Below are positions 1-38,141 of a stretch of DNA of 38,141 nucleotides, piece by piece. Positions within the stretch are counted from its first letter, which is position 1. Each line of letters starts with the position of its first letter. Source of the DNA: Spirochaetales bacterium. Its GTDB lineage: Bacteria; Spirochaetota; Spirochaetia; Sphaerochaetales; Sphaerochaetaceae. The notes below the pieces were generated by a model, which saw nothing but the letters and a program-made list of their open reading frames with translations, was not told the origin of the DNA and did no database searches. The position numbers were made by a program, and so were the translations under genes. The stretch is taken from assembly GCA_017618315.1 (NCBI GenBank), contig JAFZUN010000294.1, positions 1 through 38,141 of the forward strand, in the 5' to 3' direction.

Positions 1-363
1 AACATCAATGATGCCAAGGCAAAGCTTGCCTATGAGATCACAAAGATCATCCACGGGCAGGAAGAGGCAGATAAGGCCGTAGCCGGTGCCAAAGCTGCTT
101 TCGGCGGTGGCGGAGACAAGAGCTCCATGCCGACGGTCGAGATTGAGATTGGTGAGGGCAAGGGAGTCATCGACCTGTTCTTCGAGGCCAAGCTTGGTGC
201 CACTAAGAGCGATGTCAGACGTCTGATTGAGGGTGGCGGCTGCACAATCGGCGATGTGAAGGTCACCGACGTGAAGGCAGTTGTCACGAAGGACGATGCA
301 GTTGACGGTGAGCTGATCCTGCGTGCAGGTAAGAAGCGCTTCATGCGCGTGCTGGTAAAATAA
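1..363 (+). CDS. tyrS: Tyrosyl-tRNA synthetase, C-terminal part (cut by window edge)
   Basis: The frame is open from base 1 to a TAA at 361-363, so only the last 120 residues are present. The first ~30 residues match the end of the TyrRS catalytic/anticodon region (an LAYEITKIIHG segment followed by an alanine-rich linker). From about residue 43 there is an S4-type RNA-binding domain (SDVRRLIEGGG, then a GDVKVTD turn and a closing LRAGKKRFMRV strand). This order is typical of bacterial TyrRS, which charges tRNA-Tyr in the cytoplasm; the S4 domain contacts the tRNA. The ATG at 127 is internal and not a real start. The HIGH and KMSKS catalytic motifs lie outside the window. Confidence is high for the family. 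Confidence 0.9.
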   Translation, partial: NINDAKAKLAYEITKIIHGQEEADKAVAGAKAAFGGGGDKSSMPTVEIEIGEGKGVIDLFFEAKLGATKSDVRRLIEGGGCTIGDVKVTDVKAVVTKDDAVDGELILRAGKKRFMRVLVK

Positions 364-402
364 GGAAGGCGCTTCGGTCCAATACCTGCGTCGCAGCACT
401 TC

Positions 403-993
403 TCAGATAAAGCTTTTTACAAGGATTTCTATTCCAATGCCTATCAGGATGAGGCCTCCTAGTATGGAGGCCTTATCTGCAAGTTTAAGGCCGAACTTCT
501 TTCCGAGTGTAAGACCGCCAAGGCAGATAACGTGTGTCACTGCCGCGATTATCAGTGAGGCGGTAAGTGCCATGGGAAACTGATACTGCTCAATGGTGAA
601 GCCCACAGAGAGGGCATCAATTGAAGTGGCAATGCCCTGGACAAGAAGCTTTCCGGCGCCAAGTCCGGGTTTGCTGTCGCTCTCCTTGCTCTCTTCTTTC
701 TTGATGCCCTTGATAAGCATCTCTCCGCCTATATATCCCAGCAGGGCAAGTGCAATCCATGGGACGAACTTCTCGAAAGCCTTGAATTTCTCGACAACCG
801 TATGGACGCAGACCCAGCCGATCATGGGCATTGCAAACTGGAAGAAGCTGTATGTTCCTGCTATCAGGTTCATCCTTCCAGCCTTCATCTCCGGTTCATT
901 AAGGCCGTTTGCCAATGACACGGAGAAAGCGTCCATGGCAAGACCCACACCGAGGAGAATACTGTTGATGAAGAATACGAAGCTCCACTGCAT
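403..993 (-). CDS. mntP: Manganese efflux pump MntP
   Basis: A 196-residue protein with six hydrophobic segments arranged as two similar halves. Each half has the acidic signature of the family: GLAMDAFSVSLANG near residue 17 and GIATSIDALSVGFT near residue 120. MntP exports Mn2+ across the inner membrane, and the conserved Asp residues in those segments are part of the transport path. Length matches the family (about 185-195). It is divergent from the glycosylase at 1025 with only 31 bp between the start codons. That gap is too short for the yybP-ykoY manganese riboswitch often found before mntP, so any Mn control must work another way. It converges on tyrS with 39 bp between the two stops. 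Confidence 0.93.
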   Translation of the reverse strand: MQWSFVFFINSILLGVGLAMDAFSVSLANGLNEPEMKAGRMNLIAGTYSFFQFAMPMIGWVCVHTVVEKFKAFEKFVPWIALALLGYIGGEMLIKGIKKEESKESDSKPGLGAGKLLVQGIATSIDALSVGFTIEQYQFPMALTASLIIAAVTHVICLGGLTLGKKFGLKLADKASILGGLILIGIGIEILVKSFI

Positions 994-1009
994 AACGTGA
1001 CATACTATA

Positions 1010-1018
1010 TGCTATAAT
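1010..1018 (+). promoter_or_regulatory. Extended -10 promoter for the glycosylase operon
   Basis: A consensus TATAAT at 1013-1018 is preceded by TG at 1010-1011, forming an extended -10. No good -35 lies 16-18 bp upstream, which is normal for extended -10 promoters. Transcription would be expected to start at about 1025, on or next to the first ATG of the downstream gene. Confidence 0.5.
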
Positions 1019-1024
1019 CAAGGT

Positions 1025-2274
<1,250 letters not shown>

Positions 2275-2376
2275 CAATTCTTCATAATGTGAAGAAAGAT
2301 GTGGTTTTCCCGCTGATTGTTCTTCTTTTGAATCCTCATTGCTATAGTTAAGCCAGATGGACGGAGGATTCACATC

Positions 2377-2796
2377 ATGAAGAAGATTTCAAAAGCAAGT
2401 TTCATCATAGCAGTTGTGCTGATTGTATTCGCAATCGCGCTGAATGTTCTTGGTTTCATATACATCAACGGTGTCCGCTATGTCAGGCATTTCAACGGCG
2501 GTTTCATGCAGATGTCTTATACAACGACATCATCAATGGCAAACACATGTCTCGGCATGATCATTGCAGGCGGTTTCCTGTTCATAGGCGGAATACTTCT
2601 CTTCATGCTTTCGGCAATGACCTGTCACAGGCCGCCAAAAGCTCCCTTCTGCTTCAAGGACAAGCAGCTTCCTTTCCCGAAAGAGGTGAAAAAGGAAGAA
2701 GAGAAGACTGTAGATCCCGAGCCTGTCCAGCCGGAACAACCGGATGAACCGGAAACTCAAAATGAGGCTCCTGCGGAAGAAGATCCGCAACAGTAA
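2377..2796 (+). CDS. Small membrane protein, unknown function
   Basis: I do not recognise this 139-residue protein. It has two predicted membrane helices, at residues ~8-30 (IIAVVLIVFAIALNVLGF) and ~55-75 (CLGMIIAGGFLFIGGILLFML). A cytoplasmic tail rich in Lys, Glu, Pro and Gln follows (EEEKTVDPEPVQPEQPDEP). The loop between the helices is Gly/Tyr/Met-rich. The start is supported by GGAGG 7-8 nt before the ATG at 2377. It stands alone between a 102-bp gap and the terminator at 2849. The tail looks disordered. The reading frame is convincing but no function can be given. Confidence 0.75.
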   Translation: MKKISKASFIIAVVLIVFAIALNVLGFIYINGVRYVRHFNGGFMQMSYTTTSSMANTCLGMIIAGGFLFIGGILLFMLSAMTCHRPPKAPFCFKDKQLPFPKEVKKEEEKTVDPEPVQPEQPDEPETQNEAPAEEDPQQ

Positions 2797-2848
2797 TGTG
2801 CTTTTCACAGGACTTACTCCTAGTCCTGATGGTTTTCCCTTCATAAAT

Positions 2849-2885
2849 GACTGCCGGGTGACAACAGGCCCGGCAGTCTGCTTTT
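2849..2885 (+). terminator. Rho-independent terminator
   Basis: A perfect 10-bp stem (GACTGCCGGG at 2849-2858, CCCGGCAGTC at 2869-2878) is followed by TGCTTTTT. It ends the transcript of the small membrane protein just before the tRNA promoter. Confidence 0.88.
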
Positions 2886-2892
2886 TCAACAC

Positions 2893-2921
2893 TTGCACAA
2901 ATCAGCATTTTAGGATATATA
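2893..2921 (+). promoter_or_regulatory. Promoter of tRNA-Arg(UCU)
   Basis: TTGCAC at 2893-2898 and TATATA at 2916-2921 are 17 bp apart. The expected start, about 2928, is 5 nt before the mature tRNA. Confidence 0.7.
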
Positions 2922-2932
2922 CTTATGTGCAT

Positions 2933-3006
<74 letters not shown>

Positions 3007-3046
3007 ACGCAGAAAGGGACAGGTCAAAACCTGTCCCTTTCTGTGT
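3007..3046 (+). terminator. Long hairpin after tRNA-Arg, probable terminator
   Basis: A perfect 14-bp inverted repeat (AGAAAGGGACAGGT at 3011-3024 and its complement at 3029-3042, loop CAAA) can extend to about 18 bp. It starts one base after the tRNA discriminator. The following sequence is only moderately T-rich (GTGTTATT), so it may act as a 3'-processing or protecting hairpin as well as a terminator. Confidence 0.65.
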
Positions 3047-3058
3047 TATTGCGACACG

Positions 3059-3166
3059 GTAGGGCTCGAAGCCTGGCGGTAGGAAGACGCACCGCGTCTG
3101 AAGCCAGGCCGGCCCGAAAGCCGGACATCAGGGAGGTGGAGGGCGAGCCCAAGTCACCGAATCAAA
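3059..3166. repeat. REP-like palindromic element ending in a tRNA-tail copy
   Basis: A nested stem-loop pairs GCCTGGC (3071-3077) with GCCAGGC (3103-3109), and inside it AGACGC (3085-3090) with GCGTCT (3094-3099). A second small hairpin pairs CCGGC (3109-3113) with GCCGG (3120-3124). The element ends with GCGAGCCCAAGTCACCG (3143-3159), which closely matches the 3' end of the tRNA-Arg gene at 2989-3004. It looks like an interspersed palindromic element rather than coding sequence. A genome-wide search would show whether it is repeated. Confidence 0.5.
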
Positions 3167-3215
3167 GCTGAACAGTCCCCATTTTTCTGTCTGCTGTACC
3201 GCGGGGTAATGGCAT

Positions 3216-3410
3216 AAACAACAAATATCGGGCAATCTGCTGTTTTAGTTGTTTTGTAAGCAACTAAATCGGCCATGCTCATTGAATCTAGTTGTTTTTC
3301 CAGTGCCAATGCCAAAGAAAAACAACAATTATCGCTCAAACTGTGATAATTGTTGTTTCTATATCGGAAATAAACAACAATTTCCGGTGATTGACTCAAA
3401 ATAGTTGTTT
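3216..3410. repeat. Cluster of AACAAC/GTTGTT hairpins
   Basis: Seven AACAAC or GTTGTT hexamers fall within 195 bp and form three successive inverted repeats. They are TTTAGTTG/CAACTAAA (3244-3251 with 3261-3268), AAACAACAATTATC and its complement (3320-3333 with 3345-3358, a perfect 14-bp stem with an 11-nt loop), and AAACAAC/GTTGTTT (3372-3378 with 3404-3410). Three copies in direct orientation extend to AAACAACAA..T.TCG followed by CAA. The stretch is AT-rich and no gene is supported. It could be a set of protein-binding sites, a structured RNA or remnants of small mobile repeats. Confidence 0.5.
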
Positions 3411-3464
3411 AAGGCCATCATGCATGTATTTCGGACATCCGTAAGGCAGAGGGAGAGCCCAAAT

Positions 3465-3554
3465 CGTCTGTAGACAAAAAGCGCAATTTTTAAATAAAAA
3501 AGTTGACTTTGTAAACTTTTTCACTCAAATAACAGCATTTTTGTCTACACGACG
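3465..3554. repeat. 90-bp MITE-like inverted-repeat element
   Basis: Near-perfect terminal inverted repeats bound 90 bp of AT-rich DNA. The left end is CGTCTGTAGACAAAAAGC (3465-3482) and the right end GCATTTTTGTCTACACGACG (3535-3554); the core TGTAGACAAAAA pairs without mismatch. The interior has its own hairpin, AAAAAGTT against AACTTTTT. It contains no gene. It sits between two copies of the tRNA-tail repeat, as if inserted there. Confidence 0.5.
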
Positions 3555-3596
3555 TTTTCAGACATCCGGTAAACAGAAGCGATTCCAGGTCGCCAT

Positions 3597-3624
3597 TTGA
3601 CAAAATCAATTTATGCTGTATCAT
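3597..3624 (+). promoter_or_regulatory. Sigma-70 promoter of the candidate small RNA
   Basis: A consensus TTGACA (3597-3602) and TATCAT (3619-3624) are 16 bp apart, with AT-rich DNA after. The predicted start is near 3631. No protein gene lies downstream on this strand before a terminator. Confidence 0.6.
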
Positions 3625-3630
3625 ATAAAT

Positions 3631-3718
3631 GAGCTTGACCGGATATACGGTTGAGGCCCAGAAATGTAGTTCAACAATGTAAACCGCACTTGCTGGAATC
3701 AGGTGCGGTTATTTTTTG
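3631..3718 (+). ncRNA. Candidate ~88-nt small RNA
   Basis: The unit has a strong promoter, two hairpins and a terminator, with no reading frame. Hairpin 1 pairs CTTGACCG (3634-3641) with CGGTTGAG (3648-3655) around a GATATA loop, with two G-U pairs. A single-stranded linker of about 26 nt follows (3656-3681). Hairpin 2 is the intrinsic terminator at 3682-3717. This is the standard build of a bacterial trans-acting regulatory RNA. I do not recognise its family, and no target can be named. A riboswitch is unlikely, because the next gene is on the opposite strand. Confidence 0.5.
3682..3717 (+). terminator. Rho-independent terminator of the candidate small RNA
   Basis: An 8-bp perfect stem (AACCGCAC at 3682-3689, GTGCGGTT at 3703-3710) is followed by ATTTTTTG. 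Confidence 0.8.
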
Positions 3719-3757
3719 TTATAAGGATTATCAATTCGATAATCGCCAAAACAATTA

Positions 3758-3786
3758 CGGCTCTTGCTAAAAAATGGGGGATTCAT
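3758..3786. repeat. Left terminal inverted repeat of the ISL3 element
   Basis: 29 bp starting CGGCTCTTGC, with the shared TGGGGGA block near its inner end. It includes the TAG stop of the transposase at 3767-3769. Confidence 0.7.
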
Positions 3787-5170
3787 AGACAACCCGGTTC
3801 TTTGGATGCCGCCTTGTTGCCTCCCAGATCTTCAGAAAGAAATAGTCATCATCTCTGATTCCGTAGGATTTCCTGCGGATGTTCTTGATCAGGCAGTTCG
3901 TTCCTTCCAAGGGGCCGTTTGACAGAGAATACTCAGTTCTTGCAAGGATGCCGTCCCAGTGCCTCCTGATCAGACCTGAGAACCTCTTGAGTTCCTCATA
4001 GCCGGTGGCCTCAGCCATGGCCAGCCATCTTCTGAATCCGTCAATGAACAGACATCTGTTCTGACAATAGAGGGAAGACTTGAGCATCTCGCCCAGCGTG
4101 TAACAGGTCTGGAGTTTCTCATTTGAACCCAGGACCTCATTGAGCCTGTCGATGTTCCTGGTGGACAGATAATGCTTCCCGATCGGAAGCCTCAGCCCTC
4201 TCTTCTCGAATCTCTCGAACAGGGTCCTGTTGTGTTCGCCTGCCGAAGCATCCTTGAGTTCCAATGTCTTCCTGTTGCTGAGAATCAGATACCTGCTTCC
4301 TTTGAGGAACCTCTTCTCCTGTCTCAGTTCCCGGGCAAGTGCCCCGTCCCCGTCTGACAGGGCTTTCCCGATTCCTTCGTCGAGCCTGCGCTGCTCGGCC
4401 CTGCGGACCTCTGTGAGCACCATGTCGTTGTAGTTCTTGATGATGTGGAAGCCATCGTAGACAATCCTGATGTCCGGATAGCACTCCTTGAACGCCTTCG
4501 CATAGGAGGCGTTCATATCCATTGACACGGCAACGACTTGTCTCATGAACTTCTCTCCGACGAAGCGGAAGAACTCAATCATCTGACCGTAGGTGTTCCC
4601 CTGGGTGGCATAGATGGATTCGCCGTTGTTGTAGTCAATCACCACGGTGGCGTACTCATGTCCCTTGTGGAGCAGGAACTCATCCACGCAGAGAAACCTG
4701 CTCGGATGAACGGGCCTCATGTCTCCGGCCTTGGACCGGAGTCTCCTCTTGTCGATTCCCTTGACGAGATTCCTGTTGCATCCGCAGATGCCGGACACCT
4801 CGCTGACGGTGAGACCCGATTCAAGCATGCCCCTGACGCACCTCTGCATCAGCACTGTCATCATGGTTCCTCTTTTCCTGAACGGGATCCTCTGTCTGAA
4901 ACAGGTCCTGCACGTACGGCATTCCCATCTCGTGTACTGTACATCCACATCAATGCGGATGGTTCCCATCCCCAGATGCCTGAGCCTGATTCTTCTCGGC
5001 CCTTTGGACTGGATCTCCATGTAGTTGCAGCACGGACATCTCTCCGGCCGCTGCTCGATCAGACGCCCGTGGATCGTGAAGACCTTCACGCCTCCTTCCT
5101 TCTCCACTGAGGTTTCCCCTGTGGGCTCAAACTGTTTCAAAAACAGTGGGGTTCTGCTATATTGGTCCAT
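3767..5170 (-). CDS. tnpA: ISL3 family transposase
   Basis: 467 residues, a normal length for ISL3 transposases. An N-terminal zinc-binding region has paired cysteines (C45, C48, C84, C87). It is followed by a helix-turn-helix-like segment (SGLTVSEVSGICGCNRN, ~118-134) and a DDE catalytic core with D163 (CVDEFLLHKGH), D218 (SMDMNASY) and E422 (NGPLEGTNCLIKNIRR). All catalytic acids are present and the frame is intact, so it may be active. The ATG at 5170 is chosen over 5215 because AGGAG lies 8 nt before it on the minus strand and the protein then begins MDQYS, as relatives do. It catalyses cut-and-paste movement of the surrounding element. Confidence 0.9.
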   Translation of the reverse strand: MDQYSRTPLFLKQFEPTGETSVEKEGGVKVFTIHGRLIEQRPERCPCCNYMEIQSKGPRRIRLRHLGMGTIRIDVDVQYTRWECRTCRTCFRQRIPFRKRGTMMTVLMQRCVRGMLESGLTVSEVSGICGCNRNLVKGIDKRRLRSKAGDMRPVHPSRFLCVDEFLLHKGHEYATVVIDYNNGESIYATQGNTYGQMIEFFRFVGEKFMRQVVAVSMDMNASYAKAFKECYPDIRIVYDGFHIIKNYNDMVLTEVRRAEQRRLDEGIGKALSDGDGALARELRQEKRFLKGSRYLILSNRKTLELKDASAGEHNRTLFERFEKRGLRLPIGKHYLSTRNIDRLNEVLGSNEKLQTCYTLGEMLKSSLYCQNRCLFIDGFRRWLAMAEATGYEELKRFSGLIRRHWDGILARTEYSLSNGPLEGTNCLIKNIRRKSYGIRDDDYFFLKIWEATRRHPKNRVVYESPIF

Positions 5171-5251
5171 GGCGGCTCCTGTTGTATTGGTGGTGTGGTA
5201 ACTCCAACATAACATGGTTTGTCGCCATTTCTTTTTCTATTTCAGTTGTTT

Positions 5252-5280
5252 TTCATTCCCCCAGTTTTATGCATGGACCG
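5252..5280. repeat. Right terminal inverted repeat of the ISL3 element
   Basis: Read on the minus strand it starts CGGTCCATGC and carries the same TGGGGGA block, aligning with the left end without gaps. Confidence 0.7.
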
Positions 5281-5318
5281 TTTTTCTAGGAGATTCACCT
5301 CACATTTTATAAGGTCGG

Positions 5319-6455
5319 TCAGTCTCCGAGATATGCGGTAATTAAGTCGACCTGGGCATCGGTCATACCGTTGGAAGTGAGATACTTCCTTGCTCCGGCT
5401 GCAAGATCTGCCTTTGTAATGTCTGCTGAAGCATCGACTCCGGCAATAAAACGAAGCATCTCGTCGATGTTGTTCTTCACAACTATGGCATATTTCTGGG
5501 GATCGGATTCCTTCGTCAGCCCGTAGTAGTTGTCAAAGGACTTCATGTAGTTATCGACGATTTCCTCGTATGTGGCTCCCATCAGTGCCTCGGCAAGAGC
5601 AGAGACAAAGCCTGTTCTGTCCTTGCCCTCGGTGCAGTTAATCAGAATAGGACCTTCCGTATAGTTGGCTTCTGCAATTCCGGAAACAAGCTTCTTTGAA
5701 AAGTCTTCAGATGCATAGTCAACAGGCATTCCGAGCGGAGCCACTGCGCCATTCTCGAACAAGGCCTTGGCATAGAAGGACTTGAAATCAGGCTGTTCGA
5801 AATAGGCCTTGATATCTTCCTCGGTATCTGCAAGATCCAGGATTCCCTTTATGCCTGCCTGCTCGGCAAGAGCGTTTACATAGGGAGCTCTGTTGTATAT
5901 GGAATTGAAAGGGCTTGCAGAGCGGTAGAGTTTTCCGGGTTTGATATTTCCTGCAGTGATTTCCCTGAAGTTGGCGAACACCTCATCAGAACTGTAATCC
6001 TCCCGGTTATTCGAGTACGCAAGGGAGTTGAGGGTCTGAGTGTCCAATGCCGCTGCTTTTTTATTCAGTGAGATCTCGACTTTTGTACCGGCAGAGATTC
6101 CCGCAACCTCACTCAGGTTGCCGTAATTGATGCAGACTGCGATGTTGGTATCTCCCGGATATGCACGCAGTAGCGGTTCACCTTCTTGGACATAATATCC
6201 GTTGAAGAACGGAATGTCTGTCAGCGAATAGCCGTTGTCAAAGACGACATCCACCGTGTCGCCCAGCTCATAACCTGCTGCAAGGAAATCCTTGATAGTG
6301 ATATCAAGCAGGGCATGACCGTATGTCTCAATCTCCTTCACACTTCCTTTCTGGACAGGCAGACTGCCTCCGGATTCCTTGATTGACTGTGCGCTGACGC
6401 TGAAGCAAAAAGCCAGCGCAACCAGAAGCAGAAAAACAACGGTTCTCTTTTTCAT
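5319..6455 (-). CDS. Secreted tyrosine-protein phosphatase (IphP-like) with N-terminal beta-barrel domain
   Basis: 378 residues beginning with a clear signal peptide (MKKRTVVFLLLVALAFCFSVSAQ), so it is exported. Residues ~40-145 resemble the beta-barrel C-terminal domain of SAM hydroxide adenosyltransferases (GHALLDITIKDFLAAGYELGD, then a VVFDNGYSLTDIPFFNGYY segment). Residues ~165-378 are an atypical tyrosine phosphatase with the PGKLYRSASPFN entry motif and the P-loop CTEGKDRTG, catalytic C274 and R280. Such enzymes dephosphorylate phosphotyrosine or inositol phosphates; the substrate here is unknown. The ATG at 6455 follows GGAGAGG on the minus strand and starts the signal peptide. The longer frame back to 6554 overlaps doc and is not credible. 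Confidence 0.88.
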   Translation of the reverse strand: MKKRTVVFLLLVALAFCFSVSAQSIKESGGSLPVQKGSVKEIETYGHALLDITIKDFLAAGYELGDTVDVVFDNGYSLTDIPFFNGYYVQEGEPLLRAYPGDTNIAVCINYGNLSEVAGISAGTKVEISLNKKAAALDTQTLNSLAYSNNREDYSSDEVFANFREITAGNIKPGKLYRSASPFNSIYNRAPYVNALAEQAGIKGILDLADTEEDIKAYFEQPDFKSFYAKALFENGAVAPLGMPVDYASEDFSKKLVSGIAEANYTEGPILINCTEGKDRTGFVSALAEALMGATYEEIVDNYMKSFDNYYGLTKESDPQKYAIVVKNNIDEMLRFIAGVDASADITKADLAAGARKYLTSNGMTDAQVDLITAYLGD

Positions 6456-6526
6456 GCGTCCTCTCCATCTGAGTTCAAAGTCCGGATCCGGAGGATATTC
6501 TCCATGCCCGAAACCAGCTTGTCTAT

Positions 6527-6907
6527 TCAAGTCTCTTCGTGGGATTTGACCCACTCGAGCAGATCCTCATATCCAATCTTGCCGGCGGCAACAGCAAATC
6601 CGGCTTCCGCTACATCTTCATTTGTGCATTCAAGTCTGATTCCGTTTACTTCTAGAAAAGTCAGCATGACAAACATTCCGATGCGTTTGTTACCGTCAAG
6701 GAAAGAGTGATTTGATATCAAAGAATACCCGAGGCGTGCACCTTTTTCTTCTTTTGACGGATACAGTTCTTTTCCATCAAAAGTCTGATAGATGCCTTCA
6801 ATGGCTGAATCAAGCAGTCCTTCATCTCTGATTCCGACAGAACCTCCGGTTTCCTCTGCCATGAGCTGATGCAGCAGTTTGACCTTATCAACAGAGAACC
6901 TGATCAT
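6527..6907 (-). CDS. doc: Death-on-curing (Doc) family toxin
   Basis: 126 residues, the same length as the phage P1 Doc toxin. The Fic/Doc catalytic motif HSFLDGNKR is at residues 67-75, with the general base H67. Doc toxins phosphorylate elongation factor Tu and so stop translation; the paired Phd antitoxin blocks the active site. The N-terminal lines (GIRDEGLLDSAIEG) fit Doc better than long Fic AMP-transferases. Its ATG overlaps the antitoxin stop by 4 bp (ATGA), so translation is coupled and the antitoxin is made first. It lies 71 bp upstream of the phosphatase start, on the same strand. All catalytic residues are intact. Confidence 0.92.
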   Translation of the reverse strand: MIRFSVDKVKLLHQLMAEETGGSVGIRDEGLLDSAIEGIYQTFDGKELYPSKEEKGARLGYSLISNHSFLDGNKRIGMFVMLTFLEVNGIRLECTNEDVAEAGFAVAAGKIGYEDLLEWVKSHEET

Positions 6908-7146
6908 TTTGCAAGTTCCTCAAAGGCTGGTCTGTATTTTTTCAAGATCCTGGATGCGACGAAATCAATTTTCTCATCATCTGTCATTTCAATTTCAGGG
7001 GATACTTCAAGATTGACCAGCATATATTTAGGCTTGTTTCTCTTGAAGATTAATACACGACCTTTTTTGTCCGCTTTATGCATTGCTCTGGAGAAATTCT
7101 GGTTGACTTCCGTAACGGAAAGGGTATTGGATGTATCGATAATCAT
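6904..7146 (-). CDS. phd: Phd/YefM family antitoxin
   Basis: 80 residues from the ATG at 7146. The N-terminal part (TLSVTEVNQNFSRAMHKAD) is the DNA-binding Phd/YefM fold. It is followed by a VLIFKRNKPKYMLV strand, and the C-terminal half (EIEMTDDEKIDFVASRILKKYRPAFEELAK) would thread along the toxin. The start at 7146 is chosen because the extra 23 residues of the longer frame do not resemble the family, but no good Shine-Dalgarno sequence precedes it. It is first in a two-gene operon with doc. Repression of its own promoter by the Phd-Doc complex is expected, and palindromes lie immediately upstream. Confidence 0.88.
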   Translation of the reverse strand: MIIDTSNTLSVTEVNQNFSRAMHKADKKGRVLIFKRNKPKYMLVNLEVSPEIEMTDDEKIDFVASRILKKYRPAFEELAK

Positions 7147-7149
7147 GGT

Positions 7150-7176
7150 ATAATTATAGCTATTATTATAGCTACT
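7150..7176 (-). promoter_or_regulatory. Probable operator/promoter of phd-doc
   Basis: Two copies of the self-complementary octamer ATAGCTAT (exact at 7156-7163; ATAGCTAC at 7168-7175) are 12 bp apart in very AT-rich DNA just upstream of the phd start. Phd proteins bind pairs of short palindromes one helical turn apart, so this fits an autoregulatory operator. The same sequence read on the minus strand (TATAAT, TATAGC) may hold the -10 box. Confidence 0.55.
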
Positions 7177-7248
7177 GTCCAGCTGATTAATACAAAAGGA
7201 TTTCAAGAACAACACGGGTATGCTACAATCCTTCGGGAAGGGGTTAAA

Positions 7249-7767
7249 ATGTCAAAGAAGTCTATTTCCGTACTTGTTATATTCATTCTTGTCCTGTCAT
7301 CAGTCCTTGCGGGAGACATTGTCGCGACCATCGCGCCTTATTCCTTCCAGAATGTGAACGTGGATTCGAACAATTACGGCTCAACATACGGATTTGCTAT
7401 ATCCACAGGCTATAGGCACAGAATATGGAAAGAACTGTCAGCAGGCGGGGATCTGGAATACGGTGTATACAGATACAAGGAACTTGAGAAGGCCTACAAT
7501 GTGATTGGGCTGATGGCCAAAGCAGATTGGACATTCCGGTTCGGAGAGAACATGTCTGCCGATGCCGGTCTGGGGCTTGGTATGGAGTGGAGGATCATCG
7601 GATCGGATTCAGCCACGTCATTCTGCATGGAGTTCTACGGAGACTATATCTATGAATTCACTGAAAGGATTGCAGCCACAGCAGGTCTGGATCTCAGGCT
7701 GGCCTTCCAGAATGGATCTTCGGACTTCACGGTGATGCCTACTGTCGGATGCAGGGTAGGGCTTTAA
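7249..7767 (+). CDS. Small outer-membrane beta-barrel-like protein
   Basis: 172 residues with a signal peptide (KKSISVLVIFILVLSSVLAG). A series of amphipathic beta-strands with alternating aromatic residues follows (YGFAISTGYRHRIW, LSAGGDLEYGVYRY, KADWTFRFGEN, AATAGLDLRLAFQN, MPTVGCRVGL). This pattern is typical of small eight-stranded outer-membrane barrels such as those seen in treponemes, but I cannot assign a named family. The ATG at 7249 is preceded by GGGAAGGGG; the upstream extension to 7078 has no signal peptide and crosses the phd promoter. The next gene starts 9 bp later, so the two form an operon. Confidence 0.7.
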   Translation: MSKKSISVLVIFILVLSSVLAGDIVATIAPYSFQNVNVDSNNYGSTYGFAISTGYRHRIWKELSAGGDLEYGVYRYKELEKAYNVIGLMAKADWTFRFGENMSADAGLGLGMEWRIIGSDSATSFCMEFYGDYIYEFTERIAATAGLDLRLAFQNGSSDFTVMPTVGCRVGL

Positions 7768-7776
7768 GGGGGAATC

Positions 7777-8943
7777 ATGAAAAAGACTGTATTCATACTT
7801 GTTATGATTTTTGTTCTGTTCTCTTTAGTCTCCTGCAAGGATTCCGTTGACAGGCTTTTCGGTTTTGACCTGACATTGGAGGCAAATGACGGAACCGGAA
7901 CAAAAACAACTGTAAGAATCAACGGAACAGGCGGAAAGGTTCCAGAGTGTCCTTTCAGTCGTGAAGGATATACATTTTACAAATGGAACACAAAACAGGA
8001 CGGTTCCGGGACATCATATGAGGAAGGGGATGCCGTCCCACAAGACAAGGAACACACCTTGTATGCCCAGTGGAGTTTTGACCTGACGTTGGAGGCAAAT
8101 GACGGGACCGGAACAAAAACCACTGTGAGAATCAACGGAACAGGCGGAAAGATTCCAGAGTGTCCTTTCAGTCGTGAAAAATATTCATTTGCCGGATGGA
8201 ACACAAAGCAGGACGGTTCCGGAACATCATATGAGGAAGGGGATGCCGTCCCACAAGACAAGGATCACACCTTGTATGCCCAGTGGGAGATCATTCCCAT
8301 AATCCTTGAAGATTCTACAAAGATCTGGACAGACGGCAATGTGTACCTCCTGAACAGCGATGTCCACTACACTGAAGACCGCATATATGTTTCTGGAAGC
8401 GTCACTCTGATTCTAAATGACGGATACACGCTCACAGCAGATATGGGCATCAATGTCTATGAGGGATATAGCCTAACGATAGGTGCAACGGGAGAAGGCA
8501 CTGGAAGAATTGTAGCTACGGGTCCTGCTGGGAGGGCTGGTATCGGAGGAAGTAATATCAACCATAATTGCGGAGTCATAACCATCAACGGTGGAACGGT
8601 TAATGCCAGTGCATCTGGCGGTGGAGCCGGTATCGGAGGAGGATCTGATGGATCCGGAGGGACAATCACCATCAACGGCGGAACGGTTTATGCCAGTGCT
8701 GATTGTGGTGGAGCCGGCATCGGAGGAGGATCTGATGGATCTGGAGGGACAGTCATCATCAACGGCGGAACGGTTTATGCCAATGCTGTAAATGGTGGAG
8801 CCGGCATTGGAAAGGGATATAATGGCGATTCGGACGGCACATTGACTCTCGGCACGAGCGTTGCACTTGAGGTCAGCTCAAACGGCACCGATTGGTATGG
8901 TTACGACGGAAGTACTCGCAAGGAATATATGAGAACAATTTGA
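7777..8943 (+). CDS. Surface lipoprotein with Listeria-Bacteroides repeats and a glycine-rich beta-helix
   Basis: 388 residues. The signal peptide ends in the lipobox LVSC, with C20 the lipidated residue. Residues 30-100 and 101-170 are two nearly identical InlB-B/Listeria-Bacteroides repeats (start FDLTLEANDG, end HTLYAQW). From about residue 180 a parallel beta-helix builds up. At its centre are three 29-residue turns of the form INGGTVYASA..GGAGIGGGSDGSGG (about 268-354). The protein is anchored to a membrane and probably exposed at the surface; such domains often bind sugars or host proteins, but no ligand can be named. GGGGG lies 4-5 nt before the ATG. The near-identity of the repeats points to recent duplication or recombination. 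Confidence 0.85.
   Translation: MKKTVFILVMIFVLFSLVSCKDSVDRLFGFDLTLEANDGTGTKTTVRINGTGGKVPECPFSREGYTFYKWNTKQDGSGTSYEEGDAVPQDKEHTLYAQWSFDLTLEANDGTGTKTTVRINGTGGKIPECPFSREKYSFAGWNTKQDGSGTSYEEGDAVPQDKDHTLYAQWEIIPIILEDSTKIWTDGNVYLLNSDVHYTEDRIYVSGSVTLILNDGYTLTADMGINVYEGYSLTIGATGEGTGRIVATGPAGRAGIGGSNINHNCGVITINGGTVNASASGGGAGIGGGSDGSGGTITINGGTVYASADCGGAGIGGGSDGSGGTVIINGGTVYANAVNGGAGIGKGYNGDSDGTLTLGTSVALEVSSNGTDWYGYDGSTRKEYMRTI
7864..8286 (+). repeat. Two tandem ~213-bp coding repeats
   Basis: 7864-8076 and 8077-8286 are nearly identical at the DNA level, including many synonymous positions. They encode the two Listeria-Bacteroides repeat domains. High DNA identity implies recent duplication and allows copy-number change by recombination. 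Confidence 0.88.
8581..8830 (+). repeat. 87-bp tandem coding repeats (beta-helix turns)
   Basis: Units begin at 8581, 8668 and 8755, each starting A(C/T)CATCAACGG(T/C)GGAACGG. They encode 29-residue glycine-rich turns. The first two are the most alike, and the third decays after about 65 bp. Confidence 0.8.
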
Positions 8944-8991
8944 CGATTCTGAAGATCTGTGCAGCTTTGATTCTGCGATAGGTTCCTCTAT

Positions 8992-9065
8992 TGCGCCTGA
9001 CACGGCTCGAACGTGCAACCTGCGGATTCGAAGTCCGACGCTCTATCCAATTGAGCTACAGGCGC
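8992..9065 (-). tRNA. tRNA-Arg (anticodon UCG)
   Basis: Read on the minus strand: acceptor GCGCCTG pairs with CAGGCGC, and the D arm is GCTC/GAGC. The anticodon loop CTTCGAA (anticodon TCG) is closed by CGGA/TCCG plus one weaker pair, and the T loop is TTCGAGC. CCA is not encoded. It lies 35 bp downstream of tRNA-His, behind a strong hairpin. Confidence 0.92.
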
Positions 9066-9069
9066 TAAT

Positions 9070-9098
9070 GAAAAAGTCCAGCAGAGTTGCTGGACTTT
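9070..9098 (-). terminator. Terminator between tRNA-His and tRNA-Arg(UCG)
   Basis: A perfect 11-bp stem (AAAGTCCAGCA at 9073-9083 with TGCTGGACTTT at 9088-9098, loop GAGT) is followed on the minus strand by a run of five T. It would stop most tRNA-His transcripts before tRNA-Arg(UCG), for which I see no separate promoter. Confidence 0.8.
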
Positions 9099-9100
9099 AG

Positions 9101-9173
9101 GGTGGAAGAAGGGGCTCGAACCCTCAACAACCAGATCCACAATCTGGCGCTCTGCCATTGAACTACTTCCACC
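9101..9173 (-). tRNA. tRNA-His (anticodon GUG)
   Basis: On the minus strand: acceptor GTGGAAG pairs with CTTCCAC. The extra G(-1) typical of tRNA-His is encoded at 9173, opposite C73 at 9101. The anticodon stem CCAGA/TCTGG encloses TTGTGGA with anticodon GTG. The T loop is TTCGAGC. Confidence 0.95.
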
Positions 9174-9194
9174 ATGATGTCAATTGACCGCTTA

Positions 9195-9223
9195 AATATG
9201 CCCTATGAATGGAAAAAAGTCAA
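9195..9223 (-). promoter_or_regulatory. Promoter of tRNA-His
   Basis: On the minus strand TTGACT (9218-9223) and CATATT (9195-9200) are 17 bp apart, placing the start about 15 nt before the tRNA. The -35 box overlaps the last codons of rarA. Confidence 0.6.
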
Positions 9224-11382
9224 TTGTATTTCAACGAGACAATCAGACAGCTGGTCTTCCATAGAAGCGGTGCGGCACAAAGTGTGCTTACAAGTTCTTT
9301 CTCAAGCTTTTCGGCTTCAGTCTGGCTCAGATCCTTCAGTGCAGGGATATAGCTGTTTCTGACCCACCTCTGGATGTCCGACTCGCGGACAGTCCTTGAC
9401 TCGGTAAAGCGGTAATCCTGTGTAGAGACAGAATCAAACTGGGTTTTCAGCATATCCAAGAGGCCTTCTCTTGTCTGAACCTTGCTGTAAATCTTCTTCT
9501 CTGCCTTAAGAAGAATATCCTGAAGCGGGCCCATATGGATGAAATCCGATAACCTTGAGGCCTCTGAGACTATCGTTTCGCAAAGCACAATGTCACCGTT
9601 TTTTGCAAGCCTGTCCTTCATGGAAGTGAGTATCGCCTTTGCCTTAGCGTTGTCTGTGAGGATGTTCCTGCCAAGGATATGTTCGAACCTGATATCCTGC
9701 TCAACACTCTGGTCAAGATTCGAAAGGAAGCGTCCAAAGTCAGGATCCAGGACAAGCTTCGGGGCACTGACAGGATCAAGGGTCTTCATGTACTGCTGGA
9801 TGTATGCGCTTTCCTCGGAGTTCCTGACCTGTGCAACCACAAGACCTTCAGGCGTGTGCCTGTATGCCTCCCAGACCAGAAGACCGTGTCCGGAGTTCAT
9901 CACAAGCACCCTGTCTGATCGGATGATCTCAAGGTTGGAGAACATGCGCTCCCTCATTCCTTCAAGAGCAGTGCTTCTTCCGCTCATGGTGCGCCTTAGC
10001 CACTGGTCACGCTTGTCGTCCGGTGAGAATGTCAGGTTTTCGGGGAATGCGTTGACGTCAACACTTTCCAGCTGGATCTCACGCCTTCGGTTCACAAGGT
10101 CCGCGATCTTCTTCTCATAGCCGATGTTTCCCACATTGTAGAAGACCTTTCCCTGAAGCTCGTTGGGCAGATACTGCTGAGCAACCCAGTGGTCCTGATA
10201 GGCATGAGGATACATGTAGCCCTCGCCATGTCCGAAGCCCTTTGAGTCCCTGCTTGCATCCCTGAGGTGGTTCGGGACCTCTGCTGCCGCAGATTCCTCC
10301 TCAACAGCTTTGAGCGCATCAAAGAAGCCCATTTCGCTATTGCTCTTGGGCGCGGTTGCAAGATAGAGCGCAGCATGGGCAAGGTGGTAACGTCCCTCAG
10401 GCATGCCTATTGCATTGAATGCTGCGGCATCAGACTGGACAACCACTATTGCGTTGGGATCCGCAAGACCCACATCCTCGCATGCGCTGATCATCATCCT
10501 GCGGAAGATGAAACGGGGGTCCTCTCCCGCATAGACCATCTTTGCAAGCCAGTAAAGGGCGGCATCCGGATCGGATCCCCTGAGGGACTTGATGAATGCG
10601 CTTATGACATCAAAGTGGTAATCACCTTCCTTATCATAGAGGACGGCCTTGCGCTGGATGCTCTCTTCCGCGGTCTCCTTTGTAATATATACTTTGTCCC
10701 CATCACGCGGTGTTGTCACAACGGCTAGTTCCAGTGCATTAAGAAGGCTTCTGGCATCTCCGCTTGCGACATCAACAAGATGTTCCAGAGCTCCTTCCTC
10801 AAAACTAACGTCAAGCTTCCCATAGCCGCGGTCCTTGTCGCGGATGGCCTGCCATGCGATCTTAGTCAGGTCCTCGGATGTCAGCGGCTTGAGCTGGAAG
10901 ATCCTTGAGCGGCTGACAAGGGCTGCGTTGACCTCGAAAAAAGGATTCTCAGTTGTTGCGCCAATCAATATAAAGGTTCCGTTCTCCACCCATGGAAGAA
11001 GGGCATCCTGCTGGCTTTTGTTCCAGCGGTGGACCTCATCCACAAAGAGGATGGTACGTGTCCCGTAAAGGTCTAGACGGTTCTTGGCTGCATCGATCTC
11101 CTCCCGGAGCTCCTTCACACCGGATAGCACCGCGTTGATTGTGGAGAAATGACTTCTTGTTGTGTTGGCTATGACCCTCGCAAGTGTTGTCTTTCCGGTT
11201 CCCGGAGGCCCGTAGAAGATCACCGATGAGAGCTGGTCTGCCTGGATCGAACGCCGAAGCAGCCTGCCAGGGCCCACAATGTGATCCTGGCCGATGTATT
11301 CGTCAAGTGTGCGCGGGCGCATGCGGTATGCAAGAGGCTGAGATTTGATGTCGATTCTGCTGCTGTCAAACAGTTCTGCCAT
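9220..11382 (-). CDS. rarA: RarA/MgsA AAA+ ATPase fused to a methyltransferase-like C-terminal domain
   Basis: 720 residues, against about 440 for standard RarA, a cytoplasmic clamp-loader-like ATPase acting at stalled replication forks. Residues 1-~420 are RarA: Walker A GPPGTGKT (58-65), Walker B FVDEVH (113-118), sensor 1 ATTENP (142-147), arginine finger in SRSRIF, and the RarA C-terminal block ending GYMYPHAYQDHW. Residues ~430-720 are an extra domain. The stretch VLVMNSGHGLLVWEA resembles the SAM-binding loop of a Rossmann-fold methyltransferase. Similar fusions are known in cyanobacteria and some other phyla, with unknown role. GAGGAGG precedes the ATG. It is third in an operon after the pseudouridine synthase and a lipoprotein (9-bp gap). 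Confidence 0.9.
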   Translation of the reverse strand: MAELFDSSRIDIKSQPLAYRMRPRTLDEYIGQDHIVGPGRLLRRSIQADQLSSVIFYGPPGTGKTTLARVIANTTRSHFSTINAVLSGVKELREEIDAAKNRLDLYGTRTILFVDEVHRWNKSQQDALLPWVENGTFILIGATTENPFFEVNAALVSRSRIFQLKPLTSEDLTKIAWQAIRDKDRGYGKLDVSFEEGALEHLVDVASGDARSLLNALELAVVTTPRDGDKVYITKETAEESIQRKAVLYDKEGDYHFDVISAFIKSLRGSDPDAALYWLAKMVYAGEDPRFIFRRMMISACEDVGLADPNAIVVVQSDAAAFNAIGMPEGRYHLAHAALYLATAPKSNSEMGFFDALKAVEEESAAAEVPNHLRDASRDSKGFGHGEGYMYPHAYQDHWVAQQYLPNELQGKVFYNVGNIGYEKKIADLVNRRREIQLESVDVNAFPENLTFSPDDKRDQWLRRTMSGRSTALEGMRERMFSNLEIIRSDRVLVMNSGHGLLVWEAYRHTPEGLVVAQVRNSEESAYIQQYMKTLDPVSAPKLVLDPDFGRFLSNLDQSVEQDIRFEHILGRNILTDNAKAKAILTSMKDRLAKNGDIVLCETIVSEASRLSDFIHMGPLQDILLKAEKKIYSKVQTREGLLDMLKTQFDSVSTQDYRFTESRTVRESDIQRWVRNSYIPALKDLSQTEAEKLEKELVSTLCAAPLLWKTSCLIVSLKYN

Positions 11383-11391
11383 AGTGCCTCC

Positions 11392-12102
11392 TCATACCAG
11401 TCCAAGAACTCTGGCTGCGGTCTGATCCATATCCGGATCAGGTGTCGTCCTGATCATTACCTCTGCCGAGGAGAGGTGTTTGAAGTAGAGGTCTGCCAGA
11501 TGCGATGCGAATAAATCCAGAAGAGAGGAATCGCTCAGTTCGGACGGAAGCGGCTTGGCTTCCTGGCCGGAGAGAAGGGCTCTGGTGTTGACCCATGCAT
11601 TATACTGGATGACAGCCATCTTCCAATAGGACAGGTCCAGGTCTGTAATGCTCTGGCGTATAGTCTGTGTGATCTCGTTCAGATGAAGGCGCCTCATGTA
11701 GAGACTGACCGAGCTGGTTCCAGAATCTAGCAATGCCCGCGGGTCTGTGAACTTCTGGCTTTCTGCAATCTGTAGGGTATAGGAAGTGAAATCATCGAAC
11801 ATCGGGATTATGAAAACTGTGGTGTACGATGCCCAGTCCGTCAGAAGCATGTCCATGCCGGGTATCTCGTTTCTGAACTCATCCATTGCGCTGTACTGCT
11901 CGGGGATCATGTTCTCCTTGAGCTCATTCATATCCCTGAACATGTATGAGACCGCCTCGTCATTTGAATGTATGAGGACATAATATAGGGTCTGCTCGAT
12001 CTCCTCATCGGAGAAAGCCGGAGCGGTCTCTGTTGACCTGCAGGAGACAAGAATAATAAGGATGATAATTACCGCAAAAAGTGCAGCAGACCTCAATCTC
12101 AT
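11392..12102 (-). CDS. Lipoprotein of unknown function
   Basis: 236 residues with a lipoprotein signal peptide (LFAVIIILIILVSC, lipidated C21). The rest is acidic and helical with no motif I recognise; segments such as YVLIHSNDEAVSYMFRDMNEL and LHLNEITQTIRQSITDLDLSYWKMAVIQYN suggest an all-alpha fold. Its ATG overlaps the stop of the pseudouridine synthase by 4 bp, and rarA starts 9 bp after its stop, so it is the middle gene of an operon. A periplasm- or membrane-anchored protein between two cytoplasmic nucleic-acid enzymes gives no clue to function. The gene call is firm and the function unknown. Confidence 0.75.
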   Translation of the reverse strand: MRLRSAALFAVIIILIILVSCRSTETAPAFSDEEIEQTLYYVLIHSNDEAVSYMFRDMNELKENMIPEQYSAMDEFRNEIPGMDMLLTDWASYTTVFIIPMFDDFTSYTLQIAESQKFTDPRALLDSGTSSVSLYMRRLHLNEITQTIRQSITDLDLSYWKMAVIQYNAWVNTRALLSGQEAKPLPSELSDSSLLDLFASHLADLYFKHLSSAEVMIRTTPDPDMDQTAARVLGLV

Positions 12103-12773
12103 GATGAGATTCTACCACTTGGTTTGGTGAAGGAAAAGTGGTTGCCATCCTGCATGGGGAAGCTTAATCCGAAACAGTCCAGCTCCAGGGTCTGTCCGGC
12201 TTTTCCGCAGCCGTACAGGATGTCGCCTTTGATGGGAATTCCCGCCCATGCCAGATGAGATCTGATCTGATGTCTGAAACCACGGGTGATGATGCACTCC
12301 ATGACATTATCCCCCAGATCGGTGACTCTTGTTGTGTAGAGCACAGGGCTGTCTGCACGCTTGATGTCCTGAACAGGTCTTACTTCCTTAGAACCTGGGC
12401 CATAAGAGCGGAAATAGGATACTATTTCATACGTTTTTGTGTTTGGCCTGTCAAAGCCTCTGAGCCTGTCAGACGGCTCCACGCAGGCTTTGTATGTTTT
12501 CTTCATCAGGTTGTTCTTCTGTATTGAGCACAGATAGTCATACGCTTCCTGAGTCCTGGCAAAGATGACAAGACCGGATGTGGCTGTGTCCAGCCTGTGG
12601 ACCGCACCATATTCCCAGCTATTCACTCCCTTTACAGACAGGATGTCAGGATGGCGTTCGGCAACCATTCCCAGCAATGTGCCTGCCATGTCCTGGCTCT
12701 TAAGAGGAACCGTCGGAATATCATGAGGTTTGTCGGCAATTAAAATGTCCTTGTTTTCATAGACTATAAGCAT
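12099..12773 (-). CDS. RluA-family pseudouridine synthase
   Basis: 224 residues from the ATG at 12773. The catalytic motif AVHRLDTATSGLVIFA holds the active-site D62 (RLD). It is preceded by the family's opening strand MLIVYENKDILIADKP and followed by LMKKTYKACV, then RGFRHQIRSHLAWAGIPIKGD, a typical RluA block. The enzyme isomerises specific uridines in rRNA or tRNA. There is no N-terminal S4 domain, as in short RluA/RluC-like members, so the RNA target cannot be told. A longer frame begins at a TTG at 12815, but that TTGACA is a better -35 box than a start. No clear Shine-Dalgarno precedes 12773. It is the first gene of an operon with a lipoprotein and rarA. Confidence 0.88.
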   Translation of the reverse strand: MLIVYENKDILIADKPHDIPTVPLKSQDMAGTLLGMVAERHPDILSVKGVNSWEYGAVHRLDTATSGLVIFARTQEAYDYLCSIQKNNLMKKTYKACVEPSDRLRGFDRPNTKTYEIVSYFRSYGPGSKEVRPVQDIKRADSPVLYTTRVTDLGDNVMECIITRGFRHQIRSHLAWAGIPIKGDILYGCGKAGQTLELDCFGLSFPMQDGNHFSFTKPSGRISS

Positions 12774-12810
12774 GATGACAGTGACAGTTTGTGAAGGAAT
12801 GTGTTTTTTT

Positions 12811-12837
12811 GTCAAGTTGAGTCCTCTTGAACTTGAC
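12811..12837. promoter_or_regulatory. Inverted repeat between divergent genes
   Basis: GTCAAGTT (12811-12818) and AACTTGAC (12830-12837) form a perfect 8-bp inverted repeat with an 11-bp spacer. It lies in the gap between the divergent pseudouridine synthase and Bax-inhibitor genes. The left arm contains, on the minus strand, a TTGACA-type -35. It could be a shared operator. Confidence 0.4.
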
Positions 12838-12849
12838 GGTTAACTGATT

Positions 12850-13569
12850 ATGGGTGAAATTAAAGCCATGAATAGAGAAAACATCTTATCAACACCTCAG
12901 GAGAGGTCAAACTCCCTTCTCAAGAACGTTTATCTGTGGATGACAGCAGGGCTGCTTCTCACCACAGTTGTCGCATATGCAATAGGCACCAACCAGCAGC
13001 TTCTGAGCAGGATTTACTCCACTGGAGCAATTTATGTCCTGATAATCGCCCAGCTGGTGGTAGTCTTCATGCTGTCCATGAGGATTCAGAAGATGAGCTC
13101 CATGAGCGCAATAGCATGGTTTGCCGTCTATTCCATCTGCACCGGAGCTGTGCTCAGCGCGGTGATCGCAGTTTATGCGAAGGCAGTTATTGCCAGGGCA
13201 TTTCTGACCACTACGCTGATGTTCGCAGGCATGAGCATATTTGCCATGACCACAAAGAAAGATCTCTCACGCATGGGCAATATCCTTGTGATGGCCATAA
13301 TCGGAATGTTGGTGGCATCACTTGTGAACGTATTCCTCAAGTCAGAGGCAATCTACTATGCCCTGAGCTATGTCGGAGTGGCGCTGTTCTGCGGACTTAC
13401 CGCTTGGGACACACAGAAGATAATGAGGCTGAATTACGAATATGGTGATGGAATTGATGAGGAGACTTTCGTGAAGCTCTCCATCATCTGCGCCCTGCAG
13501 CTTTATCTGGACTTCATCAACATCTTCCTGTATCTGCTGAGGATATTCGGCAGGGGCAACAGAAACTGA
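12850..13569 (+). CDS. Bax inhibitor-1/YccA family membrane protein
   Basis: 239 residues with seven hydrophobic segments and the family pattern throughout. It starts with LLKNVYLWMTAGLLLTTVVAYAIG. The middle has AIAWFAVYSICTGAVLSAV and FLTTTLMFAGMSIFAMTTKKDLSRMG, and the end is a conserved ALFCGLTAWDTQKIM followed by LQLYLDFINIFLYLLRIFG. Members sit in the inner membrane. Some leak Ca2+ or H+, and E. coli YccA restrains the FtsH protease; the role here is not known. Start is either 12850 or the ATG at 12868 (MNREN); neither has a strong ribosome-binding site. It converges with xseB. Confidence 0.9.
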   Translation: MGEIKAMNRENILSTPQERSNSLLKNVYLWMTAGLLLTTVVAYAIGTNQQLLSRIYSTGAIYVLIIAQLVVVFMLSMRIQKMSSMSAIAWFAVYSICTGAVLSAVIAVYAKAVIARAFLTTTLMFAGMSIFAMTTKKDLSRMGNILVMAIIGMLVASLVNVFLKSEAIYYALSYVGVALFCGLTAWDTQKIMRLNYEYGDGIDEETFVKLSIICALQLYLDFINIFLYLLRIFGRGNRN

Positions 13570-13582
13570 GATCAGAAAACTC

Positions 13583-13813
13583 TCATTTGTACTCTTCAGT
13601 CATCACACCGTCCTGGCTTTCACCGGGGCGGCTTGTGACTATCTCAATGCGGCGCTCAATCTTTGAGAGCTCATCATCGACTTCCTTGGCAAGCTTCATG
13701 CCTTCCTCGTACAGGTCAACGGCCTTCTGAAGTCCCGTCTCAGGGTCTGAGAGTGCTTTGGATATCTCTTCCATCCTTGTAAGCTTTTGCTCGAACTTAT
13801 CTTTATCTGCCAT
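13583..13813 (-). CDS. xseB: Exodeoxyribonuclease VII small subunit
   Basis: 76 residues from the ATG at 13813, an ordinary length for XseB. The two-helix coiled structure is clear: KFEQKLTRMEEISKALSDPETGLQKAVDLYEEGMKLAKEVDDEL has the family's L..A..LYEEG.KL signature. Several XseB chains bind one XseA to form the nuclease that degrades single-stranded DNA. AGGAGG sits 6 nt before this ATG, which decides the start over the upstream one at 13837. It overlaps the end of xseA by 11 bp, implying translational coupling and fixed stoichiometry. Confidence 0.92.
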   Translation of the reverse strand: MADKDKFEQKLTRMEEISKALSDPETGLQKAVDLYEEGMKLAKEVDDELSKIERRIEIVTSRPGESQDGVMTEEYK

Positions 13814-15023
13814 CGTGTACCTCCTGTACGTCTGCAAGTATCATTCCATCTGAAAGTCTTATTGAGATATCATCTCCAGGTGCGACCTGTGAGATGTTCT
13901 TGATCACATGTCCGTCCTTGTCTGTCACCATGCTGTAGCCGCGCCGAAGCACCGCTAGGGGAGAAAGGGCCTCCATTTTGTGCTTCAGAAGCTCGGAACG
14001 ACCTTTGTTTTGGGAAAGCAAAGAGGAGACTGTGTGCTGCATTCCCAGAGTCAGGTTGTCCAAAAGCATGCGCTTTCTGTTTAGGCTGTTCTCCAGATGT
14101 GCCCTGGCACTGGTCGGTGAGAATGCTGCAAGACGCAGCTTTATAGAGTTGAGCCGTGCAAGAACCGCCTCTGTCATATTCATCCTGAGCCTCTGAACCT
14201 GTTCCATCTGGTCAACCGAGCTCTGACAAACAAGCTCTGCGGCAGCTGACGGGGTGGGGGCTCTGAGGTCCGCCACATAGTCTGAGATGGCCCAGTCTAT
14301 CTCATGGCCAACAGCGGATATCACCGGGATCTCAGAGTCATGGATGGCCTCAATCACGCATTCCTCGGAGAACGGCAGAAGATCCTCTATGCTTCCGCCT
14401 CCGCGGCCGACTATCATGACATCTGCAAGCAGGAACTCGTTGACCTCCCTGATGCGTGCGGCTATGGTTTGTGCAGCGTCAGCTCCCTGAACAACAGCGG
14501 GAAGGATGATTATGTCCATGCCCTTGTTGCGCCTGCCTGTGATCTGAAGGATATCCTGGAGCGCAGCTCCTGTCGGGCTTGTGATGACTGCCACACGTGA
14601 TGGTCTGACTGGGATGGGCTTCTTAACCGCAGGGTCAAAGTACCCCAGTGCATCGTATTTGCGCTTACGCTCCTCAAGCATGGCAAGGATGTCACCTTCG
14701 CCTGCCACCCTCATGGAGGTACAGATTATCTGGTATGTCCCGCGTGGCTCAAAGACACTGATGCTTCCAGTGACAATGACCCTCATGCCGTCCTTGGGCT
14801 TGAATGCCACGCGCGGAATGCTTGAGCGCCACATGCAGCAGCCAATGACCGCATTCTGGTCCTTTAGGGAGAAATACCAGTGTCCTGTGCTGGCAGGCCT
14901 GAAACCGGATACCTCTCCCTCCACGGTCAGACCGTAGAATGAGGTCTCCAGTGTGGTCTTTATCAGAGTCGTCAGCTCGCTTACGCTCAGCTTCGGGACA
15001 TTTTCAGAAAATGGTGAATCCAT
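13803..15023 (-). CDS. xseA: Exodeoxyribonuclease VII large subunit
   Basis: 406 residues. The N-terminal OB-fold (LSVSELTTLIKTTLETSFYGLTVEGEVSGFRPASTGHWYFSLKD begins at residue ~12) binds single-stranded DNA. The catalytic domain (~120-320) has the family blocks RVAVITSPTGAALQDIL, DVMIVGRGGGSIEDLLPFSEE and AVGHEIDWAISDYVADLRAPTPSAAAE. A coiled region and the C-terminal LAVLRRGYSMV strand complete it. Together with XseB it cuts single-stranded DNA into oligonucleotides in repair and recombination. No clear Shine-Dalgarno is seen before the ATG at 15023. The MATE gene upstream ends 56 bp away on the same strand. Confidence 0.95.
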   Translation of the reverse strand: MDSPFSENVPKLSVSELTTLIKTTLETSFYGLTVEGEVSGFRPASTGHWYFSLKDQNAVIGCCMWRSSIPRVAFKPKDGMRVIVTGSISVFEPRGTYQIICTSMRVAGEGDILAMLEERKRKYDALGYFDPAVKKPIPVRPSRVAVITSPTGAALQDILQITGRRNKGMDIIILPAVVQGADAAQTIAARIREVNEFLLADVMIVGRGGGSIEDLLPFSEECVIEAIHDSEIPVISAVGHEIDWAISDYVADLRAPTPSAAAELVCQSSVDQMEQVQRLRMNMTEAVLARLNSIKLRLAAFSPTSARAHLENSLNRKRMLLDNLTLGMQHTVSSLLSQNKGRSELLKHKMEALSPLAVLRRGYSMVTDKDGHVIKNISQVAPGDDISIRLSDGMILADVQEVHDGR

Positions 15024-15079
15024 GGCTATAGAATAGCAGAATCCGGTGGCACTTGCTAATGGTTTTTCCTGTTGTTTTA

Positions 15080-16513
15080 TCAGACTTCCTGCTCTGATTC
15101 CTGCTCGTTCTCCTCATTTGCACCAAGGACAGCCGCTTTGGCAGCCTTTGTCCTTCTGCTCTGTATCTGCATCATGCTCTTTCTGCAGAAGAGGTAGTAG
15201 ACTCCCACGAACAGTCCTGCAAAGAACCATCCCACAGGGTATCCGTAATAGACGAATCTGATATCTGACCTGATTGACATGGTCACGGCAAGAAAAATCT
15301 GCCTCATTCCCACCATTCCCGCAAGGGTCAAGGCAGTGTTCATCTTGCTCCTGCCGTGTGCCCTGAGAAGTCCCATCAGCACCTGCCTGACTGCACTGAT
15401 GAAGTAGAACGGAATCAGTGTCCTGCACATGTCCGAGGCAACCTTTATAACATCCGGGTTTTTGTTGAATAGCCATGCCAGCCAGCCGGTGATGGGATAG
15501 ATGATTATCCCCAGTACGACTGTTATGGAGACTGACATTATCATGGCGTCTTTCACACCCTCGCGGACCCTGGGGTGGTTCTGTGCTCCGAGGTTCTGTC
15601 CCACAAATGTCGTTGTGGCTGTTCCGAAAGCAGTTGTAGGTAATGAGACGAACTTGTCCATTCTCTGGGCAATACCCACTCCTGCCACAGCTGCCGTGCT
15701 GAACCTGTTGATGTATCTCCACACAAAGAGATTGGAGAATGAGATCAATGATCCCTGGACTCCAGCCGAGATTCCAACGTCCATTGCCTCCGCAATCACC
15801 TTGCCGCCGTTTGCCACGGTGTCCTTCATATCGATGCACCTGAAGCCCAGCTTCTTCCTGAGCACCCGGTAGCTGATGATGACAGACACCAGCTGTGATA
15901 TCACAGTGGCAATTGCCACCCCGGCAATTCCCATATTCATGACCGCGCTGAACAGAAGATCAAGCACTATGTTCAGTGAACTTGAGATCAGCAGGATCAC
16001 AAACGGGGTCCTCATGTCTCCCATGCCTCTTAGGATTCCGGCGCTGTTGTTGTAGACGATGGTGAACAATAGGCCGCTGTTGTAGATTCTGAGATACATC
16101 AGCGCATGTGGATAAATCTCATCATTGACATTTGAGATTCTGACCATCAGCGGAGCAAGCACAAAACCCACCACGGAAAGGATGGCTCCCATTATTATCG
16201 CAAAGGAATATGTGTAGCGGATGCTGTCCTCAAGACGCTTCTTGTTGCTGCTTCCGAAAGCCTTTGACACAACCACCGTGCTTCCTACGGAGATTCCGTT
16301 GCAGAAACCGACCAGGAGATTGGTCAGTGTTCCGCACACACTGACAGCCGCCAGGGCAGAGTCACCGACAAAGTTGCCCAGCACCACCGAATCCGTGCTG
16401 TGATAGAGGTTTTGGAACACCTCTCCCAGCATGATGGGGATGGCGAACAACAGAAGTCCTTTGTAGATGTTTCCTTTGGTGAAGTCGATGTTCCGCCTCA
16501 GAGCACTGGCCAT
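15080..16513 (-). CDS. MATE family efflux transporter
   Basis: 477 residues with twelve membrane segments in two related halves. The first half begins FTKGNIYKGLLLFAIPIMLGEVFQNLYHSTDSVVLGNFVG, a standard MATE/NorM-type opening with the conserved D in the first helix region. The second half begins after the cytoplasmic loop near residue 240 (AMDVGISAGVQGSLISFSN). MATE proteins export drugs or metabolites using Na+ or H+ gradients; the substrate cannot be inferred. The start at 16513 is chosen because the 101-residue extension to 16816 has no family similarity and overlaps the divergent asparaginase gene. The C-terminus has a charged tail rich in Glu. Confidence 0.92.
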   Translation of the reverse strand: MASALRRNIDFTKGNIYKGLLLFAIPIMLGEVFQNLYHSTDSVVLGNFVGDSALAAVSVCGTLTNLLVGFCNGISVGSTVVVSKAFGSSNKKRLEDSIRYTYSFAIIMGAILSVVGFVLAPLMVRISNVNDEIYPHALMYLRIYNSGLLFTIVYNNSAGILRGMGDMRTPFVILLISSSLNIVLDLLFSAVMNMGIAGVAIATVISQLVSVIISYRVLRKKLGFRCIDMKDTVANGGKVIAEAMDVGISAGVQGSLISFSNLFVWRYINRFSTAAVAGVGIAQRMDKFVSLPTTAFGTATTTFVGQNLGAQNHPRVREGVKDAMIMSVSITVVLGIIIYPITGWLAWLFNKNPDVIKVASDMCRTLIPFYFISAVRQVLMGLLRAHGRSKMNTALTLAGMVGMRQIFLAVTMSIRSDIRFVYYGYPVGWFFAGLFVGVYYLFCRKSMMQIQSRRTKAAKAAVLGANEENEQESEQEV

Positions 16514-16613
16514 AGTTGAATGATAAATCCATTCAGTCTGATGTGCAATTCTAAGGACGCAATAACGCAAAAACTGCGTGCAATAGTGCAAGAACGGGAT
16601 TATCATCATAGCC

Positions 16614-17606
16614 ATGAAGAGAATCCTTTTGATCGGAACAGGCGGAACCATCGCGTCCCGTCCTACAGATGACGGTCTTGCACCGTCTCTCTCAATAACG
16701 GACCTGCTTGAGAAAGTCCCTGAGATCGCAGAGTTCTGCATCCCGGAATGCATACAGCTTTTTAACATGGACAGCACGAACATCCGTCCCGAGCACTGGC
16801 TTGTCATAGCCCGCACAATAAGGGAGAACTACAACCGCTATGACGGCTTTGTCATCACCCACGGCACCGACACAATGGCATATTCTGCTGCGGGACTCAG
16901 CTATCTGATTCAGGACAGCGCAAAACCCATCGTCATAACCGGAGCCCAGGTATCGGCTGTCCAAGGGGACTCTGATGCGCACCGCAACATGGTCGATGCC
17001 TTTCTGTGTGCGGCGGACGGAAACAGCCACGGTGTCCTAATTGTTTTCTCGGGCTCGGTCATTCTGGGAACAAGGGCCAGGAAGAACTACACCAAGCGTT
17101 TTGCTGCCTTTGCCAGCGCCAATTATCCTGAGATAGCGCGCATCCAGAGCGGACATGTCTTCTGGTTCATTCCCCAGGAGCCTGAGAATGATGTTGTTTT
17201 CAGCGACAGTCTCTGCACGAATGTCGGCCTGATCAAGCTGTTCCCCGGAATCACCGAGGATGTGATAACCTTCATGACAGACCATTATGACGGACTTGTG
17301 GTGGAGTGCTTCGGAGTCGGAGGACTTCCCGAATACTATGAGTTCTACTCACATATCAGGCGCTCTGCGGAGAAGGGAACCCTGATAGTCATGACAACCC
17401 AGGTTCCCAATGACGGAAGTGATCTTACCCTCTACAAGGTCGGACACAAGCTGACCAGGGAGCCCAATGTCCTTGAGGCGCGTGACATGACAAGTGAGGC
17501 GGCTCTTGCAAAGCTGATGTGGATACTCGGCAGGACACGTGACGTGCAGGAGGCAAAGAGGCTGTTCTACACACCGGTTGCGCACGACATGATCATGCAC
17601 CAGTGA
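16614..17606 (+). CDS. ansA: L-asparaginase
   Basis: 330 residues, the family's usual length. It hydrolyses asparagine to aspartate and ammonia. The first catalytic motif GTGGTIAS holds T12, and the second, THGTDTMAYSA, holds T85 and D86. There is no signal peptide, so a cytoplasmic type I enzyme is likely. The C-terminal allosteric-type domain is present (ITFMTDHYDGLVVECFGVGGLP, then IVMTTQVPNDGSDLTLYKVG). The start MKRILLIGTGG is natural, although no clear Shine-Dalgarno is visible. It is divergent from the MATE gene and abuts the oxidoreductase stop to the base (17606/17607), leaving no room for a separate terminator. Confidence 0.93.
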   Translation: MKRILLIGTGGTIASRPTDDGLAPSLSITDLLEKVPEIAEFCIPECIQLFNMDSTNIRPEHWLVIARTIRENYNRYDGFVITHGTDTMAYSAAGLSYLIQDSAKPIVITGAQVSAVQGDSDAHRNMVDAFLCAADGNSHGVLIVFSGSVILGTRARKNYTKRFAAFASANYPEIARIQSGHVFWFIPQEPENDVVFSDSLCTNVGLIKLFPGITEDVITFMTDHYDGLVVECFGVGGLPEYYEFYSHIRRSAEKGTLIVMTTQVPNDGSDLTLYKVGHKLTREPNVLEARDMTSEAALAKLMWILGRTRDVQEAKRLFYTPVAHDMIMHQ

Positions 17607-18701
17607 TCAGTTCCAGATCTGACGCTCTGAAACAACCTTCTCACCAGACTCGCAGGCTCTCTGCATCAGGATCATCGTGTATGCGTCCTGAAGTGCATCC
17701 GAAAGAGGATAGGGGGACTCCGAGAGCCCTTGCCCGTAAAGGGCGGCCTGCCTCATCATGATTGCCATGGCTGTCTCATCCTGTGCAAGACCGCAGGGAC
17801 CGAACGGCATCTCATAGAGCTTCTGACCGTTGAAGTCAACGGAAAGCACCTCGTCTATCTCCCTGAGATTCGGATTGTCATATCCGGTCTTAACCTTGCG
17901 TGTAATGACGTGGAGCGGAGCACAGATGCCCTCATTTGATGAATCAAGGAAGTAGACCTTGTCGTCTATGATCTCACCCCGCTTTCCCAGAAGCTTCATG
18001 GTGTTCTTCCGAATCGGTGAGCGGTACTGCTCGCCGTCAAAGTCGTAAAATGAGACCTTTCCGCTCTCAAACTCAAAAGTGGCAATGGTGCGTTTTTTCA
18101 TTGCAATCCTGCCGTCCTTGAATGAATCGTAGCGGGTCAGTGTCTCCGTGACAGGGAACTCATAGGTCTTTGCGGTGACGGAGAACTGCTCTGACTGGTC
18201 AATGCAAAGAAGTGCCCTGATCAGACTTGCTCCGTGATATTCGTGTGCAAGTGATGCATTCAGGCTATCGTTGCTGCCAAGAAGGCCACTTTGTGCAATC
18301 TTGATGATTGAGCTGAGAACCGGGTATTTACGGTACTGCTCATTGACCACAAGCTTCTTTCCCTGGCAGTGCAGGTCCCACAGTTTCTCTAGTTTTGGAA
18401 GCTCAAGCGCCGCGGGAGTCTCAGAGAGCACACAGAAGCCCATCTCCATCCAGTGCATGGCAACATCCGCTATGGAGGCCTTGTTCACGACCACGACAAC
18501 CAGATCAGGCTTCATGGCAATGCATTCTTCCTCTGATGTCGTTGTGTGTATATCATTCTCAACACCTAGACGCTGTGCCTTTTCTTCTGTTCGGCAGAGC
18601 ATTGCGCAGAGCTCGAACTGATCAGGCAGCGCCTTGGCGATTCTGACATAATAAAGGGATCTCCACCCCGAGCCCACGATGATGAATCTTGTTCGCTTCA
18701 T
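17607..18701 (-). CDS. Gfo/Idh/MocA family oxidoreductase
   Basis: 364 residues. The N-terminal Rossmann domain has the dinucleotide loop IIVGSGWRS (residues ~7-15), a DLVVVVVNKASIADVAMHWMEMGFCVLSETP block (the EKP-like position reads SETP), and a NEQYRKYP segment at the domain junction. The C-terminal alpha/beta domain carries EYHGASLIRALL, in the position where the catalytic histidine usually lies. Family members oxidise or reduce sugars and inositols with NAD(P). The usual EKP lysine is not obvious here, so the activity may differ. It has no operon partner; the next gene upstream is divergent. Confidence 0.85.
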   Translation of the reverse strand: MKRTRFIIVGSGWRSLYYVRIAKALPDQFELCAMLCRTEEKAQRLGVENDIHTTTSEEECIAMKPDLVVVVVNKASIADVAMHWMEMGFCVLSETPAALELPKLEKLWDLHCQGKKLVVNEQYRKYPVLSSIIKIAQSGLLGSNDSLNASLAHEYHGASLIRALLCIDQSEQFSVTAKTYEFPVTETLTRYDSFKDGRIAMKKRTIATFEFESGKVSFYDFDGEQYRSPIRKNTMKLLGKRGEIIDDKVYFLDSSNEGICAPLHVITRKVKTGYDNPNLREIDEVLSVDFNGQKLYEMPFGPCGLAQDETAMAIMMRQAALYGQGLSESPYPLSDALQDAYTMILMQRACESGEKVVSERQIWN

Positions 18702-18758
18702 GCTTGGATTCTATCAGAGCTTATGAGTAATTGAAACTGAAACCTTCTAGATGATATC

Positions 18759-20515
18759 ATGGCGCCGATGATCAAGAAGCTTACAAAACAGATGCTGCTT
18801 GCACAGGTCCTGTCTGTGCTGACCACCTCAATCTGCATGCTTGTGGACAGCCTTGTCATAGGGCGCTGCCTCGGTGTCGGCGCGGTGGCCGCATACGGGC
18901 TCTCAAGTCCCATCCTTCTGATCATCGGGGGCAAGGCACAATCCTCTCGGCCGGGGTGCAGGCTTCCTGCAGCAAATCAATCGGAAAAGGCCAGATAGAT
19001 GAGGCTAACAAGGGTTACTCGTCCGCAGTGGGACCTGCAGTGGGGTTGTCGTTGTTTTTCCTGTTATTTGTGGTTGTCCTTCAGAACTTCATCCCTACAT
19101 GGATGGGAGCAGGCAAATCAGGTGATCTCTTTGAGTCCACAAGAGGCTATCTGATTGGTTTCACCATCGGAGCCCCTGCATGCATGGTGGCGCTTGTCAT
19201 GATCCCGTTCCTGCAGATGGCCGGACAGATGGCACTTCTTATATCAGCTGTGGTGGCAATGACCGTTACAGACATAGCCCTGGACCTTGTCAACGCCTAC
19301 GTGCTTCACTGGGGTCTTTTCGGCATGGGTCTTGCCTCTGCCCTGAGCTACTATGTGGCCCTTCTGGTGGCTATCTGGTATTTCTTCTCCAGTAAAAGCA
19401 TCTTCAAGTTCAGATTCCAGAATGTCAGCCTCTCAAAGGTGGCTGAGCTGTTCAAGAGCGCAATTCCATCAGTGTTCAACATCGGCACAGGTGTGGTGCT
19501 TGTCTTTCTGATCAACAAGATTCTTCTCAGGATAAACGGAAGCGCCGCGGTTGCCGCATACTCTGTGATGACCACACTGGGAAACGCAAGCAACTGCATC
19601 TCCACCGGAGTCTACGGGGTGTCTCTCACCCTTACGGGAATCCTTTATCAGGAGGAGGACAAGACAGGTCTGAAAGTCCTTTTAAAGACATTCATGCCAA
19701 GATGCGTGATTATGGGACTGGCTGTGGGGGCCTTCCTTATGACATGCTCGCCGTTCCTTGTGGATCTTTTCCTCACGGAAGGCGGCGGGGAATCCAAGAC
19801 CATGGCCATAACCGGACTCAGGATTTATGCGCTTGGTCTCATCCCGTGCTGCATCAACAACGCCTTCAAGGGATATCTTCAGGGCTCTGACAGGATCAAG
19901 GCCATAGTGAACTACTCGCTTGCAGAAGGGCTTCTGGTTCCTGCACTGTTTGCACTGATCCTGAGCATCCCGTTCGGAACAACGGGAGTCTGGTTCTACT
20001 TTGTCATAGGAGAAACCCTGGCACTACTCGGTTTCAGCGTCCTTAAGTGGAAGAGGGCAAAGCGCATCTCATTTGCCATGGACACATACCTGGATTTCAA
20101 GAAAGGCTTCGGTGTCAGCCCTGACAACATGCTGGAGTTCGACCTCAAGACAATCCAGGAGGTGGCGCCGGCAGCGGAGGAGGCTGAGAGATTCTGCATA
20201 GAGCACGGACAGACCGAGATGACCGGAAAGTATGTAGCCCTCTGCGTCGAGGAGATGGCAGGCAACATAATCAGGTACGGTTTCTCATCAAAGGGCAAGA
20301 ACAGCATGTCCGTCAGAATCCAGCACAAGGATAACCGGTGGGTCATCCGTTTCCGCGATGACTGCAGGGCATTTGATCCGCTGCATTATGTCTTCAAGAA
20401 GAAAGGGCCCAACATCTCAGGAATAAAACTCATGATGAACATAGCCGATGAGGCAAGATACACATACTCGCTGAACCTGAACAACCTCATGCTGGTTGTG
20501 AACGGAGGTAAATGA
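18759..20515 (+). pseudogene. MATE-type transporter fused to an RsbW-like ATPase domain; single-base frameshift
   Basis: The product is split across two frames. The first 57 codons from 18759 end in LSSPILLIIGG. The rest continues in the -1 frame (GTILSAGVQASCSKSIGKGQ onward) to 20515. The break falls in a run of five G at 18927-18931; one more G would give an unbroken frame of about 585 residues. The transporter has the MATE-like two-half fold. From about nt 20150 a C-terminal HATPase_c (anti-sigma-kinase type) domain follows. It has EEMAGNIIRYGF (glutamates at 20249 and 20252, Asn at 20264), FRDDCRAFDP and GIKLMMNIADEA. A GTG at 18956 could start the second part, but without the first helix. 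Overlaps the next gene. Confidence 0.8.
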
Positions 20516-21681
20516 TGAAGACCAGAAGAACACTTTCAGCCGTCCTGGCTGTCATGATTGCACTGGCAATTCTTGTCAGTTGCGCATCCACAGGCAAAAA
20601 CAATGCGGACACATCAAAGGCAACCAAATTCAAGGTGGGTCCTGTAAGTGTGGTTGACCTTCACGGCACATGGTACGAGATGGGCCGTCAGTTCGGTGAC
20701 CTCATGAAAGATGAGCTTCATGACATCTATGATTTCCTTCAGACAATCATTGCCGCCAATCAGGGAAACAGTGACAAGACAGATTCCATTGTGGAGCAGC
20801 AGAAGTCACAGACCCCGTACAGGATATGCGAGTTCATGAAAGGTGCCGCGGAGACTTCCGGTCTGACATATGACCAGATCCACATGATCAACGCCGTGGA
20901 GAGAATCGGAGGACTTCCGCACTGCAGCGTGGCAATGGCATGGGGAGACTACACTGACGGCAGCCTTGTGATAGGGCGCAACTACGACTATGCGGATTAC
21001 TTCTCCCAGATTGCAGACGATGTGGCGGTCACAGTCTATCATCCCGCCGACGGGGCGCTTGCCACGGCCACAATCGGCTACGTGGGCGAGATCTACGCCG
21101 TCAATGCCATCAACGAGGCAGGAATCTTCCTGGAACTGAACAACGGAAAGCCCTCCGCCAACATCAAATCCCCCAATTACCGCTTCACCGGCACCACTAT
21201 GCTCTTCGACATCATGTTCGATGCCGATGACCTCAATGACATTGATCTTTTCTTCAATACCACCAACAGCAGCTCATCAAGCATCATCAATGTGGCTGAC
21301 AGCCAGAAGGGTGTCTCATATGAATGGTGCCCGATTGATGTCAAACATGGCGAGTCCGAGAATCCTGAAGGGCTTCTTGTCTCGACAAACTACTTCCTGA
21401 ATCCCGAGTGGGATTTCCCGGTTCCATCAGATGCGGATAGCTGGAATGCCATCAGCCGCCGCGAGAACCTGCTCAAGCTCCTTGATTCCAAGAAGGGCTC
21501 AGTTGATGTTTCGGTCATGCAGGATATCATTGCAACACTGTTTGAGGACGGCGGAGCCATGCTTGACCTGACTGTCTACCAGCTTGTTGTTGTTCCAGAG
21601 ACATTCGAGCTTTGGATCCGCGTCATCGATGCCGATGATGATGCCTGGTTCAGCGTTGATCTGTTAAGTTTACTGAAATAA
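20515..21681 (+). CDS. Lipoprotein acylase of the C45/choloylglycine-hydrolase-like Ntn family
   Basis: About 388 residues with a lipobox LVSC (C23 lipidated), so it is membrane-anchored and extracytoplasmic. The Ntn-hydrolase core starts with HGTWYEMGRQFGDLM (residues ~50-64), typical of the C45 acyl-CoA:6-aminopenicillanate acyltransferase family. The likely nucleophile is C137 in GGLPHCSVAMAWG, followed by the conserved GRNYDY. Such enzymes cleave or form amide bonds of penicillins, bile salts or acyl-amino acids; the substrate here is unknown. GGAGG sits 6 nt before the ATG at 20515 and only 3 nt before the ATG at 20512, so 20515 is preferred. It overlaps the MATE-ATPase fusion gene, suggesting a shared job. 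Confidence 0.82.
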   Translation: MKTRRTLSAVLAVMIALAILVSCASTGKNNADTSKATKFKVGPVSVVDLHGTWYEMGRQFGDLMKDELHDIYDFLQTIIAANQGNSDKTDSIVEQQKSQTPYRICEFMKGAAETSGLTYDQIHMINAVERIGGLPHCSVAMAWGDYTDGSLVIGRNYDYADYFSQIADDVAVTVYHPADGALATATIGYVGEIYAVNAINEAGIFLELNNGKPSANIKSPNYRFTGTTMLFDIMFDADDLNDIDLFFNTTNSSSSSIINVADSQKGVSYEWCPIDVKHGESENPEGLLVSTNYFLNPEWDFPVPSDADSWNAISRRENLLKLLDSKKGSVDVSVMQDIIATLFEDGGAMLDLTVYQLVVVPETFELWIRVIDADDDAWFSVDLLSLLK

Positions 21682-21684
21682 TTT

Positions 21685-21714
21685 TTGTCTTTTCCTCCGA
21701 TGATGTGTTACCAT
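21685..21714 (+). promoter_or_regulatory. Candidate promoter of the TctCBA operon
   Basis: TTGTCT (21685-21690) and TACCAT (21709-21714) are 18 bp apart, about 45 bp before the tctC start. It is a weak match. Confidence 0.35.
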
Positions 21715-21758
21715 GGATTTAAGGTTTTATGAGACACAAAACCGAAGGAGAAAACCAA

Positions 21759-22748
21759 ATGAAGAAACTAGTTGCAGTTGCATTCATTGCAGCAATAGCC
21801 CTCTGTTGCATCTTTGCACAGGGTGCCGGAGAAACTGAAACAGCCAAATGGCCTGACGGCAATGTCAACGTCATTGTTCCTGCAGCACCAGGCGGAGGAA
21901 CTGACCTTGTGGCAAGGAAGTTCGCTGAAGTCGCAAACCGCGTCACAGGCAAGAATTTCATCGTTGTGAACCAGGGTGACGGCGGCGGAGCAGTTGCATA
22001 CGATACCGTCTACCATGATGACGAGGACGGTCTGAATCTCGGACTTTTCATCCCGTCATTCTTCACTACATACATCAGCGGCCAGGTCAACGAGAATCCG
22101 ATGACCGATTACAAGATCGCATGCTATGTTGACAGAATCACAGCCCACTACATCGTTGCAAGATCCGATGCTCCGTACAAGACCTATGAAGAGATGGTCG
22201 ACTACATCAAGGCGCATCCGGGTGAGGTCACATTCGGAACCAGTATCGGATCAAGGAGCCATTACAAGATGGTTGAATGGGCCAAGGCTGCAGGTCTTGA
22301 GTTCAAGTGGGTTGAGGCAGGAAAGACAGCAAAGGCCATCACTTCACTTCTCGGCGGTCATATTGATGTGACCACATTTGATGCTGCAAATGCAAAGAGC
22401 TATGCCGAGAGCGGAGATGTCATCCTGTTCTGTGCTTCGGACGAGCCGCTTGAGAGACTTGACTTCAACAAGGATGTGAGAACATGGGCACAGCTGGGAT
22501 ACACAGAACTCCGCTGTCAGGACCCTGTTCTGATGGTCTGCGGCAAGAATGTTCCTGATTCAACAGTCAAACAGATCAACGAGATGATGGTACAGGTTTA
22601 CAGTGATCCCGAGCTGATTGAGTACATGAGGGCAAACGGATCTGCACTACAGCCATATGATTATGAGAAGAGCAAGGAGCTGTACGAGGCCTGTTTCAAA
22701 GTCTACGACGAAGTCGGTGAAGACCTTGGAGTCAAGGCAGCCCGTTGA
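21759..22748 (+). CDS. tctC: TTT transporter substrate-binding protein (TctC family)
   Basis: 329 residues with a signal peptide (MKKLVAVAFIAAIALCCIFAQG). It then has the TctC opening WPDGNVNVIVPAAPGGGTDLVARKFAE, and later GTSIGSRSHYKMVEWAKAAG and the SLLGGHIDVTTFDAANAKSYAESGDV hinge. It captures a carboxylate, possibly a tricarboxylate, in the periplasm for TctAB; the ligand is not readable from sequence. Start 21759 is fixed by AAGGAG 9 nt before, and the upstream ATG at 21729 adds ten residues before the signal peptide. It is the first gene of tctC-tctB-tctA. A hairpin after its stop probably raises its output over the membrane subunits. Confidence 0.92.
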   Translation: MKKLVAVAFIAAIALCCIFAQGAGETETAKWPDGNVNVIVPAAPGGGTDLVARKFAEVANRVTGKNFIVVNQGDGGGAVAYDTVYHDDEDGLNLGLFIPSFFTTYISGQVNENPMTDYKIACYVDRITAHYIVARSDAPYKTYEEMVDYIKAHPGEVTFGTSIGSRSHYKMVEWAKAAGLEFKWVEAGKTAKAITSLLGGHIDVTTFDAANAKSYAESGDVILFCASDEPLERLDFNKDVRTWAQLGYTELRCQDPVLMVCGKNVPDSTVKQINEMMVQVYSDPELIEYMRANGSALQPYDYEKSKELYEACFKVYDEVGEDLGVKAAR

Positions 22749-22762
22749 GGCAGAACAACCAA

Positions 22763-22803
22763 AGCAGCAGACTTGGGCCCATGCCTGAGCCTGCTGTTTT
22801 TTA
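22763..22803 (+). terminator. Attenuating hairpin between tctC and tctB
   Basis: CAGCAG at 22765-22770 pairs with CTGCTG at 22791-22796, followed by seven T with the preceding A run complementary to it. It sits in the 79-bp gap after tctC. Partial termination here would give more binding protein than membrane subunits, as is common in such operons. Confidence 0.6.
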
Positions 22804-22827
22804 TATGAATCAAAATGGAACCATCAA

Positions 22828-23310
22828 ATGAATAAGGACAGGTATCTATCTCTTTTCTACATTCTGTTTGGTGTTGTGGTGATAATAGTTGCCGCAAACA
22901 TCAAGACAATGTTTGCAGTTGCCTCGGAGGATACGGGGCCTAAGTTCTTTCCGTACATTGTGGGGGTCTGCATGTGCCTCTGCGGGATCGGAAAATTCTT
23001 CTCATCTAAGGATAAGAAAGCGAAACAGTTCGTTAAAAGCAAGAAGGACTGGCTTAGGATAATACTTATCTCATCCATCCTGCTGGCATATGCAATTCTG
23101 ATCAAATATCTGGGCTATGTGATCTGTTCCACGGCTCTTCTTATTTCGCTTGCAATCCTTCTTGCTGATGAAAAGAAACCCAAGACATGGAAAGTGATTG
23201 TGTTCTCGGTTGCTGTGGTTGCTGTAGTCTTTATCATGTTCAAATATGTGCTGAAGATCTCACTTCCTGAAGGAATCTGGATTAAAGCAATCCGCAAGGC
23301 CATTTTCTGA
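22828..23310 (+). CDS. tctB: TTT transporter small membrane subunit (TctB family)
   Basis: 160 residues with four or five hydrophobic segments and a lysine-rich loop (SSKDKKAKQFVKSKKDW). The opening LFYILFGVVVIIVAANI and the following EDTGPKFFPYIVGVCMCLCGIG are characteristic of TctB (G.KFFP). It is the small integral subunit of the tripartite tricarboxylate transporter and works with the large subunit in the inner membrane. The ribosome-binding site is weak, in keeping with low expression. The large subunit follows after 11 bp, after a strong GGAGG. Confidence 0.88.
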   Translation: MNKDRYLSLFYILFGVVVIIVAANIKTMFAVASEDTGPKFFPYIVGVCMCLCGIGKFFSSKDKKAKQFVKSKKDWLRIILISSILLAYAILIKYLGYVICSTALLISLAILLADEKKPKTWKVIVFSVAVVAVVFIMFKYVLKISLPEGIWIKAIRKAIF

Positions 23311-23321
23311 GGAGGTTGGAA

Positions 23322-24830
23322 ATGTTTGCTGAAGTTTTTTCAAAAGTGTTTGCCAACATCTTTGTTCCAGGCAATATCCTCCTTGCTTTCGGAGGAAACG
23401 CCATTGGCCTAATCTTCGGTGCAATTCCGGGTCTGTCCGTCAGTATGGCTCTGGCGCTGTTCCTGCCTGTCTCTTATGTCCTTCCAAGTTATTCGGGAAT
23501 AATCTTTCTGGCCAACATCTACACGGGAGCTGAATCAGGCGGTCTCTTCGGGTCAATTCTGATCGGAATTCCGGGTACCACATCCGCAGTCGCCACAACC
23601 TATGACGGCTACCCCATGACTCAGAACGGCCAGGCTACAAAGGCGTTGGGAATAGCAATAGTCTCATCGTTCATAGGCACCACCGGAAGCGTGGCCTGTG
23701 CAATGCTGTTCAGCCCGTTCATCTCAAAGCTTGCTCTGATGATGGGGCCTTGGGAGATATTCAGTCTATGCTTCTGTGCAATCGTCCTTGTCGTCACAAT
23801 CTCAAAAGGCGATATGTGGAATGGCCTGATCGCCGCACTGTTCGGAGTGCTTTTCGCATGCGTGGGATTCTCTCCGATTGATGGCGCAAAGCGTTTCAGC
23901 TTCGGAATAAAGGTTCTTCTTGGAGGAATCAACACCACTGCACTTATCCTGGGGCTCTTTGCACTAGGAACCGTTGTTGTCAACTACGGCCAGCATAAGA
24001 ACCAGAATCCGCCGTCACCGAAAGTCAAACTCCGGGGTCTTGGAGTCTCATTCAAGGAACTGATAGAGAACAGGATTCTGATTTTAAGGTCGTTCTTTGT
24101 CGGTCTCTGGATAGGATTTCTTCCCGGAATGGGCGGAGGCCTTTCCAATCAGGTGTCCTATGCCATGGCTAGAAGCGCGTCCAAGCATCCGGAGACATTC
24201 GGACATGGGAACCCCGAGGGAGTCTATGCGACCGAGGTCGCAAACAACGCCTCGATCGGCGGTGCTGTTGTACCTATGATCACGTTGGGTATTCCCGGAG
24301 ACTCTCCGACCACTTTGATTCTCAGTGCTCTTATCGTGTTCGGTCTTGAGCCTGGTCCAATGCTCCTTCAGAAATCTCCGGTCCATGCATATCTCCTGTA
24401 TGTAGCCATGTTCCTCGGAGCATTTGTGGCTTTGTGTCTGAGTTTCGGCGGTCTCAGGGCCTTTCCGAAGATTTTGTCGGTTCCTTATAACTACCTGTTC
24501 TCCGCTGTTGTCCTTCTCAGTTTCACCGGAGCCTATTCGCTTTCCAACAGCAACACTATTCTGATGGTCTGTATAGCTCTTGCCGTGGTGAACGTGTTCT
24601 TCACATTTGCAGGACTTCCGAAAGCCCCGTTCCTTCTCGGATTCATTCTGAGTCCGATGCTTGAGACAAACCTCAGGATGGGTCTTACCTATACGAACAA
24701 GGGATTCTGGGTATTCCTGACAAGACCTGTCTCCTGCCTGCTTCTTGTCATTGCTGTTGCCAGCCTGTTCTGGCCGTCAGTGAGAGAGAAGCTGGAAGCC
24801 AAAAAGAAGGCCGCAAAAACAGCTGATTAG
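23322..24830 (+). CDS. tctA: TTT transporter large membrane subunit (TctA family)
   Basis: 502 residues and about twelve membrane helices. Family signatures are FGAIPGLSVSMALALFLPVSY near the N-terminus, GGLFGSILIGIPGTTSAVATTYDGYPM (~65-95), and GFLPGMGGGLSNQVSYAMA with NPEGVYATEVANNASIGGAVVPMITLGIPGD in the second half. TctA forms the ion-coupled translocation path for carboxylates captured by TctC. GGAGG at 23311-23315 is 6 nt before the ATG at 23322; the TTG at 23316 directly abuts it and is too close. It is the last gene of the operon, with a terminator 22 bp after its stop. Confidence 0.95.
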   Translation: MFAEVFSKVFANIFVPGNILLAFGGNAIGLIFGAIPGLSVSMALALFLPVSYVLPSYSGIIFLANIYTGAESGGLFGSILIGIPGTTSAVATTYDGYPMTQNGQATKALGIAIVSSFIGTTGSVACAMLFSPFISKLALMMGPWEIFSLCFCAIVLVVTISKGDMWNGLIAALFGVLFACVGFSPIDGAKRFSFGIKVLLGGINTTALILGLFALGTVVVNYGQHKNQNPPSPKVKLRGLGVSFKELIENRILILRSFFVGLWIGFLPGMGGGLSNQVSYAMARSASKHPETFGHGNPEGVYATEVANNASIGGAVVPMITLGIPGDSPTTLILSALIVFGLEPGPMLLQKSPVHAYLLYVAMFLGAFVALCLSFGGLRAFPKILSVPYNYLFSAVVLLSFTGAYSLSNSNTILMVCIALAVVNVFFTFAGLPKAPFLLGFILSPMLETNLRMGLTYTNKGFWVFLTRPVSCLLLVIAVASLFWPSVREKLEAKKKAAKTAD

Positions 24831-24851
24831 TGCGAGCTAAATAACAAATAA

Positions 24852-24888
24852 CAGGACTGTCGAATAGAAGCGACGGTCCTGCTTTTTT
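24852..24888 (+). terminator. Terminator of the TctCBA operon
   Basis: An 11-bp stem with one internal mismatch (CAGGACTGTCG at 24852-24862 with CGACGGTCCTG at 24871-24881) is followed by CTTTTTTAT. On the minus strand the same hairpin precedes a moderately T-rich stretch, so it may also end the convergent symporter gene, whose stop is at 24887. Confidence 0.85.
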
Positions 24889-26482
24889 ATACCCGTTGTC
24901 TGAGACGCTCCAGGTTTACTTTTCCCAGCGAATTGCCCAGCAGAGTGATCTGGCACTGCAGGCAGTAGTTGTTCACAGCAACGGTCAGGAATTCGAGAAC
25001 CGCATTGATTGAGATGATGATTGAGAGCGATTGCGCATTGATTCCAAGCTGCGAGAACAGGATTGAGAAGCACACCGTTGTTCCTCCGATCACCGGGGGA
25101 GTGGCGACGGAAAGTATGAACGAAAGCAGGAACGCGGCCAACAGCCATGCCCATGTCACCTCGATTCCAACAAGATTCGCCGTAAAGAGGCTGCATGCGG
25201 TGAATACAATGCAGTAGCCGGGACGGAACAGGATGCCGCCCAGATTGTATGCCAGTGGCGCAAAGCTGTCATCCACGCCAAGGTCTCCGATCATCGTGTC
25301 GATTGTCGTGGAGAAAGCCGCGCCGACGCTTGCGCTCGAGAGGGAGATCATGAACGCAGGAAGCAGTTTGCGCATGAAGATGCGGATTCCCACCTTCAGC
25401 CTGCGGCAGACCACCAGGGTGTAGACAATTATGGTGACTGCTTCACCGATAGCGACAATCAGAATCAGCTTTGAATAACTCTGGATCAGAGAGCGCTGAT
25501 CGGACAAGATCTGCGAGCATATCATGAGTCCCACATAGATGGGGATGAATCGGTTGAGGTATGTGTTGGAGAGAACAGCCACCGTATTGGCCTCATCGAA
25601 TATCTCTGTCAGCCTGTCGGCTTTCCGTCCCATCTTAAGCATGGCAATTCCGAACATGGCGCCTATGATGACGATATGGACTGAGTTGAACTCCAGAATG
25701 GGCGAAAGGATGTTGTTGGGCACAAAGTCTATGATGATTTTCCAGAAATCATAGAAATCAATCGCCATCTTATTTGAGAATCCGAATTTCATTCCCGGCA
25801 CTAGCCACGCGGTATTGATCAGCGTGAGGATGAACGCCACCATCAGGAATGAATGGATCATCTTCTTGCCGACTGTGCTGAAGGTGGATATGTCTCCTAG
25901 CCGTACTATGCCCAGGGCGATGGAGCCGAAGCACATCAGGGTTGCCATGACACACAGAAGCCCTGTGAATGCATTAGTTACCGGATATATGACTTTGGTC
26001 GCGATATCCATCGCCGAGCCCGGGAACAATGTCTTGACGGCAAACGCTATGACCACGCCAGAGACTATTCCGATCAGGATGGACAGAAGCTGGTTTATCT
26101 TCTGCTTTTTCGCCACGGTGAATGTGACGAGGTTCGCTCCGCCCCTATAGCGCCAAGCCATGTCCAGCGTTTCGGAATTTGCCATAAGCGAACCCATGAC
26201 CGAGATGTCGGACTCCTTTTCTTCAAATGGGTTGAAGCTGTTGCCGCGAATGCGCAATGACACCCGCAGCGAACCGAAGAAGCTGGAAAACCGCAGTGAA
26301 GCCAGAGCTTCATCGGATAGAGCATCCCTGTATTTGAGCATGACCTCCTCTAGGAACAGATTCAGCCTAAGTGCATCATTCTTGTCTATGTTTGCCGTTG
26401 AGAGGATCTGCTCAGTCTGCTCAATCGTCTGTGCGATTGATTTCTGATCCAAAGAAAACTTTTCCTGTATTGTCTTGTCCAT
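24887..26482 (-). CDS. SDF-type dicarboxylate/amino-acid:cation symporter with N-terminal RsbW-like domain
   Basis: 531 residues. From residue ~131 it is a DAACS/GltP-like symporter (AMFGIAMLKMGRKADRLTEIFDEANTV; AFMISLSSASVGAAFSTTIDTMI, the serine-rich hairpin; LSFILSVATPPVIGGTTVCF, in place of the usual NMDGT region). It would import dicarboxylates or amino acids with Na+ or H+. Residues 1-130 are not part of the family. ALRLNLFLEEVMLKYRD, LRIRGNSFNPFEE and YRGGANLVTFTV follow the order of N-box, G1-like strand and last strand of an RsbW-type ATPase, but key Asn and Asp residues are replaced (K50, G80), so ATP binding is doubtful. The start ATG lies inside a palindrome, with no Shine-Dalgarno. 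Confidence 0.85.
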   Translation of the reverse strand: MDKTIQEKFSLDQKSIAQTIEQTEQILSTANIDKNDALRLNLFLEEVMLKYRDALSDEALASLRFSSFFGSLRVSLRIRGNSFNPFEEKESDISVMGSLMANSETLDMAWRYRGGANLVTFTVAKKQKINQLLSILIGIVSGVVIAFAVKTLFPGSAMDIATKVIYPVTNAFTGLLCVMATLMCFGSIALGIVRLGDISTFSTVGKKMIHSFLMVAFILTLINTAWLVPGMKFGFSNKMAIDFYDFWKIIIDFVPNNILSPILEFNSVHIVIIGAMFGIAMLKMGRKADRLTEIFDEANTVAVLSNTYLNRFIPIYVGLMICSQILSDQRSLIQSYSKLILIVAIGEAVTIIVYTLVVCRRLKVGIRIFMRKLLPAFMISLSSASVGAAFSTTIDTMIGDLGVDDSFAPLAYNLGGILFRPGYCIVFTACSLFTANLVGIEVTWAWLLAAFLLSFILSVATPPVIGGTTVCFSILFSQLGINAQSLSIIISINAVLEFLTVAVNNYCLQCQITLLGNSLGKVNLERLRQRV

Positions 26483-26501
26483 GTGTTGATTCTAACACAT
26501 G
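26480..26501 (-). promoter_or_regulatory. Palindrome overlapping the symporter start codon
   Basis: CATGTGTT (26480-26487) and AACACATG (26494-26501) form a perfect 8-bp inverted repeat with a 6-bp loop. The symporter ATG is part of the left arm. In mRNA the hairpin would hide the start codon; on DNA it could be an operator. Confidence 0.5.
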
Positions 26502-26502
26502 A

Positions 26503-26704
26503 GTCTCGCCTTCAAAATAAAAAAGGTTCTTGCCCGAAAATGTGGGATTTGAGAATGATTACGGATGCCACGACAGGTGGACATTGCCTGCTGTTTACTT
26601 TTTGCCGGTTTTCAAAGGAAAAAAGATAACATCGTATACTTTTCAGCTGGATTCTAAGCATTTAAGTATACAAATCAAAGATTCGATTCTCGTCTCGCCT
26701 TCAA
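26503..26704 (+). repeat. Possible tRNA remnant with direct repeat GTCTCGCCTTCAAA
   Basis: The 14-mer GTCTCGCCTTCAAA occurs at 26503-26516 and again ending near 26705. The second copy follows ATTCGATTCTC, so that it reads like a T-loop plus acceptor tail. TCAGCTGGAT and GATTCTAA at 26643-26656 resemble a D-loop and an anticodon loop, but no matching 5' acceptor or intact stems can be drawn. GTATACTT/AAGTATAC (26634-26641 with 26664-26671) is an 8-bp inverted repeat in the same stretch. No gene is supported; a decayed tRNA or attachment-site scar is one reading. Confidence 0.3.
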
Positions 26705-26710
26705 ATAACA

Positions 26711-26741
26711 AAAATGACCAGCCATGAAGACTGGTCATTTT
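26711..26741 (-). terminator. Terminator after tRNA-Leu (symmetrical)
   Basis: A perfect 11-bp stem (AAAATGACCAG at 26711-26721 with CTGGTCATTTT at 26731-26741) ends in T on either strand. It sits 4 bp past the tRNA-Leu 3' end on the minus strand. Confidence 0.88.
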
Positions 26742-26745
26742 GTGT

Positions 26746-26829
26746 TGCCCAGAACGAGACTCGAACTCACACACCACTGCTGGAACTTGGACCTGAACCA
26801 AGCGCGTCTACCAATTCCGCCATCTGGGC
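26746..26829 (-). tRNA. tRNA-Leu (anticodon CAG)
   Basis: On the minus strand: acceptor GCCCAGA pairs with TCTGGGC, discriminator A at 26746. The anticodon stem CTTGG/CCAAG encloses TTCAGGT with anticodon CAG. A long variable arm (TTCCAGCAGTGG region) marks a class II tRNA, and the T loop is TTCGAGT. CCA is not encoded. It has its own promoter and terminator. Confidence 0.95.
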
Positions 26830-26850
26830 AATTGCAAATGCAACAGTGCA

Positions 26851-26879
26851 AATATAGCCTTAAGACAGATAATTGTCAA
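26851..26879 (-). promoter_or_regulatory. Promoter of tRNA-Leu
   Basis: On the minus strand a consensus TTGACA (26874-26879) and TATATT (26851-26856) are 17 bp apart, about 22 bp before the tRNA. Confidence 0.8.
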
Positions 26880-26947
26880 TTGTGGCGGTGAACAAGTGCC
26901 TCCATGTGGTTTGGCACTCTAGAATATAAAATAATGAGATATTGTTA

Positions 26948-27000
26948 TTCCATTTTCCATCAGTGACTGTTAAAATGTTTAATGGGGTCATTTGTGACCC
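26948..27000 (+). promoter_or_regulatory. Candidate rnf-nrf operon promoter and leader hairpin
   Basis: TAAAAT (26971-26976) is preceded by TGT, giving an extended -10, with TTCCAT 17 bp upstream as a weak -35. The start would be near 26983. A hairpin follows at once in the leader: GGGTCA (26985-26990), loop TTTG, TGACCC (26995-27000). It lies 27 nt before the rnfC start. No FNR-type (TTGAT-N4-ATCAA) site is visible. Confidence 0.4.
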
Positions 27001-27026
27001 GGAATACACAAAAGGAGTCGGCAGAC

Positions 27027-28391
27027 ATGGAAGTAACCTTTCGTGGAGGAGTCCATCCGAAGGGCTGCAAGGAACTGAGCCGTCAGGTTCCTCTTACCAG
27101 GTTCGATGCAAAGGGGGACATTGTCCTTCCTCTCGGACAGGGAATAGGAAAACCGGCAAAGCCTACAGTCAAGAAGGATGATGTTGTCCTGGTAGGACAG
27201 ATAGTTGCGGAGGCAGATGGTTTCATATCATCCAACATAGCCTCCTCGTGCTCCGGAAAAGTCAAGGGCATTGAGAAGCGCCGCACAATCTCAGGTGCAT
27301 CGGTTGACTGCATTGTCATTGAGAATGACGGACAGTACAACATGGTGGAGGGCATTGGAGAGCGTCAGGACCTGAGCTCTATCTCAAATGAGCAAATAAT
27401 TGCCAAGGTCAAGGCCGCCGGAATAATCGGTCTTGGAGGAGCAGGCTTCCCGACGCATGTGAAGCTTGCGCCAAAGGATCCGTCGGCAATCCGATTCATA
27501 ATCGCTAACGGTGCCGAGTGCGAGCCATACATCACATGTAATGACCAGATGATGCGCACGGAGGCTGAGGGAATCCTTGAGGGCCTTGAGATCATGCTCA
27601 GGCTTTTCCCAAATGCCCGGGGTGTCGTGGCAATAGAGGACAACAAGCCTGAGGCAATTGCCGCAATGAATGAGGCTCTCTACAAAAGGCATGCTGACAA
27701 CAGGATCAAGATCCTTCCCCTGAAGACCAAGTATCCACAGGGAGGCGAGCGCAGCCTGATCCAGGTTGTGGCCGGGGTGGATTTCCCCGTGACAAAGCTC
27801 CCTGCAGATGTTGGATGTATTGTCGATAACGTCGGGACAATATACGCCATTGGCCGTGCTGTGGCCTATAATGAACCGCTTTTCACCCATGTTCTGACAA
27901 TCACGGGTGACGCGGTCAAGAATCCGGCAAACTTCATTGTGAGAAACGGCACTTGCGTATCTGAGTTAGTTGAGGCCTGCGGTGGCATTAAGGAAGGCGT
28001 GACCCTCAAGAAGGCGCTCTCCGGCGGGCCAATGATGGGATTCGCGATGAGTACCCTGGATGTACCGGTTGTCAAGACCACAAACGCGGTTACGCTGCTT
28101 GCAGAGGACGGTGTTGAGAAGGCAGAGGCCCAGCAGACCAACTGCCTGCACTGCGGAAGGTGCACCACCGTTTGTCCGCAGGGACTTCTTCCCCAGCTCA
28201 TGGCCGATGCCGTGCATGTGGGCGATCTTGAGCGTTATGAGAAAAAGCTCTACGGCCTGGAGTGCATCTCCTGCGGCAGCTGCACATTTGTCTGCCCTGC
28301 CAAGAGACCTCTGACGCAGATATTCAAGCAGACAAAGGCTGAGATCATGGCTATCAAACGCGCAAAACAGGCGGCAGGAGGTGGAAAATGA
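27027..28391 (+). CDS. rnfC: Rnf complex subunit RnfC
   Basis: 454 residues. RnfC is the peripheral, NADH/NAD+-handling subunit of the ion-translocating ferredoxin:NAD+ oxidoreductase. It opens with the family's FRGGVHPKGCKELS, has the flavin/NADH-binding loop GIIGLGGAGFPTHVKL and ANGAECEPYITCND, and ends with two [4Fe-4S] motifs, CLHCGRCTTVCP (C373-C383) and CISCGSCTFVCP (C413-C423). The start at 27027 (MEVTFRGG) has AAAGGAG about 9 nt upstream; the longer frame from 26982 adds 15 unlike residues that would overlap the leader hairpin. It is the first gene of an eight-gene operon and overlaps rnfDG by 4 bp. Confidence 0.95.
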   Translation: MEVTFRGGVHPKGCKELSRQVPLTRFDAKGDIVLPLGQGIGKPAKPTVKKDDVVLVGQIVAEADGFISSNIASSCSGKVKGIEKRRTISGASVDCIVIENDGQYNMVEGIGERQDLSSISNEQIIAKVKAAGIIGLGGAGFPTHVKLAPKDPSAIRFIIANGAECEPYITCNDQMMRTEAEGILEGLEIMLRLFPNARGVVAIEDNKPEAIAAMNEALYKRHADNRIKILPLKTKYPQGGERSLIQVVAGVDFPVTKLPADVGCIVDNVGTIYAIGRAVAYNEPLFTHVLTITGDAVKNPANFIVRNGTCVSELVEACGGIKEGVTLKKALSGGPMMGFAMSTLDVPVVKTTNAVTLLAEDGVEKAEAQQTNCLHCGRCTTVCPQGLLPQLMADAVHVGDLERYEKKLYGLECISCGSCTFVCPAKRPLTQIFKQTKAEIMAIKRAKQAAGGGK

Positions 28392-29944
28392 ATACTGCGA
28401 TTAACATTTCCTCCGGCCCACACGTAAGGGACAGGTGGTCCACACGTTACATAATGGGAATCGTGTTCCTCTCTCTCATGCCCGCGACAATCGTTGGTGT
28501 GGTGGTACACGGGCTTCATGCATTCCTGGTCATCCTGCTTTCAGTTGTGGCCGCAGTCGGAACAGAGGCCCTGTTCGACATCCTCTGCAAAAAGGGAAAG
28601 AGCTATCTTGACGGCAGCGCAGCGGTGACAGGCCTTCTTCTGGCTCTGTCTCTCTCTCCGGATACCCCGCTGTACGCGCCGGTAATCGGTTCGATCTTTG
28701 CCATACTGGTGGTCAAGTGCTGTTTCGGAGGTCTGGGAAAGAACTTCATCAACCCGGCTCTTGCAGGAAGATGTTTCCTCCTGATCTCGTTCAGCAACTC
28801 AATGACCGTGTTCAAGGTTGACATGGTTTCATCGGCAACCCCGGTTGCAGAGCTTCTTGCCGGAAGGGCTGTCAACGTCACATCAATGTTCCTGGGAACA
28901 TCCAATGCAGTTATTGGAAGCTCAATTGCGGCCCTGCTGCTTGGAGGACTTATCCTTTGGGCATTTGACATAATCCACGGTGAAATCTGCTTCTCGGTCC
29001 TCGGAGGCTTCACATTGTTCGTGGCGCTTTTCGGTGGCCAGGGCTTTGACCCTGTGTTCCTTGCGGCGAACATCTGCGGCGGAGGAGTTGTGATGGGTGC
29101 CTTCTTCATGGCAACCGACTATGTGACATCACCGGTCAGCAAACTGGGACAGATGATCTATGGTCTGATCATCGGTGTGCTCGGAGGCCTTTTCCGCATA
29201 TTCGGATCATCGGCTGACTCATTCAGCTATGCCATTCTGATGGGTAACCTCTTCACACCTCTCATTGACATGTACATCCTTCCGAAGCCGTTCGCATATC
29301 GCAAGAAAGCTCTTGCACGTCAGAGCGGACAGCCGAAGGTCCCGTTCTCCAAGCGGATTCCCAAATCCGTCCTGGTCATCGCACTCATCACGCTTCTTGC
29401 AGGTGCTGCCCTAGGCGGTGTCTACAAGCTGACAGAGGAGAACATCAGGGAGCAGAAGGAGAAGGCGGCATGGCAGTCATACCAGGCGGTTGTCCCGCAG
29501 GCCGTGTCATTCAGGGCAATCCAGGCTCCTGACATCTACGGAAAGATCTATGGCACAAGCTTCGGAAGAACAATGATCAACGAGGCTGTCATAGGAATGG
29601 ATGAGACTGGAAAGACAGTCGGTTATGCAATCTCGACGACATCGTCCGAGGGCTATGACGGCAACATCACGATCTCTGTCGGAATCTCTGCTGACGGTGT
29701 TGTGAACTCAATTGCATTCACGGAGCTTCATGAGACTCCGGGTAAGGGAATGCTCGCAGCAGATGCCTCATTCAAGGATCAGTTCAATGGACGTGCCGTC
29801 ACAAGCTTCAAACTGCTTACAGGTGCAGCTGAGGCCTCAAACGGAATCGACTGCATCTCAGGTGCAACGGTGACGTCAAAGGCCATAGTGAATGCGGTGA
29901 ACGCCGCGTTGGACTTCTTCAACAACGCAAAGGGGGTGCAGTGA
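28388..29944 (+). CDS. rnfDG: RnfD-RnfG fusion protein
   Basis: 518 residues combining two normally separate subunits. Residues 1-~310 are RnfD, an integral membrane protein (FINPALAGRCFLLISF; DYVTSPVSKLGQ; flavin site DMVSSATP with T151). Residues ~325-518 are RnfG. They have one membrane helix (SVLVIALITLLAGAALGGVY), then an external FMN-binding domain with VGYAISTTSSEGYDGNI, LHETPGKG and the covalent-FMN motif DCISGAT (T494). ApbE attaches FMN to both threonines in other Rnf complexes. The RnfD site has S149 where Gly is usual. The frame is continuous with a basic linker (RKKALARQSGQPKVPFSKR), so this is a true fusion. No apbE gene is seen in the window. Confidence 0.93.
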   Translation: MNTAINISSGPHVRDRWSTRYIMGIVFLSLMPATIVGVVVHGLHAFLVILLSVVAAVGTEALFDILCKKGKSYLDGSAAVTGLLLALSLSPDTPLYAPVIGSIFAILVVKCCFGGLGKNFINPALAGRCFLLISFSNSMTVFKVDMVSSATPVAELLAGRAVNVTSMFLGTSNAVIGSSIAALLLGGLILWAFDIIHGEICFSVLGGFTLFVALFGGQGFDPVFLAANICGGGVVMGAFFMATDYVTSPVSKLGQMIYGLIIGVLGGLFRIFGSSADSFSYAILMGNLFTPLIDMYILPKPFAYRKKALARQSGQPKVPFSKRIPKSVLVIALITLLAGAALGGVYKLTEENIREQKEKAAWQSYQAVVPQAVSFRAIQAPDIYGKIYGTSFGRTMINEAVIGMDETGKTVGYAISTTSSEGYDGNITISVGISADGVVNSIAFTELHETPGKGMLAADASFKDQFNGRAVTSFKLLTGAAEASNGIDCISGATVTSKAIVNAVNAALDFFNNAKGVQ

Positions 29945-30621
29945 TGAACAAATACGTTGAAAGACTGTACAACGGTCTCATTAAGGAAAACCCCACCTTG
30001 GTGCTGATGCTGGGCATGTGTCCCACGCTGGCAGTCTCCACCCGCGCCTTCAACGGTATTGGAATGGGACTGAGCACCACTGCAGTTCTGATTCTCTCCA
30101 ACCTGGTGATCTCGCTTCTGCGCAAGGTCATCCCGGATGAGATCAGACTGCCGTCCTACATTGTCATTGTCGCATCCCTTGTCACGGTCACGGAGCTTCT
30201 GATAGAGGCCTATCTGCCTTCGGTTTATGAGGCACTGGGAATCTACATCCCGTTAATCGTCGTCAACTGCATTATCCTTGGACGTGCGGAGGCCTACGCC
30301 AACAAGAACACCCCGCTTCTGTCTGTCATGGACGGAATAGGAATGGGTCTTGGATTCACTGTGGCGCTGACCCTGGCAGGTCTTGTCAGAGAGGTTCTTG
30401 GCAACGGCTCGGCCTTCGGCGTGAGGGTTCTTCCCGCAAGCTGGGAGCCGATGGGAATCTTCGTTCAGCCACCTGGAGCCTTCCTGGTTATTGCGCTGTT
30501 CATAATCATCATGAATGCCATAGGAATCAAGACAAGGCAGAGAAAGCTTGTCGACGGTTGTGACGGATGCTGTGCAAAGTGCACTGCGTCTTGCAAGAGT
30601 GCAGAGGAGGCGTCCAAATGA
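29944..30621 (+). CDS. rnfE: Rnf complex subunit RnfE
   Basis: 225 residues with six membrane helices. RnfE and RnfA are paired, oppositely inserted membrane subunits thought to carry electrons across the membrane. Family blocks are KENPTLVLMLGMCPTLAVSTRAFNGIGMG, YIPLIVVNCIILGRAEAYA and VMDGIGMGLGFTVAL. The cysteines in MCPTLA and VNCII are the likely iron-sulfur ligands. The C-terminus has a short cysteine-rich tail (CDGCCAKCTASC) that I do not recall from standard RnfE. The ATG at 29944 overlaps the fusion-gene stop by one base (TGATG). The GTG at 29941 is less likely. Confidence 0.93.
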   Translation: MNKYVERLYNGLIKENPTLVLMLGMCPTLAVSTRAFNGIGMGLSTTAVLILSNLVISLLRKVIPDEIRLPSYIVIVASLVTVTELLIEAYLPSVYEALGIYIPLIVVNCIILGRAEAYANKNTPLLSVMDGIGMGLGFTVALTLAGLVREVLGNGSAFGVRVLPASWEPMGIFVQPPGAFLVIALFIIIMNAIGIKTRQRKLVDGCDGCCAKCTASCKSAEEASK

Positions 30622-31196
30622 AGAGTCTGATACTTATCATTGTAGGCGGAGCGCTGATCAACAACGTCGTCCTCAACCAGTTCTTGGGAATCTGCTCGTT
30701 CCTTGGTGTGTCTAAGCAGATGAAGGCATCGGCCAGCTTGGGCATGGCGGTCATTTTCGTCATCACTATCGCATCAGCGGTTGCCAATCTGCTTTATACC
30801 TTCATTCTCAAGCCGTTCGGACTTGACTTCATGAAGACCATCGTCTTCATCCTTGTCATTGCCGCACTGGTCCAGATTGTTGAGATGTTCCTGAAGAAGA
30901 CCTCCCCCGGAGTCTACAAGGCGCTGGGAATCTTCCTTCCGCTGATCACAACTAACTGTGCCGTCCTGGGTGTGGCTCTGACCAACGTCCAGAACGATTA
31001 CAACTTCATCGAGAGTGTTCTCGCCGGTTTCGGTACCGCAGTGGGATTCACAATCGCCATTGTGCTTCTCGCAAGTGTCCGTGTCAGAATCAGGGAAGAG
31101 GACCTTCCTGCTCCGCTCAGAGGAGCTCCGATTGTCCTTATTTCGGCGGCATTGATGTCCATTGCCTTCATGGGCTTTGGCGGATTGAGTTTCTAA
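30618..31196 (+). CDS. rnfA: Rnf complex subunit RnfA
   Basis: 192 residues, six membrane helices. It starts LILIIVGGALINNVVLNQFLGICSFLGVSKQ, the RnfA signature, and later has YKALGIFLPLITTNCAVLGVAL. C25 (GICSF) and the cysteine in TTNCAVLG pair with those of RnfE to hold an intramembrane cluster. GAGGAGG precedes the ATG at 30618, which overlaps the rnfE stop by 4 bp; the upstream in-frame ATG at 30567 falls inside rnfE. The length fits the family (about 190). Orientation and gene order (C-DG-E-A-B) match the clostridial-type cluster. Confidence 0.95.
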   Translation: MKSLILIIVGGALINNVVLNQFLGICSFLGVSKQMKASASLGMAVIFVITIASAVANLLYTFILKPFGLDFMKTIVFILVIAALVQIVEMFLKKTSPGVYKALGIFLPLITTNCAVLGVALTNVQNDYNFIESVLAGFGTAVGFTIAIVLLASVRVRIREEDLPAPLRGAPIVLISAALMSIAFMGFGGLSF

Positions 31197-31206
31197 GGGG
31201 GCAGAG

Positions 31207-32022
31207 ATGGCTACAATACTTATAACCACCGCCGTCATCACAGTCGTCGGAGTGATTGTCGGAATTGCCCTTGTCTACACTGGAAAGAAATTCCACGTGG
31301 AGATTGATGAACGCGAGTCCGCCGTACGCGAATGCCTTCCCGGTAACAACTGCGGAGCCTGCGGTTATGCCGGATGCGATGCCATGGCTGCTGCAATAGC
31401 CAAGGGCGAGGCACCTGCCAACGGATGTCCTGTAGGCGGTGCTGCCGTAGCAAAGAAGATCGGAAGCGTGATAGGTGTTGATGCCGATGCTGTTGAGCAG
31501 AAGGTCGCATTCATCAAGTGCAAGGGCTCGTGTGATGTCACACGCGACCAGGCCAACTATATCGGCGTCAGGGATTGCCGCAGTGCTGTCCTTTGCGGAA
31601 TAAGCGTGACGGACTGTGAGTACGGCTGTCTTGGTCTCGGTTCCTGTGCAGCTGTCTGTCCGCAGGATGCCATCACCGTCAAGAACGGGGTGGCCTCCGT
31701 CAACCGTTCTAAGTGCGTCGGATGCGGACTGTGCGCCAAGGCATGTCCCAGAGGCCTCATTGAGCTGATTCCCGCAGATAACTTCGTTGCGGTGCAGTGC
31801 TCCAACAAGGATAGGGGACCGCAGGTCAAGAAAGTCTGCTCGGCAGGATGTATCGGATGCATGCTCTGCACACGCCAGTGCGAGTTTGATGCCATTCATG
31901 TGGAGAACAGCCTGGCACGTGTGGATTACTCCAAGTGCACACAGTGCGGCAAATGCGCCGAAAAGTGTCCTGCAAAGGTGATTCTGCCACCGCTTGGATC
32001 TGCGGCAGGTAAGGAGGCTTGA
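31207..32022 (+). CDS. rnfB: Rnf complex subunit RnfB
   Basis: 271 residues. An N-terminal membrane helix (ITVVGVIVGIALVYTG) is followed by the 4Fe-4S domain CGACGYAGC with C74 as fourth ligand. Four further [4Fe-4S] motifs start at C137 (CEYGCLGLGSCAAVCP), C170, C215 and C244. This is the long, ferredoxin-like clostridial type, longer in clusters than proteobacterial RnfB. RnfB is the entry port for electrons from reduced ferredoxin. It follows rnfA by 10 bp with GGGGG ahead of its ATG, and nrfA begins 2 bp after its stop. Confidence 0.95.
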   Translation: MATILITTAVITVVGVIVGIALVYTGKKFHVEIDERESAVRECLPGNNCGACGYAGCDAMAAAIAKGEAPANGCPVGGAAVAKKIGSVIGVDADAVEQKVAFIKCKGSCDVTRDQANYIGVRDCRSAVLCGISVTDCEYGCLGLGSCAAVCPQDAITVKNGVASVNRSKCVGCGLCAKACPRGLIELIPADNFVAVQCSNKDRGPQVKKVCSAGCIGCMLCTRQCEFDAIHVENSLARVDYSKCTQCGKCAEKCPAKVILPPLGSAAGKEA

Positions 32023-32024
32023 GC

Positions 32025-33263
32025 ATGGAGAAGAATAAGATAATCAAGCTGATAATCGCCATAGTCATCATTGTTGTCGCTGTTGTCCTGATTGGCGGAT
32101 TCTTCGGAGATGACATCATGTATCATCTTAAGAACCGTGGCAATCTTGGCCCGCTGACAAGAGAAGACATCACATTCGATACTTCGATTCCATATGTCTC
32201 GTCCAGCATGCATGCGAACAGTGAAAACAGCTACATCACCGATTATCTGGAACAGGATCCCTATCTGGTGAACATCTATGAGGGATTTGGATTTGCCAAA
32301 GAATACGGAAGTGCAAGAGGCCATGAGTACACTCTTGAGGATGTGGCTGCAACTGCACGCCCGCATGCACTTGCGAATTGCCTGACCTGTAAGACTCCTG
32401 ATTACACGAAGCTGGTCAATGATCTCGGGGTCAGCGCCTATACGCTTGACTTCAACGAGGTCTACGCCACCATGTCTAAGAACATCAGCTGCTACGAATG
32501 CCACGAGACCAAGTCGCGCAACGGCGGCGAGATTGTCATTACACATTCCTATGTCGCCAAGGCCCTTGGGGACAACATGTCAACCATAGACAGCTCCACG
32601 CTTTCATGCGGACAGTGTCATATCGAGTACTACTTCACACCGACCGACAAGGAGACCATGATGCCGTATTCAAGTGTGGCCACCATGACTCCTGAGGCGA
32701 TACTCGAATATTATGACAGCATGGTCATGCCTGACGGCTCAACCGGCTTCTATGACTGGATCCAGCCCAGCACGGGAGCAAAGCTCCTCAAGGCCCAGCA
32801 TCCCGAGATGGAGACTTACCTGCAGGGCAAGCATGCCAACCTCCTGAACTGCGCTGACTGCCATATGGCAATTGAGATGGCGGATGACGGAACCGTTTAC
32901 CACAGTCATTATCTGGAGAGCCCACTTGAAAGCAAGACCATCCTCTCTACCTGTGTCAAGTGCCACGGAGACACCGATATGGTGGCCATGGTCAAGAGGA
33001 TCCAGGATCGCATAACAGACAGGGAGACAGAGGTGGGAAACAAACTCTCCAACCTCAAGAATGCCCTTGCCGCAGCGGTTGCCGGAGGCAAGATGTCGGA
33101 GGCTGATCTTGATCTGGTGCGTAAGCTCTACCGTGAGGCCCAGTGGTTCTTTGACTTCTGCTATGTCGAGAACTCTGAAGGCGCGCACAACTCAGAGCTT
33201 TCTGCCCACTGTCTTGAAGTCTCTGAGCTGCGCATAGATGAGGCCATGGCTCTCCTGAACTGA
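32025..33263 (+). CDS. nrfA: Membrane-anchored cytochrome c nitrite reductase (ammonia-forming)
   Basis: 412 residues with five haem motifs: CLTCK (119-123, the lysine-ligated catalytic haem), CYECH (156), CGQCH (195), CADCH (276) and CVKCH (310). Catalytic residues fit NrfA: R98 (ARGHEY), Tyr in HIEYYF (~202), and H259 in KAQHPE, with K and Q of the same motif as calcium ligands. It reduces nitrite to ammonium with six electrons. The N-terminus is an unbroken hydrophobic helix (IIKLIIAIVIIVVAVVLIGG) without a signal-peptidase site, so it is probably anchored in the membrane. AAGGAGG fixes the start at 32025. No nrfH or nrfBCD is nearby; it lies between rnfB and the ccs genes. Confidence 0.95.
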   Translation: MEKNKIIKLIIAIVIIVVAVVLIGGFFGDDIMYHLKNRGNLGPLTREDITFDTSIPYVSSSMHANSENSYITDYLEQDPYLVNIYEGFGFAKEYGSARGHEYTLEDVAATARPHALANCLTCKTPDYTKLVNDLGVSAYTLDFNEVYATMSKNISCYECHETKSRNGGEIVITHSYVAKALGDNMSTIDSSTLSCGQCHIEYYFTPTDKETMMPYSSVATMTPEAILEYYDSMVMPDGSTGFYDWIQPSTGAKLLKAQHPEMETYLQGKHANLLNCADCHMAIEMADDGTVYHSHYLESPLESKTILSTCVKCHGDTDMVAMVKRIQDRITDRETEVGNKLSNLKNALAAAVAGGKMSEADLDLVRKLYREAQWFFDFCYVENSEGAHNSELSAHCLEVSELRIDEAMALLN

Positions 33264-34342
33264 TGTCTGCCGGCAAGAGGTTTTTAAGATTCATATCCTC
33301 AATGAGATTTGCCATAATCCTTCTGGTGATTCTGGCCATCATGTGCTCCATCGGAAGCCTTGTGACCCAGAACCAGAGCTACTCATGGTATGCAGCGCGT
33401 TACTCTGAACGGACCGCGGCACTGATTATTGCCCTGCATCTGGACGATGCCTTCCACAGCTGGTATTTCATCCTGATAACGGCTTTTTTGTGCATCAACC
33501 TGCTGTTCTGCAACATAATCAGGCTTCCTGGTCTGGTGAAGCGTACAAGAAATGGAGGCACACTGAGAGAGCGCCTGGGAATCTGGGGAGCATGGATAAC
33601 CCATGTTGGGGTCCTGCTTCTGATTCTGGGCTTCGGCCTTGGGCAGTTCACCCATAAGGAATATGTGGCCTATGGTGTTCCCGGCCAGACAATGGCAATA
33701 GGGGACACAGGCCTTATTCTGACTATCAATGATTTCAGGATAGACCTCAGGGATGATGACACCGTTGAGCAGTACACCTCAGAGATCACAGTCTACGATA
33801 TTGCAAGCGGCTCATCAGGAAAAAGTGCCTCTGTCAGCGTCAACCATCCTGCTGACATATATGGCCTGAGGTTTTACCAGAACTCAACAGGCTGGGCCGC
33901 AAGGGTTACGGTTGACAAGGGAGGTGAGGCCCTTCAGGACACCATAGTCTGTGCGGGGGATTACCTTGTTGTGACGGACAAACCTGATCTTGTCATCTAC
34001 TTCAACGCTTTCTATCCGGATTATGTCCTTGTCTCAGGCTACGGACCTGCAACAGCCTCCGGCAAGCTGAATAACCCCGGGTACCTGTATTCAGTCTATT
34101 ATCAGGGGCAGATACTCGGCATGAATGTCCTGTTTTCAGGTGAGGTTCTTACAATTGACGACTATAGCGTGCATTTCTCGGAACCGCAGAGCTACACGCT
34201 GATCCAGATCAAGAAGGACTCATTTACGGCACTTGCCTTTACGGGCGGAATCATCATTCTTATAGGACTGATTGTAAGCCTGTATGTGAGACCCAGGAAA
34301 GTAACCGACAAGCAGACAGGGGGAGAGGATGCTTCAAGTTGA
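33263..34342 (+). CDS. ccsB: Cytochrome c biogenesis protein CcsB/ResB
   Basis: 359 residues, ResB-like, with N-terminal helices (FLRFISSMRFAIILLVILAIMCSIGSLVTQ), a second pair near residues 65-130 (WYFILITAFLCINLLFCNIIRLPGL; GAWITHVGVLLLILGFGLG), a large external domain and a last C-terminal helix. ResB and ResC form the System II haem channel and ligase that attaches haem to cytochromes outside the cytoplasm. Here the obvious client is NrfA, whose stop overlaps this ATG by one base. System II needs a special partner for CXXCK sites in some bacteria; whether this pair does both is unknown. Confidence 0.9.
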   Translation: MSAGKRFLRFISSMRFAIILLVILAIMCSIGSLVTQNQSYSWYAARYSERTAALIIALHLDDAFHSWYFILITAFLCINLLFCNIIRLPGLVKRTRNGGTLRERLGIWGAWITHVGVLLLILGFGLGQFTHKEYVAYGVPGQTMAIGDTGLILTINDFRIDLRDDDTVEQYTSEITVYDIASGSSGKSASVSVNHPADIYGLRFYQNSTGWAARVTVDKGGEALQDTIVCAGDYLVVTDKPDLVIYFNAFYPDYVLVSGYGPATASGKLNNPGYLYSVYYQGQILGMNVLFSGEVLTIDDYSVHFSEPQSYTLIQIKKDSFTALAFTGGIIILIGLIVSLYVRPRKVTDKQTGGEDASS

Positions 34343-35144
34343 GAATACCTTATTCACAATTGTAATGATTTCTTATTTTGTGGCAATGATAGCATATTTC
34401 ATCTATGTTGCTTCAAAGAAGGACATTGTTTCAAAGGTAGCCTTCGGAATTCAGGTCTTCGGATTTGTGCTCCATACCGTCGCGATCGTATGCCGCGGAA
34501 TAGGGGCAGGGCGTCTGCCGCTGACCAACCAGTATGAGTTCGCCACCTCATTTGCATGGGGACTCTGTCTTCTGAGCTTGGTCTTCATCATTCGCTTCCG
34601 TTTCTATGTCATGGGTGCGTTCATCTCGCCTGTGGTGTTCCTGATGATAGGTTATGCCGCCATGCAGAGCAGGGAAGTGCGTGAGCTCATGCCCGCACTG
34701 AGGTCGAACTGGCTTGGCTTCCATGTTTCAACGGCCATCATCGCCTATGGCGCTTTCGGTGTCTCGTTTGTGGTCGGCATTATCTTCCTGCTGAGGGACA
34801 GGCTCAAGGCACATGGTTTTCTGGACCAGCACATTCCGGACAAGGAGAAGCTTGATCTTATAGAATACCGAAGCGTTGCCCCGGGAATTCTGTTTCTGAC
34901 TTTCACCATCATCACCGGTGCCATCTGGGCGGAGCGTGCCTGGGGAAGCTACTGGTCGTGGGATCCGAAGGAGACCTGGTCACTTGTCACGTGGATAATC
35001 TATGCCACGTACCTGCACCTGCGCATCCGACGCGGCTACAAGGGAAAGAGCGCGGCTGTGTTTGCGGTGATAGGCTTCATCTGTGTCCTGTTCACCTATG
35101 TTGGCGTTAACACTCTCCTGCCCGGAGTACATAGCTATAAATAA
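34329..35144 (+). CDS. ccsA: Cytochrome c biogenesis protein CcsA/ResC
   Basis: 271 residues with about eight membrane helices. The haem-handling tryptophan-rich motif WGSYWSWDPKETW is at residues 205-217. Conserved histidines are H132 (GFHVSTAIIAYG) and H230 (TYLHLR), with H49 near the first. It is the haem-presenting half of the System II synthase. It overlaps ccsB by 14 bp with GGGGGAGAGG just before the ATG, so synthesis is coupled. It is the last gene of the operon; I see no clear terminator before the convergent lipoprotein gene, 11 bp away. Confidence 0.94.
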   Translation: MLQVENTLFTIVMISYFVAMIAYFIYVASKKDIVSKVAFGIQVFGFVLHTVAIVCRGIGAGRLPLTNQYEFATSFAWGLCLLSLVFIIRFRFYVMGAFISPVVFLMIGYAAMQSREVRELMPALRSNWLGFHVSTAIIAYGAFGVSFVVGIIFLLRDRLKAHGFLDQHIPDKEKLDLIEYRSVAPGILFLTFTIITGAIWAERAWGSYWSWDPKETWSLVTWIIYATYLHLRIRRGYKGKSAAVFAVIGFICVLFTYVGVNTLLPGVHSYK

Positions 35145-35155
35145 ATCTTTATTGA

Positions 35156-36007
35156 TCAGATGCTGAACATGAACGGCCTGAGATCGACGATCATGTAGGC
35201 AAGATCCCCGTCATCAGAGAGCTCAATCGTGTGTCCGCTGTACCTGTATGTCCCGCTTGATTTTGAGCGGTCAGTGTCATATTCGTAGTAGTACTCCATC
35301 GTGTAGCTTCCGGATGAACTGAAGTTGTAGATGTAGTGGTTCGTGCCCTCACCCATGTCAGTGAGGTGCCAAGGATTGTTCAGGGTCAGTATATCCCTGG
35401 ATGTCTGGTCCTCTCCGTCAGAAGTCTCCCTGTCAAAGACGACGGTGTAGTTGGATCCGAAAATGTCATCCTCGTCCCTGATGTAGAGCTTGCTGTTCAG
35501 GATCAGGTAATCATTCTCAGTTCCGCCTATGTTCAGGACCGTGTTGTCCGCATGGTAATCATCGATGTTAGTGCAAAACCCCATGGATGCGAATGTGCCG
35601 CCCTTGGTGAAGCCTGCCACTCCTGCCTGACCTCTCCAGACCCCGCAGAGCTTTCCTGCTGATGTGTTGTTGCGCGCTGTTTTTGATGTCCTCTTGAAGA
35701 CGAGTTCATTTCCATAATAATCGATGACAAGGTTGCTCCCGTCCCAAATGAAGGGATAGTCGTAATCATCTGTGTAAATGTAGGACTCGTCGGCCTCGAA
35801 GGTACCGAATTCTGCATACTCCAGATATTCCAGGTAATAGACCTCGCTGGCATAATGGCCGTCGGCAGTGAAGGTGAATGTATAGCTGTAGTCATCGTCA
35901 CTTGCCTTCCAGACACCCTTCAGTCCTGTGGGGTCTGCCTCGGTGGCGCATGATATGGCAAAGAACGCAAATAATGCTATGGCTGCTGCAATCAGGATTC
36001 TTCTCAT
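35156..36007 (-). CDS. Lipoprotein of unknown function with repeated beta-rich modules
   Basis: 283 residues with lipobox AISC (C20 lipidated). The mature part is rich in Tyr, Asp and Ser and appears to hold two related beta-barrel or lipocalin-like modules. One begins LKGVWKASDDDYSYTFTFTADGHY (~29) and one LCGVWRGQAGVAGFTKGGTFASMGF (~119). A last SGTYRYSGHTIELSD stretch repeats the same pattern. The GxW...F..dG.y pattern is common in small bacterial lipoproteins of unknown role. It is convergent with the rnf-nrf-ccs operon and probably independent of it. Confidence 0.8.
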   Translation of the reverse strand: MRRILIAAAIALFAFFAISCATEADPTGLKGVWKASDDDYSYTFTFTADGHYASEVYYLEYLEYAEFGTFEADESYIYTDDYDYPFIWDGSNLVIDYYGNELVFKRTSKTARNNTSAGKLCGVWRGQAGVAGFTKGGTFASMGFCTNIDDYHADNTVLNIGGTENDYLILNSKLYIRDEDDIFGSNYTVVFDRETSDGEDQTSRDILTLNNPWHLTDMGEGTNHYIYNFSSSGSYTMEYYYEYDTDRSKSSGTYRYSGHTIELSDDGDLAYMIVDLRPFMFSI

Positions 36008-36064
36008 CTTTCATCTCCCTGAGTCCAGTTTACCATCCGCTCAAGTGTTTGTGTGAAAAAAGAA

Positions 36065-36760
36065 TCAGAGCTTGTCCTTGAAGTACCGGGTTGCGGGATC
36101 AAGCTTGTGTACAATTGCATAGCAGATGACCGGAATTCCCAATCCGCCTACGACGTCAACGAAGTAATGCTGCTTTGTGAATAATGTGGAGAGGCAGACA
36201 AGGAGTGTCATCACCAGGGTGTAAACCTTGAAGCCTTTTGATATCTCGCTCTGCCTGCGGATTCCCAGATAGCAGTAGATGCTCATAAGGCAGTGGAAGG
36301 ATGGGAAGAGGGCTCGGCCTGTCTCTCCTCCGTCACACATATATATGAACTTCATCATCCAGTTGAAGACACCGGGTTCGTTTACTTTCTGAATCAGACC
36401 CTCGGTGACCCTGTCCATTGTCGTGGGCATGAATACAAACAGCAGGAAACCGATCAGAACTGAGGCCTCAAGGCCTATGGTGTAGTTTATGAAGTTCCTC
36501 TTGTCCGTCAGCGACACGGCCAATATTCCGATGATCCAGGCGACATATGAGACAACATATATGACCACAAAGGCGGGAATCAGCTGGAACCTGTCATCTA
36601 TGAAAGGTATCTTTGGTGCAAATGCCCAGCTTTCAGTGCCAAGCCATCTGGCAAGCAGCGGTCCGAGAAGATAAAGAGCATAGTTGAAGGAAAAGATGGC
36701 TGCAGCGGCAATCCACCCGTATCTTGGTATTCTTCTAATGGTCTCTTTGAGTTTCTTCAT
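36065..36760 (-). CDS. PAP2-superfamily membrane phosphatase/phosphotransferase
   Basis: 231 residues with about six membrane helices. The active site is of the PAP2/inositolphosphotransferase type, with PSFH at 153-156 and TKQHYFVDVVGG holding H198 and D202. The N-terminal phosphatase motif (KX6RP) is not evident, as in Aur1/IPT-like members. It may act on lipid phosphates or transfer a head group in the inner membrane. It lies next to a PlsC-like acyltransferase on the same strand (60-bp gap), which supports a role in membrane lipid synthesis. Confidence 0.85.
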   Translation of the reverse strand: MKKLKETIRRIPRYGWIAAAAIFSFNYALYLLGPLLARWLGTESWAFAPKIPFIDDRFQLIPAFVVIYVVSYVAWIIGILAVSLTDKRNFINYTIGLEASVLIGFLLFVFMPTTMDRVTEGLIQKVNEPGVFNWMMKFIYMCDGGETGRALFPSFHCLMSIYCYLGIRRQSEISKGFKVYTLVMTLLVCLSTLFTKQHYFVDVVGGLGIPVICYAIVHKLDPATRYFKDKL

Positions 36761-36820
36761 ACGGGCAGAGAATAAAACATTTCTGACAAAAATGCCACAT
36801 GTGTCATCAAAAAAGTGATG

Positions 36821-38056
36821 TCAGCCTACACTTCCGTTGTTGTTGTGCTGATAGAGCTCCTCAGTTGCCAGCGCAAACTTGGTCACTGAGAAATCACAGT
36901 CCTCAGGATAAATATAGTAGGTATTGTCCAGGGTGTTCAGGTCCACACAGTCACCGAACTTACCCAGATACTCATACTCGATGTGGCATGAATAGAGTTC
37001 AGATGCCGGCCATTTGATGTCATAAGACTCGCCCTCAAAGCACCCTGTCAGTCTAAATCCGCTCATGTCATGCACAAGTTTTGCTTTGCCCATGTGTATG
37101 TACCGGTCCTTTGGCATCATGTCCACATGAGCATTGCACTCAAAGCTGTATGTGCCGGCCTCGACCTCTTTTTTGACGTTTGATCTCTCCCACTCGTACC
37201 AGTCCGGGATATGGGAGAACTCTGTTTTGCCGTCAGTTGCCGAAAGGCGCCCGAGCTCATCAAAATTCCATATCTTGCCGCAGTGCGTGCACTCCAGGAC
37301 AGTTCCGTGTGTTTTCATCTTGTACTCTGTGCTGCAGTTGGGGCACTGGTACAGGACCTTATGTAGTCCCTCGGCCCTGCCGCCATAGGTGACATGGATG
37401 TTATTCTCCTCCTGCCAGCGGTACTCGTCATAGACAAATTCCTCATTGATCCGTTTGTAGATCTCATCCGCTGTGGCTTTTTCTAGCTGCTCTGTGGTGT
37501 ACAGGCACTTCATGGTGGCCTGCGTTCCTTTGACATTCCTGTCATGAAGGTTCCAGAACGGGGAGTTGATGTGATGTCCGTGGCAGACCAGCGTCACAAC
37601 AGGGACCTTGAGATACTTGGCAAGCTTTCCCAGAGAGGCCGGAAGAACCGCATTTGTGCCGCAGAGGGAATATCGGGCCTCAGGGTAAATCGCTGCGATG
37701 TCACCACGCTGCGTCACCGCCTTGAGCTGCTTCACAAGTGCGGCGTCTCGCGTGAACTTTCGCTTGCAGATGCATCCGATGAACCTTAAAAGCCATTCAC
37801 GCTTGAGGAATCCGTCAATGGCCACGACATAGTTGACCCTGTGAGGCCAGGTGGCTTTTGTGGCGACCTTGAAGTCCATGAAGGCATTGTGGTTGCACAG
37901 AAGAAGGTATGGCGGTTTAATTCCGTCCATGCCGATTTTCTCCAGATGGTTCTTATGCTTTATCAGATCCGGAAGACTGAGAAGCCAGATAAGCGGCCTG
38001 AGGTGCATCCTCATGATCTTCCGTGACATGTCAAATCGCTTGTATTTGTCGAACAT
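36821..38056 (-). CDS. PlsC-like acyltransferase with zinc ribbon and C-terminal extension
   Basis: 411 residues. The N-terminal ~190 residues are an acyltransferase of the 1-acylglycerol-3-phosphate type: catalytic NHNAFMD (H56, D61) and the second motif IYPEARYS (P125, E126). It differs from ordinary PlsC (about 250 residues) by a rubredoxin-like zinc ribbon (CPNC at 238-241, CTHC at 256-259) and a further ~140 residues. The latter have beta-rich GRAM/PH-like character (YSFECNAHVDMMPKDRYIHMGKAKLVHD, then FRLTGCFEG). It probably acylates a lipid at the membrane; the extension may bind a partner. The start at 38056 lacks an evident Shine-Dalgarno; 38029 is possible. Confidence 0.85.
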   Translation of the reverse strand: MFDKYKRFDMSRKIMRMHLRPLIWLLSLPDLIKHKNHLEKIGMDGIKPPYLLLCNHNAFMDFKVATKATWPHRVNYVVAIDGFLKREWLLRFIGCICKRKFTRDAALVKQLKAVTQRGDIAAIYPEARYSLCGTNAVLPASLGKLAKYLKVPVVTLVCHGHHINSPFWNLHDRNVKGTQATMKCLYTTEQLEKATADEIYKRINEEFVYDEYRWQEENNIHVTYGGRAEGLHKVLYQCPNCSTEYKMKTHGTVLECTHCGKIWNFDELGRLSATDGKTEFSHIPDWYEWERSNVKKEVEAGTYSFECNAHVDMMPKDRYIHMGKAKLVHDMSGFRLTGCFEGESYDIKWPASELYSCHIEYEYLGKFGDCVDLNTLDNTYYIYPEDCDFSVTKFALATEELYQHNNNGSVG

Positions 38057-38141
38057 ACGTACATTAAAGCATAAAATGCACCTAAAAGTAAGTTTTCTTT
38101 GACATCTTTTGCTTTTACGGTGTATCCTACTTAGGAATAAG

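Follow-up and report, generated by a model that had tools for sequence, protein, structure and literature searches.

The SDF-family protein encoded in the window (the whole stretch of 38,141 nucleotides that was analyzed) begins with a domain that, judged by structure prediction and profile comparison, has the RsbW/HATPase (GHKL/Bergerat core) fold, and its residue pattern identifies it as a maintained pseudo-kinase that has lost its ATP-binding residues. Relatives of this domain are fused to several unrelated kinds of transporter, and many of these fusions occupy operons together with the phosphatase, STAS protein, and kinase of a partner switch. The most probable reading is a partner switch whose output is a transporter rather than a sigma factor, with the pseudo-RsbW domain acting as a docking platform for the STAS protein.

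The two-part architecture of the window gene (Table 1), which is intact and free of frameshifts when read on the minus strand, recurs in three other MAGs, whose copies are 66 to 78% identical. It is shared with the relatives L002 to L004 and many others; more distant SDF fusions are spread across Spirochaetia, and one genus has several paralogues per genome. A tRNA-like sequence lies just upstream of the gene (window positions 26750 to 26840, minus strand).

Table 1. Positions of the features discussed, in window coordinates or by locus
Feature	Location	Strand	Remarks
MATE transporter with C-terminal RsbW-like domain	18759..20515	plus	single frameshift near 18930-18955
RsbW-like domain of the MATE protein	20132..20494	plus	HATPase_c_2, E 6e-7
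SDF-family protein with N-terminal pseudo-RsbW domain	24887..26482	minus	531 aa including stop
SDF transporter core, residues 133-504	24971..26086	minus	Pfam SDF; diverged
Last strand YRGGANLVTF, residues 112-121	26120..26149	minus	corresponds to YxxGxNxLT of kinases
G1 region RIRGNSFNPF, residues 77-86	26225..26254	minus	Asp lost; Gly80 and F-N-P kept
N-box LEEVMLK, residues 44-50	26333..26353	minus	catalytic-type Glu kept; Mg-binding Asn replaced by Lys50
N-terminal RsbW-like (HATPase_c_2-fold) domain, residues 1-127	26102..26482	minus	predicted from AF2, Foldseek, and hhalign
MATE fusions, C-terminal	window; L004; L028 (second in the window's genome); many others		
GlnQ/TcyN-type amino-acid ABC ATPase fusions, C-terminal	L012/L075, L061/L121, L062/L129, L211		
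EamA fusions, C-terminal	L072/L131, L132		
ABC exporter fusions, N-terminal	L063/L134, L073/L135		
Small proteins with a single TM helix and a pseudo-RsbW domain, no transporter	L125:9994-10458, L127:9487-10011		
MATE loci with the full switch trio (SpoIIE, STAS, RsbW) within 5 kb	L159, L211, L212, L213, L214, L215, L216, L229		

Fold and residues of the N-terminal domain

Even with just four relatives in the alignment, AF2 modelled residues 1 to 127 confidently (pLDDT, 81.5; pTM, 0.77). The model consists of a pair of long helices plus four strands, ordered as in the RsbW core, and low confidence is confined to residues 89 to 103, the site of the ATP lid and G2 box in kinases. When the model was compared with the PDB by Foldseek, ranks 1 to 9 were all anti-sigma factor kinases (Usfx, RsbW, and SpoIIAB; E values of 1e-4 to 3e-3 and TM scores of 0.62 to 0.72). 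Both results agree with a sequence-only reading of this DNA, which had proposed an RsbW-type order of strands and helices at the N-terminus, and the predicted fold is RsbW/HATPase rather than an unrelated one. A full-length AF2 model built from a four-row alignment (pLDDT, 38) was set aside, and only the model of residues 1 to 127 was used.

In profile comparisons, the SDF-borne domain aligned with ten intact RsbW-type kinases over 126 columns (hhalign, E = 5.3e-12) and also matched the ABC-borne (E = 1.5e-11) and MATE-borne (E = 6e-8) domains; a STAS alignment run through hhalign as a negative control gave no match. A sequence profile of the SDF domain recovered no anti-sigma factor from the PDB, its best match being 2een (E = 0.005, judged to be chance), so the homology is visible only by fold and profile-profile comparison. 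Residues 1 to 127 alone matched no relevant Pfam family, 3 of 17 close relatives' N-domains matched HATPase_c_2 (best E, 0.0014), and a viral fold library returned nothing below an E value of 0.001, the best match being a phage HATPase protein. Matches of the window domain to Utp25/TIGR03623 were attributed to chance, and weak profile matches at L074 (translation elongation factor), L014 (methyl-accepting protein), and L053 (197-aa protein) are due to chance or unclear.

An alignment of 76 RsbW-like domains provided the residue counts. The nucleotide-binding residues are complete in all 13 non-transporter kinases, which comprise standalone RsbW, SpoIIE-RsbW, and STAS-APH-RsbW proteins. None of the 40 SDF fusions has the G1 Asp or the G2 Gly pair, and only 5 have the Mg-binding Asn of the N-box. 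Retained among the same 40 are the G1 Gly (36 fusions), the catalytic-type acidic residue, Glu or Asp (37 fusions), and the Asn of the last strand, Asn117 (all 40); across 17 distant N-domains, the four invariant residues are E45, G70, G80, and N117. Aligned with the 13 intact kinases, the window domain has Lys50 in place of the Asn and lacks the G1 Asp, the two substitutions that the sequence-only reading had named, and it lacks G2 as well.

The domains carried by MATE proteins are intermediate: the Asn is present in 7 of 10 and the G1 Asp in 8 of 10, and the G1 Gly is replaced by Cys in 8 of 10. A MATE fusion does lie near the SDF gene, as had been proposed, about 4.4 kb away and recognizable by its C-terminal HATPase_c_2 match. 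Its domain had been called intact, which holds for the Asn and the G1 Asp but not for the G1 Gly, which is Cys, or for the G2 Gly pair, which is lost. A graded loss fits better than the earlier picture of one intact and one degenerate copy. The window's MATE gene is split, with its first ~58 codons (from the start given in Table 1) in a different frame, by a single-base indel near GGGGGCAAGG; this frameshift is probably a sequencing or assembly error.

Among the aligned window relatives, measured against L004, dN/dS is 0.14 for the domain versus 0.04 for the SDF core. Purifying selection on a domain that has lost its catalytic residues marks it as a maintained pseudo-kinase rather than a relic, and the sequence argues against kinase activity. 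Two SDF fusions are apparently broken (L011, at G084:C19:6520-6801, and L144, at G534:C4), with an N-domain reading frame that ends early or is interrupted by stops.

Transporter cores and distribution of the fusions

The Pfam SDF family (PF00375) matches residues 133 to 504 with an E value of 7e-42 (144 bits versus a cut-off of 27.9), and this core can be aligned to the aspartate transporter 9bgz. It is not the normal symporter described in the sequence-only reading, because the NMDGT motif of TM7 reads FRPGY and most TM8 ligands are missing, the equivalents of GltPh D390, D394, R397, and D405 being N, E, T, and L. The canonical Na+/substrate residues are gone in about half of the SDF-fusion cores, that of the window included; about half of the fused proteins still have an NMDG/NMNG-type motif and also keep the D405 position, and unfused SDF paralogues mostly retain NMDGT together with the TM8 ligand residues. 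Given these losses, transport by cores of the window type is not certain, and from its sequence, the window protein may handle another ion or substrate or have a role as a sensor.

At least five types of transporter subunit carry RsbW-like domains: at the N-terminus of SDF proteins and ABC exporters, and at the C-terminus of MATE proteins, GlnQ-type ABC ATPases, and EamA proteins. Judging from the established topology of these families, each fused end should face the cytoplasm. One MATE protein with an RsbW-like domain (L227:7514-10729, 1,072 aa) has about 470 further residues of no assigned kind. SDF fusions are also present in genomes of a second class, that of G395, which is only tentatively Clostridia, and the fusion architecture probably crosses phyla. 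SDF fusions were found in 18 of 395 genomes and MATE fusions also in 18, with 10 genomes common to both (odds ratio, 58; P = 7e-11, with the relatedness of the genomes ignored), and the two fusions are directly adjacent in L004. The pairing seen in the window thus recurs elsewhere, a co-occurrence whose absence the sequence-only reading had named as counting against it.

Partner-switch genes around the fusions

Genes for all three switch components (SpoIIE phosphatase, RsbV-like STAS protein, and RsbW kinase) occur together at L003, L129, L159, L211 to L215, and L229. SDF fusions lie 9 to 58 bp from a STAS or SpoIIE gene at L003, L120, L121, and L129. At L003, STAS lies 58 bp downstream of the fusion and SpoIIE-HATPase is divergent; at L120, SpoIIE is 9 bp from the fusion and an ABC fusion is next; at L121, the order is SDF-STAS-SDF, followed by an ABC fusion; and at L129, from the same genus as the window genome, SDF, SpoIIE-HATPase, STAS, and an ABC fusion form one run. 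A single contig at L124 contains STAS, an SDF fusion, SpoIIE-HATPase, and a MATE fusion, so that L124, like L120, L129, and L211, combines two fused transporters with switch genes in one cluster. For the other families, ~29 bp separate an EamA fusion from SpoIIE in each of two genomes, an intact RsbW gene is 23 bp from the ABC fusion at L075, and the full trio lies within 5 kb of the MATE fusion at 8 of 29 loci.

The STAS proteins of these operons are RsbV-like (E = 1.6e-13) and share an invariant YISSAGLR, whose Ser53 lines up with the first serine in the RsbV motif MDSTGLG, the residue that is phosphorylated in RsbV. The SpoIIE phosphatases carry their own membrane sensor (dCache/HAMP). No sigma factor was recognized among the annotated neighbors in the fusion operons.

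The association is uneven among SDF loci. A switch gene is present within 9 kb of 1 of 38 unfused SDF loci, drawn from the same genomes as the fused loci, versus 9 of 21 fused loci outside genus g18 (P = 2e-4); within g18, none of the 17 SDF-fusion loci has one nearby, and over all 38 SDF-fusion loci, the excess is modest (P = 0.014 at 9 kb and 0.11 at 1 kb). No switch gene lies near the SDF or MATE gene of the window itself, and a place for the SDF gene in a switch operon is ruled out, its neighbors being Tct-type transporter genes and a tRNA/Rnf region. In the window genome (73% complete, 352 contigs), a dCache-HAMP-SpoIIE-HATPase gene with STAS next in line is located on a different contig (C246; L098), so the switch would need to act there in trans.

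Several further genes accompany the switches. MATE fusions with STAS, SpoIIE, or RsbW adjoin NHLP-type bacteriocin export genes or a Nif11-like leader (L211:1691-3865, L212:11863-14031, L229:87-2758, and L216:7561-7914), and with such neighbors, the export of a ribosomal peptide product may be what some of the switches control. A protein of 509 to 554 aa is encoded with STAS on one side and the MATE fusion or SpoIIE on the other (L211:4202-5728, L212:9917-11473, L213:4250-5911, and L217:8443-9972); the L213 copy resembles the GH3-type lyso-ornithine lipid synthetase OlsH, the L211 copy matched no NCBIfam family, and the L212 and L217 copies appear by eye to be related. A three-domain STAS, APH-type kinase, and RsbW protein shares operons with STAS and SpoIIE (L159:8452-10038, L160:9513-11126, L166:7920-9488, and L230:6571-8133), its domain order being confirmed by Pfam for L159 only. 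Clusters of SDF, ABC, and SpoIIE genes contain what by eye is a CstA-like (peptide/pyruvate permease) gene (L120:7389-8849 and L124:12103-13542), an indication that the process under control is the uptake of amino acids or peptides.

A proposed transporter-directed switch, its rivals, and known systems

From gene neighborhood and homology, we infer STAS binding to the fused domain, a dependence of that binding on phosphorylation, and an effect on transport. The pseudo-RsbW domain, at the cytoplasmic end of the transporter, would be the dock for a STAS protein of the RsbV type. The phosphate on this STAS protein would be removed by a SpoIIE phosphatase that senses through Cache/HAMP or another membrane sensor and restored by a distinct, true RsbW kinase, which may stand alone or be joined to the phosphatase or to a STAS-APH protein. 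Only the unphosphorylated form would dock on the transporter-borne pseudo-kinase, changing transport activity, and one switch could serve several transporters. Whether this amounts to a general form of posttranslational control, in which RsbV/SpoIIE switches set the activity of MATE, SDF, ABC, EamA, and exporter proteins, several at once, is a closer call, on which the evidence leans slightly toward yes.

The sequence-only reading had concluded that the fusions point to a shared way of controlling transport. Three further kinds of fused transporter and the operon switch genes favor that conclusion, which is supported in part only, since control is deduced from neighborhood and homology, the symporter core is abnormal, and the loss of residues is graded.

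A different role for the same parts, in which the SDF core binds or transports a ligand and, by capturing or releasing RsbV/RsbW through the pseudo-RsbW domain, feeds a partner switch with its output elsewhere in the cell, is unlikely, yet it is the strongest competitor. Cores of the window type lack the canonical Na+/substrate ligands, as a sensor would; many fusions lie away from switch genes and could act in trans; and there are anchored versions with one TM helix and no transporter (L125 and L127). However, NMDGT-like motifs and the TM8 Asp survive in roughly half of the SDF fusions, the MATE, ABC ATPase, and EamA fusions are improbable sensors, the operon phosphatase already has a sensor of its own, and the annotated operon members include no recognized sigma factor.

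RsbW and SpoIIAB are dimers, and a domain without catalytic residues might simply dimerize, stabilizing or localizing the transporter with no part in signaling; in SLC26 proteins, STAS domains were found to contribute to both stability and function (PMC8256260). This explanation is less likely still, because repeated operon linkage to the RsbV/SpoIIE/RsbW trio is unexpected for a structural part and the carrier transporters differ in oligomeric state. Least credible by far is a functionless, decaying remnant of an accidentally fused anti-sigma factor, with which the loss of catalytic residues and the faster divergence of the domain than of the core would agree but the purifying selection, the invariance of Glu45, Gly80, and Asn117 across distant families, and the occurrence of the domain in two classes and several transporter families do not.

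In textbook accounts, partner switches regulate sigma factors. If transporters are indeed the output, a fast, transcription-independent layer of uptake and efflux control has gone unnoticed in bacteria of the rumen and gut, and many SpoIIE and STAS genes far from any sigma factor would gain a function. Further cases could be sought as transporters with an additional HATPase_c_2-like end of 110 to 130 aa. Every component family is already known; a search of open-access full texts found no description of RsbW-like domains on MATE, SDF, ABC, or EamA proteins.

The RsbU/RsbV/RsbW and SpoIIE/SpoIIAA/SpoIIAB systems, which act on sigma-B and sigma-F, have the same phosphatase, phospho-Ser STAS protein, RsbW-type kinase, and RsbW fold; here, in contrast, the candidate output is a transporter bearing an inactive RsbW, and no sigma factor was recognized among the annotated operon neighbors. 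The NHLP/Nif11 RiPP export clusters (PMC2887384) resemble those loci in which MATE fusions and a switch adjoin NHLM exporters or a Nif11-like leader, and the text of that paper nowhere mentions STAS, anti-sigma, SpoIIE, or phosphatase. In Escherichia coli MlaFB, the STAS protein MlaB binds and controls the ABC ATPase MlaF, and phosphoregulation has been suggested (PMC7367683). There, too, a STAS protein acts on a transporter ATPase, but MlaB contacts the ATPase itself, without an RsbW-like domain, kinase, or phosphatase, whereas the dock proposed here is a fused pseudo-RsbW domain shared by several transporter families; if correct, the proposal offers a testable model for what switches MlaB and other STAS regulators. 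SLC26/SulP proteins, whose STAS domains are important for stability and function (PMC8256260), are likewise secondary transporters with one half of a STAS/RsbW pair fused on the cytoplasmic side, but they carry the STAS half, at the C-terminus, and the fusions described here carry the RsbW half.

Follow-up and report, generated by a model that had tools for sequence, protein, structure and literature searches.

The closest described relatives of the locus analysed here are Rnf complexes with a multihaem cytochrome encoded nearby and NrfA enzymes encoded beside haem-attachment genes; the papers cited for them were accessible only in part, and what we take from them is limited to those parts. 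In Methanosarcina acetivorans, the gene of the membrane-bound multihaem c-type cytochrome MmcA adjoins rnf and was earlier reported to be cotranscribed with it, and MmcA was proposed to be an outward taker of Rnf electrons (PMC6703419; PMC12174285). The former source, which proposes the transfer from Rnf to MmcA, also describes the expression of MmcA as unlike that of rnf and the cytochrome as not needed on acetate (PMC6703419). A decahaem CbcC homologue adjoins the rnf operon in Desulfovibrionaceae, but it is not described as a nitrite reductase in the accessible part of the source, and rnfB is often missing there (PMC11434368). Branched electron flow from Rnf to extracytosolic acceptors was proposed for the multi-flavinylated or multihaem RnfG clusters of Christensenellales, in which RnfG itself includes the haem domain; NrfA is not named in the accessible text (PMC8238504). 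NrfHA nitrite reductases with ccs genes are represented by Bacteroides and by Sporomusa (NrfH1A1), and in Bacteroides thetaiotaomicron ccsA and ccsB adjoin nrfAH (PMC10434189). As far as the available text goes, these systems include NrfH, and their organisms carry rnf at another locus.

The window, a contig of 38,141 nt (JAFZUN010000294.1) from a Spirochaetales bacterium of the Sphaerochaetaceae, carries what we read as a new variation on the pairing of Rnf and a multihaem cytochrome known from MmcA. Whereas MmcA has seven haems and is an archaeal conduit to AQDS or methanophenazine, the cytochrome of this bacterial block would itself be the terminal nitrite reductase and is accompanied by its own maturation genes and a fused RnfDG. 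The block also differs from the NrfHA systems in that the searches turned up no NrfH and that NrfA carries a membrane helix of its own. No report of nrfA in an rnf operon was found by a literature search, which could not reach most subscription papers.

Gene layout and cofactor motifs

The sequence-only reading had claimed that eight genes from rnfC to ccsA are linked by overlaps or short gaps, and this was confirmed by the ORF coordinates and family matches. The genes run head-to-tail over 27027-35144, joined by overlaps or by gaps of at most 10 nt (one overlap is 14 nt); the junctions are, in order, overlaps of 4, 1 and 4 nt, gaps of 10 and 2 nt, and overlaps of 1 and 14 nt. The features are as follows.

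27027-28391, + strand: rnfC, NADH/FMN- and 4Fe-4S-binding subunit (TIGR01945, 484 bits; 7zc6_C, 420 bits)
28388-29944, + strand: rnfDG, RnfD fused to RnfG (single ORF with NQR2_RnfD_RnfE and FMN_bind domains)
29858-29878, + strand: RnfG flavin site SGATVTS, residues 491-497 of RnfDG (sequence motif)
29944-30621, + strand: rnfE (domain match; alternative start GTG at 29941)
30618-31196, + strand: rnfA (domain match; its ATG overlaps the rnfE stop)
31207-32022, + strand: rnfB, ferredoxin-side polyferredoxin subunit (domain match)
32025-33263, + strand: nrfA, pentahaem cytochrome c nitrite reductase, membrane-anchored (domain, motif, fold)
32031-32093, + strand: N-terminal membrane helix of NrfA, residues 3-23 (sequence and predicted model)
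32118-32177, + strand: conserved post-helix segment of NrfA, residues 32-51 (consensus MYHLKNRGxLGPLTRxDI)
32379-32393, + strand: catalytic haem motif CLTCK of NrfA, residues 119-123 (motif)
33263-34342, + strand: resB (ccsB), system II of cytochrome c maturation (PF05140 at 150 bits, nothing in NCBIfam)
34329-35144, + strand: ccsA, cytochrome c maturation system II (TIGR03144, 260 bits)

All six Rnf subunits (C, D, G, E, A, B) are thus encoded, D and G in one ORF, and both members of the system II pair, ResB and CcsA, are present by domain matches. With nrfA lying directly 3' of rnfB, a cytochrome c gene sits inside the rnf gene run; this is layout only, without transcription data. The terminator scan reported no terminator-like site at the 2-nt rnfB-nrfA junction, and promoter and terminator scans of the block gave nothing decisive.

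The window Rnf has the RnfA/RnfE 2Fe-2S cysteines, the RnfG and RnfD flavin motifs, and in RnfC the pocket motif GLGGAGFPT for NADH/FMN together with both FeS motifs. The RnfG part scored 101.8 bits in TIGR01947 (cut-off 102), and the predicted RnfDG model is weak (pLDDT 67.5), so no conclusion rests on it. The covalent-FMN motif of the RnfD part reads SSATP; the idea of its loss was dropped, as the motif takes this form (TTATP) in the solved RnfD of both Clostridium and Acetobacterium. ApbE attaches Rnf flavins, and it was over the cut-off in 53 of 59 genomes, including the window's own, and below the cut-off or missing in six, including G085 and G120 of the same family.

NrfA has one CxxCK, the first haem motif, and four CxxCH. 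It passes Pfam PF02335 (246 bits against a cut-off of 24.1) and lies below the NCBIfam curated scores for ammonia-forming NrfA (NF008339, 205/595 bits; TIGR03152, 169/692 bits). Its predicted structure (mean pLDDT 73.7) matches E. coli NrfA 1gu6 with Z 30.2 and an rmsd of 3.1 over 344 residues; nitrite-to-ammonium activity is inferred, without enzyme data. The earlier claim of an uncleaved N-terminal membrane helix was borne out in that a helix at residues 3-23 lies outside the matched fold in the predicted structure; that it stays uncleaved is merely inferred. In the alignment, the segment after the helix is more conserved than the helix itself, and residues 32-51 are a candidate docking site, a role inferred from sequence alone.

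Conservation and distribution of the block

Related loci were the best 80 of 275 relatives, chosen by NrfA. The five haem motifs (CLTCK and four CxxCH) were found in 78 of 79 NrfA sequences (the window and 78 loci; exception L065), and the regions ARGH, EYYF and KAQHP, which we take to be the catalytic Arg, Tyr and His regions, in 78, 78 and 76 of them. Among 79 related loci, 76 have at least 0.9 kb upstream of nrfA, and every one of these carries a same-strand rnfB there, within 120 nt of nrfA in 67; a complete Rnf set was present in 59 of the 60 loci that were long enough. The linkage spans families and two phyla, with flanks that vary and share little between loci, and because the same order recurs in such different surroundings, it is beyond chance. 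The block occurs in rumen spirochaetes and many gut Clostridia and has apparently been passed between phyla as a whole. Distance correlations within the block were moderate (r 0.23-0.64, 51 sequences); those of nrfA were 0.54 with rnfC and 0.52 with rnfB, and 0 to 6 of 300 permutations were as high. These values fit joint inheritance and prove little.

The cofactor motifs were also kept. The flavin motif of RnfG was recognised in 64 of 69 loci, the other five being variants that by eye retain the threonine, and the RnfD pattern was found in 65 of 66 (exception L031); four strict RnfB cysteine patterns were missed in 5, 5, 3 and 39 of 75 loci. Since the RnfC NADH/FMN pocket was kept in 59 of 60 linked loci, the NAD route has not been abandoned, and Rnf probably continues to use NAD too; NrfA would be an added branch and would not replace this route. 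The exception, L106, lost the pocket and kept the FeS motifs. In L100, RnfB and NrfA are in one open frame. Both are single cases from assembled metagenomes. The L100 frame also contains an internal Shine-Dalgarno-like stretch and an ATG, so that a separate NrfA may also be made.

Two other fusions suggested by ORF length were rejected: the ORF of L061 is overlong and lies in a different frame, and that of L081 has a C-terminal repeat extension, leaving L100 as the only one of the three in frame. L037 seemed to have the same NrfA beside a quite different Rnf, which would have counted as strong evidence, but it was taken as a chimeric contig, its last 1329 bases being 99.7% identical to L031 with the break inside rnfB. 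It was dropped from later counts, the tree keeps it as an outgroup row, and the 60 genomes searched for NrfH, MqnA/D, MenD and RnfC_N include the one it comes from.

Within the Sphaerochaetaceae, nrf-linked Rnf was found in 10 of 10 genomes with nrfA and in none of 66 without it (sampled from 129). It differs from the resident Rnf of the family, which it seems to have replaced. The coupling of Rnf to NrfA proposed from the window alone thus gains support beyond it, from conservation, joint occurrence and resident-Rnf replacement, the transfer itself being inferred. Outside this family, genomes with the same Rnf type and no NrfA would have been missed by the NrfA-based choice. Rnf is not always single, because RnfC_N was matched twice or three times in 21 of 50 non-spirochaetal genomes, in part below the cut-off.

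Electron supply to NrfA

The sequence-only reading also held that no NrfH- or NrfBCD-like gene accompanies NrfA, and that a separate nrfH or menaquinone pathway feeding it would refute the coupling. By eye, the window ORFs include no NrfH-, NrfB-, NrfC- or NrfD-like gene, in agreement with that reading; the HMM scan covered only the eight block proteins. At the default threshold, the NrfH family PF03264 was matched in 0 of 60 genomes, and the control G553 (nrfH before nrfA, masked bases) was missed as well. At E 10, some match appeared in 24 of 63 genomes and only G553 exceeded the cut-off (27 bits), leaving 62 genomes without an NrfH-family match over the cut-off, with a control that passed only at the loosened threshold. 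MqnA/D exceeded the cut-off in two of 60 genomes, both weak and partial, and MenD in one, with one further match of 168 bits below it; judged from these genes, two of the 60 may make menaquinone. In the window's own genome, whose assembly is 73% complete, neither NrfH nor MqnA/D nor MenD was over the cut-off, and one 34-bit MenD match was seen. The refuting genes were thus not met within these limits, and the block combines gene linkage with a missing quinol route.

We consider it likely that the block is a quinone-free nitrite-ammonifying branch of Rnf, with the electron transfer inferred; its conservation and apparent spread suggest that the carriers respire nitrite directly from the pump without quinones. 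RnfB would take electrons from reduced ferredoxin, a membrane 2Fe-2S cluster between RnfA and RnfE would pass them on, with an ion pumped at that step, and they would reach the outward-facing FMN of RnfG (path and pumping step after the accessible part of PMC11889175). From RnfG, they could return via RnfD and RnfC to NAD+ or, with nitrite present, pass to NrfA, which would stand beside Rnf on the outer membrane face, held by its own helix, and reduce nitrite to ammonium; ResB and CcsA would attach its haems. Ferredoxin-dependent pumping by this Rnf is inferred without membrane data, and RnfG-to-NrfA transfer, docking and energy gain are inferred without activity, expression or interaction data.

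The genes might instead be co-transcribed while NrfA is fed otherwise, either by an unrecognised quinol dehydrogenase that draws on scavenged menaquinone or by a flavin that diffuses or sits in the cell wall. Four further NrfA genes (L136-L139) share the nrfA-resB-ccsA order and have neither NrfH nor Rnf adjacent, which means that an NrfH-free NrfA is not peculiar to the block; unlike it, their NrfA is 36-43% identical with a lipoprotein-like N-terminus by eye, and such an enzyme needs another donor. Strong MenD-like genes in two of 60 genomes and second Rnf-like clusters with several FMN-binding stretches in some genomes also leave room for this explanation. We nevertheless hold it to be unlikely, given that no block-bearing genome had an NrfH-family match over the cut-off, that quinone genes are nearly absent, that the linkage held across families and two phyla despite changing flanks, and that the two occur jointly in the Sphaerochaetaceae.

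Less probable again is an exit from Rnf to NrfA elsewhere than RnfG, for example at the RnfD flavin or via an extra carrier. The FMN pocket of RnfD is open to the outer face, but RnfG is the outer-face subunit with a mobile domain (both from the accessible part of PMC11889175). The shared frame of RnfB and NrfA in L100 could also speak for another exit, but the loci share no gene for an additional carrier within the block. NrfA enzymes reduce NO and hydroxylamine, and NrfA might mainly remove these or toxic nitrite, with Rnf supplying electrons and energy gain incidental; the fixed order with an ion pump suggests more than detoxification and is not decisive, and we give this explanation very little credence.

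The quinone-free branch of Rnf thus remains our preferred reading. A bolder version, which we doubt slightly more than we believe, is that Rnf and NrfA are physically joined in a single complex, a ferredoxin:nitrite respiration unit that is self-contained, quinone-free and horizontally mobile and that took the place of the resident Rnf in rumen spirochaetes. Its NAD arm would be optional (lost in L106), and the outward RnfG flavin would be a socket open to extracytosolic reductases in general, both NrfA and the FMN/FAD reductases encoded between rnfB and nrfA in three of 76 loci.

If the preferred reading holds, many uncultured bacteria of the rumen and gut would drive nitrite ammonification directly by ferredoxin via an ion pump without the quinone pool, which would explain nitrite respiration by organisms without quinone genes. 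The role of Rnf as a ferredoxin:NAD enzyme would be extended to that of an outlet feeding reductases outside the cytosol, and its electron branching would become testable. Nitrate is a feed additive against methane, and the finding would bear on this use, as the same electrons would otherwise go to hydrogen.

Layout of the block and its NrfA

The window is an entire contig (C132) of a source genome of 1.9 Mb in 352 contigs, whose completeness is estimated at 73%. Eight open reading frames follow one another in a single direction:

27027-35144, forward strand: rnfC, rnfDG, rnfE, rnfA, rnfB, nrfA, resB and ccsA, in this order

RnfD and RnfG form a single 518-residue protein. The sequence-only reading had described these genes as coupled, and the seven junctions bear this out: from rnfC to rnfA, neighbouring genes overlap successively by 4, 1 and 4 nt, rnfA is separated from rnfB by 10 nt and rnfB from nrfA by 2 nt, and nrfA overlaps resB by 1 nt and resB overlaps ccsA by 14 nt. 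The pentaheme NrfA that it had proposed was also confirmed, with one CxxCK-type motif (CLTCK) and four CxxCH-type motifs (CYECH, CGQCH, CADCH and CVKCH). In the regions around the catalytic site, this protein could be aligned with NrfA of E. coli and Desulfovibrio. It exceeded the Pfam family cut-off by a wide margin and did not reach the NCBIfam cut-offs. Its N-terminus is predicted to be a 21-residue helix. The model (mean pLDDT 73.7) matched E. coli NrfA (1gu6) over 344 residues with Z 30.2 and rmsd 3.1; as the match begins at residue 54, the fold that it covers does not include the helix.

Elsewhere in the window, two transporter-like frames appeared by eye to be fused to histidine-kinase-type ATPase domains:

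18956-20515: transporter-like frame, ATPase domain at the C-terminus
24887-26482: transporter-like frame, ATPase domain at the N-terminus

Conservation and spread of the block

Scanning named genomes yielded 275 relatives. Among the best 80 of these, nine were titled spirochaetes or Sphaerochaetaceae and the others Clostridia and further Bacillota, mainly from ruminant gut; several relatives from the window's own genome family come from rumen samples, and a rumen-type member of Sphaerochaetaceae is inferred as the source of the window. One locus with the same NrfA and another Rnf type (L037) was left out as a chimeric contig, its positions 9808-11136 being 99.7% identical to locus L031 with the join inside rnfB, and 79 loci were counted. 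At least 0.9 kb upstream of nrfA was available in 76 of the 79, and all 76 carried a same-strand rnfB within 4 kb (within 120 nt in 67). Among loci with 5.3 kb upstream, 59/60 contained rnfC, D, G, E, A and B; the sole exception, L094, is truncated by the contig end. RnfD and RnfG were fused in every locus where both were readable, the chimera excepted. Among loci with 2.7 kb downstream, resB and ccsA were present in 62/65, the exceptions being L062, L065 and L082. Outside the block, the commonest flanking family, a broad ABC-transporter-like one, occurred in 16 loci and the next ones in 5.

In L062 and L082 the rnf-nrfA block is present and resB and ccsA are missing downstream of nrfA. The NrfA of L065 (1620-2894) lacks the CGQCH motif, with resB downstream and ccsA not found there; this locus is perhaps decaying. 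L058 (9992-12427) encodes two NrfA units in tandem (811 aa in all, ten haem motifs), of which only the first has a membrane helix by eye, and in L081 (9884-11878) NrfA has a C-terminal extension of IDPETMMRPRP-type repeats.

RnfC was found in all 139 Sphaerochaetaceae genomes (over the cut-off in 131) and NrfA in 10. The Rnf subunits present in these ten genomes were 73-98% identical to those of the window for C, D, E, A and B, and 64-89% for RnfG. The RnfC of five congeners without nrfA was 36-39% identical to the window RnfC and that of a sixth (G131) 32%; among 70 RnfC loci from 66 distinct nrfA-lacking genomes (of 129), the top identity was 39%. Bacillota nrf-linked RnfC averaged 67% (57 loci). 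RnfC of the resident type, that of Sphaerochaetaceae without NrfA, was not among the matches listed for nrfA-bearing genomes (down to ~47 bits), some of which are incomplete. In a midpoint-rooted tree of 72 RnfC rows, in which rows L037, L106, L182 and L178 are long, the nrf-linked sequences, 61 in number, grouped together on a long branch (100/99), the six from spirochaetes among them were a single clade (100/99), and the ten resident sequences stood apart (100/92). The nrf-linked block thus seems to have replaced the resident Rnf in nrfA-bearing Sphaerochaetaceae. The spirochaetal clade is nested with two Oscillospiraceae (fork support 86/95), so that a transfer from Clostridia to spirochaetes is likely, the exact source being unresolved.

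The RnfC_N domain was present in 57/60 block-bearing genomes examined. Ten of these genomes are Sphaerochaetaceae, with exactly one match in eight and none in two, because there rnfC is truncated by the contig end; in 21/50 others the domain matched two or three times, in some instances below the cut-off. Five block-bearing genomes carry second Rnf-like clusters (L193, L194, L195, L200 and L201), with at least two RnfG-like FMN-binding stretches near rnfC-D-E-A and RnfB unmatched by tblastn. ApbE, which attaches Rnf flavins, was over the cut-off in 53/59 genomes including the window's own; G085 and G120, two of the ten block-bearing Sphaerochaetaceae, did not pass it.

Search for a quinol route

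The NrfH family PF03264 gave no match in 60 genomes at the default threshold, which also missed the positive control (G553). At E 10, some match appeared in 24/63 genomes, and only the control was over the cut-off. The sequence-only reading had noted that NrfH is absent from the window; in the genomes, none of those with the block passed the PF03264 cut-off even at E 10, with the reservation that the window's own genome is 73% complete. Of the menaquinone-pathway markers, MqnA/D reached E 0.001 or better in 10/60 genomes and the cut-off in two (27 and 39 bits, partial model coverage). MenD reached E 0.001 or better in 26/60 and the cut-off only in G168; G149 had 168 bits, below the cut-off, and all remaining matches were at most 67 bits, the one in the window's own genome having 34. 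Since MenD control genomes all gave some match (14/14) and only seven passed the cut-off, the weak matches, the 34-bit one included, are probably other thiamine-diphosphate enzymes. Neither marker was over the cut-off in the window's own, incomplete genome.

G142 is a block-bearing genome of Bacillota; in a sample of 391 genomes from its class, NrfA was found in five, G142 included. In G553 nrfH precedes nrfA. The other three (G400, G321 and G508) carry four nrfA genes (L136-L139), each upstream of resB and ccsA, whose products have N-termini resembling lipoprotein signals by eye. Neither nrfH nor rnf adjoins these four genes, indicating that an NrfH-free nrfA-resB-ccsA arrangement occurs more widely than its linkage to rnf.

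Inferred electron path from Rnf to NrfA

According to the Acetobacterium Rnf study (PMC11889175), electrons pass from RnfB to the RnfA/E cluster, the site of sodium movement, then to the periplasmic RnfG FMN, and from there through RnfD, which does not pump, and RnfC to NAD+. Because sodium is moved before RnfG, an acceptor at RnfG would retain pumping, and NrfA taking electrons there, a transfer that we infer, would preserve the step at the RnfA/E cluster. The same source describes a contact between the RnfB and RnfG helices; a membrane-anchored NrfA beside RnfB would thus be positioned near RnfG.

Judged by sequence, the cofactor motifs of this path are kept in nrf-linked loci. Both FeS motifs of RnfC were found in 60/60 and its pocket in 59/60, the second cysteine motif in 72/72 RnfA and 70/70 RnfE, and the RnfD flavin pattern in 65/66 (not found in L031). 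Strict patterns missed the first RnfE motif in 2/70, the first RnfA motif in 3/72 and the RnfG site in 5/69; on inspection the cysteine or threonine was kept in all except L033, which is truncated. The four strict RnfB cysteine patterns were missed in 5, 5, 3 and 39 of 75 loci.

Directly after the NrfA helix, a MYHLKNRGxLGPLTRxDI-type segment was found in 62/79 sequences with a loose pattern. In a 40-row alignment, tyrosine 33, histidine 34, arginine 38, glycine 42, proline 43, leucine 44, arginine 46, aspartate 48 and isoleucine 49 were at least 90% conserved. Mean conservation was ~0.7 for the segment, 0.78 for the whole NrfA and 0.5 for the helix. The segment is a candidate docking element, a role inferred without interaction data.

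Unusual loci number one to three cases of each kind among 76. In L100 (6034-8265), RnfB and NrfA share one 743-residue open frame with the NrfA helix between them, which fits the proposed topology; a Shine-Dalgarno-like stretch lies inside the frame, upstream of the NrfA start. Between rnfB and nrfA, L094 (3278-5428) and L099 (7137-9308) encode a protein that combines an FAD reductase domain with two FMN-binding domains, and L096 (6507-9976) a similar flavin reductase with one FMN-binding domain. L096 also carries apparent tatA-, tatB- and tatC-like genes (naming and secretion by eye). Flavin reductases of this sort are already known as electron acceptors outside the cytosol (PMC8238504). The rnfC frame of L106 (1001-2350) is intact and keeps both FeS motifs, having lost the NADH/FMN pocket motifs, in an otherwise normal block; this locus could serve as a natural test of an Rnf that lacks the NAD arm.

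A literature search of titles and abstract beginnings gave no report of nrfA in an rnf operon. None was found in the available parts of papers on Methanosarcina MmcA in relation to Rnf (PMC6703419), Rnf in review (PMC12174285), branched Rnf and multihaem RnfG (PMC8238504), protein flavinylation (PMC11334425) and rumen electron transport (PMC6479175), nor in those of PMC10811737, PMC12578642, PMC10290634 and PMC4046663. The same holds for the portions seen of three further papers, in which rnf is accompanied by a CbcC homologue in Desulfovibrionaceae (PMC11434368), and Sporomusa has NrfH1A1 (PMC12780646) and Bacteroidetes have nrfAH (PMC10434189), the latter two each with rnf separate. Within these limits, the block is therefore new as a variant of cytochrome-linked Rnf: an Rnf with an attached multihaem cytochrome is known, and what is new here is that the cytochrome is a terminal reductase, by inferred function.
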